64,000 nucleotides of DNA from Haloferax marinisediminis. Its GTDB lineage: Archaea > Halobacteriota > Halobacteria > Halobacteriales > Haloferacaceae. The notes beneath the pieces are model-generated. The model ran no database searches. It worked only from the letters and a program-made list of their open reading frames with translations, and had not been told where the DNA came from. The position numbers and the translations under genes are program-made. The DNA lies in NCBI RefSeq assembly GCF_009674585.1, contig NZ_WKJP01000001.1:2046001-2110000 (forward strand), in the 5' to 3' direction. Shown here piece by piece: positions 1 to 64,000 of the stretch (positions within the stretch are counted from its first letter, which is position 1; each line of letters starts with the position of its first letter).

Positions 1-381
1 AGTATCGGGACGAACGACCTCGCCCAGTACGTGATGGCTGCCGAACGGGGCAACGAACGCGTCTCCGACCTCGGCGACTATCGCCAACCGGCAGTCCTGC
101 AAGCCATCGACGCCACCGTCTCGGCCGCCGACGGACACGACTGTTGGGTCGGCATGTGCGGCGAGATGGCTGGCGACCCGGACCTCACCGAACTCCTCGT
201 CGGCCTCGGGTTGGACGAACTGAGCATGAGCGCAGTCACGGTCCCACACGTGAAGGAGGCCGTGACGAAAACAGACACTGCAGCGGCCGAAGCACTCGCT
301 GCACACGTCCTCGCTGCCGACACGAAAGCGGAAGTCACTGCCCGATTGACGACTGGCGACACCCCGGCTCAGGAAAATTAA
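1..381 (+). CDS. ptsI: Phosphoenolpyruvate-protein phosphotransferase (PTS enzyme I), C-terminal part
   Basis: This is the C-terminal 126 residues of enzyme I; the rest lies left of the window. Enzyme I takes phosphate from PEP and passes it to HPr for sugar uptake by the phosphotransferase system. The visible part starts inside the PEP-utilising signature SIGTNDLAQY and contains GMCGEMAGDP, whose Cys is the catalytic acid of the family. The frame is open from base 1 to the TAA at 379-381. The aldolase gene that follows 96 bases downstream fits a fructose PTS locus, as known in Haloferax volcanii. The family is certain; the fructose assignment is inferred from context. Confidence 0.93.
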   Translation, partial: SIGTNDLAQYVMAAERGNERVSDLGDYRQPAVLQAIDATVSAADGHDCWVGMCGEMAGDPDLTELLVGLGLDELSMSAVTVPHVKEAVTKTDTAAAEALAAHVLAADTKAEVTARLTTGDTPAQEN

Positions 382-463
382 CTCGGTAGTGAACGAACGA
401 GAACGTGCAAAATCGAAACCGGTTTCCCATAGATTATTACCTTCGCGTTCGTTGCCGAAACAC

Positions 464-470
464 GAGGTGA
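464..470 (+). promoter_or_regulatory. Shine-Dalgarno-like GAGGTGA before fba
   Basis: GAGGTGA lies 7 bases before the ATG at 478. Most starts in this window look leaderless, so a good ribosome-binding site here suggests fba is translated from a leadered message. An AT-rich GATTATTACC stretch at about 432-441 may be its own TATA region. Confidence 0.5.
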
Positions 471-477
471 ACGTATA

Positions 478-1470
478 ATGCCGTTCTACGGCGGGGAGGA
501 ACTCGCCACTGTATACGACGAGGCGCTCGACGAAGGGTTCGGACTCATCGCGAGTAACGTCGCGGAACCGAACGTCATGATGGGTCTCATGGAGGGTGCC
601 GACCGAATGAACTCGGACCTCCTGTTGCAACTCAGCGGTGGTGCCTGCAAGTTCGCCGGTAACGGTGACCCGGTTGCGGGCCTGAAAGCCATGGGGACGT
701 ACATCGAGACTATCGCCGAGCAGTACGACATCGGCGTCTTCCTCAACATGGACCATCAGACGAACCTCGAGTTCATCGAACAACAGATAGAACTCGATAT
801 CCCGTCGTCTATCATGATCGACGCCTCCCACGAACCGTTCGACGAGAACGTCGCGACGAGTCGTGAAGTCGTCGAGATGGTCGACGCCGCCGACTCCAAC
901 ATCCTCATCGAGGCCGAACTCGGCCAAATCAAGGGTGTCGAAGACGAAATCGAGGCCGAAGAGGCGTTCTACACGGACCCCGAACAGGCCGTCGAGTTCG
1001 TCGATAAGACGGGCGCAGACCTGCTCGCCATCTCCGTCGGTACGCAACACGGCGTCGCCAAGGGCAAGGACCTCGAACTCCGTCCGGACCTCGCCCACGA
1101 CATCCGACAGGAGCTCAGAGACCACGGCCTCGACACGCCGCTCGTCCTCCACGGGTCTTCGGGCGTCCAACCCGACCAACTGCAGGAGATGCTCAAACAC
1201 GGCATCTGCAAGGTCAACAAGGACACGCGCTACCAGTACGAGTACACGCGCACCGCCTACGACCTCTACCGTGAGACTCCCGAAGCCATCGTCCCGCCGG
1301 AAGGCGTCGAGGACGCTCGTGACACGTTCTTCAACGAGACCGAGTGGTCGCCAGACAAATCGGTGTTCGACCCTCGTGTCGTCGGCCGCGACATCCGCGA
1401 GCGCATCGCAGACGTTCACGCTGGCCTGACGGAAGTCTCCGGCAGCGCCGGGCAGACGCTGTTCAAGTAA
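478..1470 (+). CDS. fba: Class II fructose-1,6-bisphosphate aldolase
   Basis: A 330-residue metal-dependent aldolase that splits fructose-1,6-bisphosphate into DHAP and glyceraldehyde-3-phosphate, or runs in reverse in gluconeogenesis. Class II hallmarks are visible: the NMDHQT segment near residue 98 with a zinc-ligand His, SVGTQHG near residue 190 and LVLHGSSGV near residue 220, each supplying metal or phosphate contacts. The start at 478 is supported by an SD-like motif. The gene follows ptsI in the same direction after 96 bases. Fructose entering through a PTS as fructose-1-phosphate would need a 1-phosphofructokinase (outside the window) before this enzyme. High confidence in function. 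Confidence 0.93.
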
Positions 1471-1585
1471 CGCCACGTCGTTCCAGTTGGCGGCACCCGG
1501 TCCGCCGTCTCTTTTCGTGCAGTTCGACTTGTCGCTGATTCGCCTCTCGTCTCCTCGCTGGTCGACTGACGTGACTTCCCCAGTC

Positions 1586-1593
1586 GCTTAAGG
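1586..1593 (+). promoter_or_regulatory. TATA-like box, 49-residue protein gene
   Basis: GCTTAAGG lies 24-31 bases before the ATG at 1617. This is the spacing expected of a leaderless haloarchaeal transcript and supports the very short gene behind it. Confidence 0.4.
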
Positions 1594-1616
1594 TGTCACA
1601 TAGCGTGAGAGTAGGT

Positions 1617-1766
1617 ATGCCACAAGTGCACCTCGACGACGCGACAGTCGAGCGACTCGACAACCTCCGAGAAGAAGACGAAGACTACGACGAGCTCATC
1701 AACGAACTGATGAACATCTACGAAGCGAGCGAGCGGACGATGTTCCACAGTGGCGACGAGTACTGA
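1617..1766 (+). CDS. Small acidic DUF7557-like / antitoxin-type protein
   Basis: A 49-residue acidic protein beginning MPQVHLDDATVERLDNLREE. The short beta strand, followed by helices and an E/D-rich middle, recalls the VapB/RHH-like small haloarchaeal proteins grouped as DUF7557. I see no partner toxin gene next to it: the flanks are fba and, on the other strand, a DUF5799 gene. A TATA-like box at leaderless spacing supports the start. Function is unknown. Family placement is from memory and tentative; the gene call itself is good because its codon use matches its neighbours. Confidence 0.65.
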   Translation: MPQVHLDDATVERLDNLREEDEDYDELINELMNIYEASERTMFHSGDEY

Positions 1767-1814
1767 GTCGGACGCCCCGCAAACTCGTCGACGTCTCGTC
1801 GTGCGACTGGTGTG

Positions 1815-2258
1815 TTACTCCTGATATGCGACTCTGACCTGTTCCCACTTACCTTTCGTTTCGAGGTGTTCCTGGAGCGCGTCCGCGTAGGCTTGCGTGA
1901 GTCGCTCTGCGTCTTCCAGCTTCTCTTGTTGACTCTGTTTGCCACCGTCGCCGAGGCCGAGCGCCCCTTTGATCGAGTCGACGATGCCGCCGCCGGACGA
2001 CGAATCTTGCTGGCCGCCACCCATCGCGCCCATCTGTTTGCGGATGTTGTCGAGTTCGGGGATTATCTGCGGAACTTTCTCGGTGTTCGCGACGATTCGC
2101 GCCGAGTCAGGGTCGTCTGCGTTTTCGATTTCGAACTCTGTGGCCGTCATGATGAGTCCCCACTCCTGACTGGAGAACCGAGAGTTCATCACGTGGTCGT
2201 TGAATTCGCGGTCCACCGTCATCCGGTCGCCCACGATACTGTCTGTCCAGTGTACCAT
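1815..2258 (-). CDS. DUF5799 family protein
   Basis: A 147-residue haloarchaeal conserved protein. The N-terminal half begins MVHWTDSIVGDRM and is mixed alpha/beta. A Gly/Ser/Gln linker (MGGGQQDSSSGGG, residues about 80-93) follows, then a short amphipathic segment and a helical Gln/Glu-rich tail. No catalytic motif is visible. The start is the ATG at 2258; the reading frame stays open upstream, but that part lies across the divergent HAD gene and looks like shadow. I recognise the family as DUF5799, which has no assigned function. It is transcribed divergently from the HAD gene, with about 120 bases shared between their starts. Confidence 0.75.
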   Translation of the reverse strand: MVHWTDSIVGDRMTVDREFNDHVMNSRFSSQEWGLIMTATEFEIENADDPDSARIVANTEKVPQIIPELDNIRKQMGAMGGGQQDSSSGGGIVDSIKGALGLGDGGKQSQQEKLEDAERLTQAYADALQEHLETKGKWEQVRVAYQE

Positions 2259-2348
2259 GCGCACACGTCGTCGTCCAGTCAGTATCAGAGTTGCGGGGCA
2301 GAGTCGACCACCGCCCGACGGTTTCTGCGGTGACCGACGGCCACGCTG

Positions 2349-2356
2349 GTTTAATG
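2349..2356 (+). promoter_or_regulatory. TATA-like box, HAD gene
   Basis: GTTTAATG lies 24-31 bases before the ATG at 2380, consistent with leaderless transcription and with that start. Confidence 0.4.
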
Positions 2357-2379
2357 CGATTGGGTGACCTTTCCATCTC

Positions 2380-3600
2380 ATGGAGCGGTACGACCTCCTG
2401 TACCGACTGTACGGGAATTTCGACGCAGACGCAGTCCGTGAAGCACAGGACTTCGTCGACCTCTTGCCACCACTCGACTCTGCGGTGGCGCTTTCACACT
2501 GGCAGGAGGTCGACGACGAGTTGAGCGAGAAGAAAGACCGCATTCGACGCGGGTTTCCAAACGGCGACCGGTACGCCGAACTCGCCGCTCGCGCCACGAG
2601 AGACCAGGCGTTCACCGCACTCGACCTGTTCACGAAGTACGGCCGAGCAGTCAACGCACTCGTCCTCGACGTCGACGAGACGCTTCGGTCGGCGGGCCGA
2701 ACTGACAACGAGATTCCGCGTGAAGTTCTCCACCTCCTCACCGAGTTCCACGAGACAGACGTCCCCATCGTCATCTGCACGGGCCAGACCCTGGAGAACG
2801 TCAAAGGCTTCGCCATTCAGGGCCTTGGGAACGAACTCGTCCACTCCGGTGACGTGAGCATCGTCTACGAAGCAGGAACCGGAGTGTTCACGCCCGGCCA
2901 CAGGTCGAACACGAAGCGCCTCCTGTACGAGACGCTCGACGACTCGGTTCAGTCGGTCTTCGCGTCGGTCCGTGGTCGCGTGATTCGTGACCTCCCGGAG
3001 GGTCTCCGTGGTTGTGTTCACCTTCAGGGCAACGAGTTCAACGTCACGCTCAAGCCCAACTTCGAGACCGGAAGCGACGACGCAGCGAGAGTCATCGACG
3101 ACTCACTCGTGTACATGTTAGACCTCCTCGGTGAGGCCGTCACAGACGACGCCGACGGACCGACGTGGACCCGGGCGTACTACGCCGCCAGAGACCCAGA
3201 AATCGAGGGTGTCCTCGCTGACCGCGACGAACGTCCTGACCCGGACACGACGGTCCCTGACGCAGTCGTCGAGACGCTCGACCGAGTGACAGTCGCGTAC
3301 TACCAGGCCGACGCCGCCGAACTCTCGGCAGTCGACTTGAACAAGGCAGCAGGTGTCGAGGCCGCACTCGACGTACTCGGCGTGGACGACCCGTTCGTTC
3401 TGGTCATGGGCGATTCTAAGTCGGACCTCGACGTGATGCGATGGGCCGCTTCGGGCGACCGCGGCATCGCTGCTGCACCCGACCACTCGTCACCCGGTGT
3501 GCTCGACCACGTTCGTCAGACCGACAGCCTCGTCTTCGACCGGGGAGATGCTGCGTCGATGCTCAGAACCGCCTACGCACTCAACCTCCTCGTCGACTGA
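2380..3600 (+). CDS. HAD superfamily hydrolase (sugar-phosphatase-like)
   Basis: A 406-residue protein with a helical N-terminal region (about 1-85) followed by a HAD phosphatase fold. Motif I is LVLDVDETLRS near residue 92, with the DxDxT nucleophile/acid pair. Motif II is the IVICTGQT segment and motif IV is VLVMGDSKSDLDVMRWA near residue 345. The large cap between them and the GDSKSD ending resemble Cof-type or trehalose/mannosyl-phosphoglycerate phosphatases. The substrate cannot be read from the sequence. The N-terminal extension of roughly 85 residues is unusual for the superfamily and may be a haloarchaeal feature. High confidence in superfamily, low in substrate. Confidence 0.85.
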   Translation: MERYDLLYRLYGNFDADAVREAQDFVDLLPPLDSAVALSHWQEVDDELSEKKDRIRRGFPNGDRYAELAARATRDQAFTALDLFTKYGRAVNALVLDVDETLRSAGRTDNEIPREVLHLLTEFHETDVPIVICTGQTLENVKGFAIQGLGNELVHSGDVSIVYEAGTGVFTPGHRSNTKRLLYETLDDSVQSVFASVRGRVIRDLPEGLRGCVHLQGNEFNVTLKPNFETGSDDAARVIDDSLVYMLDLLGEAVTDDADGPTWTRAYYAARDPEIEGVLADRDERPDPDTTVPDAVVETLDRVTVAYYQADAAELSAVDLNKAAGVEAALDVLGVDDPFVLVMGDSKSDLDVMRWAASGDRGIAAAPDHSSPGVLDHVRQTDSLVFDRGDAASMLRTAYALNLLVD

Positions 3601-3688
3601 GCAGGCAGCGCGGGATACTGGACGAAAGGAAAGTGTGGGGGCAGTGAGTGGTGTCTTCGTTGGACACCCGGTTACCGAGTTTGTGCGA

Positions 3689-4231
3689 CTACACCGTGCA
3701 GGTCTTGCCAGAATCGCCGTCTGTGTGCGTCGATTCGTCGGTGTTGTCGGTCGGTGTCGACTCGTCGCTGGTGGACGACTCGTCGTCCGTGGTAGTCTCG
3801 GTGTCGTTGCTGTCGTTGCTGTCGTTCGACGACGAGTCGTCACTGGAGTTCGAGTCGTCGGTGATGGACGAACTGTCGCTGGACGTGCTACTCGAAGAGC
3901 GTCGACTCTTCTTCTTCGACGACGAACTGGTGTCGGCCGCTGTGTCGTCGGGTGTCTCGACTGTTCCCATCGTACTGTCGGCACTGTCACCGTCTGAACT
4001 CGAATCGTCGCTCTTCGTCGACGAGTCGTCGGCGATAACGGGTTCTTCGGCTTCGTTCGTATCGACTGAGGTCGTGTCGTCGGTCGGTTCTGTCGCCTCA
4101 GAACCGAGGTTGGCGCTTGCTTCGGTCGTCTTATCGGACGTATCAGGTGTGTTCAACCCGCCCGAGAGGAGCGCGAACGCGACGACGACGACGACGACGC
4201 CGGCGACGCCGAGTTGTGTTCTATTCAGCAT
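3689..4231 (-). CDS. Membrane-anchored Ser/Asp/Thr-rich low-complexity surface protein
   Basis: A 180-residue protein with one N-terminal membrane segment (about residues 7-23, including a run of six Val) and no folded domain after it. Residues 28-180 are almost only D, S, T, N and E, with a basic island KKKSRR near residue 105 and several Asn-x-Ser/Thr sequons near residues 125-145. The end is GKTCTV. This looks like a stalk or spacer exposed outside the cell and possibly N-glycosylated. GAGGTGA lies 8 bases before the ATG. The opposite strand also has a long frame, but it lacks a sensible protein. Function unknown; the gene call is moderately safe. Confidence 0.65.
   Translation of the reverse strand: MLNRTQLGVAGVVVVVVAFALLSGGLNTPDTSDKTTEASANLGSEATEPTDDTTSVDTNEAEEPVIADDSSTKSDDSSSDGDSADSTMGTVETPDDTAADTSSSSKKKSRRSSSSTSSDSSSITDDSNSSDDSSSNDSNDSNDTETTTDDESSTSDESTPTDNTDESTHTDGDSGKTCTV
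4181..4198. repeat. (GAC)6 trinucleotide run
   Basis: Six perfect GAC units on the plus strand encode the poly-Val stretch in the membrane anchor of the minus-strand surface protein. Such a run could change length by slippage without breaking the frame. Confidence 0.8.
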
Positions 4232-4644
4232 TGGTCACCTCGCGTCGTGACACCGGACGGTGGAGACGCCCCGTGGACTGTTCTGGATGACAATGCAACT
4301 GTGGAAGTCGAGGACATAGTCATCTCCATATTTGCGTTCCGGCGGTTTCGTTACGAGTCATCTACCCCCACGCGCGCTCGGTGAGCGATTTCCACCGGGT
4401 TGGAAACGGCAGTCTAGCATTCAACTGGTACAGAACTGTCCTCCATCGCCCGATAATCTCGTCTCCTAACCGGTTTTAATGCGAGAATACCCGGGTCGTC
4501 TGAGTGTCTGTTTGGTCATAACTTTCAGGAGTCGAAGAAGGTCACGGAGTCGTTCACTTTGTGGGGCTGAGCCCTGCCGAGCTATCACAAATAAAACATT
4601 TAAAATCTCAAAAATTGTTATGTCATTTGACACCAATTCGGTGT
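4232..4644. other. 413-base intergenic region between divergent genes
   Basis: It lies between the start of the surface protein (minus strand) and the TMEM175-like gene (plus strand). The last 60 bases are AT-rich; TTTAAAA at 4599-4605 is a TATA candidate for the plus-strand gene. A minus-strand TATA candidate, CAAATATGG (complement of 4327-4335), could serve the surface protein. A minus-strand open frame at 4466-4696 overlaps the channel gene start and has no family features. I see no RNA gene. Confidence 0.6.
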
Positions 4645-5283
4645 ATGGAGATTCCGTTCCGTCGCGAGAGCTTGGAGACTGACCGTCTTCTCGCACTCAG
4701 CGACGGGGTCATCGCAATCGCAATCACGCTTTTGGTCCTCGAAATCACCGTCCCAGAGATTCCGCCAGGGTCGCCGGTCTCGATTCTCTCAACCTTGGTC
4801 TTCGACCAGTGGCACGAGTTCTTCGCCTACGTGCTGAGTTTCTTGGTTATCGGCTCGTACTGGGTACTTCACCGACGGATATTCCTCCACATCGAAGCCC
4901 ACGACAAAGGAATCGTCTGGCTCAATCTGTTGTTCTTGCTCATGGTGGCGTTCGTTCCCTACGGAACGAGTCTGCTCAGCACCTACCCGACCCAGTTCGG
5001 CGTCATGTTCTACGCGGGCATCTTGGCGATTACTGGGCTGACCCTCACACTACTGTGGGGATACGCTTCACGCCGCGACATCCTCGAAGATGGCCTCACC
5101 TCGACGCTCGTCGTCCTCGAAGGGACACGGTTCCTCGCGTCGCCGGCGGTGTTCCTCTTCTCGATCGTCATCGCCAGCTTCGATACGAACCTCGCAGTCC
5201 TCTCGTGGTTGCTTTTGCTCCCGATAAACGCGCTCTTACAGTCGAGAGTGGTCGAGAGTTACGAAGAACCGGCTCCAGTCTGA
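4645..5283 (+). CDS. TMEM175-family (DUF1211) potassium-channel-like membrane protein
   Basis: A 212-residue integral membrane protein with about six hydrophobic segments. The first helix holds RLLALSDGVIAIAITLLVLE, the family signature region. In characterised TMEM175 channels the RxxxFSD motif lines the pore and bacterial or archaeal members have one six-helix repeat, as here. The Phe of FSD is replaced by Leu in this protein, which could affect gating or selectivity. The start at 4645 gives the usual short cytoplasmic N-terminus and fits a TATA at 4599-4605. Two upstream in-frame starts would only add charged, poorly conserved sequence. K+ conduction is inferred from the family. Confidence 0.85.
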   Translation: MEIPFRRESLETDRLLALSDGVIAIAITLLVLEITVPEIPPGSPVSILSTLVFDQWHEFFAYVLSFLVIGSYWVLHRRIFLHIEAHDKGIVWLNLLFLLMVAFVPYGTSLLSTYPTQFGVMFYAGILAITGLTLTLLWGYASRRDILEDGLTSTLVVLEGTRFLASPAVFLFSIVIASFDTNLAVLSWLLLLPINALLQSRVVESYEEPAPV

Positions 5284-5345
5284 GTGCGTCCCTCGTCTCT
5301 CACCGGTGGTCGCTCGTTTATCTTCTCAGCGAGCGTACCTTCCTC

Positions 5346-5792
5346 ATGACTGCCTCAATCGACCGAATCGTCTCGCTCGTCGTTCAGTGGCCCGGGGTCG
5401 AAACCGCGCCACACCGGTTTGGTGGCACCGAGTTCCTCGTCGCTGGCAAGGAGATTGGCCACGTCCACGACGTCGGTATCGTCGACTTGGCCATCACCAA
5501 AGCCGTCCGCGACAGTCTCCTCACTGACGGCCTCGCAGACCCGCACCACGTCCTCCCAGACTCCGCGTGGGTGACCTACCGCGTCAGGAGCGATGCAGAC
5601 GAACCAGATGCGATTCGACTCCTCAGACTCGCGTACCTCTGGCGAGTGCTCGCGCTCCGACGCCGCGGTATCGACATCGACCCGACGCTCGTCCCCGACG
5701 AAGAACTCCAGCACCTCGCCTTCCCCGCTGAACTCGACTCCCTCGTTCGAACCACGTTCAACGAGTCTCTCAATCACCGCGCGTCTGTCTGA
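5346..5792 (+). CDS. Luciferase-domain / DUF5519-like protein
   Basis: A 148-residue soluble protein. The N-terminal half contains VVQWPGVETAPHRFGGTEF and then GKEIGHVHDVGIVDLAI, matching what I remember of the small 'luciferase' domain (PF17648/DUF5519), where a GHxH segment and a following Asp are conserved. The C-terminal half is helical. No cofactor motif is evident, and the name does not imply light emission. The start is the ATG at 5346; the frame is open further upstream, but that lies inside the channel gene. It stands alone between the channel gene and gnaD. Family placement is moderately secure. Confidence 0.65.
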   Translation: MTASIDRIVSLVVQWPGVETAPHRFGGTEFLVAGKEIGHVHDVGIVDLAITKAVRDSLLTDGLADPHHVLPDSAWVTYRVRSDADEPDAIRLLRLAYLWRVLALRRRGIDIDPTLVPDEELQHLAFPAELDSLVRTTFNESLNHRASV

Positions 5793-5853
5793 GACGCTGA
5801 CGGACGGGTTGGCCGGTGGAGTGGTCTGCTGACCGACCGTGTGCCTCGGTCGC

Positions 5854-5877
5854 AAAAACTTTACTGACGTCCGAGTA
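5854..5877 (+). promoter_or_regulatory. gnaD promoter with TrmB-type box TACT-N7-GAGTA
   Basis: An AT-rich AAAAACTTTA (5854-5863) lies 26-35 bases before the gnaD ATG at 5889. Overlapping its end is TACT (5862-5865), seven bases, then GAGTA (5873-5877). This is an exact fit to the motif known for the sugar regulator TrmB of Halobacterium. A box between the TATA element and the start point is the arrangement reported for repression. Confidence 0.6.
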
Positions 5878-5888
5878 AACCCCTAGTC

Positions 5889-7127
5889 ATGGGTAAGAAT
5901 TACGCGGACCTTCACGACCCGAACGCGGAGTATACGATGCGTGAACTCTCCGCGGAGACGATGGGCGTGACCGCAAAGCGCGGTGGCGGACGAGACGTGG
6001 AGATTACGGACGTACAGACGACGATGGTCGACGGCAACTTCCCGTGGACGCTCGTCCGAATCTACACTGACGCAGGCGTCGTCGGCACCGGTGAGGCCTA
6101 CTGGGGTGCCGGCGTCCCCGAACTCATCGAGCGCATGAAGCCGTTCATCATCGGCGAGAACCCGCTCGACATCGACCGTCTCTACGAGCACCTCGTCCAG
6201 AAGATGTCCGGTGAGGGCTCTGTCGAGGGCGTGACTGTCACTGCTATCTCTGGTATCGAAATCGCCCTTCACGACCTCGCGGGCAAGATTCTCGACGTCC
6301 CTGCCTACCAGTTGCTCGGCGGCAAGTACCGCGACAAGGTTCGCGTCTACTGTGACTGTCACACGGCCGACGAGGCCGACCCACAGGCGTGCGCAGACGA
6401 AGCAGAGCGCGTCGTCGAGGAACTCGGCTACGACGCCCTGAAGTTCGACCTCGACGTTCCGTCCGGTCTCGAAAAAGACCGTGCGAACCGTCACCTCCGC
6501 CCCGGTGAGATTCGCCACAAGGCCGAAATCGTCGAGGCCGTCACCGAGCGCGTGAAAGACCGCGCCGACGTCGCATTCGACTGCCACTGGACCTTCTCTG
6601 GCGGCAGTGCGAAGCGTCTCGCGGCCGCCATCGAGGACTACGACGTGTGGTGGCTCGAAGACCCCGTTCCGCCGGAGAACCTCGAAGTCCAAGAGGAAGT
6701 CACGAAGTCCACGCTCACCCCCATCACGGTCGGTGAGAACCGCTACCGCGTGACCGAACTGCGCCGTCTTATCCAGAACCAGGCCGTCGACATCGTTGCG
6801 CCCGACATGCCCAAGGTCGGTGGCATGCGCGAGACGCGAAAGATTGCAGATGTCGCGAACCAGTACTACGTGCCGGTCGCCATGCACAACGTCTCGTCGC
6901 CCATCGCGACGATGGCGTCTGCCCACGTCGGCGCAGCCATCCCGAACTCGCTGGCGGTCGAGTACCACTCCTACCAACTCGGTTGGTGGGAGGACCTCGT
7001 CGAAGAGTCGGTCATCGAAGACGGGTACATCGAGATTCCCGAAAAGCCAGGTCTCGGCCTGACGCTCGACATGGACGCTGTCGAGGAGCACATGGTCGAA
7101 GGGGAAACCCTGTTCGACGAGGAGTGA
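5889..7127 (+). CDS. gnaD: D-gluconate dehydratase (enolase superfamily)
   Basis: A 412-residue member of the mandelate racemase/muconate lactonising group. The N-terminal capping domain (about 35-150) is followed by a TIM barrel (about 160-390). Metal-site carboxylates are visible in VAFDCHWTFSG, WWLEDPVPPEN and ITVGENRYR, and a catalytic His lies in PVAMHNVSSP. Closely related haloarchaeal enzymes dehydrate gluconate to 2-keto-3-deoxygluconate in the semi-phosphorylative Entner-Doudoroff pathway. Xylonate dehydratases are close relatives, so the substrate is inferred from recalled resemblance to the Haloferax enzyme. The gene is monocistronic, with its own promoter and a 3' hairpin, and carries a TrmB-type box. 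Confidence 0.85.
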   Translation: MGKNYADLHDPNAEYTMRELSAETMGVTAKRGGGRDVEITDVQTTMVDGNFPWTLVRIYTDAGVVGTGEAYWGAGVPELIERMKPFIIGENPLDIDRLYEHLVQKMSGEGSVEGVTVTAISGIEIALHDLAGKILDVPAYQLLGGKYRDKVRVYCDCHTADEADPQACADEAERVVEELGYDALKFDLDVPSGLEKDRANRHLRPGEIRHKAEIVEAVTERVKDRADVAFDCHWTFSGGSAKRLAAAIEDYDVWWLEDPVPPENLEVQEEVTKSTLTPITVGENRYRVTELRRLIQNQAVDIVAPDMPKVGGMRETRKIADVANQYYVPVAMHNVSSPIATMASAHVGAAIPNSLAVEYHSYQLGWWEDLVEESVIEDGYIEIPEKPGLGLTLDMDAVEEHMVEGETLFDEE

Positions 7128-7143
7128 AACGACTCGTCGAGCA

Positions 7144-7162
7144 CGTGAATCTTTGATTCACG
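7144..7162 (+). terminator. Hairpin downstream of gnaD
   Basis: CGTGAATC-TTT-GATTCACG forms a perfect 8-base stem 17 bases after the gnaD stop codon. Flanking CGTCGA/TCGACG can extend the pairing. It could end or protect the gnaD message. No T-run follows directly, so its role in termination is uncertain. Confidence 0.5.
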
Positions 7163-7270
7163 GAGTTCGACGAGGCGTAAGCGAACTCACCCCCCGAACC
7201 GACGTTTTCTCTCAGCTGTTTCGACCAGCCTAGCTAGTTTTTGTCACTTCGTCCCGTTCATTGCTAGCGC

Positions 7271-8230
7271 ATGTCAGCCGACTACACTGTCGACTACGAA
7301 CTGAGCGACGCCGACGAGAACATCCACAACAAGTGGGACAACAGTCTGGACCCCCTCGTGACCGTCCAACCCGGTGACGTCGTCCGATTCGAGTGTCGAG
7401 ACGCACTCGACCGCCAGATAACACCTGAATCGACCGCCGACGACCTCGCAAACGCGAGTTTCGACCCGGTCCACCCACTCACGGGCCCCGTCGCCATCGA
7501 GGGTGCCGAACCGGGCGACGTGCTCGCAGTCGAGTTCCTCGATTTCGAACACAAGGGCTGGGGCTACACGGGGTATATGCCCGGCGAGATGGAACTCGGT
7601 CTCCTTCCAGAGGACTTCGAAGAGGCGGGTCTCCACATCTGGGACCTCGACGACGACGTGGCCCACTTCGTGAACGGCATCGAGGTGCCACTGGACATGT
7701 TCCCCGGAATTGCGGGCGTCGCACCCGCCGCGAACGGCGCACACAACACGCTCCCGCCGCGTGACACCGGTGGCAACTTCGACATCAAGCACCTCACGAA
7801 GGGGTCGACGTTGTACCTCCCTATCGAAGTCGACGGGGCGCTGTTTTCGACCGCCGACTGTCACGCAGCGCAGGGTGACGGAGAGGTCTGTGTGACAGGT
7901 ATCGAAGCGCCGATGTTCGTCACGGCGCGGTTCGACGTGCTGAAAGACAAGTCCATCTCGCAACCAGAACTGGAGACGATGGGTCCGTTCACGCCCACCG
8001 GTGCGGACGAACCGATGTACGGGACGACGGGCATCGCCGACGACCTGATGGAGGCGACGAAGAAGGCCGTCCGACACATGATTTCGCACCTCGAAGCAGA
8101 GCGCGGGTTGACCCGTGGCGAGGCGTACATCCTCTGTTCGGCAGCGGTCGACCTCAAAATAAGCGAAGTCGTTGACGCGCCCAACTGGACGGTTACCGCG
8201 TACCTTCCGGAGAGTATCTTCCCCGAGTAA
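7271..8230 (+). CDS. Acetamidase/formamidase family protein
   Basis: A 319-residue amidohydrolase of the FmdA/AmdA family, which hydrolyses short amides such as formamide or acetamide to ammonia and the acid. Family features include the N-terminal HNKWDNSLDPLVTVQPGDVV segment, the PAANGAHNTLPPRDTGGNFD region near residues 155-175, and the ADCHAAQGDGEVCVTGIE segment near residue 200. Length is normal. The gene stands alone, 143 bases after gnaD and convergent with galK. A nitrogen-scavenging role is likely, but the natural substrate cannot be told from sequence. Confidence 0.88.
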   Translation: MSADYTVDYELSDADENIHNKWDNSLDPLVTVQPGDVVRFECRDALDRQITPESTADDLANASFDPVHPLTGPVAIEGAEPGDVLAVEFLDFEHKGWGYTGYMPGEMELGLLPEDFEEAGLHIWDLDDDVAHFVNGIEVPLDMFPGIAGVAPAANGAHNTLPPRDTGGNFDIKHLTKGSTLYLPIEVDGALFSTADCHAAQGDGEVCVTGIEAPMFVTARFDVLKDKSISQPELETMGPFTPTGADEPMYGTTGIADDLMEATKKAVRHMISHLEAERGLTRGEAYILCSAAVDLKISEVVDAPNWTVTAYLPESIFPE

Positions 8231-8259
8231 GGAGTGACTACTGCGCAGGCTTTTCGTCG

Positions 8260-9498
8260 TTATTCGGTGGTTACCAGTCGCACGCCGCCACTCGGGCGGC
8301 ACGCGAACACTTGCGCATCCTCGCCGACCTGCTCCGCTACCGCCGAGCGAATCGTTGTTTCTGCCCGTTCGAGTGCGTCTCCATCGACGAGTGCGACAGC
8401 ACTGCCGCCGAACCCACCGCCGGTCATCCGAGCGCCGTACACACCGTCGGTTCCGGTCGCGAGCTCGACTGCGGCGTCGAGTTCTGGACAACTCACTTCG
8501 TAGTCGTCTCGCAAACTCCGATGGCTAGCGACCATCGCCTCGCCGACACGGTCGAAGTCACCGGTTGAGAGGGCCTCTCGTGCCTCCCAGACGCGCTCGT
8601 TCTCGGTTACGACGTGTCGTGCCCGTTGAGAGAGAACGTCGCTCAGCGCGCCAGTGTGGGCCTCCAGCAGGTCAGTGTCCACATCTCGGAGGGAGTCGAT
8701 GTCCACTCCTCGGTCTCGGAGTGTCGCCACGGCCTCCTCACACTCGCGGACTCGGTCGTTGTACCCAGAGTCGGCTAACTCGTGAGAGACGCCGGTCTCG
8801 ACGACGAGAATCCCCACGTCGCCGCTGATGTGAACCTGTTCGAACTCGCGTGTTCGGCAGTCCAAGAAGAGTGCCGAGTCGGGTTTGCAGAGGCCGACGG
8901 CGAACTGGTCGAGGATGCCGCACTCGACGCCGACGCCTTCTCGTTCGGCCCGCCAGCAGGCGAGCGCGAGGTCGGTCGTGGGGATCTCCACGCCGGCGAT
9001 GCCGAGCAAGGCGCGGCCCACGGCGAGTTCGATAGCCGCGGAGGAGGACAGGCCCGCACCAGATGGCACATCCGAAGCGATTGCGAGGTCCGCACCGAGA
9101 ATGTCGGTGTCTTCTCGGAGAACGCGCGCGACAGCGGCGACGTAGGCGACCCAGCCGTCAGGGTCGTCGTCCGGGGTGAACGTCGCCGTCTCGCCGAAGT
9201 CAGTCGCGACGACGCGAATCAGGTCGTCGTCGCGCGGACGTGCAGCGACTGCGACGTGCCGGTCCACGGCCAGCGGGAGACACAAGCCATCGTTGTAGTC
9301 GGTGTGGCCACCGACGAGGTTCACCCGGCCGGGTGCGATGGCGACGAGGGGGGCGGGTGCGTCGGCGGACCCGTCCCCGAACGCTGTTTGGAGTCCCGTT
9401 CTCGCTCGCTCGACTGGGCCAGTCGCCGTGTCGAGGGCGATTTCTTCAGTCGCGACCGGTTCGGTCTCTTCGACTGTATTGGGTCCGGATTCGTTCAT
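8260..9498 (-). CDS. galK: Galactokinase (GHMP kinase family)
   Basis: A 412-residue sugar kinase. The galactokinase signature appears as GRVNLVGGHTDYNDG (near residue 55), the ATP-binding GHMP motif as PSGAGLSSSAAIE (near 150), and the third motif as RMTGGGFGGSAVAL (near 360). The catalytic base is the Asp in GILDQF. The canonical GEHTDY has become GGHTDY, so the Glu that contacts the sugar in known galactokinases is missing. The substrate may therefore be shifted. It is the second gene of a pair: its ATG overlaps the stop of the MOSC gene by four bases, so the two are co-translated. Confidence 0.85.
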   Translation of the reverse strand: MNESGPNTVEETEPVATEEIALDTATGPVERARTGLQTAFGDGSADAPAPLVAIAPGRVNLVGGHTDYNDGLCLPLAVDRHVAVAARPRDDDLIRVVATDFGETATFTPDDDPDGWVAYVAAVARVLREDTDILGADLAIASDVPSGAGLSSSAAIELAVGRALLGIAGVEIPTTDLALACWRAEREGVGVECGILDQFAVGLCKPDSALFLDCRTREFEQVHISGDVGILVVETGVSHELADSGYNDRVRECEEAVATLRDRGVDIDSLRDVDTDLLEAHTGALSDVLSQRARHVVTENERVWEAREALSTGDFDRVGEAMVASHRSLRDDYEVSCPELDAAVELATGTDGVYGARMTGGGFGGSAVALVDGDALERAETTIRSAVAEQVGEDAQVFACRPSGGVRLVTTE

Positions 9499-10055
9499 TC
9501 CAACTCGTGCTCCAAATCCTCCGATTCGGCGGTCACGCCACCGAGTCGGGCGGCTATCTGTCGTCCCATCTCTCGCGGGTTCGCCTCAGTCACTCGGACC
9601 GCGTCGCCGACGCGGACCGCTCCGGGTGTGACGACGTCGGCGCAGATGCCGCCGCGACGCTCGCGAAGTGCCTCGATAACGTCCTCGTCGTCGACGAGGT
9701 CAGCGAGGTACGCACAGGGCGGCCTGAGCCTCGTTCCCCGAAGTTCGGCATCTCCGAGCGCGAACGTCGCGTCGAGAAGGTCTGTGAGGTCGATGCCACG
9801 GACGACCACGTTTCGTCGATGCTGCCCATCCGAGAGATCGATGCCGAACTCGTCGTGGGCGTCGTCGAGCACTGCACCGTCGACCAGCGTGACTTGGCAC
9901 CCATCGGTCGCCGAGTAGTACCCCGTTCCGTGGAGATAGCGGTCACCGTCGAGACCACCGTCGATGACCGATATCGACTCGTGAGCCACCATCGGCTCCC
10001 CGCTCGACGGGGTGGTGTAGAGCCCCGTCACACGTCCGTCGGCCGCTGTTGTCAT
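9495..10055 (-). CDS. MOSC domain-containing protein
   Basis: A 186-residue protein with a MOSC beta-barrel, the domain found at the end of molybdenum-cofactor sulfurases and in YiiM/MTARC-type proteins. The GGLDGDRY segment near residue 34, the NVVVRGIDLTDL strand near 85 and the RLRPPCAYLADLVD region near 110, with its single conserved Cys, support it. It likely handles sulfur or the molybdenum cofactor, but it stands alone without a NifS domain. It overlaps galK by four bases (ATGA), an operon that makes no obvious metabolic sense. Confidence 0.82.
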   Translation of the reverse strand: MTTAADGRVTGLYTTPSSGEPMVAHESISVIDGGLDGDRYLHGTGYYSATDGCQVTLVDGAVLDDAHDEFGIDLSDGQHRRNVVVRGIDLTDLLDATFALGDAELRGTRLRPPCAYLADLVDDEDVIEALRERRGGICADVVTPGAVRVGDAVRVTEANPREMGRQIAARLGGVTAESEDLEHELE

Positions 10056-10105
10056 GTCTCAGGGTAGCACTGGTGGGGATGAATACGTTGGGACACCGAG
10101 ATGAT

Positions 10106-10741
10106 TCAACAGAGTGGCCTGGGGTCGACACCGAGTTCTGCGAGGCCGTCCGCGTAGTCGTCGTAGGCGACCTGAACGACGTACTCGGCGACCATTCGTG
10201 CACGCTCCCACTCGTCGTCGTCTTCGCACAACTCGTCGAGGAGGATGAGACCGGTCGTGAGCGCGTCTTCGGTCTCGGACTTCAACTCCCGGAAGAGGTC
10301 TGCGCCCTGACGGTCGGCCTCGTTGATGAAGAACCCGATAACCTGTGTATGCGTCCGAAGCGAGACGAGTCCGCGCCCCACCATCCCGGCGGCGATACGC
10401 TCGATGGTGTCGTCACGGCCACGGAGATACGCGTGCATCAGCCCGGGGCCATCTGGGAGGTCGAGGTCCGAGTCGAGGCGTTCGAGGACGCGTCGCAAGT
10501 GTTCGTCTTCCTGCTGTGCGGTCTCCTCGAACGCCGCTTTCGCCTGCTCGACTGTCTCGTCGGCCGCCCACGCCCGAAACGTCTCTCGTGCGGCGTGTTC
10601 GGAGAACGCGGCGGCGCGGAGGACGGCCGATTCTGAGAGGTCTGCCGCCGTTAGCGAGAGGAGCAGTTTCGAAGACCCGAGGCGGTCGAGTTCGGTCCGC
10701 TTCGCCGTCTCGACGGCCTCGCGGAACGATGCAGAGTCCAT
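10106..10741 (-). CDS. Ferritin-like / rubrerythrin-annotated helical protein
   Basis: A 211-residue, almost entirely helical protein. The layout of four long helices resembles ferritin-like proteins, and I remember haloarchaeal homologues labelled rubrerythrin family. I cannot find a clear pair of ExxH iron-binding motifs. The nearest is EEDDEWERARMVAEY-type acidic sequence, and no rubredoxin Cys pairs are present, so the di-iron assignment is weak. The start is the ATG at 10741, transcribed divergently from hemAT. Real gene; function uncertain. Confidence 0.6.
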   Translation of the reverse strand: MDSASFREAVETAKRTELDRLGSSKLLLSLTAADLSESAVLRAAAFSEHAARETFRAWAADETVEQAKAAFEETAQQEDEHLRRVLERLDSDLDLPDGPGLMHAYLRGRDDTIERIAAGMVGRGLVSLRTHTQVIGFFINEADRQGADLFRELKSETEDALTTGLILLDELCEDDDEWERARMVAEYVVQVAYDDYADGLAELGVDPRPLC

Positions 10742-10872
10742 ACTCGTACTGTCGTGTGCCGTGGACGTGAACGTTCGGCCCCGCCAGTCTGGGCGTGTTC
10801 CGGTCGTCGTTCTAACGAGAGTCTGCTATCAGGACTGATACTCTGCAGAGAGGTTTGAAATACAGGGGATAA

Positions 10873-12552
10873 ATGAGCATATATGTGACAAATTCGCCCA
10901 CCCGAGTGACCGCCGATGCCCGGGAACGCATCGACGGCTCACATCTTCTCTCCCAGTTGGGTATCGACGAATCCGAAATCGAGAGACGCAAATCGTTCGT
11001 TCGGTTCTCGGAGGAAGACGAACAGCGTCTTCGAGCGTACGAATCGCTCTTCGACGACGTCGCAGACGAGTTTGCCGAGGAGTTCTACCAGCACCTCGGT
11101 TCTCACACCGACTCCGCGTCGTTCTTCGACAAGACGACGAAGACCATCGAGATGCTGAAGTCCGACCAGGCGGCGTATCTCCGTGATCTGGGACGTGGAG
11201 AGTACGACGAAGACTACTTCGCGAAGCGTGCTCGCATCGGCAAAGTACACGATATCATCGAACTCGGGCCGAAGTTCTACTTGGGTGCCTACTCCGTCTA
11301 CTACGAGGGCCTCACCGAGGCAATCGCGGCCGAAGTTAAAGACGAGTTCAGTAACACGGCCACAACCGACAGCGGACCGCTCGCCAAACTGGTGGGCGGA
11401 AACGACGCCCCTGTCGAGGACGCTCTCGATGCGCTCGTCGAACGTCTGCTTCCGGTGTTGAAACTTCTCTCGCTCGACCAGCAAGTGGCGATGGATACGT
11501 ACATCCACTCGTACAGTCAGAAAGCACGGGACGCTGCTGAACGTCGCAGGCAACTCGCCTCAGAGGTCGAAGCGGATGTGAGCGCACCCACCGAGACGTT
11601 GCTCGAAACGTCAGAGGAAGTCACGGACAGAACGACCGACATCCAGGAAATTGCCGAGTACCAGGCCGACGATATGGAGACGGTCTCCGACGAAGTGTCG
11701 AACATGAGCGCGACGGTCGAAGAGGTTGCAGCGACCGCAGAAGAAGTCGAGCGAACCAGCGCCAACGCCGCCGCACGCGCTGCCGAGGGTGAGAGTGCGG
11801 CCGACGAAGCAATCGACGTCATGCGCGACGTGAGTGAGGCGGCAGAGATGGCCTCCGCGGACGTACAAGGGCTTCACGACCAGATAGACGAGATAGACGA
11901 CGTTCTCGACGCGATCAACGACATCGCCGAACAGACGAACCTGCTGGCGCTCAACGCCTCTATCGAAGCGGCACGCGCTGGTGACGCCGGTGACGGGTTC
12001 GCCGTCGTCGCGAGCGAAGTCAAGAATCTCGCCGAAGAATCGCAGGCCCGTGCGACCGAAGTCGAAGAGACAGTCGAAGACATCCAATCGGAAGCCCAAG
12101 AGACGATCGAGAGCCTCTCGCAGACGACCGACCGCCTCCACGACGGTATCGACCGTGGCGAAGACGTGATGCGAAGCCTCAGCGAAATTTCGGCCGCGGT
12201 CGAACAGACGTCTGCCGGTGTCAGCGAAGTCGCGGGGGCGACCGACAGCCAAGCGGTGAGTGCCGAGCAAATCGCCGACATGGTCGACCGTGCGAACGAG
12301 ATGGCTGTGGAAGTCTCCGACCAGATTCGGGAGATTGCCGAGGCGAACCGTTCACAGACACAGCAGGTTCTCACCATTCGTGACGCTGCGCACCGACTGA
12401 GCACGGACGACGCCGACGACGCACAGTCGTCTCCCGGTCGTCCGCGCTCGAATATCCCGTCCGATACCCTGTCCACAACCGTCGTCGAATCCGGTGAATT
12501 CGACGGCCCACCACACCACCGACTCACCAACGACGGCGGGACGACCGACTAG
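10873..12552 (+). CDS. hemAT: HemAT-type globin-coupled chemotaxis transducer
   Basis: A 559-residue soluble transducer. Residues about 35-195 form a globin sensor domain; RIGKVHDIIEL places the proximal haem ligand at His126, as in HemAT (RIxxVH). After a linker come long coiled coils and the methyl-accepting hairpin, with the highly conserved tip containing EQTNLLALNASIEAARAG near residue 355. There is no transmembrane segment, so it senses oxygen in the cytoplasm and signals to CheA/CheW for aerotaxis. No che genes are adjacent. Confidence is high. Confidence 0.92.
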   Translation: MSIYVTNSPTRVTADARERIDGSHLLSQLGIDESEIERRKSFVRFSEEDEQRLRAYESLFDDVADEFAEEFYQHLGSHTDSASFFDKTTKTIEMLKSDQAAYLRDLGRGEYDEDYFAKRARIGKVHDIIELGPKFYLGAYSVYYEGLTEAIAAEVKDEFSNTATTDSGPLAKLVGGNDAPVEDALDALVERLLPVLKLLSLDQQVAMDTYIHSYSQKARDAAERRRQLASEVEADVSAPTETLLETSEEVTDRTTDIQEIAEYQADDMETVSDEVSNMSATVEEVAATAEEVERTSANAAARAAEGESAADEAIDVMRDVSEAAEMASADVQGLHDQIDEIDDVLDAINDIAEQTNLLALNASIEAARAGDAGDGFAVVASEVKNLAEESQARATEVEETVEDIQSEAQETIESLSQTTDRLHDGIDRGEDVMRSLSEISAAVEQTSAGVSEVAGATDSQAVSAEQIADMVDRANEMAVEVSDQIREIAEANRSQTQQVLTIRDAAHRLSTDDADDAQSSPGRPRSNIPSDTLSTTVVESGEFDGPPHHRLTNDGGTTD

Positions 12553-12604
12553 TCTCAGTCGACGCTGCGGAGCGTTCTTGGAGCACGCGTGCGTAGTCTA
12601 CGGG

Positions 12605-13741
12605 ATGACCCCCGACGAACTCGCAGTACGCCTCCGCCACGGCGACCCAACCACGATACTCGACGTGCGCAATCGTGACGAGTTCGACGAGTGGCACGTC
12701 GATGGGCGAAGCGTCACCGCGACGCAGATGCCGGCGATTCGGTTCACGCAGGCTGAAGTTCTCGGCACAGTCGCAGACGTTGCCGACCAGTTCCGCGACG
12801 CTCCATCTCCAGTCGTCGTCGTGTGTGGGGAGGGGCGAGCGAGTGACCACGTCGCATCGCTCCTATCGAGTGTCGGCGTCGACGCAGAGAACCTCGAATC
12901 CGGGATGGAGGGATGGGCGCGCGTCTACCGGTCTTCCGAACTCAGTCACGCCGACGCGACGGTTCTCCAGTACGACCGGCCGTCGAGCGGGTGTCTGGCG
13001 TACCTCGTCGTCGCCGGCGACGAGGCTGTCGTCGTCGACCCGCTCCGAGCGTTCGCAGACCGCTACGTCGAAGACGCGCACGACCTCGGTGCCGACATCG
13101 TCGCGGCCATCGACACGCACGTCCACGCCGACCACGTCAGCGGTGTCCGCGCTGTGGCCGACCGGACGGGTGCGGAAATCGTCCTCCCGGCCGGTGCAGC
13201 AGTACGCGGTCTCTCGTTCGATACGAGACTGCTCGCAGATGGTGAATCCGTCACTCTCGGTGCTGTCGAACTCGTCGCAGTCCACTCACCGGGGCACACC
13301 AGTGAGATGACTGCCTATCGTCTTGGAGACGTCCTGTTCGTCGGTGATGGCCTCTTCGTCGAGAGCGTCGCCCGACCCGACCTCGAAGACGGAGACGATG
13401 GTGCACCCACCGCCGCCCGGCAGCTCTATCAGACACTGACCGACCGATACGGCGAGTTCGACGACACCGTCCGAATTGCCCCTGCTCACTACAGTCCCGT
13501 GGCCGTCCCCGACGAAACTGGAGTCTACGTAGCCTCACTGGGTGAACTTCGACAGCGTCTCGACGCGCTCTCGATGGACGCCGACGACTTCGTCGAGTAC
13601 GTCCTCGCCGATATGCCGCCCCGACCGGCGAACTACGAGCGAATCATCGAGACGAATCTCGGGATTGTCGACCTCGACGACGACGATGCGTTCGACGTGG
13701 AGGTGGGCCCGAACAACTGTGCAGCGACGACCAGTGTGTAG
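12605..13741 (+). CDS. Rhodanese + metallo-beta-lactamase protein (persulfide dioxygenase-like)
   Basis: A 378-residue two-domain enzyme. The N-terminal rhodanese domain (about 1-110) has the active-site loop CGEGRAS with Cys74. The metallo-beta-lactamase domain (about 115-350) has HVHADH (His172, His174, Asp176, His177), HSPGHT (His231) and Asp248, as in ETHE1-like persulfide dioxygenases and glyoxalase II. The usual order in bacteria is MBL then rhodanese; here the rhodanese comes first. It probably takes part in sulfide/persulfide or thiosulfate metabolism. I chose the ATG at 12605; an upstream in-frame start would overlap hemAT. Substrate is inferred. Confidence 0.85.
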   Translation: MTPDELAVRLRHGDPTTILDVRNRDEFDEWHVDGRSVTATQMPAIRFTQAEVLGTVADVADQFRDAPSPVVVVCGEGRASDHVASLLSSVGVDAENLESGMEGWARVYRSSELSHADATVLQYDRPSSGCLAYLVVAGDEAVVVDPLRAFADRYVEDAHDLGADIVAAIDTHVHADHVSGVRAVADRTGAEIVLPAGAAVRGLSFDTRLLADGESVTLGAVELVAVHSPGHTSEMTAYRLGDVLFVGDGLFVESVARPDLEDGDDGAPTAARQLYQTLTDRYGEFDDTVRIAPAHYSPVAVPDETGVYVASLGELRQRLDALSMDADDFVEYVLADMPPRPANYERIIETNLGIVDLDDDDAFDVEVGPNNCAATTSV

Positions 13742-13839
13742 CGTCCGAAACGACGACGCGAGCGCCGGTAGTCACACTGCGCTGAGTGAAGAACAGAGAA
13801 GAGACTGTTGACGCGTGTTTCCGCGTCGGCGTTCCGTCG

Positions 13840-14163
13840 TCAGTCGTCTGCGGCGGCGTCGGCGGCGGCAGCGTCTCCTTCGATGCTCGGTGGGTAGACG
13901 CCGCGTTCGAGTTTGAGGTCGCTCTGCGGGCGTGCCATGCAGGTGAGCGCATAGTTCTCGGCTTCTTCTTCGGTGAGGCCCCGGGCAGCGGGTTGGGTGA
14001 CTTCGCCTTCGAGGATTTCGGCGGTACAGGCGATACACATGCCGACGCGGCAGGAGTACTCCTGTGCGATACCTTCCTCGATGCAGGCTTTGAGGATGGT
14101 CTGCTTGTCGGAAACTGTAATCGTCTCCCCCGTGCCGACGAACTCGACGGTGTACTCGGTCAT
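13840..14163 (-). CDS. 2Fe-2S plant-type ferredoxin
   Basis: A 107-residue ferredoxin. The cluster ligands are Cys38, Cys43, Cys46 (CRVGMCIAC) and Cys75 (ALTCMARP), the CX4CX2C...C pattern of plant-type 2Fe-2S proteins. The C-terminus is an Ala/Asp tail. It lacks the acidic insertion of the major halobacterial ferredoxin, so it is a smaller paralogue, perhaps an electron donor to a specific enzyme. The start is the ATG at 14163, giving the usual MTEYTVEFVG strand. It is convergent with the rhodanese/MBL gene. Confidence 0.9.
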   Translation of the reverse strand: MTEYTVEFVGTGETITVSDKQTILKACIEEGIAQEYSCRVGMCIACTAEILEGEVTQPAARGLTEEEAENYALTCMARPQSDLKLERGVYPPSIEGDAAAADAAADD

Positions 14164-14242
14164 ACCGCGGCGTATGCAGGACCGCACCAAAACTGTTTAT
14201 CAAAGGAGCGCCGCTGAACGGGAACAGTTGGTCGGCGAAGAG

Positions 14243-14743
14243 CTATTCGTCTGTTTCGGCCGTCGTCTCGTCGGTCGCTGCGTCTGCGTCTGCTTTCGCT
14301 TCTTCCTCTGCTTCTTCGTCTCCCAGTCGGACGGTGAGAACCGGAACCGTCGAAGTTCGGACGACACGCTCGGTCACACTCCCAAGGAGGTAGTGGCTGA
14401 GTCCCGTGCGGCCGTGGGTCCCCATGACGACGAGGTCGATGTCGTGGTCCTCGATGTACTTGTGAATCGAGCGGTATGCGGTTCCAGTGACCACTTCGGT
14501 GTCGACGTCGACCCCCGCCGCGTCCGCGGCCTCTTCGACGTGTCGAGTCGCCACCTTCCCCTCGCGTTCGAGTGCGTCGATGACGACGTCTGCACCAGCG
14601 TCGAGAGAGGTGTAGATGCTCGTGTCGACGACGTACAGCGCGTGAATCCGTGCTCCGTAGGTTTGCGCGATGTCGAGTGCGTGTTGGATGGCCCGTTCGG
14701 CCGCCTTGCTCCCGTCGGTTGGCACGAGGATTTCGCTGTACAT
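14243..14743 (-). CDS. Universal stress protein (UspA family)
   Basis: A 166-residue USP domain starting MYSEILVPTDGSKAAERAI. The ATP-binding signature GTHGRTGLSHYLLGSVTERV (near residues 113-132) is complete, so it belongs to the nucleotide-binding subgroup. An acidic Ala/Glu tail (about 145-166) is a halophilic addition. Haloarchaea carry many paralogues, so a specific role cannot be assigned. A GGGGTTAATT element at 14768-14777 lies at promoter distance from the start. Confidence 0.92.
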   Translation of the reverse strand: MYSEILVPTDGSKAAERAIQHALDIAQTYGARIHALYVVDTSIYTSLDAGADVVIDALEREGKVATRHVEEAADAAGVDVDTEVVTGTAYRSIHKYIEDHDIDLVVMGTHGRTGLSHYLLGSVTERVVRTSTVPVLTVRLGDEEAEEEAKADADAATDETTAETDE

Positions 14744-14777
14744 GATACCTTACACTTAGTTCGGAACGGGGTTAATT

Positions 14778-15065
14778 CTACTCCTCGTTCTCTTCGCCTT
14801 GGAAGGCGTGGATGGCCGCTTCACAGGTTTGAAGTCCGTCGATTCGGGCCGTTTCGTCGTCGAGTTCGACCGTCTCGACGAGCGTCCACCCAGAATCGTC
14901 GTCGTAGGCGACTCCTTTGACCCACGTCTCGGTGGCGAACAGGACGCCCCGTGCCGGGCCGTCGCTCTCGACGGCGACCACGAGTTCGAACGCCTCGGCG
15001 CGGTTCAGTGAGGTGAGTTCCTGTGGCTCTAGCGGCCGTGGTGGAAGTGAGTCGATGAGCGTCAT
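14778..15065 (-). CDS. Haloarchaeal small conserved protein, function unknown
   Basis: A 95-residue acidic protein beginning MTLIDSLPPRPLEPQELTSL. It alternates predicted strands and ends in a helical segment with a single Cys (LQTCEAAIHAF). No motif or known family is recognised. It sits directly behind the UspA promoter, on the same strand as UspA, and divergent from the Agl23-like gene. Codon use and acidity match its neighbours, so it is a real gene. Confidence 0.6.
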   Translation of the reverse strand: MTLIDSLPPRPLEPQELTSLNRAEAFELVVAVESDGPARGVLFATETWVKGVAYDDDSGWTLVETVELDDETARIDGLQTCEAAIHAFQGEENEE

Positions 15066-15179
15066 ATTCCTGTGCTACCGGTCGGCGGGGATGACGCTTT
15101 CGAAGCCATCGACACGAGCACGCTGTGGCGCTGCCCACGAGTCGTAACCTTTCTGGCATCCGGCGCGTCACGTCACCTC

Positions 15180-16823
15180 ATGATACCCTCTCGCGTCGAG
15201 TGGCGCGCCGACCGAACGACGCTCGCCGTGGGTGCGCTCGCGCTCGTCGCGCTCCTCGTCCGACTCGTCGGCCTCGGGGACCGGCCACTCCACTGGGACG
15301 AGGCCCGCGTCGGGTACTGGAGTCTTCGCTATCTCGAGACTGGCTACCTGACGTACCGGCCAGTTGCTGGCGGCCCGCTGGTCTACATCCTCAGTCGAAC
15401 CTCACTCGCGCTCTTCGGGCTCTCGGACTTCGCGCTTCGACTCCCGGTCGCCATCGCCAGTGCTGCGCTTCCGCTCGTCGCACTTCTCTTTCGGTCCCAC
15501 CTCGAAGACAACGAGACTATCGCGTTCGGCGCGATTCTGGCGCTGAGTCCGCTGCTCGTCTACTACGGCCGATTCGCTCGGGGTGACCTCCTCGCAGTGG
15601 GCTTTGCGCTCGCAGCGTTCGGGTTCGGCCTTCGGTTACTCTACGGGAACGGCCGGCAGAACGCCTACGGCCTCGCGGCGGCGTGTGCACTCGCCATCGC
15701 GTCGTCGGGCCTCGGCATCGTCGCCCTCGGGTGTCTCGGAATTGCTGGCCTTCTCGTGTTCGACCACAGCGCACTCCTCCGGTCGTCTCGTCCGGCCGCA
15801 ATCCGTCTCGGCGAGTTCGCAGCGCGCGTCCGCGGCGAAGCGACACCAGCGGCACGGGCGGTCCTCGTCTTCGTCGGCCTCTACATCTTCACGTTCGCTC
15901 CCCGAGCAGGCATCACCGACGACGCTGGACTTTACACACCGGGGACGATTCTCGGGGCAATCGACGTGGCACTGTTCGACTCGGTTCGGCGATTCCTCGG
16001 CGTCCGTGTCACCCACCGCTATCCCGGTGGGACACACGAGTACCTCCCCTATCTCGGTGACTTCATCGGAGTGCTCGTCTTCGCCGCACTCCCGGTGACG
16101 CTGCTCGCGATTGCAGTGTTCGTCATCGACCGCTACACAGCAGGTGGCCCACGAACTGTCGTCGCTGCGGCGGTGTACTGGGCGGGTGCATCGCTGTTTT
16201 TCGTCCCCATGTTGACGGAGGTTTCAGCGCCGTGGCTCGGGGTCTATGCTGTCGTTCCGCTCGCGATTCCTGCGGCCGTCGGCCTCGCGACTCTCGTCCG
16301 GTGGGGGCGACGTGCTCTCAACGCCGGGCAGACACCACGTGTCGCTGCTGCTGCACTCGTACTGCTGGCGCTCGTGGCACAGACCGGTGCAGTCGCAACC
16401 GGTGAGGTCTACGGACCGAGCGACCGAGACTCCCAACTCGCACACTACGCACAACCCTCGAACGAGTTCACGTCGTTCCGCGAGAATCTCTCGACGTGGG
16501 TCGGGCCGACGGACGACGAGGAGGTGGACGTGATTTTCTACGGTAATTCGATGTACGTCCCCGAGGGTGCCGCCGACTTCCCACCGGTTCCCGAACGCTG
16601 GGGTGAGCGACTCCCAATGGCGTGGTACGTCGCACGTCTCGATGCAGATACTGCAACCGTCACGTCACCAGCGGAACTTCGTGAGCGGGGCGGCGGCGCA
16701 CCGGTCGTCATCGCACCTGCGGAGGAACGAGCGACGCTGGCACCGGTGCTGAACGGCTACGTGGCACACGAGTACGACACCGCCCTCTGGGGGCGGCCAA
16801 TCGTCGTGTTCGTGAAAAACTAG
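15180..16823 (+). CDS. Agl23-like (TIGR03663) polytopic membrane protein
   Basis: A 547-residue membrane protein of roughly ten or more helices with the opening loop GDRPLHWDEARVGYW, the signature of TIGR03663, a haloarchaeal family named flippase activity-associated protein Agl23. The architecture resembles GT-C (PMT/ArnT-like) glycosyltransferases: the first extracytoplasmic loop carries the acidic DE pair, and a soluble C-terminal part (about 430-547) follows. It probably acts in dolichol-linked glycan or membrane-lipid modification. The start at 15180 gives a short N-terminus before the first helix. No other agl gene is adjacent. Confidence 0.8.
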   Translation: MIPSRVEWRADRTTLAVGALALVALLVRLVGLGDRPLHWDEARVGYWSLRYLETGYLTYRPVAGGPLVYILSRTSLALFGLSDFALRLPVAIASAALPLVALLFRSHLEDNETIAFGAILALSPLLVYYGRFARGDLLAVGFALAAFGFGLRLLYGNGRQNAYGLAAACALAIASSGLGIVALGCLGIAGLLVFDHSALLRSSRPAAIRLGEFAARVRGEATPAARAVLVFVGLYIFTFAPRAGITDDAGLYTPGTILGAIDVALFDSVRRFLGVRVTHRYPGGTHEYLPYLGDFIGVLVFAALPVTLLAIAVFVIDRYTAGGPRTVVAAAVYWAGASLFFVPMLTEVSAPWLGVYAVVPLAIPAAVGLATLVRWGRRALNAGQTPRVAAAALVLLALVAQTGAVATGEVYGPSDRDSQLAHYAQPSNEFTSFRENLSTWVGPTDDEEVDVIFYGNSMYVPEGAADFPPVPERWGERLPMAWYVARLDADTATVTSPAELRERGGGAPVVIAPAEERATLAPVLNGYVAHEYDTALWGRPIVVFVKN

Positions 16824-16838
16824 TCGCGGGGTCGGGGC

Positions 16839-17789
16839 TTAGCGGAAGCCCATCGCTTCGATCTGTTCTTGGTAGCGGTTCCGGATGGTGACTTCGGTCA
16901 CCTGCGCGACGTCGGCGACTTCGCGCTGGGTCTTCTTCTCGTTACAGAGCAACGAGGCCGCGTAGATTGCTGCGGCAGCGAATCCCGTCGGCGACTTCCC
17001 AGACAGGAGACCCTGCTCGGCAGAGACGTCGATAATCTCGGTGGCCTTCGCCTGAACCTCTTCGGACAGGTTGAGGGCGGAAGCGAACCGTGGGACGAAC
17101 TGCTTGGGGTCGACGGGCTTGAGTTCGAGCCCAAGCTCTTGGGAAATGTAGCGGTACGTGCGACCAATCTCTTTCTGCGGGACGCGAGAAACTTCGGCGA
17201 CTTCGTCGAGCGAACGTGGGATACCTTCCTGCCGACAGGCGGCATAGAGGGCCGATGTCGCGACACCCTCGATGGAGCGTCCGCGAATCAGGTCTTCGTT
17301 GAGTGCGCGACGATAGATGACGGATGCGACTTCGCGTACGGAGCGTGGGACACCGAGCGCGGACGCCATGCGGTCGATTTCGCTGAGTGCGAACTGTAGG
17401 TTACGCTCGCCGGCGTCTTTGGTTCGGATTCGCTCTTGCCACTTTCGAAGACGGTGCATCTGTGACCGCTTTTCGGACGAGAGCGACCGACCGTAGGCGT
17501 CTTTGTCCTTCCAGTCGATGGTCGTCGTCAGTCCCCGGTCGTGCATCGTCTCCGTGATGGGTGCGCCCACACGCGACTTCGACTGTCGTTCTGAGTGATT
17601 GAACGCGCGCCACTCCGGCCCTCGGTCGATCTGTCGCTCGTCAAGGACGAGACCGCAGTCGTCACACACCAGCTCCCCCTGGTCTGCGTCGGTGACGATC
17701 TGGTCAGACCCACACTCCGGGCAGTTGAGTCGCTCGTCCTCTTGTGCCGTTGCCTCCTCTCGCTGACGCTGCCGGCTCGGACGTTCCAT
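16839..17789 (-). CDS. tfb: Transcription initiation factor TFB
   Basis: A 316-residue TFIIB homologue that bridges TBP-TATA and RNA polymerase. The N-terminal zinc ribbon is [11 protein letters not shown]...LVCDDCGLV, the B-reader/linker is [17 protein letters not shown], and two cyclin folds (about 115-205 and 215-310) end with the recognition helix near [10 protein letters not shown]. All standard parts are present. Haloarchaea have multiple TFBs with different regulons, so this one may be specialised. It is leaderless: TATA-like CATTTAAACC lies 24-33 bases before the start. Confidence 0.97.
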
Positions 17790-17812
17790 TAAAAGGTTTC
17801 TGGTGGAGCTCG

Positions 17813-17822
17813 CATTTAAACC
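17813..17822 (-). promoter_or_regulatory. TATA-like box, tfb
   Basis: The complement of CATTTAAACC lies 24-33 bases upstream of the tfb start at 17789, and the bases just before the ATG are CTTTTA. This supports a leaderless message. Confidence 0.5.
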
Positions 17823-17898
17823 TTTTTGACAATTATATTACAAGGGTCGCCGTCTAGCGATTTTCCTCTCAGAACTTTGGACCCGTCGGACTCTCCTA

Positions 17899-17906
17899 CT
17901 TATACG
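17899..17906 (+). promoter_or_regulatory. TATA-like box, secreted nuclease gene
   Basis: CTTATACG lies 25-32 bases before the ATG at 17931, at leaderless spacing. Confidence 0.45.
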
Positions 17907-17930
17907 GTTCCTTGACTAACGGTTAATCGA

Positions 17931-18905
17931 ATGGTCAGATATGCTACCGCGACACTCGTTATCTCACTTCTCGTGGTGTTTGCGGGGTGTGTTGGGGGTG
18001 GTGGCGTCGCCACAAACGCGGTGACAACTTCGTCTGAGACACCGACTGTCACTCCCGCGTCGTCGACGGCAGCCGGGACTGCGACCGGTGACGTTACGGT
18101 CGACGTTGTCGACGTCGTCGATGGCGACACCATAAAAGTCGTCATGCCCGACGGGGCGCGTGAAACTGTCCGACTACTCGGAGTCGATACACCCGAAGTC
18201 TACGGCGAGAACACGCCTGACGAGTACGAGGGCGTTCCCGACACCGAGGCCGGGAGAACGTGCCTCCGCGACGCGGGCCACGATGCGAGTGAGTTCGCGA
18301 AAACCACACTCTCCGGGAAGACGGTCGAACTCCGATTCGACGAGAAAGCAGGTGACCGGGGCTACTATGGCCGACTCCTCGCGTACGTCGTCGTCGACGG
18401 AACGGAGTTCAACTACGAACTCCTCACCGAAGGGCACGCGCGATTCTACGAGAGTTCGTTCGAAGAACGCGACCGATACGAACTCGCCGAACGAGACGCA
18501 CGCGAGCGGGGGATTGGTCTCTGGGCCTGTGCAACTGAAGGGTCTGCTGCTGGGGGCGTAGACGCGACCACCGACGGTGGGTTCTCCCTGTCCGTGGTCG
18601 CCGACGCTCCCGGAAACGACAACGACAACCTCAACGGCGAGTACGTGACCTTCCGAAACGACGGCGACGAGGCGCTCGACCTCTCGGGGTGGACTGTCTC
18701 CGACGCAGTGGGTCCGACGTACACGTTCGCCGATGGAACTGAACTCGACGCGGGCGGAACGCTCACGCTCCACACCGGGTCTGGCACGGACACAGCAGAC
18801 GACGTCTACTGGGGCAGGTCGTCGGCCGTCTGGAACAACGGCGGTGATACGGTTACTGTCCGTGATGCAGCCGGTCGAGACGTCCTCTCGTACACGTACG
18901 ACTAG
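17931..18905 (+). CDS. Secreted lipoprotein: thermonuclease (SNase) + lamin-tail domain
   Basis: A 324-residue exported protein. A Sec signal ends in the lipobox-like VVFAGC with Cys20, so it is probably lipid-anchored outside the membrane. A Thr/Ser linker follows. Residues about 55-185 are a staphylococcal-nuclease domain: VVDVVDGDTIKV, the LLGVDTPEV active-site strand, DRGYYGRLLAYV, and the conserved ERGIGLWA end. Residues about 195-324 match a lamin-tail (LTD) beta sandwich, with EYVTFRNDGDEALDLSGWTV. SNase-LTD fusions fit extracellular DNA degradation for nutrients. Nuclease activity is inferred from intact motifs. Confidence 0.9.
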   Translation: MVRYATATLVISLLVVFAGCVGGGGVATNAVTTSSETPTVTPASSTAAGTATGDVTVDVVDVVDGDTIKVVMPDGARETVRLLGVDTPEVYGENTPDEYEGVPDTEAGRTCLRDAGHDASEFAKTTLSGKTVELRFDEKAGDRGYYGRLLAYVVVDGTEFNYELLTEGHARFYESSFEERDRYELAERDARERGIGLWACATEGSAAGGVDATTDGGFSLSVVADAPGNDNDNLNGEYVTFRNDGDEALDLSGWTVSDAVGPTYTFADGTELDAGGTLTLHTGSGTDTADDVYWGRSSAVWNNGGDTVTVRDAAGRDVLSYTYD

Positions 18906-19143
18906 ACTCGAACAACCGACTCGAATACGTAGAAAACCCGCCCCGGGCGAACCGGCCTCTCCGCACGCGACGGAGACTGTGCGACTCCACACCGCCGGTA
19001 GGGGGGAGGGGGCTGAAGCGTGTGACCCCCGAACACACTACAACGTTGTCCCTAATTAGTCTCTAGGGCCCCACGAATAGGCGTATTTCGACGGATGTGG
19101 ACTCCTCTCCCGGACCTGCATATTACTACTAGGCATTTACAAA

Positions 19144-19157
19144 GTTATATGTATAAC
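19144..19157. promoter_or_regulatory. Palindromic TATA region
   Basis: GTTATA-TG-TATAAC is an inverted repeat of six bases per arm, 22-35 bases before the ATG at 19179. It doubles as the TATA box of that gene, so any dimeric regulator binding it would block TBP. Confidence 0.4.
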
Positions 19158-19178
19158 CAAAGGAAATGTGTGGGCAAC

Positions 19179-19574
19179 ATGAGCACACAGCACCCTTCGT
19201 CCGTCGAAGCAACCCTCGCGGCAGGTCGGACTGCCGACCTGACGCCACTCGTCGTCGACGCGTCGGCCCTCGACTCGACTGCCCCCGAACACCTGCGCGA
19301 CCTGAAGTCGGGACTCGCCGACGAAGGCTACCTCCCGGCCGAACTCGTCGTCGAAGCACGATTCGAAGAGGACTGCCCACTCGCGGTTCAGTCGGAGTCT
19401 GACCGCATCCGCGACCTCGTTCGCGCGGCCGCATTCCTCGGAGCGGGTCGCATCGTCGTCGACGTCGCCGAGTGCTGTCGCCCGGACGACGTGGAGAACA
19501 CACTCGCGGCCCTCGACGAGCGTGCCCACCGCGAGGGTGTCGCTTTTGAGGTTCGCGGCCCCATCGACGCCTGA
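19179..19574 (+). CDS. Haloarchaeal conserved protein translationally coupled to METTL5-like methylase
   Basis: A 131-residue alpha/beta protein starting MSTQHPSSVEATLAAGRTAD. The sequence alternates strands and helices, e.g. GAGRIVVDVAECCRPDDVE with a Cys pair near residue 105. I do not recognise a family. Its TGA overlaps the ATG of the METTL5-like methyltransferase (TGATG at 19572-19576), so both are translated together, and a role with that enzyme in RNA modification is possible. It could be an activator partner analogous to TRMT112 in function, but nothing in the sequence proves that. Confidence 0.65.
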   Translation: MSTQHPSSVEATLAAGRTADLTPLVVDASALDSTAPEHLRDLKSGLADEGYLPAELVVEARFEEDCPLAVQSESDRIRDLVRAAAFLGAGRIVVDVAECCRPDDVENTLAALDERAHREGVAFEVRGPIDA

Positions 19575-20200
19575 TGGCTACCAAAGCCGCACTGGAGACG
19601 CAGTTGGCGGTGGTCGCTGGCTTCGAGAACCCGAAGGTCGGCCTCGAACAGTATCCGACGCCACCGGACCTCGCCGCGCACATCGTCCACCTCGCGGACC
19701 TCCGGGGCGACATCGAGGATACCACGGTCGTCGACCTTGGGTCAGGGACCGGAATGCTCGCGCTCGGTGCTGCGCTCAGGTCTCCCGCTCGTGTCGTCGG
19801 CGTCGAACTCGACCCAGACGCGTTGCAGACGGCGACGAACAACGCGCGCCGCGTCGGCGCTTCGGCGCCTATCCACTGGGTTCGTGGCGACGCCACCCGT
19901 CTTCCGCTGTGTCTCCCCGAGGAGCAACCGGTCACCGTTCTGATGAACCCGCCGTTCGGCGCACAACGCGGGAACGAACACGCCGACAGAGCCTTTCTCG
20001 AATCGGTCGCCTCCGTGGCCGATGTGTCGTACTCAGTCCATAACGAGGGCAGCAAGGAGTTCGTCGAGGCGTTCGTCGCAGACGCCGGTGGCGAGTTGAC
20101 CGACGCCTTCCGGGCGACGTTCGACCTCGAACGCCAGTTCGACTTCCACAAGGCCGACCGGAAGGAACTCGACGCAGAAGTGTTCCGTATCGAGTGGTAG
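19574..20200 (+). CDS. METTL5-family RNA N6-adenine methyltransferase
   Basis: A 208-residue class I SAM-dependent methyltransferase. SAM motif I is VVDLGSGTGMLALGA (near residue 55), motif II is VGVELDPDALQTA, and the catalytic motif is NPPFG (near 125), typical of enzymes that methylate amino groups of bases. The overall layout, including EQYPTPPDLAAHI near residue 25, matches the archaeal/eukaryal METTL5 group, which modifies small-subunit rRNA. Coupled to the preceding gene through TGATG. The rRNA target is inferred from the family. Confidence 0.87.
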   Translation: MATKAALETQLAVVAGFENPKVGLEQYPTPPDLAAHIVHLADLRGDIEDTTVVDLGSGTGMLALGAALRSPARVVGVELDPDALQTATNNARRVGASAPIHWVRGDATRLPLCLPEEQPVTVLMNPPFGAQRGNEHADRAFLESVASVADVSYSVHNEGSKEFVEAFVADAGGELTDAFRATFDLERQFDFHKADRKELDAEVFRIEW

Positions 20201-20218
20201 TGCTCTCGGTTCTCGTCG

Positions 20219-21874
20219 TTACTGGTACGTCTCTTCTTTCGCGACCCGAACCCGTGTTCCATCGTACTCGGCGAACACGAACTCGTCTTCTCGGACGAAC
20301 TGAATCCCGTCGAGCGTCGTCGTCACGTTCTGGGTCGGCATCGGTCCTCTCACGGTCCCGTTCTGTGTCGATACGCCGAGGTCGTACCCAGTCTCCGTCG
20401 GGACGACCGAGATGTTTCGGCCGGCGACGACCGGTTCTGCTTGGAGTGGGTCTGTCGCGTAAGCGAACGTGACCGACTCGTTGGAGACGAGGAAGACGCG
20501 ATACACCGACTCACCGGTGCCGGAGACGACGAACCCGTCGCGGACTGCAGTGACCTGGTCCTGCCAGCCGACCCCGCCGACCCTGACCGTGGACTCGCCG
20601 TCGAACGCCAGTCTGTTGGTCGAGACTGCGGTCGTCCAGATACCTCGCTGTTGACTCTTGACGATGACGCCCGAGGTGTTCGTCGTCGTCGACTCGCCGA
20701 ACAGTTCGATGTCGAAGGCGGCCGTCAAGCCGTTCGGCACGTCTTCGGCGTAGGTTATCTCGTAGTCTCTGACCGAGACGCTCTCTCCGGGGAGGTCGTC
20801 GTCGGCCGCAGTGAACAGGTTGTACGGAATCGCTGGCCCCGTCAACGCGGCCGTGGCGACGAGAATGACGGCCGCACCGACCTGCCATCGGCGAGTGGAG
20901 AACACCGAATTCGCGGGTGCTCGGTCACGAAGCGGTCTGTCCGAAGCCGACACCGTCAGTGCGACGATGAGTGCAAGTCCGACGACGAGTGCGAACCCGA
21001 TGGCGCGAAAGAGGACGAACGTGTCGCCGCCGCGGAACCAGTACACTGCCCACAGCGACTCGCTGACCGCGAAGACCAGGACGCCAGCGAAACTCCGGAG
21101 TGCGCTGGGACGGACGTCACCGCGACGGTGGACGAGCCACACGCCGAGGAGGACGCCGAACAAGAGGCCAATCGCGTGACCCTGGATGGCGATTTGTGCC
21201 CACCACGGCGTCGAAAAGACGGGACGCGCCGTCGCAACGACTTCTGGACTCTGGAGGGCGTTGTAGAACAGGCTGAGTACGCGACCGGAGACGAACGCGA
21301 GAATCGTCGTCAGGGGGCGAGTGACGAGCGCGAACCCCGCGAACGCGAAGACGACGCCGGAGAAGCCGATGACCGGCCCCAGTGCGAATATCGACGTGAG
21401 GAGTCCGACGCCGACCACGGCCGCAGGAAAGATGACGAGCGCCCGTGCATACGGGTTCTCAGTGAACGACCCGAACGAGGCCGACCCACGGCGCGTCGGA
21501 TAGTGACCCCACACGTACTCGGCGACCGGTGCTAGTGTGAGGGTGCCGATGAGGTTGCCGACGAGGTGTCCCGAACTGGAGTGCGCGAACGGGGCGGTGA
21601 CCATCCCGAGCGGATAGAAGTACGACCACGCCCGAAATGGGATGACGAGCGGTCGATACCACGAGGAGAAGCCCCCTTGGACGAAGAGGTACACGAAGAG
21701 GACGCCCCCGACGCTGACGAACGTCCCGAGAGGAAGTCCGAAGAGGAAGCGACGACGAAGTGCCGCAGTGAGGCGACTCGGCCGGTCGACGAGCGCGAGC
21801 ACGACGAGCGCGACGAGAAGCGCACCGACGGCAGCAAGCCGGTGGAACGGAATCCAACCGGGGATGTCTAGCAT
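20219..21874 (-). CDS. Rhomboid-family intramembrane serine protease with large C-terminal domain
   Basis: A 551-residue membrane protein. The rhomboid core (about 45-250) carries AHSSSGHLVGN (His98, Asn107), the catalytic serine in IGFSGVVF (Ser172), and the catalytic His in QGHAIGLLFG (His233). Further helices reach about residue 335, followed by an extracytoplasmic beta-rich domain (about 340-551) with several N-glycosylation sequons. A Haloferax volcanii rhomboid of this type has been linked to S-layer glycosylation and cell shape. It is convergent with the METTL5-like gene. Protease activity is strongly supported; the substrate is unknown. Confidence 0.93.
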   Translation of the reverse strand: MLDIPGWIPFHRLAAVGALLVALVVLALVDRPSRLTAALRRRFLFGLPLGTFVSVGGVLFVYLFVQGGFSSWYRPLVIPFRAWSYFYPLGMVTAPFAHSSSGHLVGNLIGTLTLAPVAEYVWGHYPTRRGSASFGSFTENPYARALVIFPAAVVGVGLLTSIFALGPVIGFSGVVFAFAGFALVTRPLTTILAFVSGRVLSLFYNALQSPEVVATARPVFSTPWWAQIAIQGHAIGLLFGVLLGVWLVHRRGDVRPSALRSFAGVLVFAVSESLWAVYWFRGGDTFVLFRAIGFALVVGLALIVALTVSASDRPLRDRAPANSVFSTRRWQVGAAVILVATAALTGPAIPYNLFTAADDDLPGESVSVRDYEITYAEDVPNGLTAAFDIELFGESTTTNTSGVIVKSQQRGIWTTAVSTNRLAFDGESTVRVGGVGWQDQVTAVRDGFVVSGTGESVYRVFLVSNESVTFAYATDPLQAEPVVAGRNISVVPTETGYDLGVSTQNGTVRGPMPTQNVTTTLDGIQFVREDEFVFAEYDGTRVRVAKEETYQ

Positions 21875-22003
21875 AGGCTACCTGTGTGGAGCGAACGGGC
21901 GATAAAGAAACCAGTGGAGAACTGCTTGAGCAGTGCTAGCGGGCAACACGGCGGGTGACAGAGCGTCGCGCACGCAGTATCGACGTGCGAGCGTCGCTCG
22001 CGG

Positions 22004-22282
22004 TCAGATTTTGCCTTCGGCGTCTTCTGCCAGTTCTTCCATGCGCTTGCCGACGCGGCCAGCGCTCGAGAACTCGTCTTCGCTCATCGCCGTCGCGAGG
22101 GCGTTCCCGAGGACGAAGACGGCGTGCTTGTGCTCACTCTTGGACTTGTGGACGTGAGACGGGTCGACGCCGAGTTCTTCGTACGGCTCGAAGAGCGACG
22201 AGTCGACGTGTTCACGGGCCGAGAAGTGGTCTTTGATGATAACCATCTGTTCGTGCAGCTCCAGCAGTTCGTCCTTGTGCAT
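22004..22282 (-). CDS. UPF0058 family protein
   Basis: A 92-residue helical protein starting MHKDELLELHEQMVIIKDHF, the typical N-terminus of UPF0058, a small archaeal family with no established function. His/Lys/Ser-rich SHVHKSKSEHKHAVF near residue 43 is also characteristic. It stands alone between the rhomboid gene and the RHH regulator, on the same strand as both. Confidence 0.85.
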   Translation of the reverse strand: MHKDELLELHEQMVIIKDHFSAREHVDSSLFEPYEELGVDPSHVHKSKSEHKHAVFVLGNALATAMSEDEFSSAGRVGKRMEELAEDAEGKI

Positions 22283-22340
22283 GAGAGTCCGTTAGGCGCG
22301 AGGGTGTTTTAAGAGTTATTGGGGCCTGCTGTCATTCGGT

Positions 22341-22553
22341 TCAGAAGACGTACTCGTCTTCGTGACCCATCATTCCGTCATCTTCGAACGCGCGGTCCTC
22401 GTCGGACATCGGACCGCTCGTCTTGTACGCGCGGATACCAGTCGAAAGCAAGTCCTCGATCGCTTCGTCGCGGTTGACGAACTCACCTTTTTCGACGAGC
22501 TGGACGATCTGCATCTCCAGGTGTTCCGGCACGGTGATCTCTACTTTGGGCAT
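22341..22553 (-). CDS. Ribbon-helix-helix (CopG-like) DNA-binding regulator
   Basis: A 70-residue protein. The RHH fold is plain: strand MPKVEITVPEHL, helix EMQIVQLVEKGEFV, turn NRDEAIEDLL, helix STGIRAYK. An acidic tail follows with GMMGHEDEYVF at the end. It resembles the short haloarchaeal RHH regulators such as CdrS, which acts with cell-division genes in Haloferax; whether this is that protein or a paralogue cannot be settled here, and no ftsZ is adjacent. The start at 22553 is fixed by a TATA box at leaderless distance. Frames reading further upstream run through that box. Confidence 0.85.
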   Translation of the reverse strand: MPKVEITVPEHLEMQIVQLVEKGEFVNRDEAIEDLLSTGIRAYKTSGPMSDEDRAFEDDGMMGHEDEYVF

Positions 22554-22580
22554 CTGAACGTCCGACGCTTTGGAAGGGCC

Positions 22581-22590
22581 GTATATAACT
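22581..22590 (-). promoter_or_regulatory. TATA box deciding the RHH gene start
   Basis: On the minus strand AGTTATATAC lies 28-37 bases before the ATG at 22553. A longer reading frame runs through it, so the box rules out the upstream starts. Confidence 0.6.
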
Positions 22591-22736
22591 CTACCGGGGT
22601 ACCCAAAGTGAATCTTGAACTTCATCTTCTCAAATGAGAACTTACGTTTGTGTTCGACTGGTTGTTGTTGTGCAAACCGATAGTTGGCACATTCCGGAGT
22701 CGGTACAGATAGGTGCGTTCGGCCGAAGCATCGAAC

Positions 22737-23330
22737 ATGACCAAAGACGTCACGCACCTCTACGAGGAGTTTGGCGACGACCGTTTGCCGCCGGGGCAAC
22801 GTGAGACACAACGGTTTCCGGTCCTCTCGAAGAGTGGCACCCCATCGTGGGACCCCGAGACGTGGTCGTTCGAGGTGTGGGGCGCCGTCGAAAACAGCCT
22901 CGACCTCTCGTTCGACGAGTTCCACGACTTGCCGTCGGAGACACAGCGACAGGACTTCCACTGCGTCACCGGGTGGAGCAAGTTCGACTGCGAGTTCGAA
23001 GGCGTCACGTTCCCGACGCTCGCGGAGGAAGCGGGCGTCACCGACGACGCGGTCCACGTGATGTTCCACGCCTTAGACGGCTACACGACGAACCTCCCGC
23101 TCGACACGTGCATGCGGGACGAAGTGATGTTCGTCTGGGGGTACAACGGTGAAGACCTCCCTGCGGACCACGGCGGACCCCTCCGAGTCGTCACCCCGCA
23201 CAAGTACGCCTACAAGGGGGCAAAGTGGGTGACTGGGGTCGAATTCCTCACGGAACCCGAGCGTGGTTACTGGGAGAAGCGGGGGTACTCGAACACAGCG
23301 AATCCGTGGAACGAAGAGCGATATAGTTAG
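22737..23330 (+). CDS. Sulfite-oxidase-like molybdopterin protein
   Basis: A 197-residue member of the oxidoreductase molybdopterin-binding (SUOX) superfamily without haem or dimerisation domains, like bacterial YuiH. The Mo-ligating Cys is Cys76 in DFHCVTGWSKFDC. The family's VWGYNGEDLPADHGGPLRVV segment, which contacts the pterin phosphate, lies near residues 138-157. There is no Tat signal, so it is probably cytoplasmic. The last residues, NPWNEERYS, are encoded by a 29-bp stretch repeated 96 bases downstream. The start is the ATG at 22737. Substrate unknown. Confidence 0.85.
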   Translation: MTKDVTHLYEEFGDDRLPPGQRETQRFPVLSKSGTPSWDPETWSFEVWGAVENSLDLSFDEFHDLPSETQRQDFHCVTGWSKFDCEFEGVTFPTLAEEAGVTDDAVHVMFHALDGYTTNLPLDTCMRDEVMFVWGYNGEDLPADHGGPLRVVTPHKYAYKGAKWVTGVEFLTEPERGYWEKRGYSNTANPWNEERYS

Positions 23331-23428
23331 AGTGGACTATTTTTTGGTCAGATTTTTCCGAGTCGACCGGAGGGAGACTCCGAAAAAGGTGGGCGTAACC
23401 CGTGGAACGAAGAGCGATATAGTTAGAG
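23304..23428. repeat. 29-bp direct repeat flanking a T-run and hairpin
   Basis: Bases 23304-23332 (covering the last codons and stop of the sulfite-oxidase-like gene) recur exactly at 23400-23428. Between them lie a T-run and a 12-base near-perfect stem (23353-23364 with 23376-23387, one mismatch). Read in frame, the second copy ends EKGGRNPWNEERYS, against EKRGYSNTANPWNEERYS in the gene, so it looks like a decayed second 3' end. Confidence 0.85.
23339..23357 (+). terminator. T-rich terminator after sulfite-oxidase-like gene
   Basis: A run of six T (23340-23345) and one of five T (23353-23357) follow within 27 bases of the stop codon, the usual archaeal termination signal. The second T-run is also the 5' arm of a stem-loop. 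Confidence 0.6.
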
Positions 23429-23567
23429 AACTCGCTGTTCGCGGCTCCATGTGCGACGTATCTGTCGGTTAATGCACAACATCGCGGTGCGTGGGTCGCT
23501 CTCGCTCGTCGCATGTCGCAGAACAGAAGGGAGAGTTTCAAGCGTCCCCGGTCCTGAGCGTCCATCG

Positions 23568-24893
23568 ATGGAACCGTTGCGGACAGACGAGGTCGCCACG
23601 CACCTCGTCAGTAGGTCGGCCCGACTGTCTTCGCCGCCAGTGACCGCGTCTCTCGCGGCGGTACGTCGCCCACGAACGTTGTGGACTGCTCCCGACGAAC
23701 CGACAATCGTCGGCGGCGGCGCGGCCGTAACCCTCGAATTCGACGGGCCAGAGTGCCTCTCACGAGTCCGCGAGACGGCGTCGACTATTCTCGACGGCGC
23801 GGACGTCGACGATTCGGTCGCCGCCCGACCCCGATTCTTCGGTGGGTTTGCGTTTCACGAAGCGGCGACCGGACGCGACCCGTGGGCCGACTTCCCGGCA
23901 GCGCGCTTCGTTGTCCCCGAAGTGCAACTCGTCTTCGAAGACGACGCGGCGTGGCTAACCGTCAACGCGGTCGACACCGACCCGGAGACGGTCGAACAAC
24001 GACTCGCAGCGGTTCGAACGACACTCACGGGCCTCGAAGATGCGCCCCCCGAGATGCCACCCGGCGTCTCGGCACGACACCGAACCACGTCGGTCGACGC
24101 GTGGCGCGAGAGTGTCGAAGCCGCAGTCTCGCGCATTCGCGCAGGTGAGTTACGGAAGGTCGTCCTCGCACAGGCGCTGGAGGTCGAACTCGACCGACCT
24201 GCGTCCGTGCCCGACCTCCTCGCACGCCTCGGTGAGACGTACCCCGAGTGTCACCGATTCCTCATCGAACCCGAGATGGGTGCGAGCTTCCTCGGTGCGA
24301 CGCCCGAGCGACTCGTCTCACTCCGCGGTCGTGAGGTCGAGACTGGCGCACTCGCTGGCACGACCGGTCGCGGCGACACCGACGACGAAGACGAGTGGTT
24401 GGCGAACGAACTCCTCGCGAGCGACAAGGATAACCACGAACACGAACTCGTCGCGGAGACGATTCGTGAGCAACTCGACCCACTCTCGGCGGAGATTCGC
24501 GTCGGCGAACGCGGCGTCCGAAAACTCGCGACCGTTCAGCACCTCTGGACGCCAATCGACGCGACGCTCGAACGTGACGAACACGTCCTCTCGCTCGTCG
24601 AGGCACTCCACCCGACGCCTGCAGTCGGTGGCTTACCGCCTGAGGCGGCCCTCGACGTCATCCGCGACACTGAACCGTTCGACCGAGGGTGGTACGCCGC
24701 CCCAGTCGGGTGGTTCGACGCCGACGGCGACGGGAGTTTCGCAGTCGCCATCCGGTCGGCAACCGTCGAAGATACGATGGCGACGCTCTTCGCTGGTGTC
24801 GGACTCGTCGCGGATTCCGACCCCGACGCCGAGTGGGACGAAGTACAACTGAAGTACCGGCCCATCCTCGACGAACTCGAACGCGACGAGTGA
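23568..24893 (+). CDS. menF: Isochorismate synthase
   Basis: A 441-residue chorismate-utilising enzyme that converts chorismate to isochorismate, the first committed step of menaquinone synthesis. The C-terminal chorismate-binding domain shows RKVVLAQALEVEL, FLGATPERLVSLRG, the TGALAGTTGRG loop, SDKDNHEHELV, LWTPIDATL, LHPTPAVGGLPPEAAL and WYAAPVGWFD. These are the standard active-site blocks of the MenF/EntC family. The start at 23568 has a TATA-like GAGTTTCAAG 25-34 bases upstream. menD follows 58 bases later, which supports MenF over the salicylate or enterobactin paralogues. Confidence 0.93.
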   Translation: MEPLRTDEVATHLVSRSARLSSPPVTASLAAVRRPRTLWTAPDEPTIVGGGAAVTLEFDGPECLSRVRETASTILDGADVDDSVAARPRFFGGFAFHEAATGRDPWADFPAARFVVPEVQLVFEDDAAWLTVNAVDTDPETVEQRLAAVRTTLTGLEDAPPEMPPGVSARHRTTSVDAWRESVEAAVSRIRAGELRKVVLAQALEVELDRPASVPDLLARLGETYPECHRFLIEPEMGASFLGATPERLVSLRGREVETGALAGTTGRGDTDDEDEWLANELLASDKDNHEHELVAETIREQLDPLSAEIRVGERGVRKLATVQHLWTPIDATLERDEHVLSLVEALHPTPAVGGLPPEAALDVIRDTEPFDRGWYAAPVGWFDADGDGSFAVAIRSATVEDTMATLFAGVGLVADSDPDAEWDEVQLKYRPILDELERDE

Positions 24894-24951
24894 CCGATTC
24901 TGGACCGCTTTCTAACAACCCTCACCACACGACGACTTGCGACGATACGAG

Positions 24952-26700
24952 ATGACACACCCGAATCGCAACACCCTCTGGGCACGAACCTTCGTTGACG
25001 AACTGGCACGCACCGAAATCAACGCGGTGTGCATCGCACCCGGCAGTCGGTCGACACCGCTCGTCGAGGCGTTCGACCGCCACGACGACATCGAGACGTT
25101 CTCACATCTCGACGAGCGCTCGGCCGCCTATTTCGCTCTCGGACGGGCACGGCGGACTGGGAAGGTGACGCCTATCGTCTGTACGTCTGGAACTGCTGCA
25201 GCGAACTTCCACCCCGCGGTCATCGAGGCGTCACAGGCGCGCGTTCCCATGCTCGTCCTCACCGCCGACCGCCCGCCAGAGATTCGCGACAGCGGCGCCA
25301 ACCAGACCATCGACCAGGAGAAACTCTACGGCGACGCTGTCCGCTGGTACAAGGACATGCCTGAACCGGAGGCCACTGACCGGAAACTCCGAAGCCTTCG
25401 AACGACCGCCGCGCGGGCCATCTCCGAAGCCACAGGCGTCGACGCTGGCCCAGTTCACCTCAACTTCCCCTTCCGGAAACCACTGGAACCGACGCACGTC
25501 GACGGTGACGTCCCCGCCGACCTCGACCGTGACGCACTCGATGGCCGCGACGGGAGCACGCCGTACGTTCGGACGACGACCGGCGCACCCGAACTCTCCG
25601 AAGACCATCTCCGAAAACTCGCTGACGAACTCACAGTCGACCGTGGCCTCATCGTCGCTGGACCTGCTGACCCACCGGGGTTCAACACCGAGGCACTCGC
25701 CGCCTTCGCGCATGCGACTGGCTTCCCAATCGTCGCTGACCCACTCTCGGGCCTCCGATTCGGCGGTCACACGCGAACGACGACCGTCCTCGGTGGCTAC
25801 GACGCCTACCTCGACGAGCGCGTCACCGCCGACTGGCCGGACCCGGACGTCGTCGTCCGCATCGGTGCGTCACCGACCTCCAAGCCCCTTCGGAAGTACC
25901 TCGCGCGGACCGACGCACGACAGTACCTCGTCGACCCGACGGGTCAGTGGCGCGAAGCGGAGTTCACCTCGACAGACCTCGTCGAGGCCGAACCTTCGAT
26001 ACTCGCGTGGCGCCTCTCGCAACTCATCCGCAACCGCCCTGACGCCGAGTGGAATCAGTTGTGGACGGACGCAGAGGACGTTCACTGGGATGCCGTCGAC
26101 GCGGAAACTGACGCGTTCGAGGGGCGACTCGCAGCCGACGTGGCCGACCTCGCACCCGAACCGTCGACCATCTTCGTGTCGAACTCGATGCCGGTCCGCG
26201 AACTCGACCGGTTCGCTCGTCCTTCGACCAAGGCCCGAACGGTCCTCGGGAACCGTGGTGCGTCGGGTATCGACGGTATCGTCTCGTCAGCACTCGGTGC
26301 CGGGTCGGCGTCGACGGACCATCTGACGCTTCTGACCGGTGACCTCGCGTACTATCACGACATGAACGGCCTCCTCGCGCTTGGCCGCCTCGGAGTCGAC
26401 GCGACCATCGTCCTCGTCAACAACGACGGTGGCGGCATCTTCCACATGCTCCCCATCGAGGACTACGAACCCCCGTTCACGGACCAGTTCAAGACGCCCC
26501 ACGGACTCGACTTCTCGGCGACCGAGGGGCTCTACGACCTATCGTTCGAATCGGTCGAGATGGACGAGTTCCGCGACGTGTACGCTGAATCGGTTGCCTC
26601 CGACGGCACCGACGTCATCGAAGTCCGTACCGACGCCGAGTCCTCGCATCGGGTCCGTGAGGACCTTCGAGAACGAGTCGTCGACCAGTTGACCAACTGA
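24952..26700 (+). CDS. menD: 2-succinyl-5-enolpyruvyl-6-hydroxy-3-cyclohexene-1-carboxylate synthase
   Basis: A 582-residue thiamine-diphosphate enzyme that joins isochorismate and 2-oxoglutarate. The N-terminal pyrimidine-binding domain has APGSRSTPL and the Glu-containing FSHLDERSAAYFALG. The C-terminal pyrophosphate-binding domain has the metal motif GDLAYYHDMNGLLALG ... NNDGGGIFHMLP near residue 490. RNTLWARTFVDEL at the N-terminus is typical MenD. I use the ATG at 24952; a TTG five codons earlier is possible. It follows menF closely, so they are probably one transcript. Confidence 0.95.
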   Translation: MTHPNRNTLWARTFVDELARTEINAVCIAPGSRSTPLVEAFDRHDDIETFSHLDERSAAYFALGRARRTGKVTPIVCTSGTAAANFHPAVIEASQARVPMLVLTADRPPEIRDSGANQTIDQEKLYGDAVRWYKDMPEPEATDRKLRSLRTTAARAISEATGVDAGPVHLNFPFRKPLEPTHVDGDVPADLDRDALDGRDGSTPYVRTTTGAPELSEDHLRKLADELTVDRGLIVAGPADPPGFNTEALAAFAHATGFPIVADPLSGLRFGGHTRTTTVLGGYDAYLDERVTADWPDPDVVVRIGASPTSKPLRKYLARTDARQYLVDPTGQWREAEFTSTDLVEAEPSILAWRLSQLIRNRPDAEWNQLWTDAEDVHWDAVDAETDAFEGRLAADVADLAPEPSTIFVSNSMPVRELDRFARPSTKARTVLGNRGASGIDGIVSSALGAGSASTDHLTLLTGDLAYYHDMNGLLALGRLGVDATIVLVNNDGGGIFHMLPIEDYEPPFTDQFKTPHGLDFSATEGLYDLSFESVEMDEFRDVYAESVASDGTDVIEVRTDAESSHRVREDLRERVVDQLTN

Positions 26701-26730
26701 CCTTTCACGTGCGGATTTGATGGAGGGTGT

Positions 26731-26999
26731 ATGCCCTCCGGTTTCCACCCTCACTACGGACTGAGTTCCCCGTTCGTCGCCACGCTCGCTGGCCTCGCAG
26801 TGTTCACCTACGGAGTCGTCGTCGCTCGCTAACCACCGGGTTTGTCGCGACTGGTCTCGTCGCATACGGCACGCTCTACAGCGTGACTGCGTTTCTCGTC
26901 GGCATCTGCGCCGCAATTCTCGTCGGGCTCACGTCGTGGGTGACGAGTCCAAACGGCCCCGTCCGAACCGAGCGAGTCACCCAGAATCACGACGACTGA
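26731..26999 (+). pseudogene. Possible frameshifted two-helix membrane protein gene
   Basis: Starting at ATG 26731, one frame encodes MPSGFHPHYGLSSPFVATLA with a membrane helix and stops at 26832 (33 residues). The frame one base back continues directly with TTGFVATGLVAYGTLYSVTA and a second helix, ending at 26999. Joined near 26826-26832 they make a sensible 90-residue protein with two helices and an acidic/polar tail. Each half alone looks incomplete. This could be a true lesion, a sequencing indel, or two unrelated short frames. The 3' end overlaps the convergent gene by 13 bases. Confidence 0.4.
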
Positions 27000-27487
27000 C
27001 GGAGGACGAACGACGACGAGAGGCGGTACAACGCGGCGTCGACGATGACGAACACCCCACCGACGACTGCACCGACGAGTGCGGCGACGCCGCCGGCGAC
27101 GACGACGATGAGAACGAACGGGAGCACGCCATCTAACCGGATAGACCACGGCCCAGTGACGAGGTTGACGAGCGCACCGGCGAGTATAACCCCGACCAAG
27201 AACCCCGCACCGATGAGCCCACCGGCGAGCCCGCCACGGACCACGAGTGACGAAAGCTCTCCTTCGCGGATTCGGTCGAGACCACCCTCGGAGAGCACCC
27301 ATCGCGTCGCGAGAACCGTGAGGGCCCACAGATACCCAAACACCAGCACACCTTCGACGGTGCCGAGTCCAGCGAGGATGTCTGCCAACGACCCGCTCGT
27401 GTGACCGACGAGGACGCTCAGCAGACCGAACACGACGAGGTTGAACGTGGCGATGGTCCACAGTTCGAGCGCGTCCACGTCAGCCAT
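26987..27487 (-). CDS. Haloarchaeal four-helix membrane protein
   Basis: A 166-residue integral membrane protein beginning MADVDALELWTIATFNLVVF, with about four hydrophobic segments and a short loop EGGLDRIREGELSS near residue 67. I recognise no enzyme motif. Its start lies 8 bases inside the end of the CopD-like gene, so the two are translationally coupled and may act together. The gene is real from composition; function unknown. Confidence 0.65.
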   Translation of the reverse strand: MADVDALELWTIATFNLVVFGLLSVLVGHTSGSLADILAGLGTVEGVLVFGYLWALTVLATRWVLSEGGLDRIREGELSSLVVRGGLAGGLIGAGFLVGVILAGALVNLVTGPWSIRLDGVLPFVLIVVVAGGVAALVGAVVGGVFVIVDAALYRLSSSFVLRQSS

Positions 27488-27911
27488 GGGCGAGCACCTC
27501 CGCGAGCGCGACGACGAGAACCAGTATCCCCGAGGTTGCACCGTAAAATCGCCTGAACCACGTCTCGTCGACTCCCCTGACACCGCTCCGCCGTGCAGTG
27601 AGAACGACCACGGTCCGGACGAACGACCCGACGACCAGCACCGTGACGACGCCGAGTTTGATGGTCAAAACCGTCCCCCAGCGGGTCGCCGGACCCGGTG
27701 CACCGAGTTCGCCGAGGTTCCCCACGCCGGTGACGAGCATCGCCCCCATCGTCCCCCAGAACACCCACTCGTACTGAGAGGCGAGTTGGACGCTGTCGTA
27801 GCCGAACCCTGCCGTCCGGAGCGCGTTCCACACGAAGAGCGCGCCGCCGAGGAGGAGCGCCATCCCACCGACGTGGACGAACCGAACGAGGAGGGCCGAA
27901 AGGGAGGACAT
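27480..27911 (-). CDS. CopD-like membrane protein
   Basis: A 143-residue membrane protein with four helices. The first, LVRFVHVGGMALLLGGALFVW, carries a His and the second half carries WFRRFYGATSGILVLVVALA. This layout is like the CopD/DUF2269 group of copper-resistance or haem-related membrane proteins. A metal role is only suggested by that resemblance. It is the first gene of a coupled pair. It is divergent from menB, with a TATAG-containing AT-rich stretch at about 27936-27945 between them. Confidence 0.6.
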   Translation of the reverse strand: MSSLSALLVRFVHVGGMALLLGGALFVWNALRTAGFGYDSVQLASQYEWVFWGTMGAMLVTGVGNLGELGAPGPATRWGTVLTIKLGVVTVLVVGSFVRTVVVLTARRSGVRGVDETWFRRFYGATSGILVLVVALAEVLAHG

Positions 27912-28027
27912 GTCCTCAAAGAACACCGTCTGCGGTAGTATAGGTTGGGACGAGTGCCACATCCTCGGCCTGCTCGGACTCGCCCACGCAAGCGAATCTT
28001 TTTGCGCCGCCCGCGCCGCCTCTCGAT

Positions 28028-28945
28028 ATGGTCTCGGAGATTTTCGACCCCGACCGCTGGGAACCGGTCGAGGGGTCAGACGAGTTCGACGACATCACCT
28101 ACCACCGCGCCGTCGACGTGCCAGCGGTGCGCATCGCCTTCGACCGCCCGGAGGTTCGCAACGCATTCCGCCCCGGGACGGTGGACGAACTCTACGCGGC
28201 GCTCGACCACGCTCGAAAGCGCGCCGATATTGGCTGTGTCCTCTTGACCGGCAACGGTCCATCGGAGAAAGATGGCGGGTGGGCGTTCTGTTCCGGCGGC
28301 GACCAGTCCGTTCGCGGCGGGTCGGGCTACGAGTACCGCGACGACGACGAAGCGGACGTATCCGACGACCCGCTCGTTCGCGAGGCGAAAGCCGGCCGAC
28401 TGCACATCCTCGAAGTGCAGCGACTCATCCGTTTCATGCCGAAACCCGCCGTCGCCGTGGTCCCCGGATGGGCCGTCGGCGGCGGTCACTCGCTCCACGT
28501 CGTCTGCGACATGACGCTGGCGTCCGAAGAACACGCGAAGTTCCTCCAGACCGACCCCGACGTGGCCTCCTTCGACGGTGGCTTCGGGTCGGCGTACCTC
28601 GCCAAGCAGGTCGGCCAGAAGAAGGCCCGCGAAGTGTTCTTCATGGGCAAGACGTACTCCGCCGAGGAAGCCGTCGACATGGGCATGGCCAACGAGGCGA
28701 TTCCACACGAAGAGTTAGAAGACGTCGCACTGGAGTGGGCCGACGAGATGACGAAGAAGTCGCCGACGGCGATGCGGATGCTCAAGTACGCCTTCAACAT
28801 GACCGACGACGGCATGGTCGGCCAGCAGGTGTTCGCCGGCGAGGCGACCCGACTCGCGTACATGACCGAGGAGGCGCAAGAGGGCCGTGACGCATTCCTC
28901 GAAAAGCGGCAACCGCGCTTCCGCGACTACCCCTGGCACTACTAG
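28028..28945 (+). CDS. menB: 1,4-dihydroxy-2-naphthoyl-CoA synthase
   Basis: A 305-residue crotonase-fold enzyme that closes the second ring in menaquinone synthesis. MenB-specific features are DITYHRAVDVPAVRIAF at the start, the WAFCSGGDQSVRG oxyanion segment, VPGWAVGGGHSLHVVCDMTL, and TDPDVASFDGGFGSAYLAK, and the ending RDYPWHY is typical of the MenB C-terminus. The length is slightly over the usual 270-290. It lies about 1.3 kb from menD, with the small membrane genes between. Confidence is high. Confidence 0.95.
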   Translation: MVSEIFDPDRWEPVEGSDEFDDITYHRAVDVPAVRIAFDRPEVRNAFRPGTVDELYAALDHARKRADIGCVLLTGNGPSEKDGGWAFCSGGDQSVRGGSGYEYRDDDEADVSDDPLVREAKAGRLHILEVQRLIRFMPKPAVAVVPGWAVGGGHSLHVVCDMTLASEEHAKFLQTDPDVASFDGGFGSAYLAKQVGQKKAREVFFMGKTYSAEEAVDMGMANEAIPHEELEDVALEWADEMTKKSPTAMRMLKYAFNMTDDGMVGQQVFAGEATRLAYMTEEAQEGRDAFLEKRQPRFRDYPWHY

Positions 28946-29163
28946 CCCACCTTTTTCGAGAGGTCCTCGCGCCGCAACGCGGCGCTTGAACCCCTGCAAA
29001 AACCTGTCTTCGTGAGGGCCAGCGAACGAAGGCTCGTGAGACGCGTCGCGTCTCACGGTGGAGGGAAAAACCGCAGAATCGTAGACCTTCGACGGTAATC
29101 TGGACGGACCCAGCGTTCGTTCGAGAGCGCACCCTTCTTTCTGTTCGCACTCATTTTCCGACT
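28946..29163. other. Hairpin-rich intergenic segment after menB
   Basis: A T-run (CTTTTT, 28951-28956) follows the menB stop. Then come GCGCCGC-AAC-GCGGCGC (28969-28985, perfect 7-base stem) and CGTGAGACGCG-T-CGCGTCTCACG (29035-29057, an 11-base palindrome). GAACGAAGG and CGTGAG motifs recur. It resembles intergenic repeat sequences common in haloarchaeal genomes. No open frame is convincing here. Confidence 0.5.
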
Positions 29164-29463
29164 ATGACCGAGACGATTCAGGGCGACGTCCTCCACGTCA
29201 TCCCACCAGACGAACTGGACGAACACGAACTAGACCCTGAACTCCACGCGTTAGCCGAGTCGCACTACGTCCTCGTCCTTCGGAAAGGTGGACACCCCTC
29301 GATACTGGACCTCATCTGGGCGTTCATCCGTCGGAATCCAATCGAGGCTGTAACCGTCGTGACTGACCAGCCTGCCGAAGAGGACGACGAGGTGACGCTG
29401 ACTGTCGAGGAGACGGAAATTACTGGTGTCTACGTCACAGTGGACGTTGGAGTAGGCGCCTAA
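29164..29463 (+). CDS. Small conserved haloarchaeal protein, function unknown
   Basis: A 99-residue acidic protein beginning MTETIQGDVLHVIPPDELDE. It contains a mildly hydrophobic helix HPSILDLIWAFIRRNPIEAV (residues 44-63) and ends in beta-rich EITGVYVTVDVGVG. No motif is recognised. It lies between menB and menA but in its own transcription unit. Codon use supports it as real. Confidence 0.6.
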   Translation: MTETIQGDVLHVIPPDELDEHELDPELHALAESHYVLVLRKGGHPSILDLIWAFIRRNPIEAVTVVTDQPAEEDDEVTLTVEETEITGVYVTVDVGVGA

Positions 29464-29560
29464 CGGGCCGCCCAAATCGGCACCTTCGCGACCGACACGT
29501 GCGGCGTATTCAGCACACGCTCGAAAACTCGGTACTGAGTGGCGATTCCAGCGGGGCAGT

Positions 29561-30139
29561 TCACTCCGACCTGAACGTCTCGGCGCCGACGAACCGCGGA
29601 ACCTGCCGTTTGTACGTCTGATACTCCTCACCGAACTCCTCTCGAAGCCACGGTTCCTCCGCGAACGGCAAGAGAAGCACCCACGAGACGTGTAACAGCG
29701 CCAGAACCGTAACCAAGAGCGAGTTGACAACGAGAGCGACTCCGACGATGCCGACGACCATCCCGACGTACTGTGGGTTTCGCGACCGAGCGTAGAGACC
29801 AGACGTGTGTAAGTCTCCGGAGAGCCCCATCGTCTCGTGCCGTTCGAACGACCGCTCGCTGGCGACGAAGATGACCACACCGGCGACGGCGAGGAGTGCT
29901 CCACCGACGAAACTCGACGGACGTGGGAGAATCCACGAGTTCCAATCGAAGATGGCAGTGGCGACGAGAGACAGGTTGAACACCGCGACACACCCCCAGT
30001 GAAGACGGTACTTCCACGACTTCTCACCCGGTGGCCAGAAGTGCCAGGCCGAACTGCGTATGGTCACGAGAAGCGTTCCGAGGATGGTCAGCGCCGAACT
30101 GAGACCGACGGCGAATGCGACCGATTCGGGAAGTGCCAT
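29561..30139 (-). CDS. Isoprenylcysteine-carboxyl-methyltransferase-like membrane protein
   Basis: A 192-residue membrane protein with about five helices. The C-terminal block LHTSGLYARSRNPQYVGMVV followed by EEPWLREEFGEEYQTYKRQV (near 165-184) is the SAM-binding signature of the ICMT/PEMT/NnrU-like methyltransferases. Targets in archaea are not known for this type; phospholipid or prenyl substrates are possible. It lies between men genes but on the opposite strand, so a menaquinone role is not implied. Confidence 0.78.
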   Translation of the reverse strand: MALPESVAFAVGLSSALTILGTLLVTIRSSAWHFWPPGEKSWKYRLHWGCVAVFNLSLVATAIFDWNSWILPRPSSFVGGALLAVAGVVIFVASERSFERHETMGLSGDLHTSGLYARSRNPQYVGMVVGIVGVALVVNSLLVTVLALLHVSWVLLLPFAEEPWLREEFGEEYQTYKRQVPRFVGAETFRSE

Positions 30140-30248
30140 AGCTGATGTCTGATTGTCAGTTTAATAGGTGTTCGCCCCGACAGTCGGTTCGTCGTCTCGC
30201 GTCGCCGAATGCAAAATTTGACCCTCCCCGGTCCCTGAGTAAAACGCA

Positions 30249-31187
30249 ATGAGTACGCAGGATATCTCTCGCACCCAGGCGTGGGTGATGGCGTCGCGGC
30301 CGCAGACGCTTCCGGCGGCCGCCGCGCCCGTCTTCGTCGGAACCGCGCTCGCGGTCCACGAAGGCGTCTTCGCCCCGCTTCCAGCGCTCGCGGCGCTCGT
30401 GGGTGCGTTCCTCATCCAGATTGGAACCAACTTCGCGAACGATTACTACGACGCAGTTCAGGGTGCAGACACCGAGGCCCGCGAAGGGTTCACCCGCGTC
30501 ACCGCAGGCGGTCTCATCCCGGCGGCCGAGGTGAAGCGCGCGATGTACCTGACGTTCGCTGCCGCCATCGTCCTCGGGACCTATCTCGTCTACGTCGGCG
30601 GCGTTCCCATCCTCGTCATTGGCCTCCTCTCTGTTGCCTCGGGCATCGCCTACACCGGCGGTCCGTACCCACTCGGCTACCACGGCCTCGGCGACCTGTT
30701 CGTCTTCGTCTTCTTCGGCCTCGTCGCCGTCGTCGGCACGTACTACGTGCAGGCCGTGAGCATCCTCGCGGAACCGCTGTCGATGGGTATCCCACCGGGA
30801 ACCGTTCCACTCGTCGCCATCCTCGCCAGTCTCCCAATCGCGGCCATCTCCACGAACATCCTCGTCGTGAACAACGTCCGTGACAAAGAGGAAGACGCGA
30901 CGACGGGGAAGCGAACACTCGCCGTTCGGTTCGGGTACGGATTCGCGCGTGCCGAGTACGTCGCGATGCTGGTGGTAGCCTACGCCGTCCCGGTCGTCCT
31001 GTGGTCCGAGTTCGGATTCGAGTGGTTCGTCCTCCTACCGGTCCTCTCGATGCCGATTGCGGCGCGTATCGCCCGGACGGTCGTCACGGAGACGAAAGGT
31101 GCAGAACTCAATCCAGCACTCGAAAACACCGGCAAGCTGCTCGCGCTCTACGCCGTCCTCTTTTCGGTCGGACTGGTCTTCGCGTGA
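30249..31187 (+). CDS. menA: 1,4-dihydroxy-2-naphthoate polyprenyltransferase
   Basis: A 312-residue UbiA-superfamily membrane enzyme that attaches the polyprenyl tail to dihydroxynaphthoate. The first Asp-rich motif is NFANDYYDAVQGAD (near residue 60) and the second is NNVRDKEEDATTGKRTLAV (near 205). RPQTLPAAAAPVFVGTALA is the usual MenA N-terminus. Eight or nine helices. It overlaps menC by one base (TGATG at 31185-31189), so both are co-translated, strengthening the menaquinone assignment. Confidence 0.95.
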   Translation: MSTQDISRTQAWVMASRPQTLPAAAAPVFVGTALAVHEGVFAPLPALAALVGAFLIQIGTNFANDYYDAVQGADTEAREGFTRVTAGGLIPAAEVKRAMYLTFAAAIVLGTYLVYVGGVPILVIGLLSVASGIAYTGGPYPLGYHGLGDLFVFVFFGLVAVVGTYYVQAVSILAEPLSMGIPPGTVPLVAILASLPIAAISTNILVVNNVRDKEEDATTGKRTLAVRFGYGFARAEYVAMLVVAYAVPVVLWSEFGFEWFVLLPVLSMPIAARIARTVVTETKGAELNPALENTGKLLALYAVLFSVGLVFA

Positions 31188-32209
31188 TGCGCCTCCGCGA
31201 GTTCTCTCTCGGCTTACGGCAGCCACTCAGCACTGCCAAGGGCGACATCGACCGCCGAGAGGGAATCCTCGTCGCCGTCGAGATGGGGGGCACCACTGGC
31301 GTCGGTGAAGCAACGCCGCTTCCGGGGTGGACCGAGTCCCTCGCCGAGTGTCGCGACGTACTCGAATCGGTCGGGGACCCTCAGACTGCACTCGACGATG
31401 GAACCCTCGACGAAACTCCGGCGGCCAGATACGCCGTCTCACTCGCCCTCGCGGACGCCACTGCTCGCGCAGAAAACCGCCCTCTCGCGTCGACGCTAGC
31501 CACGCGTTCACACACCTCGCTTCCGGTGAACGCGACGCTCGGTGACGCAGGTGTCGAATCGACCGTCGAGGCCGCTGTCGACGCCGTTTCGACGGGGTTC
31601 GACTGTCTGAAACTGAAGGTTGGCGCACGGAGTCTCGACGACGACATCGACCGACTCCGGGCAGTTCGGGACGCCGTCGGCCCAGACGTCTCGCTTCGGG
31701 CCGACGCGAACGGCGCGTGGGACCGTTGGACGGCAGACCGATTCCTCGATGCCGTCGAACCACTCAATCTCGAATATCTCGAACAACCACTCCCGGCGGA
31801 AGAACTCGACGGACACGCTGTCTTGCGGCGACTCCACGACACACCCCTCGCAATCGACGAGTCGCTCGCTGCCGTGTCCCCCGAACGGGCCATCGCTTCG
31901 AACGCGGCGGACGTCCTCGTCTGCAAACCGATGGCGCTCGGGGGCCCCGACCGGGTTCTCTCGGTCGCCGAACGCGCCCACGACGTGGGTGTCGACGTCG
32001 TCGTCACGACCACCATCGACGCAGTCGTCGGCCGAGTCGGTGCACTCCACGTCGCTGCCGCAGTCCCCGGGGAACGCGCACATGGGCTTGCAACGGCATC
32101 GTTCTTGGAAACTGACCTCGCTCCGGACCCCGCGCCCGTTCGAGATGGTTCGATGCAGGTTCCGGATAGTCCCGGTCTCGGCATCGACGTGGCTGACCTC
32201 CTCGACTGA
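31187..32209 (+). CDS. menC: o-Succinylbenzoate synthase
   Basis: A 340-residue enolase-superfamily enzyme that dehydrates SHCHC to o-succinylbenzoate. The KxK catalytic motif appears in DCLKLKVGA. Metal carboxylates follow in LRADANGAW, LEYLEQPLP and LAIDESLAA, and a later catalytic Lys lies in VCKPMALGG. The order and length fit MenC. The start is the ATG at 31187, which overlaps the menA stop; longer frames upstream are inside menA. Confidence 0.93.
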   Translation: MRLREFSLGLRQPLSTAKGDIDRREGILVAVEMGGTTGVGEATPLPGWTESLAECRDVLESVGDPQTALDDGTLDETPAARYAVSLALADATARAENRPLASTLATRSHTSLPVNATLGDAGVESTVEAAVDAVSTGFDCLKLKVGARSLDDDIDRLRAVRDAVGPDVSLRADANGAWDRWTADRFLDAVEPLNLEYLEQPLPAEELDGHAVLRRLHDTPLAIDESLAAVSPERAIASNAADVLVCKPMALGGPDRVLSVAERAHDVGVDVVVTTTIDAVVGRVGALHVAAAVPGERAHGLATASFLETDLAPDPAPVRDGSMQVPDSPGLGIDVADLLD

Positions 32210-32281
32210 ACCCCGTCACCGGAACCCATCAACTCTCCACGGACCAAACGTTTTTCACGATTCTGCACGTCTGCGTCGAAA

Positions 32282-33085
32282 ATGACCGAGGTCGAACTCG
32301 ACTCCGACGCAGTGCGACTCGATATCGAAGCGGGCGTCGCCACAGTGACGCTCGACGCTCCAGCGGTACGAAACGCCCTCACCATGGAGGTTACTGCCGG
32401 TGTCCGTGAGGCGCTCGCGTCTCTCCCGGACGAGGCACGATGTGTCGTCTTCCGTGGAGCTGACGGTGCATTCTGTGCCGGCGGCGACGTGAACGCCATG
32501 CTGGAGTTACAGGCCGACGCGCTGTCGCTTCCGGACGCTGTCGACCACGTCGTCCACGACACTGCCGACTGTGTCCGCCGCGTCTACGAGTGTGACCTCC
32601 CGACGATTGCCGCCATCGACGGCGCTGCTGTCGGTGCGGGCGGCGCACTCGCCATCGCCTGCGACATCCAACTCCTCCACGAAGACGCCCACATCGGGTT
32701 CGGGTTCCGCCGTGTCGGCCTCGCCGTCGACTCGGGACTCTCGTACCTCCTCCCCCGACTCGTCGGCCGGAACGTCGCGATGGAACTCGTCTACACCGGG
32801 GAACTGCTCGGCCCAGAGCGAGCACTCGAACTCGGCGTCGTGAACCGCGTCGCTGGTGCGGACGAGTTCGAAGACGAACTCGCTTCGTTGACCGACCGAA
32901 TCGCCGGCGGGCCGACGAAGGCACTCACGACTTCGAAGCGACTCTTGCGCCGTCCCGACGACTCCATCGAGGCCGCCATCGAACACGAGGCGGCGGCACA
33001 GGCCGTCATCTTCGAGACGGAGGACCACACGGAGGGTGTCGAATCGTTCATGGAGCGACGAGACCCCGAATTCGACGGACGGTAA
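32282..33085 (+). CDS. Enoyl-CoA hydratase/isomerase family protein
   Basis: A 267-residue crotonase-fold protein. Visible are VRNALTMEV, the oxyanion-hole [38 protein letters not shown] and [20 protein letters not shown]. The catalytic Glu positions of true hydratases are not obvious (LAVDSGLS stands where a Glu is common), so isomerase or other crotonase chemistry is possible. It follows menC by 72 bases, with a possible promoter of its own (AACGTTTTTCACG). A menaquinone function such as thioesterase is conceivable but not shown. Confidence 0.85.
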
Positions 33086-33165
33086 CGGAGTCGAATCCGC
33101 CTCACACGTCGGCGGATCCGTCGAGGGTCGGAGCATACTTGTCGCCACCCGGAGACGGCGAGTGT

Positions 33166-33882
33166 ATGGTCACCGTCACCGTCTGGAACGAGTTCCGACA
33201 CGAACGAGAGAGTGAAGACGTCGCCGCAGTCTACCCCGATGGCATCCACACTGTCGTCGCCGACGCCCTCCGCGAGGGAGGCAACGAGGTGAACACCGCG
33301 ACACTGGACGAACCCGAACACGGCCTCTCTGAATCGGTCCTCGACGAGACGGACGTGCTCGTCTGGTGGGGCCACAAGGCCCACGACGAGGTAGACGACG
33401 AAATCGTCGACCGCGTCACCGACCGCGTCCGCGGTGGGATGGGACTGCTCGTCCTCCACTCTGGTCACTACTCGAAGCCATTCAAGCGCCTGATGGGAAC
33501 CTCGTGTTCCCTCAAGTGGCGCGAGGCAGGGGAGAAAGAACGCGTGTGGACAGTCGAACCCGGTCACCCCATCGCCGAGGGCCTCCCCGAGTCGTTCGAA
33601 GTGCCACGGGCAGAGATGTACGGCGAACGATTCGACATCCCCGCACCGGACGAACTCGTCTTCCTCTCGTGGTTCGAAGGTGGCGAGGTGTTCCGAAGTG
33701 GGTGCTGCTACACCCGCGGGAAGGGCCGTATCTTCTACTTCCGGCCGGGTCACGAGACGTACCCAATCTACGAGCAACCCGAGATTCGAACCGTCCTCAC
33801 CAACGCCGTCGACTGGGCGGCACCCGGTGACGGCCCCGACCCGTACTTCGGCAACGCAGACCCACTCGAAGACCTCGACTGA
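33166..33882 (+). CDS. ThuA-like (trehalose utilisation) domain protein
   Basis: A 238-residue protein with a class I glutamine-amidotransferase-like fold of the ThuA family: [12 protein letters not shown] at the start, [14 protein letters not shown] near residue 65, [19 protein letters not shown] near residue 95, and [19 protein letters not shown] near residue 185. ThuA proteins are linked to oxidation of trehalose or related disaccharides. No trehalose gene is adjacent. The start at 33166 leaves out nine upstream residues that lie in leader-like sequence. Confidence 0.85.
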
Positions 33883-34013
33883 GGAGTCGGAATCTGTTCG
33901 TTTCGGCTTTGCTGAGGGTATGAAACTCCTGAAAAGCGATTATTTTGCTATGCAACTAATGCACACGGGACGACACTGACTGCGCACGGTGGTGGTCGGG
34001 TCGTGGTGATATC

Positions 34014-34772
34014 ATGAAAGGAATCCAAGGAAAGGTCGCCCTCGTTACGGGTGCTGCATCCGGTATCGGACGAGAGACAGCGCTGCGTTTCGCCGAAGAA
34101 GGTTCGAAAGTCGTCGTCTCGGACGTACAGAAAGACGCTGGCGAACAGGTCGCCGGCGAGATCGAAAACGCCGGTGGTGATGCGGTGTTCCTCGATGCCG
34201 ACGTCTCGAACGAAGCCGACGTCGCCCGACTCGTCGACGAGACAGTGAACGTGTTCGGCGGCCTCGACTTCGCACACAACAACGCCGGTATCGAGGGCAC
34301 GGTTGGGTCCATCGCGGAGATGGACCTCGATGACTTCCAGCGAGTCATCGACATCAACCTCACTGGCGTGTTCCTCAGCATGAAGTACGAGATTCCACGA
34401 CTCCTCGAACGTGGCGGTGGTGCCATCGTCAACACCGCGTCTGTCGCCGGCATGACTGGCGGGCCGAACCTCTCGCACTACTACGCGGCGAAACACGGTG
34501 TCATCGGTCTCACCCGCTCTGCCGCCCTCGAAGTGGCAACCGATAACATCCGCGTCAACGCCGTCCTCCCGGGCGTCATCGAGACGCCGATGATAGAGCG
34601 CTTCACTGCCGGGAACGAGGAGGCTAAAGAGGCACTGCTCAAGGACGAACCAATCGGCCGCCTTGGAAGACCCGAAGAGATCGCGAGCGCCGTCGTCTAC
34701 CTCTGTTCCGACGACGCCTCGTTCGTCACTGGCCACCCGATGGTCGTCGACGGCGGGTACGTCGTTCCGTGA
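34014..34772 (+). CDS. SDR family oxidoreductase
   Basis: A 252-residue classical short-chain dehydrogenase. The cofactor motif is VTGAASGIGRE, Asp after the second strand (VVSDVQ) favours NAD over NADP, and NNAG, the active-site Ser (NTASVAG) and YYAAK complete the set. The C-terminal SDDASFVTGHPMVVDGGYVV is standard. The substrate is unknown. It has an AT-rich upstream stretch (GATTATTTTGCTATG near 33940) and stands alone. Confidence 0.92.
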   Translation: MKGIQGKVALVTGAASGIGRETALRFAEEGSKVVVSDVQKDAGEQVAGEIENAGGDAVFLDADVSNEADVARLVDETVNVFGGLDFAHNNAGIEGTVGSIAEMDLDDFQRVIDINLTGVFLSMKYEIPRLLERGGGAIVNTASVAGMTGGPNLSHYYAAKHGVIGLTRSAALEVATDNIRVNAVLPGVIETPMIERFTAGNEEAKEALLKDEPIGRLGRPEEIASAVVYLCSDDASFVTGHPMVVDGGYVVP

Positions 34773-34837
34773 GCAGACCCCCCAGTTACGTTCTTTTTGC
34801 CCACGGGTCGGAAGTTGACAGTCTGCCGACTACGATA

Positions 34838-34852
34838 AGTACCCTCGGTACT
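34838..34852. promoter_or_regulatory. Inverted repeat before the 37-residue membrane protein
   Basis: AGTACC-CTC-GGTACT is a perfect six-base inverted repeat ending 11 bases before the ATG at 34864, just after a TATA-like GATAAG (34834-34839). Its place suits an operator. Confidence 0.4.
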
Positions 34853-34863
34853 GAGGTGTTCAC

Positions 34864-34977
34864 ATGGCACAACCGACGAGTGGACAGCGACGGCTCATGT
34901 TCGTCCTGTTCGCGGTGGCGACACTCATCTTCCTTCTCGGAATCGTGGTCATTGGATTCCTCTCCGGCGTGATTTGA
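34864..34977 (+). CDS. 37-residue single-helix membrane microprotein
   Basis: The short frame encodes MAQPTSGQRRLMFVLFAVAT and continues as one membrane helix ending in SGVI. Residues about 11-34 are hydrophobic, with two Arg at the cytoplasmic side. A TATA-like element and an inverted repeat lie at the right distance upstream. Small single-helix proteins of this kind are common in haloarchaea. Function unknown. Confidence 0.55.
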   Translation: MAQPTSGQRRLMFVLFAVATLIFLLGIVVIGFLSGVI

Positions 34978-35022
34978 GCGACGACCGAAGCGCAGACGAA
35001 CGAACGAAGCGACTCCGTTCGG

Positions 35023-35904
35023 CTAGCGTGTCGCGTCTTCCGGACGGAAGGTCTTCCCTTGTTTTCCGTCTGCAGTCATCCGACGGAGCGTCGCCGCGGC
35101 GTTACTCGCGTCGTACCCGAACAGCACGTCTTTCGCGTACTCGTCTGCGACTTCGAGCGCGTGGATGAGGTCGTCTACGTCCACGTCGACGGCGTACAGT
35201 TCGATAGAGAAGTCGACGTCGTACGGGTCGAGAAGCGACACGAACCCTCTCGCAATCGTTTCGAGCCAGTACGTCGTTCCGTAGTCGATGTCGTAGAGCG
35301 GGACGACGAACTCGTCGACGTACTCCGCGAGGGCCTCGATGTCGAGGCCGGCACGACGGTAGAGGTGACCCGGGTAGGGGTCGGGATAGAGCGTGAGATA
35401 GACGCGGCCCGGAATTCGGTCGGCAGCGTCGGCGACGAACGCGGTGATGACCTCCGCACGCCACTCGAACCAGGCGTCTTCGTCATCAGCGTCTCGGCCG
35501 TGTTCGTCGGCCCACTCGCCGAACAGGCGCGTACACCGGTCACAGTGGCAGTACTCGTCGCGGGGAAACCCCACGTCGTCGAGTCGCACGTCACCGTTCG
35601 CACTCACCGCGTCGTCGATGATTTCGAGGAGGCCAGCACGGTACTTCTCGTTCGTCGGGCAGATGTACGCCCAGTCGAAGTACGTCCGGTCTCGGGTGGC
35701 GAGGTTGCCGTCGCCGTCGACGGGAACGAGGTCCGGATTCTCGTTCGCGGCGGCGTTGTCGCCGAAACACGACACCATGTTCACGGCGTTCGACAGCGGT
35801 TCTGCTGCTCGGCCGGTGACGTCTTTGACCTCGTAGAATCCGCGGTCGAACTCGGGCCAGTCGACTTCGTCTGCGTTGCGCGTGACGACCCCGTACATGC
35901 TCAC
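35023..35904 (-). CDS. Haloarchaeal protein, possible TIM-barrel hydrolase-like, function unknown
   Basis: A 293-residue soluble protein beginning MSMYGVVTRNADEVDWPEFD. It contains DDVGFPRDEYCHCDRCTRLF near residue 110, with three Cys and a His that could bind zinc, then RVYLTLYPDPYPGHLYRRAG and VVPLYDIDYG, alternating strands and helices as in TIM barrels. The pattern recalls putative glycosidase-like families in which D-D-x-G-F-P lines the active site. I cannot name the family. It stands alone between two microprotein genes. Real gene; function open. Confidence 0.65.
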   Translation of the reverse strand: MSMYGVVTRNADEVDWPEFDRGFYEVKDVTGRAAEPLSNAVNMVSCFGDNAAANENPDLVPVDGDGNLATRDRTYFDWAYICPTNEKYRAGLLEIIDDAVSANGDVRLDDVGFPRDEYCHCDRCTRLFGEWADEHGRDADDEDAWFEWRAEVITAFVADAADRIPGRVYLTLYPDPYPGHLYRRAGLDIEALAEYVDEFVVPLYDIDYGTTYWLETIARGFVSLLDPYDVDFSIELYAVDVDVDDLIHALEVADEYAKDVLFGYDASNAAATLRRMTADGKQGKTFRPEDATR

Positions 35905-36036
35905 CCGTTCGGGTGGCCCTCGGGTAAGTCGTTCGCTCCCGACTCTCGATGTCGCACAACAGAACGTCGATAATCGTCACTCACAGACGAGACACAGCAC
36001 TCGGCCGAAAGATGGCCGAGGAGACGAACAGAACGC

Positions 36037-36141
36037 TTACTCTTCGATTTCGACTTCGACCGATTCACCGTCGCCAGAGAAGACGGTGTACAGAAGCGCG
36101 ACGACTGCCAGGACCAACACGAGTTTGGCTTTCTTGGACAT
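36037..36141 (-). CDS. 34-residue membrane-anchored microprotein
   Basis: The frame encodes MSKKAKLVLVLAVVALLYTV followed by FSGDGESVEVEIEE. This is a basic start, one helix (residues 5-22) and an acidic tail, so the tail is probably outside. An AT-rich ACTAAGTGATT (36165-36175) lies 24-34 bases upstream on the coding strand. It follows pyrI on the same strand, but 177 bases away and past a repeat cluster. Function unknown. Confidence 0.6.
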   Translation of the reverse strand: MSKKAKLVLVLAVVALLYTVFSGDGESVEVEIEE

Positions 36142-36231
36142 GAACTACCCTACGTCCGCCCCGCACTAAGTGATTACGACATGATTTGTTTTGGCGGTGA
36201 GCGAACCCCTCGTGTGCGCGTCGCGCTCTGT

Positions 36232-36290
36232 CGGTCAGTCAGTACACAGTCAGAACGAACACGGTCAGTCAGTACACAGTCAGTACACAG
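36232..36290. repeat. Tandem repeat behind pyrI
   Basis: CGGTCAGTCAGTACACAGTC is the core of a 22-base unit present at 36232-36253 and again at 36262-36283, a 30-base period. The sub-unit CAGTCAGTACACAG occurs three times (36236, 36266, 36277). It lies between the pyrI stop and the next minus-strand gene. Confidence 0.85.
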
Positions 36291-36317
36291 CAAAACGTGA
36301 ACCCGGTCGACGAAGGG

Positions 36318-36785
36318 TTAGTTGACGGTGAGGTTGGCCGCGACTTCGTCTTCGCGGACGATGCTGTCACAGTACTCACAGCGAACGCCGTCAGAGAGGA
36401 CGGTGAACCGTGCCTCGATGGGTTCGTCGGCGTTGGTGATGCAGTTGGTGTTCGGACACGAGATGATACCGGAGACGACGTCAGGCCGGACGACGCGGTT
36501 CTTCTCGACGACTTCGTAGTCGCGGACGATGTTGATGCTCGCCGCGGGTGCGATGAGCGAGAGGACGTCCACTTCGGACTGGCTCAGTTCGCGTCCTTCG
36601 ACCTTGACGATGTCTTTGCGGCCGAGGCGGTCCGAAGGGACGTTCATCCCGACAGAGACCGTCTCGCCACTCGTGCCGTCGATACCGAGGATGGCGAGGA
36701 CGTTGAGTGCCTGCCCGCCGGCGACGTGGTCGATGACGGTACCGTTCTGAATCTTCGAGACGCGGAGTTCGTGGTTCTCTGTCAT
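36318..36785 (-). CDS. pyrI: Aspartate carbamoyltransferase regulatory subunit
   Basis: A 155-residue PyrI. The N-terminal allosteric domain has [14 protein letters not shown], the nucleotide-binding entry, and the C-terminal zinc domain has Cys110, Cys115 (SCPNTNC), Cys136 and Cys139 (CEYC). All four zinc ligands are present, so assembly with PyrB into the regulated dodecamer is expected. Its ATG overlaps the pyrB stop by four bases. CTP/ATP regulation is inferred from the family. Confidence 0.97.
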
Positions 36786-37696
36786 CGGTCTTGTGAGAGG
36801 AGGATGTCCAACAGCGCCATCCGGACCGGGACGCCGTTGTGTGCCTGTTCGAAGTAGGTCGCGTGGTCGGTGTCGTCGATGTCGGGCGAGATTTCGTCGA
36901 CACGTGGCAGTGGGTGCATGATTGTGAGGTCGTCGGACGCCGCTTCGAGCGTCTCGGCGTCGATTTGGTACTCACCGGCGACCTTGCGGTACTCGTTCTC
37001 GTCGGGGAAGCGTTCGCGCTGGATGCGCGTCACGTACAGCACGTCGAGCTTCGGGAGAACCTCGTCGAGTTCCGTGTGCTCTTTGACTTGCGACCCCGAG
37101 GCGTGGAGGTCGTACCGGACGTTACGTGGCAAGCGGAGGCTCTCTGGGCTGATGAAGTGCTGGCGGGCGTCGAAGTTAGTGAGCGCTTCGGCCAGCGAGT
37201 GAACCGTCCGACCGTACTTCAGGTCACCCATGATTCCGATGGTGAGGTCGTCGAGTCCCGCGTTCTCCCGAATGGTGTAGAGGTCGAGGAGCGTCTGGCT
37301 CGGGTGCTGTCCCGCACCGTCGCCCGCATTGATGAGTGGCACGTCGACGAACTCGGACGCCATCTGGGCGGCACCCTCGCTCGGGTGGCGAAGGACGAGG
37401 CCGTCGGCGTAGCCTTCGACCACACGAACCGTGTCGGCGAGGGTCTCGCCTTTCTTGACCGACGACGACTCGACCGGTCCCATATCGACCGTCTGGCCGC
37501 CGAGGCGTTTCATCGCGGTGTCGAAGCTCATCCGTGTTCGTGTGCTCGGTTCGAAGAAACAGAGCCCAAGAACTTTCCCGGCGTGCTGTTGCCGGTACGC
37601 CGCCGGATTCGCATCGATTTCTGCCGCGTGGTCGAGCACCGCCTCGATGTCCTCCCGCGAGAGGTCTGTCGCGGAGATGAGGTGGTCCTGACGCAT
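36782..37696 (-). CDS. pyrB: Aspartate carbamoyltransferase catalytic subunit
   Basis: A 304-residue PyrB, the first committed step of pyrimidine synthesis. The carbamoyl-phosphate site is [12 protein letters not shown] (Ser51-Thr-Arg-Thr-Arg55). Other hallmarks are [49 protein letters not shown] and HPLPRVDEI. The start at 37696 fits the usual N-terminus ([17 protein letters not shown]). The nearest TATA-like stretch, TTGTATAGC on the minus strand at about 37754-37762, implies a short leader. Confidence 0.97.
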
Positions 37697-37848
37697 CGAT
37701 GAAGTCAGAGACCTACACCGACTTGAATCTCCCGGCATCGGTTGGCGCACTTGCTATACAAGGGTGTGTACAACGTTCCCAAACTAAGGAGCAAACGCGT
37801 GTCAGCGAGCGGACCGACAACCCAGTGAGTCGGTAGTGAGGCCGTCTC

Positions 37849-39102
37849 TCAGGGCCAGTTACCGCTCGACTCGTAGGCGTTGACGACGCGCTGGATGGCG
37901 ACGACGTAGGCCGCAGTGCGGAAGTTCGGCAGGTCGTGTGTCTCGTAGGCGTCGACGAGATCGTCGAACGCGTTGACGATGACGCGTTCGAGCTCGTCGT
38001 TGACGCGTTCTTCGGTCCAGTAGAAGCGCTGGCGGTTCTGGACCCACTCGAAGTACGAGACTGTGACACCGCCGGCGTTGGCGAGGATGTCGGGGAAGAC
38101 GTGGACGTCACGTTCGGTCAACACGTCGTCGGCACGCGGCGTGAGCGGACCGTTGGCGGCCTCGGCGATGATGTCTGCCTGTACGTCCTTCGCGAGGTCG
38201 CCGTCGATGGCATTTTCGAGTGCCGCAGGGACGAGGAGGTCGACGTCGAGCGTGAGGAGTTCTTCGTTGGTGATGGCTTCGGCGCCCTCGTAGTCGGAGA
38301 CGGTTCCAGTCTCGTTCTTGAACGCTTTGACGTCGCGGGCATCGAGGCCGTCGGGGTCGTAGATGCCACCAGAGGAGTCGGAGACGGCGACGATGTTCGC
38401 GCCGAGGTCTTCGATGAGTTTCGCCGCGACGGACCCGGCGTTCCCGTATCCTTGGACGGCGACGGTGGCGCCTTCGATGTCGTGCTGGAGGTATTTGAAC
38501 GCCTCACGGGCGGTGAGCATCGTCGAGCGGCCCGTCGCTTCGACGCGACCCTCGCTGCCGCCGTTGGTCAGCGCCTTCCCGGTGATGACGCCGGGTGCGG
38601 TGGTGTTTTCGAGAGTCTCGTACGTGTCCTTGATCCAGTTCATCTCGCGCTGACCGGTGTTCACGTCCGGTGCGGGGATGTCACGGTCGACGCCGATGAA
38701 CGGGCGGAGTTCCTTGGCGAACGACCGGGTGACGCGTTCGAGTTCGCTCTCGCTGTAGTTCTTGGGGTCGATGACGATTCCACCCTTGCCGCCGCCGTAG
38801 GGGATGTCCACGATGGCGCACTTGTACACCATCCACCCCGAGAGGGCCTTCACTTCGTCACGCGTGACGCCCGGGTGGTAGCGGATACCGCCTTTGTACG
38901 GCCCTCGGTCACCGTTGAACTGAGAACGGTAGGCCCGGAAGAGTCCGATACTGCCGTCGTCCATCTCGACGGACAGGTTCGTTTCGAGCACTCGTTCTGG
39001 GTTTTTGAGACGCTCGATGACGTCGTCGCGCACGTCGAGGTAGGCTGCTGCATCGTCGATTTGCTCCTGTAAACTCTCGAATGGATTCGCCTCTTGTGCC
39101 AT
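37849..39102 (-). CDS. gdhA: Glutamate dehydrogenase
   Basis: A 417-residue Glu/Leu/Val dehydrogenase family enzyme interconverting glutamate and 2-oxoglutarate plus ammonia. The active-site block [18 protein letters not shown] is followed by [14 protein letters not shown] with the catalytic Lys, and the Rossmann segment is [20 protein letters not shown]. It ends typically with [20 protein letters not shown] second paralogue lies 1.1 kb upstream. Cofactor preference cannot be settled by eye. It has its own TATA box. Confidence 0.95.
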
Positions 39103-39123
39103 GGTCTAATACGCTCCCGGCAT

Positions 39124-39134
39124 CCGTTTAAGCG
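39124..39134 (-). promoter_or_regulatory. TATA-like box, gdhA
   Basis: The complement of CCGTTTAAGCG lies 22-32 bases before the start at 39102, at leaderless spacing. A further AT-rich stretch (39140-39185) lies behind it. Confidence 0.45.
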
Positions 39135-39212
39135 TAGCGGAGATTTTACCATACTATAATCATAATATTCATTGGCATTGGTAATAGGTGTCAACGAATA
39201 GTCGGAGGCGTA

Positions 39213-40052
39213 TTAGTACGATTCGTCCGCCCGGTCGAGGATGTTCTCCGCCTGCTTGATGAGCGGTGCGTCTATCATCTCGCCGTCGACGCCGAAGACA
39301 CCGCGGCCTTCGGCGGCCGCTTCGTCACGGGCGCGAAGCACCTTCCTGGCCCACGTGACGTCTTCTGGGTCGGGAGAGAACGCCTCGTTGATGGGGCCGA
39401 CCTGTGCGGGGTGGATGGCGAGTTTGCCGTCGTAGCCGAGTTGGCGGCCGAATCGGGCGTCTTCGCGGAGGCCGGCGTCGTCCTGATAGTCCACGTGGAG
39501 CGTGTCGATTGCGTCGATGCCAGCGGCCGCGGCCGCGACGACGACACGTTCGCGGGCGTAGAGCACTTCGGTTCCGTCGTCTGTTCGCGTCGCGCCGAGG
39601 TCGGCTGCGAAGTCCTCTGCACCGAAGATGAGGGCGACGGTATCCTCGGCGGCGGCAACCTCGTAGGCGGCCAGCACACCGGCGGCGCTCTCGATGATGG
39701 CGATGACAGGACAGTCTGTCCCTGCCTCCCGCGCCGCGTCGGCAACCCGGGTTACCTCGTCGGCGCTCGTCGCTTTCGGCACGACGAGTGCATCAGGCGG
39801 GTGTTCGCCACAGATGGCCGCAACGTCGTCGAGGCCAGCATCACCGGGGTTCACGCGAACGGTGACTTCCGCATCGGGGTCGAACTCGGGGTCAGAGAGG
39901 ACGTCCACGACGGCATCGCGGGCCTCTGCTTTCCGTTCGGGTGCGACAGCGTCTTCGAGGTCGAAGACGAGGACGTCGGCACCAGCGCCGGGGGCTTTTC
40001 GCATCAGTGCGGGTCGGTCTCCGGGTGAGAACAGGACGCTCCGTCGTGGCAT
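39213..40052 (-). CDS. citE: CitE-like (HpcH/HpaI) CoA-lyase
   Basis: A 279-residue TIM-barrel lyase: RRSVLFSPGDRPALMRKAPG, then the metal/active-site VLVFDLEDAVAPERK, and later VRVNPGD, IAIIESAAGVLAAYEV, IFGAEDFAADLG and GYDGKLAIHPAQ. Free-standing CitE-like proteins usually cleave malyl-, beta-methylmalyl- or citramalyl-CoA rather than citryl-ACP. The position between two glutamate dehydrogenase genes, and near a MaoC hydratase, suggests work on C5 CoA esters. The exact substrate is inferred. Confidence 0.85.
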   Translation of the reverse strand: MPRRSVLFSPGDRPALMRKAPGAGADVLVFDLEDAVAPERKAEARDAVVDVLSDPEFDPDAEVTVRVNPGDAGLDDVAAICGEHPPDALVVPKATSADEVTRVADAAREAGTDCPVIAIIESAAGVLAAYEVAAAEDTVALIFGAEDFAADLGATRTDDGTEVLYARERVVVAAAAAGIDAIDTLHVDYQDDAGLREDARFGRQLGYDGKLAIHPAQVGPINEAFSPDPEDVTWARKVLRARDEAAAEGRGVFGVDGEMIDAPLIKQAENILDRADESY

Positions 40053-40187
40053 AGGTGGGAGTGGGGTGGTGTGGAGAGGTGAAGAGTCTAGTGTCGTCTC
40101 GACTCGCGGGGGGTCTCGTGTCGTGTGGGATGGAAAATGTGTGGCGACAGTGGGGGGGTCGCGTGACAGTGAGGGGGCGAGCCTCAG

Positions 40188-41474
40188 TTATGGCCAGAGA
40201 CCACGGTGTTCGTGGGCGGCGGCGACGCGTTCGAGTGCGACCATGTACGCGGCGTCACGCCACGTCACGTCGTGGGTGTCGACCTGTTCGCGGACGGCAT
40301 CCCACGCGCGGAGCATCTCGGTCTCCAGTTCGTCGTGGACGCGTTCGAGCGACCACGAGCGGTGATTGAGGTCCTGCAGCCATTCGAAGTACGAGACGGT
40401 GACACCGCCGGCGTTGGCGAGGATGTCCGGGACGACCGGGATACCGCGTTCTTCGAATATCTCGCCTGCTGCGGAGGTGGTCGGACCGTTCGCCCCTTCG
40501 ACGATGAGGTCTGCTTGCACGTCGTGGGCGTTTTCGGCGGTCAGCACGTTGCCGATTGCGGCCGGGATGAGCACGTCCACGTCGAGTTCGAGGAGGTCCT
40601 CGTTCGAGATCGTCTCCGGGGCGTCGTACTTCATGACTGCCTCGGGTTCTTCCTCGTGGGTCGGCACGTCGTGGGTGTCGAGGCCGTCGGGGTCGTAGAT
40701 TGCGCCGTTCACGTCGGAGACGGCGACGACCGTCGCACCGGAGTCGTCGAGGAGGCGTGCGGCGGGTGCACCGACAGACCCGAAGCCCTGTACTGCGATG
40801 GTGGTGTCCTCGATATCCCATCCGAGGTAGTCGATAGCTTCGCGTGCGATGATGGCAACCGAGCGGCCGGGGGCCGTGTCACGGCCCTTGCTACCACCGA
40901 CGACCGGTGGCTTCCCCGTGACGACGCCGGCCTGCGTCTCGCCTTCCTGCATCGAGTAGGCATCCATGAACCACGCCATCGTCTGCGCATCCGTGCCCAT
41001 ATCGGGCGCCGGGATGTCTTTCGTGGGGCCGATGACGGGGCGGAGTTCTTCCGCGAAGCGGCGGGTCAGACGCTCTTTTTCGTCCGTCGAGAGGTCCTTG
41101 GGGTTGACGACGATACCGCCCTTGCCACCACCGAATGGGAGGTCCATCACGGCACACTTCCACGTCATCCACATGGAGAGGCCGATACACTCGTCTTCGG
41201 TCACGTCCGGGTGGAACCGAAGGCCGCCTTTGTAGGGGCCACGGACGCTGTCGTGCTGTGCACGGTAGCCAGTGTAGACAGCGGTGGTGCCGTCGTCACG
41301 TTCGAGGGGAACAGAGACGCGAGTGACCTGATTCGGGTGATTCAGGCGCTCGATGACACCGGGGTCAACGTCGAGGTGTGCTGCCGCACGCTGGAGTTGT
41401 CGGCGTGCTGTTTCGAGGGCTGTCTCTTCCGTCGGTTCGTCGTCTTTCGCGTTGGATGATGCTGCAGATGCCAT
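40188..41474 (-). CDS. gdhB: Glutamate dehydrogenase, second paralogue
   Basis: A 428-residue paralogue of the gene at 37849. It has the same core: [56 protein letters not shown] and the ending [13 protein letters not shown]. The N-terminus is longer and acidic ([20 protein letters not shown]). The two proteins differ enough to be old duplicates, perhaps with opposite cofactor or direction. I chose the ATG at 41474; the extra upstream frame is Arg/Pro-rich and not protein-like. Confidence 0.93.
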
Positions 41475-41668
41475 GGTGCATTCGTGCCGGTTTCTCGCCG
41501 GCGATGCCGGTCGGCCCGGTTGCTGTCGCACACGTCCACTGGACCGCAGTTTCGAGGTGTCCAGTGAGCGCTTTCGCGACTCTCGATTGTGGATAATTAT
41601 AATGGTTGTTATCTGCTTATGCTCGAGGCAATAGTTGTCACGGCACGCGGACGGTGTTCGACCGGCAC

Positions 41669-41677
41669 GATTTTATC
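41669..41677 (+). promoter_or_regulatory. TATA-like box deciding the MaoC start
   Basis: GATTTTATC lies 23-31 bases before the ATG at 41700. Frames that begin upstream would run through it, so the downstream ATG is preferred. Confidence 0.55.
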
Positions 41678-41699
41678 ATGGTCTTACACAACCTCGGAC

Positions 41700-42161
41700 A
41701 TGACCGGTCTGTACTACGAGGAGTTCGAAGTCGGCCAGACCATCGAACACGAGAAGCGCCGTACCGTCTCGGAGTCGGACAACCAGCAGTTCTGTGATAT
41801 GACGATGAACCAGCAACCGCTGCATCTCGACGAGCAGTTCGCGTCGCAGACGCAGTTCGGCGAACGACTGGTCAACGGCCTCTACACGATGAGTCTCGCG
41901 GTCGGTCTCTCGATTCCCGACACCACTGACGGGACTATCGTAGCCAACCTCAGTTACGACGACGTCTCGCATCCAAACCCGGTGTTCCACGGCGACACGC
42001 TCTGCGCGCAGACGACAGTCCTCGACAAGCGTGAGACCTCCGACGGCGAACGCGGTGTCGTGACGATGAAACTCGAAGTGTTCAACCAAGACGACGACCT
42101 CGTCTGCGAGTTCGAGCGAACTGCACTCTCGTTGAAGAAAGCGAACGTCGAGTCCGAGTAA
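41700..42161 (+). CDS. MaoC-like (R)-hydratase
   Basis: A 153-residue single hot-dog-fold protein. The hydratase motif is DMTMNQQPLHLDEQFA, with Asp33 and His42 at the catalytic positions, followed by GERLVNGLYTMSLAVGLS. It starts GLYYEEFEVGQTIEH, normal for MaoC proteins. Members add water to enoyl-CoAs such as mesaconyl-, itaconyl- or crotonyl-CoA. It is divergent from gdhB and close to citE, matching the MaoC-CitE pairing seen in itaconate and mesaconate pathways. Substrate inferred. Confidence 0.87.
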   Translation: MTGLYYEEFEVGQTIEHEKRRTVSESDNQQFCDMTMNQQPLHLDEQFASQTQFGERLVNGLYTMSLAVGLSIPDTTDGTIVANLSYDDVSHPNPVFHGDTLCAQTTVLDKRETSDGERGVVTMKLEVFNQDDDLVCEFERTALSLKKANVESE

Positions 42162-42243
42162 CTCGGCCGACGGTCTCACTCCCTCGACGCAGCTGTACCG
42201 ATTCCATCCGTACCGCTTTCTTTCCGGCGTCACTAGGTCAGTC

Positions 42244-42678
42244 ATGGATGTCGCTGCCCTCTCTACTCGCCTCTCGATGGTCGCGTCTCGCGCCCCCCGA
42301 CCGGTAGCCATCGCCCGAGTCGGCCTCGGGTCGATGGTGTTCGCTGCTGGTGTTCACAAACTCCTCGACCCACTCGCGTGGACGGTGTACGTCGTCGACT
42401 GGCTCGTACCGTTCCTCGTCGTCTCGCCCGTCTCGTTCATGCTCCTCAATGGGGTGTTGGAACTCGGGTTCGGCGCGGCCATCGTCGCCGACAGGTACAC
42501 CACGTTCGCGAGCGCCGTTGCGGCCGTTTCACTCACTGCGACCTGTCTCTACCTCGCAGTCGTGTTCGTCCTCGAAGGGGGCTTATTCGGTGACGTGCTC
42601 GCTCGCGACATCGGCCTCGCAGCGCTGGCGTGGGCTGTCTTGGTCGATTCGCTCACCCGGACTACCCGAACAGCGTGA
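42244..42678 (+). CDS. DoxX-like membrane protein
   Basis: A 144-residue four-helix membrane protein. RPVAIARVGLGSMVFAAGVH with KLLDPLAW resembles the DoxX/DoxD group, which includes small quinone- or thiol-linked membrane proteins. No cofactor motif is visible. Its last 17 bases overlap the end of the convergent DUF5658-like gene. Family placement is moderate. Confidence 0.65.
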   Translation: MDVAALSTRLSMVASRAPRPVAIARVGLGSMVFAAGVHKLLDPLAWTVYVVDWLVPFLVVSPVSFMLLNGVLELGFGAAIVADRYTTFASAVAAVSLTATCLYLAVVFVLEGGLFGDVLARDIGLAALAWAVLVDSLTRTTRTA

Positions 42679-43021
42679 CGAGGATGAGCTGGGTGTTCAT
42701 GAGGCCGGCGATGCCCCACGGAACGGCGACGCCGATGGGTATCGCTGCTCGGTAGCGTTTCGGGAGACTCACCCACGCCACGAGCGCGACGGTCAGGACG
42801 ACGACTTTCAAGAAGAGGAGCGACCCGACGACTCCCAGGGTCGGGATGAACGCGAGAACGACTGGGTTCAGTTCCGCCAGTCCGCGGCCGAGTCCGTACA
42901 GTGTGGTCAGCACGTCGAGTACCAACGCCAGCATAGTCACGACCCACAGGATGTGGTCGTCAGTGAGGATGTGCGAGATGGTGGAGGAGGGCGTGTCGAC
43001 CTGCGGGGTTCCATGACTCAT
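42662..43021 (-). CDS. DUF5658-like membrane protein
   Basis: A 119-residue membrane protein with about three helices. The motif VLDVLTTLYGLGRGLAELNP near residues 34-53 (D...T..G...G..E.NP) is the mark of the DUF5658 family, common in haloarchaea and with no known function. The 3' end overlaps the DoxX-like gene tail-to-tail by 17 bases, so antisense effects between the two messages are possible. Confidence 0.75.
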   Translation of the reverse strand: MSHGTPQVDTPSSTISHILTDDHILWVVTMLALVLDVLTTLYGLGRGLAELNPVVLAFIPTLGVVGSLLFLKVVVLTVALVAWVSLPKRYRAAIPIGVAVPWGIAGLMNTQLILVTLFG

Positions 43022-43131
43022 TGTAGGTGCACCAGAGTGCGATACACCTCCAATCGGGCGCCGTCTACCTCAGTATCGACTGCATAGGCCAATTATCGAG
43101 AAGTTTCCCGTCGAAAAAACAGAGGATTAAC

Positions 43132-44877
43132 TCAGAGAATCGTTCCGTGCTTCTTGTCTGGTAACGACTTCTCGACAGAGGCGTAGAACTCGAAGCGGTT
43201 GACGAGTTCGTCACGGAGCGACGACGGCGGGACGATCTCGTCGATGACGACTTCGCTCGCCATCCGGTGGACGTCGATGTCTTCGCGGTACTCCTCGCGG
43301 AGTTCGTCTTCGCGCGTCTTTCGTTCGTCTGGGTCGTCGATGGCCGCGAGTTTGTTCGCGTAGACTGCGTTGATGGCGGCCTCCGGGCCCATGATGCCGA
43401 TTTCGCCCGACGGGAGTGCGATGACACTGTCTGGGTCGTAGGCGGGGCCACCCATCGCGTAGATACCTGCGCCGTAGGCTTTGCGCACGATGACGGTCTG
43501 TTTCGGCACCGTCGCGGACGACGTCGCGTAGATGAACTTCTTACCCTTCTCCAAGATTGCGTCTTTCTCGACTTGCGACCCGGCCATGAATCCCGGCGTG
43601 TCACAGAGGTACAGCAGTGGAATCTCGTAGGCGTCACACGTCCAGATGAACTCGGCGGCCTTCTCGGCGGCGTCGGGGAAGATGGCACCCGAGCGCTCTG
43701 TCGGTTGGTTGGCGACGATGCCGACCGGCCGACCGTCGATTTTGGCGAACGTGGTGACAATCTCCTTCCCGTAGTCGGGTTTCAGTTCGAAGACCGACTC
43801 GGCGTCGACGATGCGCTCTATCAGGTCGTGAACGTCGTAGGGGCGGTTCGGCGACTCGGGAATGAGTTCGTCGATGCCGTCCGGAGAGAAGCGAGGGGGC
43901 TTCGGTTCCGACCGCGGTGGTTTCTCGCCGGCCTTGTCCGGGAGGTACGTGATGAGTTGGGAGACGAGTTCGCGGGCGTGTTCTTCGTCGCGGGCGACGA
44001 GGTCGGCGCTTCCGGACTCTTGGGCGTGCATCTGCGCGCCACCGAGGTCCTGCATCGAAATCTCCTCGCCGGTGACCATCTTCACCATGCGCGGTGAGGC
44101 GATAGCCATCGCGGACATACCCTCGACCATGACGGTGAAGTCGGCGAAGACAGGTGTATACGCCGCGCCGGCGATACACGGGCCGTAGAGGACACAAATC
44201 TGAGGGACGTATCCCGAGAGCATCGAGTGGTTGTAGTAGTACTTCCCGATACCCTCGCGGTTAGCGAAGAAGCCAGACTGTTGGTCGATGCGTCCCCCTG
44301 AGGAGTCCATCAGATACAACACCGGTTTGCCAGTCTTGAGGGCACGCTGTTGCATCCGAAGGAACTTCTCGACGCCGCGACGGGCCATCGACCCCGCTTT
44401 CACGGTGAAGTCGTTGGCCATGAAATGGAGGTCACGACCGTCGAACTCGGCGGCACCGGTGAGGAGGCCGTCGCCCGGCAGTCGCGTGTTCGGGTCTCCT
44501 TCGTCGACTTCGGGTGAGTTCTCGTGCCACGAGTCGAAGTTAGCGAACTTGCCGTCTTCGAACTTTAACCCGTCCGGGAACCAGAGGTCGAGGCGGTCAC
44601 GGACGAACAGTTTGCCCGATTCGGGAAGTCGGTCTTTGTACTTCTGTGGACCGCCCCCGAGGATGTCGGCAATCTCCTCTCGGAGTTTCTCCTCTCGCTC
44701 GGTCGGTTCCATGTCGTCGTCGAGCGGGAAGGTGTCTGCGGGTGGTTCGGCGTTCGCGACAGATTCCTCGCCGTCACCGACGAACACGTCTACGTCCGTT
44801 GCGAGATGCCGCGCCAGGGCGCTCGCGATGGCTTCGGCCTCTTCGCCAGTCGCGCCGTCGCCGATTCTGACCTTCAT
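43132..44877 (-). CDS. Acyl-CoA carboxylase carboxyltransferase subunit
   Basis: A 581-residue biotin-dependent carboxyltransferase of the propionyl/acetyl-CoA carboxylase beta family, or the related methylmalonyl-CoA decarboxylase alpha. Two crotonase-like domains are clear: the acyl-CoA half with LMDSSGGRIDQQSGFFANRE and YGPCIAGAAYTPVF, and the biotin half with VGIVANQPTERSGAIFPDAA, LYLCDTPGFMAGSQVEKDAI and RKAYGAGIYAMGGPAYDPDS. About 70 N-terminal residues (KVRIGDGATGEEAEAIASAL...) are extra to the usual family length. No biotin carboxylase or carrier gene is adjacent. Substrate is inferred. Confidence 0.88.
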   Translation of the reverse strand: MKVRIGDGATGEEAEAIASALARHLATDVDVFVGDGEESVANAEPPADTFPLDDDMEPTEREEKLREEIADILGGGPQKYKDRLPESGKLFVRDRLDLWFPDGLKFEDGKFANFDSWHENSPEVDEGDPNTRLPGDGLLTGAAEFDGRDLHFMANDFTVKAGSMARRGVEKFLRMQQRALKTGKPVLYLMDSSGGRIDQQSGFFANREGIGKYYYNHSMLSGYVPQICVLYGPCIAGAAYTPVFADFTVMVEGMSAMAIASPRMVKMVTGEEISMQDLGGAQMHAQESGSADLVARDEEHARELVSQLITYLPDKAGEKPPRSEPKPPRFSPDGIDELIPESPNRPYDVHDLIERIVDAESVFELKPDYGKEIVTTFAKIDGRPVGIVANQPTERSGAIFPDAAEKAAEFIWTCDAYEIPLLYLCDTPGFMAGSQVEKDAILEKGKKFIYATSSATVPKQTVIVRKAYGAGIYAMGGPAYDPDSVIALPSGEIGIMGPEAAINAVYANKLAAIDDPDERKTREDELREEYREDIDVHRMASEVVIDEIVPPSSLRDELVNRFEFYASVEKSLPDKKHGTIL

Positions 44878-44972
44878 ACGTTGGGATGTGGCACCGTATT
44901 CAAAATGGTTTTCCATGCACGATTTGCCACCTATCCGAAACTGATAGGCATCGACTGACTGACACTCGATGC

Positions 44973-46283
44973 GTGTCCCCTCCATCGACTCCCTCTCGGC
45001 GGGCGTTCCTCCACGCGACAGGTGCCGCCGTTTTCGCAAGCGTTTCCGGCTGTCTCGGCCGCCATAATTACGACACGGCGGCACTCGAAGCAGCGCTGGA
45101 AGACCCGATTACACGAGTCCCACCGGCTGGCCTTCCGCTCCCCGAGGGCTACCTCGGGAGCGCACGTGGCACCGCCCAACGAAGCGCGTCGGCACTCGCG
45201 GACCGTCTGTCCTCGCTTCCCGACGACGTCTCACCGGACAGTCCCTCCGTCGAGCGAGCGTCGAACCACTTGAAGTGGGGTCGGGCAGCCATCTCTGAGA
45301 GCACCCAGCAACAGTCCACCGACGCGATGCGGCGGATTCGAGAGGCACGAACTACGTTCGGAAAAGGTCACGGATGGCTCGATGCCGCCGTGGGAGCGAT
45401 GGAGACTGCCGGGCTGAGGGAGCAAGCCACCGACCTCAGTCGTGTGCTCACCCGTTCGTGGACAGACGTTGAGTATCGGGCGACGACGATTCCGGTCGGC
45501 ATCTACGTCGCCGGTGAGTCTGAGAATCTTCTGTTCGAAGCGGCGTCCTCGCCCGAATCGGTCGACCGGGCACTGGACGGCGTCGACAGCACCGACGACG
45601 ACGAGAAACGCGCTCGACTGTTCACCGCTGCTGCGGCCGAAGTCGCACACGCCCGTGCGGCGCTCGCGGACGCATACGCCGTCATCAGCGGGCAACGCGA
45701 GAACGTCTTCGAAGGGACACCTTCACTTCGAGACCCGATTGCCGCCGCGGCGCGGAGCCTCCTCGAAACGACCGAGGCAGACATCGAATCGGTGACACTG
45801 GCCGCGGACGACCGGCCATGGGTCGTCCACGAGGTACTCGACGAACTGTCCGTCAGGCCACCGCGCGACGTTCGAGACGCGCTCGGCGCGGACCGTCCGG
45901 CGACGGCGCTCTCGAACCTTCGATGGCGACTGCAACGACTCACTGCCCGGGACTTACTCGACACTGACGCGCTGTCGGTTCCAGAGTTGAGCGAGGCACT
46001 GGTCTCGTCTCGGCGTGCAACTATCGAGGCACTCCAGCAGTCGCGTTCGAACGTCGGTGGCCCCGTCGAGCAAACCTGTGTTCGACAGGCACAGTTCGAA
46101 GCAGTGCGTGGTGACCGTGACCTGGAGAACGTCGCCAACGAAGCGCGGAGAACCGGGGCCCGAACCACTAAGTTTGCGACACAGACGTACGCCCACTACG
46201 TCGCCGCCCGAACACTCGCAGAGGCAGCGAACCCGACGGCTACGAGACTCGTGAGCGCAGTCGAAAACGAACTCGGTCGGTAG
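44973..46283 (+). CDS. Tat-exported lipoprotein, function unknown
   Basis: A 436-residue protein. A GTG start at 44973 gives MSPPSTPSRRAFLHATGAAV, a twin-arginine signal (SRRAFL) ending in a lipobox VSGC, so it is exported folded by the Tat system and lipid-anchored. The ATG four bases upstream is out of frame; only the GTG reads in frame. The mature part is long, helical and Ala/Arg/Asp-rich without metal or catalytic motifs. It is divergent from the carboxylase and convergent with fbp. I do not recognise the family. Confidence 0.75.
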   Translation: MSPPSTPSRRAFLHATGAAVFASVSGCLGRHNYDTAALEAALEDPITRVPPAGLPLPEGYLGSARGTAQRSASALADRLSSLPDDVSPDSPSVERASNHLKWGRAAISESTQQQSTDAMRRIREARTTFGKGHGWLDAAVGAMETAGLREQATDLSRVLTRSWTDVEYRATTIPVGIYVAGESENLLFEAASSPESVDRALDGVDSTDDDEKRARLFTAAAAEVAHARAALADAYAVISGQRENVFEGTPSLRDPIAAAARSLLETTEADIESVTLAADDRPWVVHEVLDELSVRPPRDVRDALGADRPATALSNLRWRLQRLTARDLLDTDALSVPELSEALVSSRRATIEALQQSRSNVGGPVEQTCVRQAQFEAVRGDRDLENVANEARRTGARTTKFATQTYAHYVAARTLAEAANPTATRLVSAVENELGR

Positions 46284-46306
46284 TTCAGCGCCGCTTCGGC
46301 TGGGAG

Positions 46307-47200
46307 TTATTCTAACGCCGCTTCGAGTTTGGCTACGAGGTCCGAGTTGCCGATGTAGACTGGTGTGCGGGCGTGGAGCTCGTCCTTGTCGACGTCGAGA
46401 AGCGACTTCGTCCCGTCGGACGAGGCGCCACCCGCAGTTTCGAGGACGTAGCCGATTGGGTAGCCTTCGAACTGGACGCGCAGTTTGCCCTCTGGGGCGG
46501 ACTCGAGTGCAGGATAACTGAAGATGCCGCCGTAGGTGAGAATCTGGTTCACGTCGCCGATCATCGACCCGCCGTAGCGGAGCTTTCGGGAGTCGTCCTG
46601 TTCGACCTCACGAGCGAACGCCTCGAACTCGTCGGTCCAGTCGGGGACGCGTCCGCCGAACCCGTAGACGCTTCCGTTCTCGGGGAGCGAGATGTCCTCG
46701 CGAACGAGTTCGTAGCTCGCGTCGTCGTATATGATGTGTTCGTCGACACTGCCGTCACGGGCGACGATCATCGTCATCACCGGTCCGTAGAGGACGTAGC
46801 CTGCGGCGACGATATCGCGGCCGTGTGCCGGCAGCGGCGCGTCGTAGACGGCGAAGATAGTGCCAACGGTGTTGTTGGGCTTCAGGTTCGACGAGCCATC
46901 GAGGGGGTCGAGCGCGACAGAGAGCGGGCCGTTGCCGACGTCGATAGACTCGGGTCGTTCCTCACTGGCGTACTCACCGACGCCTTCCAGAGCGCCGATT
47001 CGTTCACAGAGGAGTTCGTCTGCCCAGATGTCTGCAGCCATCTGCGTCTCGCCGCTCGGGTTCTGGTCTTCGGCCGCGACACGGCGACTTGGGAGTCCCG
47101 TGCGAATCTCGGGAGCAGTGGTCGCGATGACCTCGACGACTTCGTCGATGGTGCGTACGTCGCGTGCAGAACTCGCGGTGTTGACGTCTTTGGTCGCCAT
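46307..47200 (-). CDS. fbp: Fructose-1,6-bisphosphatase, class I
   Basis: A 297-residue FBPase of the bacterial/eukaryal class I type, the gluconeogenic counterpart of aldolase. The metal site is [20 protein letters not shown] near residues 96-115. A substrate-binding [18 protein letters not shown]-type segment and GGIFSYPA, and the family's [19 protein letters not shown] near 258, are complete. The class I type is unusual for archaea outside the haloarchaea. The start is the ATG at 47200. The nearest good TATA lies about 155 bases upstream, so a leader is likely. Confidence 0.95.
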
Positions 47201-47512
47201 CACAGACACCTCCCGGCGGAACTGTGACGTGTTCGCGACTCGGGCCCGTAGAGACGGGAACCCGGACCAGGGGCAATCGAAGACGTGGAGGTCGTCTGCG
47301 GGGGGACGACGGTCGTGTCGGCGCCGGACATCATCTGGTTCAAAATCGTGTAACCAGATATTTAAAGACTCTGCCTCAGTGGAGTGTGGGTAGGATGCCG
47401 AATTTGGGCATTAGGGAGTTCATAACCGAATCTTGCGTGTAATTTTGAACCGAATTCAACTTACTACTCAAATAGTAAATATTCGGCTACAGAGTCGGTG
47501 GTCGCAGGTCGG
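47201..47512. other. 312-base region upstream of fbp
   Basis: It contains a minus-strand TATA candidate CTTTAAATAT (complement of 47357-47366), implying a leader of about 130 bases for fbp. GGTTCAAAAT (47337-47346) and its inverse ATTTTGAACC (47442-47451) flank it. TACT-N7-TAGTA (47462-47477) is one base off the TrmB-type box. I see no gene here. Confidence 0.5.
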
Positions 47513-48424
47513 TCACTTCGTGGCATCGCGTGCTTGCGATTTCCACTCGCGGATGGTCGCTTCGTCGATTTGGAGCGCATCTGCGACGTGCTCTGGGTCC
47601 GACGTCGCGAGTCGGCGGACCGAGCGAACGCCTGCTTCGGCGAGGAGTTCGGCGTCGTCTTCGTCCACACCTTCGAGCGTCGTGAGCGGCGTCGGTTTCG
47701 ACCGCTCACGCCACGCCGCTTCGGCGGCGACGGCGTCACCAGACCCGTCGGCGGATGTTCCAGAACGGCCGCGTGGCGTCCAGTCACCACGCTGGTTGGG
47801 TTGCTCTTTGGCTGTGCCCGTTTCACCAGTCGGTGTCCAGTCGCCCGACTGCGTCTGCCGTTCGCCTCCCGACGTCGACCCAGACGGTGTCCAATCTCCG
47901 TCCCGAGTCGGACTCTCGTTCGACGAGGTGGTCGACTGGTCCGAGGTTCCAGTCGGTGTCCAGTCGCCGGATTCCTTTTCGTCGTCGGCGTCCCAGTTGC
48001 CAGAACTCGCTGCGACCCACGCGCGTTCGTCGTCGCCCAATCCACGAACTTGAGACGACCGGCGGTCCAAGTCGTCCCCCGAGTTGAACGACCACGCGAG
48101 TGAGTGCCACCGGCGAATCTTGGCAGCGACACCGGGGTTCACGCCTGCTTGGACGAGGTCGCGATAGCACACCTCGCCGTCGACGATCGATTCGACGTCG
48201 ATATCTGACGATTCCAGCAAGTCCTCTGTCGCCGGCCCGATGAACTTCAGGTCCTGGAGTTCGACGGGGACGGGGTCAGTTTCAGACTCTGCATGCGGTT
48301 TGAGCAGATGCTCTATCGCCTCGTCAGTGTTCGTTGGGTGCGCCTCGCTCGATTCCTCAGTGTCCGTTGGGAGCTCCTCGGCGGCGTCGTCGTCGCGTTT
48401 GCCCGTGTCGTTCTCGCCAGTCAC
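47513..48424 (-). CDS. Helix-hairpin-helix protein with four GDWTP repeats
   Basis: A 303-residue protein of three parts. After an acidic disordered start (1-50), residues about 56-112 form a helix-hairpin-helix-like unit (LKFIGPATEDLLESSDI). Residues about 140-225 are disordered but carry GDWTP four times (153, 176, 194, 213), each followed by T/S/R and G. Residues about 247-300 form a second HhH unit (LEGVDEDDAELLAEAGV). HhH pairs bind DNA non-specifically in other proteins. The regularly spaced Trp motif suggests multivalent binding to a partner. I do not know the family. Real gene from codon use. Confidence 0.75.
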   Translation of the reverse strand: MTGENDTGKRDDDAAEELPTDTEESSEAHPTNTDEAIEHLLKPHAESETDPVPVELQDLKFIGPATEDLLESSDIDVESIVDGEVCYRDLVQAGVNPGVAAKIRRWHSLAWSFNSGDDLDRRSSQVRGLGDDERAWVAASSGNWDADDEKESGDWTPTGTSDQSTTSSNESPTRDGDWTPSGSTSGGERQTQSGDWTPTGETGTAKEQPNQRGDWTPRGRSGTSADGSGDAVAAEAAWRERSKPTPLTTLEGVDEDDAELLAEAGVRSVRRLATSDPEHVADALQIDEATIREWKSQARDATK

Positions 48425-48506
48425 CGTTGCATGTCACCAGTCAGGGCCGTAACTTGACTGTTTCCGTGAAAGTCACGAATTTGTCATTATTTTCGATGGG
48501 TCGGCA

Positions 48507-48515
48507 AGTTTTACC
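48507..48515 (+). promoter_or_regulatory. TATA-like box, 3-hydroxyacyl-CoA dehydrogenase
   Basis: AGTTTTACC lies 25-33 bases before the ATG at 48540. This favours that start over the next in-frame ATG at 48549. Confidence 0.45.
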
Positions 48516-48539
48516 TTACCCCCTTACGGAGTCCAGCGT

Positions 48540-49400
48540 ATGCGCGGCATGAACGATATCGACACGGTTGGCGTCGTCGGCGCTGGGACGATGGGCAACG
48601 GAATCGCACAGGTCGCGGCTATGTCGGGGTACGACGTAGTCATGCGTGACCTCGAATCGGAGTACGTCGAACGCGGGCTCTCGGCCATCGAGAACAGTCT
48701 CTCGCGGTTCGTCTCGAAGGACAAACTGAGTGAGTCCGAGGCCGAGGCGACCAAAGACCGCATCACGGGCACGACCGACTTCGACGCACTCGCAGACTGT
48801 GACTTCGTCGTCGAAGCGGCCGTCGAGAACATGGACATCAAACAGTCTATCTTCGCAGATCTCGACGACCTCCTCCCCGAGGACGTGATTCTCGGGACGA
48901 ACACGAGTACGCTCTCGATTACGACCATCGCCTCGGCCACAGACCGACCAGAACAGGTCGTCGGCCTGCACTTCATGAACCCGGTTCCCATCATGAAAGG
49001 CGTCGAAGTCGTCCGTGGCGAGAAGACCGACCCTGCCGTCGTCGAGTTCGCCCACGAGTTCTCTGAGGACCTCGGCAAGGAGACGTGGGAGTCCGACGAC
49101 AAACCCGGCTTCGTCACCAACCGCATCCTCATGCCGTGGTTGAACGAAGGCATCCGCGCCTACGACGAGGGTGTCGCCTCGAAGGAGGACATCGACCGCG
49201 GCATGACGCTGGGCACGAACGTCCCGATGGGGCCGCTCACGCTCGCCGACCACATCGGTCTCGACATCTGTCTGGACGCGTCAGAGACGCTCTTCGAGGA
49301 ACTCGGCGACCGCTACAAGCCTGCCTACCTGCTCAAGCGTAAGGTCGCCGCCGGTGACCTCGGCAAGAAGACGGGCAAAGGGTTCTACGAGTACGAATAG
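48540..49400 (+). CDS. 3-hydroxyacyl-CoA dehydrogenase family protein
   Basis: A 286-residue two-domain enzyme like 3-hydroxybutyryl-CoA dehydrogenase. The NAD-binding fold starts [18 protein letters not shown]. Then come [11 protein letters not shown], the [12 protein letters not shown] segment, and the catalytic [18 protein letters not shown] with the active-site His. The helical C-terminal domain has [28 protein letters not shown] and [11 protein letters not shown]. All active-site blocks are intact. It is monocistronic. It could serve fatty-acid or PHA metabolism. Confidence 0.95.
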
Positions 49401-49434
49401 GTGTCCGTCGAGAGACGCTGAACAGAACCGCTGG

Positions 49435-49650
49435 CTACGACTTTTTCCAGTAGCGGAGCACGCCAGCACCGACGACGCCGACCGCCAGAAACAAGCCGCC
49501 AATTCCAGCCAATCCCAGTGCCAACCCTGTTACCGCCTCCACGCCGCCGCTGGCGACGTAGGCGAGAACCGCACCGAAGAAGAAGATAGCGGCGACGAAG
49601 CCCCCGACGAAGAGGACGAACGTCGGTGTGAGGTAGTCGTCAGCGGGCAT
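49435..49650 (-). CDS. Small two-helix membrane protein
   Basis: A 71-residue membrane protein starting MPADDYLTPTFVLFVGGFVA with two Gly-rich helices and a basic end (RYWKKS). It stands alone between the dehydrogenase and the ABC genes, on the opposite strand to both. Helix packing by GxxxG-like spacing is likely. No family is recognised; the gene is supported by composition and the clear hydrophobic pattern. Confidence 0.6.
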   Translation of the reverse strand: MPADDYLTPTFVLFVGGFVAAIFFFGAVLAYVASGGVEAVTGLALGLAGIGGLFLAVGVVGAGVLRYWKKS

Positions 49651-49761
49651 GTTCGTCCATTGGATTCCGAGAGACGAAGCTGTTGTCCCACAGAGAGGAA
49701 CGCTCTCAGTTTTGAAATCGCGCGCGAACCCTTTTATTCCATCCCGCGTGAAGGTCTGCCA

Positions 49762-50685
49762 ATGATAACGGTCGAGAACCTCCGAAAGACCTACGGCGAC
49801 TTCCCCGCCGTCGTGGGCAGTGATTTCTCGGTCGAGTCGGGCGAGGTGTTCGGCATCGTCGGTCCCAACGGCGCGGGCAAGACGACGACTCTGAAGATGC
49901 TCGCCGGACTCGTCGAACCCACCTCCGGTACGGCGGAGGTGCTCGGGTTCGACCCCGAAGACCCCGAGATGCGTCGAAAACTCGGCTTCCTCCCCGAGGA
50001 GTCGCCGCTGTACGAGGATATGACACCCCGGTCGTACCTCCGATTCTTCGCAGACCTCTACGACGTTCCCCGCGACGTCGCCGACGAGCGAACCGGCGAA
50101 GTCCTCGACAGACTGGACCTCGAATACCGCGACAGGCGCCTCGGCGACATGTCGAAAGGGATGAAGCGCAAGGTGGCAATCGCCCGGTCGCTCGTCAACG
50201 ACCCCGACTTGCTCATCTACGACGAACCCGCGAGCGGACTCGACCCGTTGACGACGAACGTCGTCCTCGAATTCGTCCGCGAACTCCGTGACGAAGGTAA
50301 GACCGTCGTCTTCAGCGCCCACAACCTGTTCCACGTCGAGTCGGTCTGTGACCGGGTCGTCATCCTCAACCGTGGTGAGATAATCGCCCGTGGAACGGTC
50401 CCAGAGATTCGCGCAGAACACGGCGAGACGACCTACCACGTCTACACGACGGTCGAACTTCCAGCGACTGACGACCATCCAGCGACGACACCCGAAGGCG
50501 ACCGATTCGTCGCGGAAGTCGCCGACATGGCGGCCGTCGAAACACTCCGTGAAGCGGCCGAATCCGCCGGTGGGCGCGTCTCTGACATCCGAACCGACGA
50601 AGCATCACTCGAAGATATCTTCCTCCGTCTCGCGCGCGAGTCGCCCACGACGAGCGCCGCCGAAGGGGGTCGCGGGCGGTCGTGA
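49762..50685 (+). CDS. ABC transporter ATP-binding protein
   Basis: A 307-residue ABC-2-type ATPase. Walker A is GPNGAGKTTT, the Q-loop region is LPEESPLYEDMTP (typical of NatA/CcmA-like proteins with Glu in place of Gln), the signature is MSKGMKRKV, Walker B is LLIYDEPASGLDP, and the switch His is in SAHNLFHVES. The C-terminal 80 residues are an extra domain common in exporter ATPases. It is the first gene of a three-gene exporter operon: its TGA overlaps the GTG of the permease. A TATA-like CTTTTATTC lies 23-31 bases before the ATG. Confidence 0.94.
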   Translation: MITVENLRKTYGDFPAVVGSDFSVESGEVFGIVGPNGAGKTTTLKMLAGLVEPTSGTAEVLGFDPEDPEMRRKLGFLPEESPLYEDMTPRSYLRFFADLYDVPRDVADERTGEVLDRLDLEYRDRRLGDMSKGMKRKVAIARSLVNDPDLLIYDEPASGLDPLTTNVVLEFVRELRDEGKTVVFSAHNLFHVESVCDRVVILNRGEIIARGTVPEIRAEHGETTYHVYTTVELPATDDHPATTPEGDRFVAEVADMAAVETLREAAESAGGRVSDIRTDEASLEDIFLRLARESPTTSAAEGGRGRS

Positions 50686-52562
50686 CCGACCGCAATTCGG
50701 ACCGTCGAGACCCGTCGGAGAGCCGAGTCGGTGACGTTCGAACCCGTCTCGTCTCGCATCTGCGGGCAGTCGCGCGTATCGCCCAATGGGAAGTCTCGCG
50801 GTCTGCTGGGACCGTCGACCGCAAAACCATCGCACTCGGTCTGGTCGCTGCGCTCGTCGCCGCCGGCATCGCCGCGGGTGCAGTTGGAAGCGGTGTCGCC
50901 CTCGACCAGAATCTCTACCGCGTCGGCATCGCGGCCGATAGTCCGTACTACGACGCAGTCGAGCAGTCGTCGGTCCTCGAACCGCGGCCGATATCGGACC
51001 GGAACGTCGAACTCGTCGTCAGCGAGACACACATCTCCCTCAACACCAACTCACAGTCCAGTCAGGCAGCGTACCGGGCGTTCCGTGAGGCAGTTCAGTC
51101 GTACAACGAACGCCAGATGGCACGCGAACCGAACCAATCTGCGGCGTTTCCGGTCGTCGTGAACCTCCAGTACCGAGACCGTGGCGCGTTGGTTCCTGCA
51201 GGGAGCAGAGTCGACGGTGGGGGGAACGACGGGTCTGGCACTCTCGGCGGGACCGGTGACTCGTCGGGAACCGCTGACGGAGGTGCCTCGTCTGCAGACA
51301 CGGACGACGAGTCGGCCGGAACTGGAGTGGACTCGTCCGACGCTGCGGCCGCTGACGACGACAGAATCGGCACTTCGTCGCTCGGCGGGATGGCGGAAAT
51401 ATTCGGTGGCGACACGAGCGGTTCTCCGGCGAGTATCAATCCGCCGTTCCCCTTCGCCTCGCTCGTCCTCGCGTTCGCCTTCCTCGTCCCGATGAACTTC
51501 GTGATTCAGGCATACGGGTCGAGCATCCTCAACGAACGTGTGAATCGCCGCGGTGAACTCTTACTCGTCGCGCCCATCTCACCGGGCGACATCGTCGCTG
51601 GGAAGACCCTTCCGTACCTCGCAGGGATGGTCGGAATCACCGTCGCCATCGCCGCGGCCATCGGCGGTGGTCCCGTCTCTGTTGCCGCCGTCATTCCCAT
51701 CGGGTTGCTGTTCCTCTCGTCGACGTTCGTCGGGGCGATGTTCGCGCGCTCGTTCAAGGAACTCACTTTCGTGACGGTCACCGTCTCGGTGTTCTTGACG
51801 ACGTACACCTTCGTTCCAGCAATCTTCACGAACGTGACGCCGATTGCGCTCATCTCGCCGTTGACGCTCGTGGTCCGTGACCTCGGCGGCGACGCGATCT
51901 CACTCGGTGACTTCGCGTTCTCTACCGGGCCGATTCTCCTCGCTGCACTCGTCTTGTTCCTCCTCGGAACCGGCGTCTACCGCGAAGAGGACATGTTCAC
52001 CCAGCGGTCGGTGCCGCTCAAGTTCCTCGACGCGCTCGACAGCCGTATCTCGCGCCCGCGGTCGATTGCGACCCTCTCGGCGTTGTCGATTCCGTTCGTC
52101 TTCATCGCCGAACTCCTCGCTATCGCCGTGCTGTTCGTCCTCCCAGTGGACGTGACGGTGCCGCTCGTCCTCGTCGCCGTCGCCGTCATCGAAGAACTCG
52201 CCAAGAGCCTCCACGTGTACGCCGCCTTCGAGAAAGCCAGATTCGCACGGACGGTTCGTATCTCGCTCCTCCTCGGTGGCCTCTCCGGACTCGGATTCTT
52301 CCTCGGCGAGAAGTTCACCGCCATCGTCCAACTCGTTGGACTGCCGTCGCTCACGTTGGGTCAGGCGGCGTTCGCTCCTTCCGGCATCGGTCTCGCCACC
52401 GCCGCAGGGTTGCTCGTCGCACCACTCGTCCTTCACGCGGTGACGGCCAGCGTGACCGCACTCGGTGCCAGACGGGGGAAATCGGCGTACGGCCTCGCAC
52501 TCGTCGGGGCGATTGGAATCCACGTCGTCTACAACTTACAGGTGGTGGCGCACCTTGGGTAA
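50682..52562 (+). CDS. ABC-2-type permease with C-terminal PrsW-like protease domain
   Basis: A 626-residue membrane protein starting with GTG in a four-base overlap with the ATPase gene. Residues about 1-440 are an ABC-2 permease with a large extracytoplasmic loop (about 80-250) that includes a Gly/Ser/Asp-rich linker. Residues about 445-626 add several helices with IEELAKS near 503, FFLGEKF near 541, HAVTA near 585 and HVVYN near 613. These are spaced like the EExxK/FxxxE/H motifs of PrsW-type intramembrane proteases. The permease assignment is strong; the protease assignment is by motif only. Confidence 0.82.
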   Translation: MTDRNSDRRDPSESRVGDVRTRLVSHLRAVARIAQWEVSRSAGTVDRKTIALGLVAALVAAGIAAGAVGSGVALDQNLYRVGIAADSPYYDAVEQSSVLEPRPISDRNVELVVSETHISLNTNSQSSQAAYRAFREAVQSYNERQMAREPNQSAAFPVVVNLQYRDRGALVPAGSRVDGGGNDGSGTLGGTGDSSGTADGGASSADTDDESAGTGVDSSDAAAADDDRIGTSSLGGMAEIFGGDTSGSPASINPPFPFASLVLAFAFLVPMNFVIQAYGSSILNERVNRRGELLLVAPISPGDIVAGKTLPYLAGMVGITVAIAAAIGGGPVSVAAVIPIGLLFLSSTFVGAMFARSFKELTFVTVTVSVFLTTYTFVPAIFTNVTPIALISPLTLVVRDLGGDAISLGDFAFSTGPILLAALVLFLLGTGVYREEDMFTQRSVPLKFLDALDSRISRPRSIATLSALSIPFVFIAELLAIAVLFVLPVDVTVPLVLVAVAVIEELAKSLHVYAAFEKARFARTVRISLLLGGLSGLGFFLGEKFTAIVQLVGLPSLTLGQAAFAPSGIGLATAAGLLVAPLVLHAVTASVTALGARRGKSAYGLALVGAIGIHVVYNLQVVAHLG

Positions 52563-53610
52563 TCCACGATTCACCATCGCACGGCGTGAACTCGGCAGTC
52601 TGCGAAAGGAGAAGACAATCGTCCTCGCGCTCGCCATTCAACTGTTCGTGGCGGCGTTCTCGTCGTTCCTCGTCGTCGGCCTCGTCTCGCTGTACGACCC
52701 CGGTGCAGGGACCTATCAGGTTGACGTCGCGGTCACTGGCGGTGAAGATGCAAACGACCTGCTCCGGGCGGTGAGCAGCGAGTCTGGTCTCACTGCACGT
52801 CCGTACGCGTCGACCGACGCCGCGATGACGGCCTTCGAGGAGCGCCAGGTAGACGCGGTCGTAGAGGCGTCAACTGGGCCTGATGGGCGAGTCCAACTCG
52901 TCGCAATCGCTCCCGACTCGGGTGTGGAGACGACTGCCGTCGTCGTCCGCCTGCGCGACGCACTTCGCGCACTGGAACGGACCGAGCGTTCCCAGCGGAG
53001 CGAGTTCCTGACGACGAACCCGCTTCCGGTCCCACCGGCGACGGAGTCGAGTCCGTACTTCAGCTTCACCTACACGGTGCTCGTCCCGCTCCTGTTGTTC
53101 CTCCCTGTGTTCATCGCAGGGTCACTCGTCGTGGACTCGCTCACCGAAGAAGTCGCCAGAGGGACACTCGAACTTCTTCGCGTCGCCCCCGTGAGCTTCT
53201 CGGCCGTCGTCGACGGTAAACTCCTCGCAGCCGGCGGACTGGCACCGATTCAGGCGGTGGCGTGGATGCTCCTCTTGCAACTGAACGGTACCGGAATCGA
53301 CAACATCACGTGGTTGTTCGGGATGGTCACCGGTCTCACAGCAGTCGTCGTCACGCTCGGTGCGACAGTCGCGATTACGGCACCCGACCGCCGGATTGCA
53401 CAACTCCTCTACTCACTCGGCGTTCTCCTCGTCTTCGCGGGAACGTCGCTCCTCCCGCTCAACCCCGCGAACACTGCGGCCCGATTGGCACTCGGCACTG
53501 CAGGCCTCGACGCCTATCTCGCCGTGATTGGCCTCGTCGTCGTCGGACTCGTCTCGCTTCTCGGCCTGCGTGTCGTCGTCGACGGTGCCGACCCGAACGA
53601 ACTCGGGTGA
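52555..53610 (+). CDS. ABC-2-type permease, second subunit
   Basis: A 351-residue permease with an N-terminal RRELGSLRKEKTIVLALAIQ helix, a large outside loop (about 45-170) and a C-terminal five-helix block including SLTEEVARGTLELLRVAPVS, the coupling helix of the NatB/ABC-2 family. No ATG lies in the right place. The TTG at 52555 overlaps the previous gene's end by eight bases and is the best start; a GTG at 52465 would overlap far more. Together with the ATPase and the first permease it forms one exporter, perhaps for Na+ or a drug as in NatAB-like systems. Confidence 0.83.
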   Translation: MGNPRFTIARRELGSLRKEKTIVLALAIQLFVAAFSSFLVVGLVSLYDPGAGTYQVDVAVTGGEDANDLLRAVSSESGLTARPYASTDAAMTAFEERQVDAVVEASTGPDGRVQLVAIAPDSGVETTAVVVRLRDALRALERTERSQRSEFLTTNPLPVPPATESSPYFSFTYTVLVPLLLFLPVFIAGSLVVDSLTEEVARGTLELLRVAPVSFSAVVDGKLLAAGGLAPIQAVAWMLLLQLNGTGIDNITWLFGMVTGLTAVVVTLGATVAITAPDRRIAQLLYSLGVLLVFAGTSLLPLNPANTAARLALGTAGLDAYLAVIGLVVVGLVSLLGLRVVVDGADPNELG

Positions 53611-53699
53611 CTCGTCGGGCCGATTCGGAGGTCGTATCGCGGACAGACCTGTGACGTTGCACCGGAAGGCGTACAAGCCCGGAGTTCAACGGGCGACAC

Positions 53700-54014
53700 A
53701 TGGGAATCGGAGGCACTGCGAAGAAACTCCAGAAAGTCGCAGAGATGGCCGAAGACGTCTACAAGAAGCTCAACGAACTTCGAGAGCAAATCGTCGAAGT
53801 CCGTGAGACTGTCGGCGAGACGAAGCAACGCGTCGACCGACTCGAAGCCGAAAACGCCGAGCAACGGGCGATTCTCGAAGCAATCGCCAAAGAGCAGGAC
53901 ATCGACACCGACGCGGTCATCGCAAACGCACACATCGCCGAAGCCGAAGAACCGGCCGAATCGGACGAATCGGACGAATCGGCGTCCGACGACACCGAGA
54001 CGACCGAAGAGTAA
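53700..54014 (+). CDS. DUF5798 family coiled-coil protein
   Basis: A 104-residue helical protein starting MGIGGTAKKLQKVAEMAEDV. Residues about 8-75 form a coiled coil with heptads (LNELREQIVEVRETVGETKQ). Residues 79-104 are an acidic Glu/Ser/Asp tail. I recognise the haloarchaeal DUF5798 family. Function unknown; the amphipathic start could contact membranes or nucleoid. It stands between the exporter operon and cysteine synthase. Confidence 0.78.
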   Translation: MGIGGTAKKLQKVAEMAEDVYKKLNELREQIVEVRETVGETKQRVDRLEAENAEQRAILEAIAKEQDIDTDAVIANAHIAEAEEPAESDESDESASDDTETTEE

Positions 54015-54063
54015 GGGACTGTTTTCTGCCCACCCCGCGGCAGGATGATAACGTTCAGGACAC

Positions 54064-54080
54064 GGGGCAACATTTGCCCC
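54064..54080. promoter_or_regulatory. Palindrome immediately before cysteine synthase
   Basis: GGGGCAA-CAT-TTGCCCC is a perfect seven-base inverted repeat ending three bases before the ATG at 54084. A TATA-like GATAACG (about 54046-54052) would place the start of transcription inside it, so it can be an operator or a 5' hairpin. Confidence 0.6.
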
Positions 54081-54083
54081 AGT

Positions 54084-55064
54084 ATGACCACGCACCGCGA
54101 ACCCCTCGACTCGGTGCTCGACACCGTTGGCGAGACACCACTCGTCAGGGTCCACGCGTCCCCCGACGAGGTTCCCGTCTACGCCAAACTCGAGTCGTTC
54201 AACCCCGGCGCGAGCGTCAAAGACCGCATCGGGAAGTACATGCTCGAACGGATGCTCGAATCGGGTGATTTGCCCGAGGGTGGGACCATCGTCGAACCGA
54301 CTGCCGGCAACACCGGTATCGGCCTCGCCGTCGCTGCAGGGCAACTCGGCATCCGTGCGGTGTTCGTCGTCCCCGAGCGATTCAGCGTCGAGAAACAGAC
54401 GCTCATGCGCGCCCTCGGCGCCGACGTCGTGAACACGCCCACCGAAGACGGCATGGGTGGGGCCATCGACCGAGCACACCAACTCGCCGAAGAACTTGAC
54501 GACGCTGTCGTCCCACAGCAGTTCTCCAACCCGCTCAACCCCGAAGCGCACTACGAGACCACGGCACCAGAGGTGTACGACGCACTCGACGGCGAAGTCG
54601 GTGCCCTCGTCGCCGGATGTGGAACCGCTGGAACACTGATGGGGATGGCCCGCTACGGCCGCGAGAATCACGAATCCACGTTCGTCACCGCCGTCGAACC
54701 CGTGGGGTCACTCTACTCGACGCTTCACGGCCGCGACGTCGAAGAGGGTGCGTACAAGACCGAGGGTATCGGGACGCACAATCCCGCGACGAACGAGTTG
54801 TTCGACCCCGATTTGGTGGACGAAATCGTCCAAATCGGCGACCGTGAGACGCACGCTGAGATGCAACGACTCGCCACAGAAGAGGGCCACCTCGTCGCGT
54901 CCAGTTCCGCAGCAAACAGTCTCGCTGCGCTCGACGTGGCCGAGCGTGCTGCTGCCGGCGAACTCGACTTGCCGTACGACTCTGTCGTGACGGTGTTCCC
55001 CGACTCGTCAGAGCGATACCTCTCGAAGGGCGTCTACGGCGACTTCGACTCCTGGGAAGGGTAA
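54084..55064 (+). CDS. cysK: Cysteine synthase family PLP enzyme
   Basis: A 326-residue PLP beta-family enzyme. The cofactor Lys is Lys46 in NPGASVKDRIG. The phosphate/substrate loop is PTAGNTGIGLA and the PLP-phosphate-binding loop is GCGTAGTLMGMA. The family's EGIGTHNPATNEL is recognisable. It makes cysteine from O-acetyl- or O-phospho-serine and sulfide, or acts as cystathionine beta-synthase; by sequence cysteine synthase is most likely. The start is the ATG at 54084. A palindrome sits directly upstream. Confidence 0.9.
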   Translation: MTTHREPLDSVLDTVGETPLVRVHASPDEVPVYAKLESFNPGASVKDRIGKYMLERMLESGDLPEGGTIVEPTAGNTGIGLAVAAGQLGIRAVFVVPERFSVEKQTLMRALGADVVNTPTEDGMGGAIDRAHQLAEELDDAVVPQQFSNPLNPEAHYETTAPEVYDALDGEVGALVAGCGTAGTLMGMARYGRENHESTFVTAVEPVGSLYSTLHGRDVEEGAYKTEGIGTHNPATNELFDPDLVDEIVQIGDRETHAEMQRLATEEGHLVASSSAANSLAALDVAERAAAGELDLPYDSVVTVFPDSSERYLSKGVYGDFDSWEG

Positions 55065-55088
55065 GACGACCTCACGGGTAGTCTGTCG

Positions 55089-55511
55089 TCAGACGGCGAG
55101 TCTGGCGTGTTCGACCTTGTAACACAGGTCCTGGACGAATTCGAGACCTGCTTCTTTGGCCCGCGCTGCGGCCTCGTCGTCGCGGATACCGAGTTGGAGC
55201 CAGACTGCGTTGACGTCACCGCGCGTTGCTGCGCGTTCGATTGCAGCGTCGACGACACCACCCGCCTCCTTGGACGGCCGGAACACGTTGACGAGGTCGA
55301 CGTCTTCTTCGACGTCTGCCAGCGAGTCGTACGCCTTCTCTCCCAGAACTTCGTCGTGATACGGATTGACCGGGATGACTCGATAGCCGTGGCGCTGCAT
55401 GTACGCCGGAATCTCGTGCGCGGCCTTCCCCGGCGTGGCCGAACAGCCGACGACTGCGATGGTCTCGTAGTCGAGCACTGCGCGAAGTTCGTCGGTATTC
55501 GTGATGGACAT
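55089..55511 (-). CDS. CoA-binding (YccU-like) protein
   Basis: A 140-residue Rossmann-type protein: IAVVGCSATPGKAAHEIPAY near residue 18, then YRVIPVNPYHDEVLGEKAYD, DVDLVNVFRPSKEA and AVWLQLGIRDDEAAARAKEA. The order matches stand-alone CoA-binding proteins of the YccU family, which look like the first domain of acetyl-CoA synthetase (ADP). Their cellular role is unclear. The start is the ATG at 55511; the longer frame upstream is Arg-rich and unlikely. Convergent with cysK. Confidence 0.9.
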   Translation of the reverse strand: MSITNTDELRAVLDYETIAVVGCSATPGKAAHEIPAYMQRHGYRVIPVNPYHDEVLGEKAYDSLADVEEDVDLVNVFRPSKEAGGVVDAAIERAATRGDVNAVWLQLGIRDDEAAARAKEAGLEFVQDLCYKVEHARLAV

Positions 55512-55628
55512 AGCTACACGAACGCGGTTCGTGGCTAAAAGACTCGGGCGAGCGTGCGTCGCTCGTGCAGTCACACGTGACGTCGATATCTGCTGGAGCG
55601 ACGCTCGACCGTCGGTAGGCCTGCGTCG

Positions 55629-56240
55629 TCAGTCGCTAGCGAGGCGAACGCTCGGCTCTGCGTCTTCGTAGGTCGTGATGATACCGTCGAACAGCTGTTT
55701 GATGGTGTTCATCGTTCGGTCGTCGTGAGCGTCCGCGTCGATCGCGAACAGTCCCAGTCCACCGACGCTCTGGATGCGACCGGTGAAGACGTGGAGGAAG
55801 CGGAACACGGTCTGGAGGTCGGCGTACATGAGGAGCGTCGACAGTGAGTGGAGCATGATGCGATTTTGCTCGAGGCCGCGCTCCTGGTAGTACTCCTGTA
55901 GCACCTCGGAGAGTTTGATTCCGATTCCAGTCATATCGACCGGCGAGGAGGTGTACTTGATTCGGTCGTCGTCGCGGACTTCGCCGACTCCCTGTTGTCT
56001 GGTGACGCAGTCGACGACCGACACCGGTTTGTCTTCGTAATCGACCCGTTTTGCGAAGTCCTTGAGGACGCGGTCTGCCCCGTCTTTCGTCGTGACGATG
56101 ATGGCACCTTCACCGTGTTCGGTTCCCTCCGCGAGAATATCGAGAGCCAACGACCGCTTGCCAGTCAGCGGTGGGCCACTAATCAGAAGATTCGTCCCCG
56201 GCTCGACCTCGACGCCGAGTTCCGAGCCAAGGTCATACAT
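55629..56240 (-). CDS. RecA/KaiC-like protein with degenerate nucleotide site
   Basis: A 203-residue protein with the fold of haloarchaeal KaiC/RAD55-type ATPases. The Walker A region is SGPPLTGKRS: the Ser/Thr after GK is replaced by Arg30's neighbour Arg29. At the Walker B position RIMLHSLSTLL has His131 where Asp is expected. Nucleotide hydrolysis is therefore doubtful, and it may act as a sensor or scaffold. It has a TATA-less start at 56240 and stands alone. The superfamily is fairly sure; the role is unknown. Confidence 0.72.
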   Translation of the reverse strand: MYDLGSELGVEVEPGTNLLISGPPLTGKRSLALDILAEGTEHGEGAIIVTTKDGADRVLKDFAKRVDYEDKPVSVVDCVTRQQGVGEVRDDDRIKYTSSPVDMTGIGIKLSEVLQEYYQERGLEQNRIMLHSLSTLLMYADLQTVFRFLHVFTGRIQSVGGLGLFAIDADAHDDRTMNTIKQLFDGIITTYEDAEPSVRLASD

Positions 56241-56411
56241 ACGAGTACCTCGGCTCAGTAGGGTCGACTCCGAGGTGTACTAACGCATGACGCTTCCGCT
56301 CGCCGGGGGTCATCGGATAGTACGACCATTCGGTGAGCCGGTAATATTCTTTTTGATTGGTGTGAGGATATTTCACTCATCTTTCCTGTCAATGAAATAA
56401 TCCGATAGTTC

Positions 56412-57260
56412 TCAGATGGCGAGGAGTGTCGTCGCACGGCCGACGATGAACGCGAAGGAGGCGAGGAGCATCCCTTGTTTGAGTCGGCGCTGGGCGACAC
56501 TCGGGTTCTCGAACGACTGTGCCGACGCGACCAGCATCACACCGTCGGCGGGAACGACCAACCCGAGGTACGCGAGTCCGAACTCACCGTTGAGGAATGG
56601 AACTGCACTCGCAGCGACGGCGACGACGAGGACAGCGACCCCTAACCAGAGAGACGGTCGCTCACCGACCACGATGGGGAGGGTTCGAAGCCCCTCTTCT
56701 CTGTCGCCGGCGATGTCTTCGACGTCTTTGACGATTTCACGAGTGAGCGTCGCAAGTGCGGCGAGGATACAGAGGACGAGCGCACCCAGCGGGTTGCCGA
56801 TTGCTGCGCCACCGAACAGGAACGTCGACCCCGTGAGCGCAGCGACGACGACGTTTCCGACTCCGGGGAGTCCCTTGAAGAACTCCGTGTACGCGAGGAG
56901 TGCGACGAGGTTCACCACTGCGATGGCGATGGCGACGAGCGGGAGTACGAGCGCCGACACGACGGCGCCGCCGAACAGCGCGACGCTGAACCACTTGGCT
57001 TCGGCCGCCGTGACTGCACCACGTGGGATGGGTCGGTCCGGGCGATTGATGCGGTCGATGTCGCGGTCGAAGTAGTCGTTGACCGCGTTCCCTGCGCCCG
57101 TCGCAAAGACCGTCGCGAGGACAGCCGCGACGACTGCGAGGGTGTCGCTGAGTGTCGCGCCGGCGACGAACGCCCCCGTGAACGTGAGGACGCCCGCGGC
57201 GATCGCGTTCCCTGGCCGGGTGAGTTCGACGAACCCGCTCGCCCGCGCTCCGAGAGACAT
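56412..57260 (-). CDS. ubiA: UbiA-family prenyltransferase (digeranylgeranylglyceryl phosphate synthase-like)
   Basis: A 282-residue membrane enzyme with about eight helices. The first Asp-rich motif is NAVNDYFDRDIDRINRPDRP near residue 62 and the second is REIVKDVEDIAGDREEGLRT near residue 172. The match to archaeal UbiA enzymes that make digeranylgeranylglyceryl phosphate, the second ether bond of archaeal lipids, is good. The start at 57260 has a TATA-like element 24-32 bases upstream. Lipid synthesis rather than quinone synthesis is inferred from the motif spacing and from menA being separate. Confidence 0.85.
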   Translation of the reverse strand: MSLGARASGFVELTRPGNAIAAGVLTFTGAFVAGATLSDTLAVVAAVLATVFATGAGNAVNDYFDRDIDRINRPDRPIPRGAVTAAEAKWFSVALFGGAVVSALVLPLVAIAIAVVNLVALLAYTEFFKGLPGVGNVVVAALTGSTFLFGGAAIGNPLGALVLCILAALATLTREIVKDVEDIAGDREEGLRTLPIVVGERPSLWLGVAVLVVAVAASAVPFLNGEFGLAYLGLVVPADGVMLVASAQSFENPSVAQRRLKQGMLLASFAFIVGRATTLLAI

Positions 57261-57283
57261 ACCGGGTAGTGTTCGGACGCCCC

Positions 57284-57292
57284 GTATAAATC
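57284..57292 (-). promoter_or_regulatory. TATA-like box, ubiA
   Basis: On the minus strand GATTTATAC lies 24-32 bases before the start at 57260. Confidence 0.5.
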
Positions 57293-57319
57293 GCGCGGAG
57301 TCGCCGCCGCGAATCAATT

Positions 57320-57329
57320 CATTTAAACA
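57320..57329 (+). promoter_or_regulatory. TATA-like box, tRNA-Arg
   Basis: CATTTAAACA lies 26-35 bases before the first base of the tRNA (57355), the expected spacing. Confidence 0.5.
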
Positions 57330-57354
57330 TGACCGCAGCACACGATTGAATGTA

Positions 57355-57429
57355 GGGCGCTTAGCTCAGTCTGGACAGAGTGCTTGGCTTCGGACCAAGT
57401 TGCCGTGGGTTCAAATCCTGCAGCGCCCA
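57355..57429 (+). tRNA. tRNA-Arg (anticodon TCG)
   Basis: A complete cloverleaf. The acceptor stem pairs GGGCGCT with AGCGCCC. The D arm is GCTC...GAGT, and the anticodon arm is CTTGG-CTTCGGA-CCAAG with TCG at 34-36. The T arm is GTGGG-TTCAAAT-CCTGC with two G-T wobbles. The discriminator base is A, and no CCA is encoded. It reads CGA/CGG-type Arg codons. The last 17 bases are repeated about 116 bases downstream, followed by hairpins. Confidence 0.95.
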
Positions 57430-57546
57430 TGATTCTTCCGCGAACAACGTGAGCGGAGAATCATCTCCGCGAAGGATTTGAATTAGACCGGGGTTCTGCG
57501 CGAAGCGCAGGTTCTCGGGCGTAGTTCACAATCCTGCAGCGCCCAT
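57414..57546. repeat. tRNA 3'-end direct repeat with hairpin cluster (att-like scar)
   Basis: AATCCTGCAGCGCCCAT occurs at 57414-57430 (tRNA end) and exactly at 57530-57546; allowing a one-base insertion the match extends five bases further left. Between them are a seven-base stem GCGGAGA-ATCA-TCTCCGC (57453-57470), an alternative stem pairing 57430-57441 with 57453-57463, and CTGCGC-GAA-GCGCAG (57496-57510). GGATTTGAA at 57474-57482 is the reverse of TTCAAATCC in the T arm. Confidence 0.8.
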
Positions 57547-57696
57547 CTTCCTTCGACGAACCAACCTACGCAGAGACCCGTCTCCGTAGATGGAATGTGG
57601 GTCTTCGTCTAGTACCGATTTCCCGTGAGTCCACCCGTGACGAGTCTTCGATTCGACTACTCCACACCAACGAGTGCTGTGGACGCGCCCCCCGCC

Positions 57697-58422
57697 TCAC
57701 CCACCCACCCACGGAACCACAACCTCAGCAAGTCGTCGATGCGCTTCGTCGTACGAAATCGAAGCAGGCGAATCCCCGCGCTGGCCTCGATACGAACCGA
57801 ACTGCGTGTGGTTCATCCCCTGAACCTCGTGGCTCGTCGCGGTCGGTGGTAATCGTGCCTGCGCCGCTTGGTAGTTCTCGCGGTCGAGGACAGTATCTGC
57901 GCTCCCGGTGACGCTCAGGACAGCAACCGACTGGTTGCTCAGGTCCACGTTACAGTAGGATGCGAACAGGAGGAGGCCCTGTACCTCGTGTGAACTGGCG
58001 TACTGGCAGGCGGCAACGCCCCCAAGTGAATGACCACCGACGAACCACGTCTGAATCGCGGGGTTGCGACGCTGAATCGTCGCAGCGGCATCGGTGTCGA
58101 GGAGTGCAGTGTTGAGTGGCATCTCCGGAATGAACACCGTGACGTTCGTCTGTTTGACCACCGGTGCGAACGTACTGTAGTAGGCGTCAGGAGCGACACG
58201 ACCACCCGGATAGAACACGAGCCCAACAGTCGAGTCGGCATTCACGGGAGAGAGGACGTGGACACCATCTGTCGTCTCGACGGAGACCTGTGGGTCGTCC
58301 ACGACCTCTTGGACCGACGACGGCGTTCCGTGATACGGAACCGAGAAGTAGAGTGCTGCACCGCCGCCGAGGACGATAAAAACGACAAACACGACGACGG
58401 CCCCTCGTTTCCACCGACTCAT
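57697..58422 (-). CDS. Membrane-anchored alpha/beta hydrolase
   Basis: A 241-residue protein with one N-terminal helix (about residues 7-28) and an alpha/beta-hydrolase domain outside the membrane. The nucleophile elbow is GGHSLGGVAA (near residue 128). The catalytic His is in GMNHTQFGSYRGQRGD and an Asp is in TGSADTVLDRE. This matches the 'alpha/beta hydrolase 5' type of small lipoprotein-like hydrolases. The substrate is unknown. A TATA-like element (58448-58454) and a small hairpin (58425-58438) precede the start. Confidence 0.85.
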   Translation of the reverse strand: MSRWKRGAVVVFVVFIVLGGGAALYFSVPYHGTPSSVQEVVDDPQVSVETTDGVHVLSPVNADSTVGLVFYPGGRVAPDAYYSTFAPVVKQTNVTVFIPEMPLNTALLDTDAAATIQRRNPAIQTWFVGGHSLGGVAACQYASSHEVQGLLLFASYCNVDLSNQSVAVLSVTGSADTVLDRENYQAAQARLPPTATSHEVQGMNHTQFGSYRGQRGDSPASISYDEAHRRLAEVVVPWVGG

Positions 58423-58478
58423 ATCGTTCGAAAGAACGTGTCACGTGTATAAACAGTAGCTGGTTGGTGAACGATTCA

Positions 58479-58982
58479 CTATTCGCTCACCGGCGTTCGC
58501 TCGGCGGGCGATTCCAACTCCGAGTTCACTGACCCCTCCGCATCGTACAACTTCACCATCCGGTCGAAGAACACGAACATGAACACCATCGACACACACA
58601 GTCCACCCGCTGTTCGAAGCCGCTGACGTTTCACGGCCGCACGCAACGTGTACAGATTGGCCATCGCACCGAGTGCAGTAATCCCGACGGCACCCGTCTC
58701 GGACAGCAACCCACGTTCGAGCCACACCTGCTCGCCTAAGACGACGCGAGTCGCCCACGCGTCGTCTGTCTCTGGTGGTGAGACCACGGCGAGGTTCGCG
58801 AAGATCGAGAGGAGCGCCACGGCCAACAGTGGCCGGCTTCGGCGGTAAATCGCCGCAATGAACACGGGATAGAGTGCCACGAACGCCCAGACACTCCGGG
58901 GATTCGCGTGCGGACTCCAGAACACGTCGTCGACGAACTCACCAACAGTCCCTCTGTGTTGGATTTCACCCTCGGCCGTCAT
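58479..58982 (-). CDS. DUF6653-like membrane protein
   Basis: A 167-residue protein. The soluble start holds DDVFWSPHANPRSVWAFVAL, where FW.H.NP.S.W is the pattern I associate with DUF6653. Four hydrophobic segments follow, separated by PETDDAWATRVVLGEQVW. The start is the ATG at 58982; the upstream frame is Arg/Ser-rich. Function unknown. It lies upstream of the alpha/beta hydrolase gene on the same strand, with a 56-base gap that holds the latter's own TATA. Confidence 0.65.
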   Translation of the reverse strand: MTAEGEIQHRGTVGEFVDDVFWSPHANPRSVWAFVALYPVFIAAIYRRSRPLLAVALLSIFANLAVVSPPETDDAWATRVVLGEQVWLERGLLSETGAVGITALGAMANLYTLRAAVKRQRLRTAGGLCVSMVFMFVFFDRMVKLYDAEGSVNSELESPAERTPVSE

Positions 58983-59152
58983 CGTGGTAAAACTACGGCA
59001 GGATGGCGAATAAAGACGACTGGCCAACGGGTTCAGACGCCCGTCGGGTGTCGACGCTGTTTACTGATCACGATGCAACTCGGCAGTACGTCCCCCTTCA
59101 ACCAGTCACAGAGAAATCAAAATAGTGCGCCAGTTACGCGGAGGGGAAGGCT

Positions 59153-59159
59153 CTTATAC
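59153..59159 (+). promoter_or_regulatory. TATA-like box, DUF1059 gene
   Basis: CTTATAC lies 26-32 bases before the ATG at 59185. The ATG at 59166 is out of frame, so the box helps fix the start. Confidence 0.5.
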
Positions 59160-59184
59160 TGTCCAATGAAGCCGAAATTAGCAC

Positions 59185-59415
59185 ATGAAGCACTGCTCGC
59201 ATCCCGGTTGTTCGTGGCAGGCAATCGCCCCCTCTGCGGATGCTGCACTGACACAGTACGCTGAACACCTCGTCGAAGAACACTCCCGAACGGTCGACGT
59301 GGACATCCCGGACGGTATGGTCCAAATCAAACTCCACGAGGACGCAGAGTGGATTACCACGACGTTCGAAGAGGCACGGGAACTCCACGACTCGGTCGAC
59401 GACGAGTACGAGTAA
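59185..59415 (+). CDS. DUF1059 domain small protein
   Basis: A 76-residue protein. MKHCSHPGCSWQAIAPSADA with the following HLVEEHS shows the DUF1059 pattern (C..PGC.W.A.A...D........H...H), a small presumed metal-binding domain with unknown role. The second half is mixed strand/helix and acidic. Probably cytoplasmic. The Cys and His spacing suggests one zinc. Confidence 0.72.
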   Translation: MKHCSHPGCSWQAIAPSADAALTQYAEHLVEEHSRTVDVDIPDGMVQIKLHEDAEWITTTFEEARELHDSVDDEYE

Positions 59416-59857
59416 TCCGAGTCTTTTCGTGGCTACTCTTTCGACCTCGGCCACGTCGATGGAATGTCGCTCCCATCCTCAACCGAGAGGCAACCTTCAA
59501 ACTTCGCAAACGTCGGGTTCTGTACGAACTTCCCTCCGAGAACCGTCTCACCCAACCCGAATTTCGTAGGGGTTCCACACTGGGACAGCCTGTTGTCGTG
59601 AATCGTCCCGGGGCGCTGGGTGGGTAAGCGCAGACGACCGTCCAGACCACGCCACCCATCTACCTCTTCTTCGACGAACCGACGGAGTGGTTTCGACATC
59701 CCTACAACCCAGTTAGGGAGTCAGTACGAGCGACCGTGCGGGGGTTCTTCCGGACTGACTACTCGTCCGTTTTATGGCTCGTCTGTCCAGTATTCTTCGA
59801 CTTGCTCAGGATAGACGATATATAACAATACAGTCTGTCTTGGAATATCCATACGAG
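59416..59857. other. 442-base region without a safe gene
   Basis: Less GC-rich than the rest of the window. A minus-strand frame at 59433-59699 (88 residues) has a balanced, not acidic, composition and no recognised motif, so it is probably not a gene, or it is a remnant. The right end holds the TATA of the GNAT gene. I see no RNA structure. Confidence 0.5.
59817..59826 (+). promoter_or_regulatory. TATA box deciding the GNAT gene start
   Basis: GATATATAAC lies 32-41 bases before the ATG at 59858. Longer frames that begin at 59774 run through it, so 59858 is the likely start, with a leader of under about 10 bases. Confidence 0.6.
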
Positions 59858-60991
59858 ATGGGGCATCTTCATCAGCGGGACCAACGAACTGATGGGTACC
59901 GCGTCCAACAATTCTCGGCAGAAAATCTGGACGGTTTCTTATCTCTCCACGAACTCACGTATGGCGGCGAACCGACGACAGAACTCTTCGACTGGCGGTA
60001 CAACAGTCCGTATCTAGACGAGATTCCGATATTCGTCGCACTCGACGATGCAGACACTGTCGTCGGTGCAACCGCATTCTTACCGTTTCGAATCGCTGCA
60101 GGCGACACCGCGGCGCTCGCCCTCCAACCGGCGAACGCGATGGTCCACCCGGAACATCGACGGAACGGTCTGTTCAGTCGGACGTTGACGAGCGCGATTG
60201 ACCACTACCGCGAGAGCGATGCAGAGTTCTTCTTCAATTTCCCCACCCCGCCGGCGCTTCCCGCGCTCACGAAACTCGGTTGGGAGGACGTCGGGACGAT
60301 GCCAACGTGCTTCCGTCTTCAGCACCCGGTCGCGTTGCTCAACGGCTCAGTTCCGGATTCGATTACGCCGGTGGCATCTCGGATTGCGACGACCGTCGCG
60401 AAAGGCCACTGTCGAATCCGTCGCGGATTTGCAGATTGTGACCCGAGCATCGACGTCGAGCGATACGACGACGTTCCTGTCGACCTGTTCGTCGACCTGT
60501 ACGAGGAGAACGTCCCGGAGCGAGTCCACGTCGTCAAAGACAGGGCATACGTTGGATGGCGGTTCGGCAATCCCACGTGGGACACCGTCTCGTACGTGGC
60601 GCGACGGGATGGCCGTCCAGTCACCGGTCTCGTCGCGTGTACACGGCAGGCGAATGGAATCACGGTAACTGTCTTGATGAGCGTCCTGCCATCGACGGCC
60701 GTCGACCGAGATACCGATGCGCTCGTTGCTGTGCTCGACGCCGTCGTCGACGACCACCGACACGTCGACGTGATTCGCGTGAGTGGGTATTCGCTCCCGG
60801 ACTCGATTCTCGAACGATTTGACTTCCTCAGCAACCACGCATTCCCACTGTCACGAGTGACCAACAAGACACACCTGGTCACCAGACCAATCGTAGACGA
60901 CGCCGAAGACCAGTGGTATCTGGGAGGTCACAACATCAGTGGAAAAGACAACTGGCTCATCGAACTCGCCGACCAGGATGCGCCGTTCTAA
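59858..60991 (+). CDS. GNAT family N-acetyltransferase
   Basis: A 377-residue protein. The N-terminal half is a GNAT fold: YRVQQFSAENLDGFLSLHEL, then the CoA-binding MVHPEHRRNGLFSRTL (the Q/RxxGxG/A region reads RRNGLF) near residue 92, and FFFNFPTPPALPALTKLGWE. The second half repeats a similar layout without clear motifs, as in the two-GNAT-domain proteins of haloarchaeal glycan loci. The acceptor is unknown. Codon use is slightly less GC-biased than its neighbours, which may mean later acquisition. Confidence 0.82.
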   Translation: MGHLHQRDQRTDGYRVQQFSAENLDGFLSLHELTYGGEPTTELFDWRYNSPYLDEIPIFVALDDADTVVGATAFLPFRIAAGDTAALALQPANAMVHPEHRRNGLFSRTLTSAIDHYRESDAEFFFNFPTPPALPALTKLGWEDVGTMPTCFRLQHPVALLNGSVPDSITPVASRIATTVAKGHCRIRRGFADCDPSIDVERYDDVPVDLFVDLYEENVPERVHVVKDRAYVGWRFGNPTWDTVSYVARRDGRPVTGLVACTRQANGITVTVLMSVLPSTAVDRDTDALVAVLDAVVDDHRHVDVIRVSGYSLPDSILERFDFLSNHAFPLSRVTNKTHLVTRPIVDDAEDQWYLGGHNISGKDNWLIELADQDAPF

Positions 60992-61083
60992 CCGTTTGCA
61001 GTCGCTGCCGCTGACTCGTACACTGCGCCGAAGCCACCCGATAAATTGGTTGGCTCAATGTCGCAGTCGCAGATGCGACGCAG

Positions 61084-61395
61084 TTACTCCTCTAGGTGTT
61101 CGATGCCCTGTTTCGACACGTTCGAGCGGGTGACGTAGTCGTCCATCCACTCGGGGGCGTCGTCGCCTTTCTCTTCGGTCCACGCCCAGCCTTCGTAGAT
61201 GTGAACTTTGTCGGTTCCACGCTCGCGGAGTCTGAGCGTCGCGTGCCCATCGATTTCGTCGCGACTCGGGGCGGGGTGTAGTCGTCGAGCAGCCTTCAAC
61301 GCTGCCTGTCGGGGGTACTTACCACTGAAGACGCTGGTCTCTTCGCCATCGTCCTCCACGAGGACGAAATTTCGCTTACCATCTTCTCGGACCAT
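61084..61395 (-). CDS. Non-histone chromosomal protein MC1
   Basis: A 103-residue MC1, the small DNA-bending architectural protein of methanogens and haloarchaea. KRNFVLVEDDGEETSVFSGK and YPRQAALKAARRLHPA correspond to the conserved RNFxLxxxxGxExxVFxGxxPRQAALKAA core. The C-terminal half has the usual LRERGTDKVHIYEGW strand pair. It binds and compacts DNA in the nucleoid. The start at 61395 gives the family length and has a TATA-like element 21-30 bases upstream; a start at 61440 would be too long. Confidence 0.92.
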   Translation of the reverse strand: MVREDGKRNFVLVEDDGEETSVFSGKYPRQAALKAARRLHPAPSRDEIDGHATLRLRERGTDKVHIYEGWAWTEEKGDDAPEWMDDYVTRSNVSKQGIEHLEE

Positions 61396-61415
61396 GATTG
61401 CCTCTACCACGCACT

Positions 61416-61425
61416 CCAAATTAGT
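61416..61425 (-). promoter_or_regulatory. TATA-like box, MC1 gene
   Basis: The complement of CCAAATTAGT lies 21-30 bases before the start at 61395 and helps exclude the upstream ATG at 61440. Confidence 0.45.
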
Positions 61426-61511
61426 AGTTCGTGTCGTCACACATTCTTCGAGTTGACACGATATCGTCGCCTAGAGACCGTCCAACCCCCCGAGAACCGC
61501 CGTACCGACGC

Positions 61512-62447
61512 CTACAACAGGGATTCGAGTCGCTGTCGGTGAAACGACACGGCACGAGCTCCGGTTTGCTCTGGATAGCCGGGTCGCGTCACCTCACCGG
61601 TCGAATCGACCGCCGACCGGAGGACGGCCGCGACTCGGTAGATGGGGTCGACAGTCGGATACGGCCGAACTGCGTCGTAACCATCGCGGAACGCCCGTCG
61701 AAGTGGCGTGCCATCAGAAACGTACCAGTCGGCGACGAGGTGTTCGACTTTTGCGACAGCCAACTCCGGCACAGCAGCGAGGGGGTCACCCCAGTCGAGG
61801 ACTGCAGTGACGCCGTCTCCACCGACTAGCGCATTCCCGGGTCTGAGGTCCCACGGATACAGACTGGCGGGCGGACGCTCGGGCAGTGACGCAGTTTCGA
61901 CGGTCTCGATGAGTTGGTCTCGAATCGAGTCGAAGGCAGGTGGCAAGGCGTCGATTCCACTGTGGGCGTACGCCGAGAACCACGCCTGCCAATCGGTCGA
62001 TTCAGCGACCCGGAACTCGACGGTAGCACCACGCGTGTCGGCGGTTACTGGCCCGTAGCCATCGAACGCGAATGTTTCGTGGAGTTCAGCGAGTCCGCGG
62101 CCGAAGGTACGAGCGAGAGACTGTTGTTCCTCCTCGTCGAGGTGGACGAACCGTTCGTGAAGTTCGTCTCCGGTCGCTCGTTCGACCACCGCGTATCCTC
62201 GGTCGGCAACAGTCCCAGTCGCCAGAACCTGTGGGACCGGAATCGACGTTCGGTCGCCGACCGCCTGTGCGAGGGCGGTTTCGAGACGAACTGCGTCGAC
62301 GTCGGCCGAGAGTTGGACCACGACTGCACCACCGTCGCTAAAGTCGACGATTGCTGTTTGCTTGTGATTCCCGCGCTGTGCCGGCGTCACCGACGCAACC
62401 GGACGGTCTGGGAACTCGCGTGCCAGCACGGCCGCAACGTGGTCCAT
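61512..62447 (-). CDS. APH/choline-kinase-like phosphotransferase
   Basis: A 311-residue aminoglycoside-phosphotransferase-fold protein. The N-lobe has VVQLSADVDAVRLETALAQA. The catalytic loop reads LYPWDLRPGNALV: Asp and Asn of the D-x4-N pair are present, but the usual His two residues before the Asp is Pro. The metal-binding motif is AVLDWGDPLA. Substrates of such proteins range from sugars to choline. The ATG at 62447 is used; the extra upstream frame has a Cys/Leu-rich stretch. It shares its strand with the HAD gene upstream. Confidence 0.85.
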   Translation of the reverse strand: MDHVAAVLAREFPDRPVASVTPAQRGNHKQTAIVDFSDGGAVVVQLSADVDAVRLETALAQAVGDRTSIPVPQVLATGTVADRGYAVVERATGDELHERFVHLDEEEQQSLARTFGRGLAELHETFAFDGYGPVTADTRGATVEFRVAESTDWQAWFSAYAHSGIDALPPAFDSIRDQLIETVETASLPERPPASLYPWDLRPGNALVGGDGVTAVLDWGDPLAAVPELAVAKVEHLVADWYVSDGTPLRRAFRDGYDAVRPYPTVDPIYRVAAVLRSAVDSTGEVTRPGYPEQTGARAVSFHRQRLESLL

Positions 62448-62492
62448 CGCACTCCCATAGGTCCGAGACAGACAAAGGCACATCGAAGGGTA

Positions 62493-63170
62493 CTACCTCG
62501 GGTCGAGGATGTCGGCGAACTCGTGGAGCGTCGAGAGGACGAACTCTGGTGAGTACGACCCAGTCTCGACGGTGTCTCGTTCGCGCGGGCACCACGCCGC
62601 GTCGAGTCCGGCACCGTGCGCCCCGCCGACGTCGAATTCGAGTGAGTCGCCCACGTGGAGACTCGCTGCTGGGGGGACGTCGAGTGTTCCGAGTGCCCGG
62701 TCGAACGGATCCGGATGCGGTTTGCGGCGTGGCATGTCGCCAGCGTAGACGATGACGTCGAACGCGTCGGTGATGTCGAGGGCGTCGAGTTTGACCGACT
62801 GTCGTCGTTCGGGCCCGTTCGTCACGAGTCCGACGTGGCCGTGGTCGCGGGCGGTGTCGAGGGCCGCACGAGCACCCGGCCGAAACGAGACGGCCGTGTG
62901 GTCGACAGTCTCGATGAAGCCACGGGCCAACGCGCGTGTGTCGACCGCCCGTTCGTACTGAGTAGCGACGCGGTCGAATCCCGCGGCGAGATACGATTCC
63001 GGATCGGTGGGGTGCGGTGGCCCATCGAGTGCCTGCCAGAGGTCCGATGGCTCTCCGAATCGGTCGATACCGGCAACAGAGAACGCTCCGGTGTAGATGG
63101 TCTCGCTGTCTTGGTCGTTCTGGATGAGTGTCCCGTCGAGGTCGAACAGAATCGCGTCGAAAGATGCCAC
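62493..63170 (-). CDS. HAD family hydrolase (phosphoglycolate-phosphatase-like)
   Basis: A 225-residue HAD phosphatase with a helical C1 cap. Motif I is ILFDLDGTLIQND, motif II is VGLVTNGPERRQ, the Lys is in RRKPHPDPFDRAL, and motif IV is SLHVGDSLEFDVGGAHGAG. It belongs to the HAD-IA group (PGPase, haloacid dehalogenase, or sugar-phosphate phosphatase). I place the start at the GTG at 63170, because a TATA-like GATAAAAC lies 22-29 bases upstream and the frame further upstream is Arg/Ser-rich. The gene is followed by the kinase-like gene after 45 bases. Confidence 0.85.
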   Translation of the reverse strand: MASFDAILFDLDGTLIQNDQDSETIYTGAFSVAGIDRFGEPSDLWQALDGPPHPTDPESYLAAGFDRVATQYERAVDTRALARGFIETVDHTAVSFRPGARAALDTARDHGHVGLVTNGPERRQSVKLDALDITDAFDVIVYAGDMPRRKPHPDPFDRALGTLDVPPAASLHVGDSLEFDVGGAHGAGLDAAWCPRERDTVETGSYSPEFVLSTLHEFADILDPR

Positions 63171-63191
63171 CCCCGAACTAGGTGTGTGGAG

Positions 63192-63199
63192 GATAAAAC
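63192..63199 (-). promoter_or_regulatory. TATA-like box deciding the HAD GTG start
   Basis: GTTTTATC on the minus strand lies 22-29 bases before the GTG at 63170. No in-frame ATG suits it. Confidence 0.5.
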
Positions 63200-63315
63200 G
63201 TTCGTCCTGACGTGTTGTGCGTCCGTTACGAACCTGGAGTTGGCTCGGTACGAAGCGAGAACACAGAGTCGTTACGATGCTGCCACTTGCTCGTTTCGAA
63301 GCGGCCACAGACTCG

Positions 63316-63444
63316 TCACGGGGAGACGTCGCCGTCTAACTCGTGATACTCCCAGACGTGGTCTTTCAGTTCTTCTTCCGTGGCGAAGTGGTCGTCACAC
63401 AGGTCACAGGTGAACTCGTCTTCGGAATCGTCTCGGGTACTCAT
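63316..63444 (-). CDS. C2H2 zinc-finger microprotein
   Basis: A 42-residue acidic protein: MSTRDDSEDEFTCDLCDDHF then ATEEELKDHVWEYH and a short tail. The pattern CxxC-x12-HxxxxH forms one zinc finger. Single zinc-finger microproteins of under 60 residues are frequent in haloarchaea and some control swarming or adhesion in Haloferax. It lies between the HAD gene and the acyl-CoA dehydrogenase, on the same strand as both. Confidence 0.8.
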   Translation of the reverse strand: MSTRDDSEDEFTCDLCDDHFATEEELKDHVWEYHELDGDVSP

Positions 63445-63506
63445 GTGAAGAAATTGACGTTCAAACGGCTTAACGATGCGTCTCTGCTCGACGGTGAGCG
63501 AGGGGC

Positions 63507-64000
63507 TTAGAAGCCCTTGCCGAGCAGTTCGCGGGCGATGATGGTCTTTTGAATCTCCGTGGTGCCCTCGTAGATTTGCGTAATCTTCGAGTCGCGGTAG
63601 AGACGCTCGACGTCGTGGTCGTTGACGAATCCAGCGCCACCGTGAATCTGGACAGCCTCGTCGGCGACGTCGGTCGCGACGTTCGAAGCGAACTCCTTCG
63701 CCATCGACGCGAGTGCCGTCAACTGCCCTTCGTCGTTGTCGACGCTCCACGCGGACTTGTAGGTCAGTTGGCGGGCCGCCTCGGTCTTGGTGTGCATCTC
63801 GGCGAGTTTGTGCTGGATGGCCTGGAAGTCACTGATGGAGCGACCGAACTGCTCGCGCTCTTTCGCGTAGGCGAGTGCCTGTTCGCAGGCACCTTTGGCG
63901 ATACCGACACCCTGTGCGGCGACGGCCGTCCGGGTCTCGTCGAAGAACTGCATGAGTTGGAGGAAGCCCATCCCGCGGGTGCCGACGAGGTTCTCTTCGG
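63507..64000 (-). CDS. Acyl-CoA dehydrogenase, C-terminal part
   Basis: The last 164 residues of an acyl-CoA dehydrogenase; the N-terminal part lies beyond the right edge. The frame runs open to base 64000, reading EENLVGTRGMGFLQLMQFFD. The C-terminal helical domain has AYAKEREQFGRSISDFQAIQ, the FAD-binding VQIHGGAGFVNDHDVERLYR, and IYEGTTEIQKTIIARELLG, where the Glu of YEGT is the catalytic base. Substrate chain length cannot be told. It works in fatty-acid or branched-chain oxidation. Confidence 0.95.
   Translation of the reverse strand, partial: EENLVGTRGMGFLQLMQFFDETRTAVAAQGVGIAKGACEQALAYAKEREQFGRSISDFQAIQHKLAEMHTKTEAARQLTYKSAWSVDNDEGQLTALASMAKEFASNVATDVADEAVQIHGGAGFVNDHDVERLYRDSKITQIYEGTTEIQKTIIARELLGKGF

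Follow-up and report, generated by a model that had tools for sequence, protein, structure and literature searches.

Viruses and islands are known to land at the 3' ends of archaeal tRNA genes, and several described systems share features with the small hairpin cassettes considered here. Integrative elements and proviruses of the SNJ2, pNOB8 and SSV types, in the available sections of their description (PMC8371274), resemble the cassettes in having a direct repeat of the tRNA 3' end and a site in the T-loop or acceptor, and in leaving the tRNA intact. Unlike the elements covered there, the cassettes contain neither genes nor an integrase, measure about 116 nt, carry an inverted arm fitted to the tRNA isotype and occur in arrays. 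Integron arrays and CALINs, which are also found in archaea, resemble the cassettes in that each unit terminates in an imperfect inverted repeat, the fresher units stand at a fixed end, the orientation is constant and the order is mosaic; the cassettes differ from those in the accessible part of PMC9668308 in having no genes within their units and a tRNA tail as their repeat. Haloarchaeal MITEs, PATEs and small mobile repeats are likewise short and gene-less, some with unknown mobilisation, but in the excerpts of PMC3119063 available they are not described as tied to tRNAs, whereas the ends of the cassettes are copies of the host tRNA. The resemblance to CRISPR arrays and casposons lies in the repeat-spaced array and possible leader-proximal growth, whereas the cassette repeat, compared with that of CRISPR, is nt 53-73 of the host tRNA and the units are recurring hairpins with shared A and B types rather than foreign spacers.

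Adjacent "partial tRNAs" have been noted in Haloferax gibbonsii LR2-5 and called remnants (PMC7921747). They are very probably the same objects as the cassettes, but the accessible part of that description does not mention hairpin cassettes, an inverted arm or arrays, and offers no broader survey. The cassette plan is not described in the available portions of PMC8371274, PMC3119063 (on Haloquadratum) or PMC9668308, and the last, an archaeal integron paper, contains in that portion no mention of "Halobacteri" or "tRNA". This kind of cassette is apparently undescribed in the literature found, from which subscription papers are mostly absent, and the remark on partial tRNAs is the nearest precedent.

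The window analysed is a 64,000-nt stretch of Haloferax marinisediminis contig NZ_WKJP01000001.1. The original prediction noted that the tail of a tRNA-Arg gene is repeated 116 bp downstream, with 17 bp exact or 22 bp with one insertion, and that the piece between holds three strong stems and no gene. This description holds in each part. The exact repeat, AATCCTGCAGCGCCCAT, is present at 57414-57430 and 57530-57546, with starts 116 apart, and extends to 32 nt at 84%; the longer version matches 57524-57545, which is tRNA nt 53-73 plus one base. The unit flanked by this direct repeat of the tRNA-Arg 3' end (Table 1) contains no ORF of at least 60 aa, and an integrase gene is thus absent within its bounds. 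Its RNA fold has an energy of -53.2 kcal/mol (z -4.86), with 0 of 200 shuffles as good, and comprises two hairpins, the second with stacked stems, in agreement with the three stems noted earlier. The corresponding DNA fold has a z-score of -3.72 for the sense strand and -2.23 for the antisense strand. At gathering score, the tRNA is the sole Rfam match within the window, which leaves the unit without an RNA family.

Table 1. Features of the tRNA-Arg locus and its downstream cassette (positions within the window)
Feature	Position	Strand	Basis or content
Host tRNA-Arg (anticodon TCG)	57355..57429	+	ARAGORN; Rfam RF00005, 62 bits
Copied stretch of host tRNA-Arg, nt 53-73	57409-57429	+	Copied downstream
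Cassette unit, 116 nt	57430-57545		Hairpin A, then hairpin B, then acceptor 3' strand copy
Hairpin A	57430..57463	+	RNA and DNA folds; sequence type recurs in congeners
Hairpin B (left arm, core, right arm)	57468..57541	+	RNA fold; alignment and folding of 19 related hairpins
Left arm of hairpin B, inverted host T-arm copy	57473..57485	+	Inverted-pair search; isotype matching
Core of hairpin B, type i, GACCGRGGTTCTGCG..GCAGGTTCTCGGGCG	57486..57521	+	
Copy of tRNA nt 53-73, one extra base	57524..57545	+	Hairpin B right arm and acceptor 3' strand

A feature missed by the original prediction is that 57473-57482 is an exact 10-nt inverse of the tRNA-Arg T-arm (57410-57419). No other inverted pair, and no terminal inverted repeats, of at least 10 nt were found in 57355-57700. 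By eye, the right arm of hairpin B starts with GTTC rather than with the GTTR of the integron attC consensus (GTTRRRY for R' and RYYYAAC for R''). The type i core recurs in other haloarchaea, where it follows tRNAs for Val, Phe, Leu, Gly and Lys. The sequence 3' of the cassette, 57546-61084, is variable among congeners: six of them (G002, G003, G004, G011, G012 and G014) regain similarity only at about 61084, and two others (G013 and G010) share the downstream stretch of the window from about 57690.

The original prediction also asked whether the hairpin cluster has other copies, and these were found behind many haloarchaeal tRNA genes; the unit is one cassette of a widespread haloarchaeal family. 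In a cassette hairpin A comes first, hairpin B follows with a left arm that inverts the T-arm of the host tRNA and a right arm that repeats it directly, and a copy of the host's acceptor 3' strand closes the unit. When the tRNA and unit were used as a query against 59 relatives, matches reached the end of the unit (query 189-192) in four congeners (G009, G013, G006 and G008), partial matches lay kilobases off the intact tRNA and, elsewhere, hairpin B was matched alone. These stray copies of hairpin B again stand behind tRNAs, here those for Phe, Val, Leu, Gly, Thr and Lys. An arm pattern, GGATTTGAAY-N14..44-GGTTCAAATCC, is present in 193 of 292 genomes of the class, and a slightly wider form in 27/33 class genomes against 0/163 other genomes of the phylum. 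A tRNA lies upstream on the same strand, within 230 nt, at 28 of 30 retrieved pattern loci. Among 80 loci examined out of at least 120 pattern loci in named genomes, a tRNA precedes 62 of the 72 haloarchaeal sites by no more than 500 nt, one site overlaps a tRNA and nine have none or are near a contig edge; the remaining 11 sites are non-haloarchaeal, one of them behind a tRNA (L199). The cassette plan is carried by 20 different anticodons in this sample. Core orientation is constant among the 40 commonest end pairs, and the idea of an invertible core between facing T-loops was rejected, there being no reversed ends in these pairs. GA/GA internal loops and GCGAAGC-like loops, both of which are very stable in DNA and RNA, abound in the cores of many cassettes, for example behind the L096 tRNA.

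A count free of any pattern was made from the tRNA genes themselves, by searching for each gene's own 20-nt tail with up to three mismatches within 250 nt, other tRNAs being masked. Downstream copies were found for 13 of the 50 tRNAs of this genome, against one upstream. The corresponding downstream counts were 9/29 in G056 (best 30 of 45 tRNA loci) and 13/31 in G045 (best 30 of 44), with no upstream copies in either, and 0/33 in G436, a non-haloarchaeon of the same phylum that also has no upstream copies (best 30 of 54). The first two of these genomes were picked as pattern-positive and the last as pattern-negative, and the three bracket the range rather than give an estimate of the mean. Tails of other isotypes, used as a control, gave expectations of 0.09 matches in this genome and 0.07 and 0.35 in the other two haloarchaea. 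Chance is a poor explanation, because 13 of 50 downstream copies stand against 1 of 50 upstream and tails of other isotypes give only 0.09. At 6 mismatches in 20, 27 of the 50 tRNAs of this genome still have no copy.

The copies have sharp borders. Among 35 cases, identity to the tRNA is 12/35 at position -2, 29/35 at -1 and 35/35 at nt 53, and at the other end 31/35 at nt 73 followed by 18/35; the alignment of these copies was fixed on the tail starting at nt 53, and it is the outer positions that carry the information. Identity at -3 to -15 is at background, 3 to 13 of 35. The left arm is fitted to the isotype of the host tRNA. In 31 modules from three genomes it pairs with its own right arm at a Watson-Crick fraction of 0.811, compared with a mean of 0.702 for the arms of other isotypes and a best of 0.749 among 500 shuffles, none of which reaches the pairing of the own arm. 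Between nt 52 and 62, sense G.U pairs exceed A.C pairs (20 of 163 opportunities against 5 of 178, Fisher p 0.0013) at tRNA loci taken without the pattern from three genomes, two of which are pattern-positive picks. In a pattern-enriched set of 156 modules the counts are 160 G.U and 68 A.C, with 76 of the 160 G.U pairs at one position. The excess of sense G.U suggests that the folding strand is probably the tRNA-sense strand, whether as RNA or as single-stranded DNA. An alignment of 19 hairpins that have the type i core and stem from several genomes and tRNAs has nearly invariant core loops, and changes on both sides occur in 3 of 17 predicted core-stem pairs.

Many cassettes stand in arrays. 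Two to four copies, with up to five mismatches, are present at 65 of 297 haloarchaeal tRNA loci, a sample in which many loci were chosen by pattern, some overlap and the loci are not independent. Copy spacings fall between 90 and 150 nt in 58 of 80 cases, and the median cassette length without the repeat is 96 nt (n=255), to which the 20-nt tail copy is added. Copies decay from the proximal to the distal end: in 36 of the 65 arrays the proximal copy is a closer match than the farthest one, in 10 a poorer match and in 19 an equal one (sign test for 36 against 10, p 1.6e-4, on partly pattern-chosen and overlapping loci). Fresher units at the fixed end and a mosaic order, which are expected of integron-type arrays, are both found in the cassettes.

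The same tRNA carries different cassette mosaics across Haloferax species. Types were defined by 75% identity over the first 38 nt (A) and the last 32 nt (B) of the cassette. Behind Val-TAC in 13 Haloferax genomes there are 19 cassettes, one to three per array, with six hairpin-A and four hairpin-B types in many combinations; the other two of the 15 genomes (G008 and G009) have no tail match there and are excluded. A shared downstream flank visibly ends seven of these 13 arrays. Behind Arg-CCT, 39 cassettes with 12 A types and 7 B types are found in 14 of 15 genomes, with up to five per array, and the orthologue in G008 has no cassette within 700 nt. The Arg-CCT arrays (L373-L387) include a shorter class of about 55 nt, in which the repeat matches only the T-stem and acceptor side. 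Cassette pairs at 80% identity over 90% of the length number 55 with the same anticodon and 9 with different anticodons, or 82 and 28 over 70% of the length, but the same-anticodon counts are inflated by many orthologues of two loci from one genus and the ratio supports no conclusion.

The plan extends beyond the haloarchaea. In a Woesearchaeota genome chosen for its pattern hit (G468, locus L199), 8 of 29 tRNAs have downstream copies and none has an upstream copy (30 of 40 tRNA loci), and several of the copies have inverted arms and recurring cores of their own kind. A tRNA-Met in a second genome of that phylum (G700, L463) has the same plan, with core ends that resemble the TAGACC..GGGCGT of the window's haloarchaeal type i core. 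The exact arm pattern is found in 1 of 279 genomes of the phylum, which says little about frequency there, because G468 itself is missed by it.

Islands with an integrase, which the original prediction had suggested looking for at this tRNA-Arg gene, are present in relatives, and the integrase is a tyrosine integrase. In the islands of G003 and G014 the Pfam Phage_integrase match is just below cut-off and a SAM-like domain is above it, with a PHROG integrase match of 6e-22 for the former; the integrase of the G011 island is above the Pfam cut-off (PHROG 2e-28), as is another integrase at this tRNA in G001. In G003, G014 and G011, the three Haloferax relatives in which both island ends can be seen, the distal repeat of the island passes straight into hairpin-A-type sequence, and in G014 this sequence is of a different type with no full cassette behind it. 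The contig of G007 stops at the distal repeat copy, no distal copy was found within 19.9 kb in G001, and outside the genus (G015, G018 and G021) distal copies lack an obvious cassette. These arrangements are read here as islands that use the tRNA itself and displace the cassette outward. The idea that distal copies act as decoys that catch integrases is not supported in G003, G014 and G011, whose islands entered at the tRNA itself. Related ORF sets occur in the tRNA-Arg islands of G003 (L034 1681-12770), G014 (L143) and G007 (L144); the G003 island has an integrase and a DUF1424 replication protein, and the gene set looks pleolipovirus-like. The 116-nt unit has no match in PLSDB or phage records. 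Nine of ten pattern matches on viral contigs were inspected and none is of the haloarchaeal cassette kind, seven being tRNA-like palindromes readable both ways and two unrelated (L116 and L117), while a stricter core pattern has no match on viral contigs; thus no carrier was found. Viral contigs L113-L115, L118-L120 and L122 have long inverted repeats of tRNA-like sequence, which look like invertible tRNA-based sites.

The reading preferred here, with a probability of roughly 0.5, is that the unit is a gene-less cassette of a tRNA-anchored array, in which recombination at the T-loop adds or swaps cassettes and hairpin B is the candidate site. Cassettes would enter or be exchanged at the start of the T-loop (G53/T54), beside the tRNA, in a manner that would preserve the tRNA 3' end. 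The recombination site would be hairpin B as a folded sense strand, in which two T-loop sites face each other across the core; older cassettes would shift outward and decay, and exchange at the left and right arms would let A and B types reassort. As a first guess, the acting enzyme may be a haloarchaeal tyrosine recombinase working in trans. Recombination with hairpin B as partner fits the sharp borders, the whole tRNA, the freshness of proximal copies, the constant orientation and the reassortment of A and B types. The downstream bias of own-tail copies, the isotype fit of the left arms and the mosaics at orthologous loci also speak for it. Several points count against it: at about 116 nt, a circle of double-stranded DNA would be very small, no carrier was found in PLSDB, phage records or the viral-contig matches read, 27 of the 50 tRNAs here have no copy, and unequal homologous recombination between 20-nt repeats could shuffle cassettes too. 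The fixed orientation also argues against free inversion between facing T-loop sites.

The main rival is a function as RNA, which is conceivable but somewhat unlikely. The cassette would be a structured 3' trailer of the tRNA transcript, with a left arm antisense to the T-arm and a right arm that sequesters it, and would tune pre-tRNA folding, 3' processing or stability, while arrays would vary by ordinary unequal recombination. Such a trailer would accord with the strong RNA fold of the unit, the two-sided changes that keep core pairing and the end of the copies at the mature tRNA 3' end. The preference for sense G.U over A.C also points this way, but is expected of folded single-stranded DNA too, and a trailer function sits poorly with a cassette number and type that differ between sister species, with the bare Arg-CCT gene of G008 and with the 27 of 50 tRNAs of this genome that have no copy. 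Recombination and RNA roles are compatible, and both can be true. BHB splicing of the trailer was a separate candidate and was rejected, as the circular-RNA table in the available part of a splicing-endonuclease paper (PMC7714728) shows no such substrate. Plain tandem duplication, in which tRNA ends and a nearby palindrome would have been copied through replication slippage or unequal homologous recombination without any dedicated system or function, is improbable: some adjacent cassettes are indeed near-identical tandem units (L187 and L047), but isotype-fitted inverted T-arms, cores common to different isotypes, sharp borders at nt 53 and 73 and the presence of the plan, with different cores, in a Woesearchaeota genome are all left unexplained.

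Casposons use tRNA 3' ends with target duplications, and an insertion of casposase or Cas1-like type, in which short hairpin DNA enters the tRNA 3' end and gap filling duplicates nt 53-73 as in the growth of CRISPR arrays, would place fresher copies next to a fixed leader-like end, as is observed. A target duplication does not account for the inverted T-arm, however, and terminal inverted repeats of at least 10 nt are absent from 57355-57700, which makes this origin highly improbable. The original prediction had offered two readings of the unit, and that of a minimal structured element at the tRNA site stands, the unit being one member of a large family. The other, a scar of an excised island or provirus, would agree with the use of the window's tRNA by tyrosine-integrase islands in relatives, but deserves very little weight. 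The unit is not a scar of these islands, because three relatives (G003, G014 and G011) have the island inserted between the tRNA and the cassette-type sequence, and the cassette plan with its isotype-matched inverted T-arm recurs behind 20 anticodons. Descent from the second tRNA of an old tandem pair, also raised at the outset, has a negligible probability; this genome does contain true tandem tRNAs (Asp, Gly and Val), but the resemblance of the copies to the tRNA reaches no further upstream than about nt 53 and is at background upstream of nt 52 in the 35 copies.

A broader form of the recombination reading is more doubtful. Haloarchaea, and at least two genomes of the phylum of the Woesearchaeota record, would have a gene-less integron-like system in which the T-loop is the fixed site, hairpin B is the single-strand partner, and cassettes are captured, swapped and lost with the tRNA unharmed. 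In three haloarchaeal genomes, between a quarter and two fifths of the examined tRNAs are followed by structured units made with their own tails, and these vary by species. If the cassettes act as RNA, they would form a novel type of regulatory trailer for tRNA genes. Should they instead be recombination sites, they would represent a novel cassette system, and may be relevant to how tRNA ends are shielded from integrases or made available to them. The integron-like reading, if true, would mean that the set of tRNA genes serves as the platform of a recombination system.
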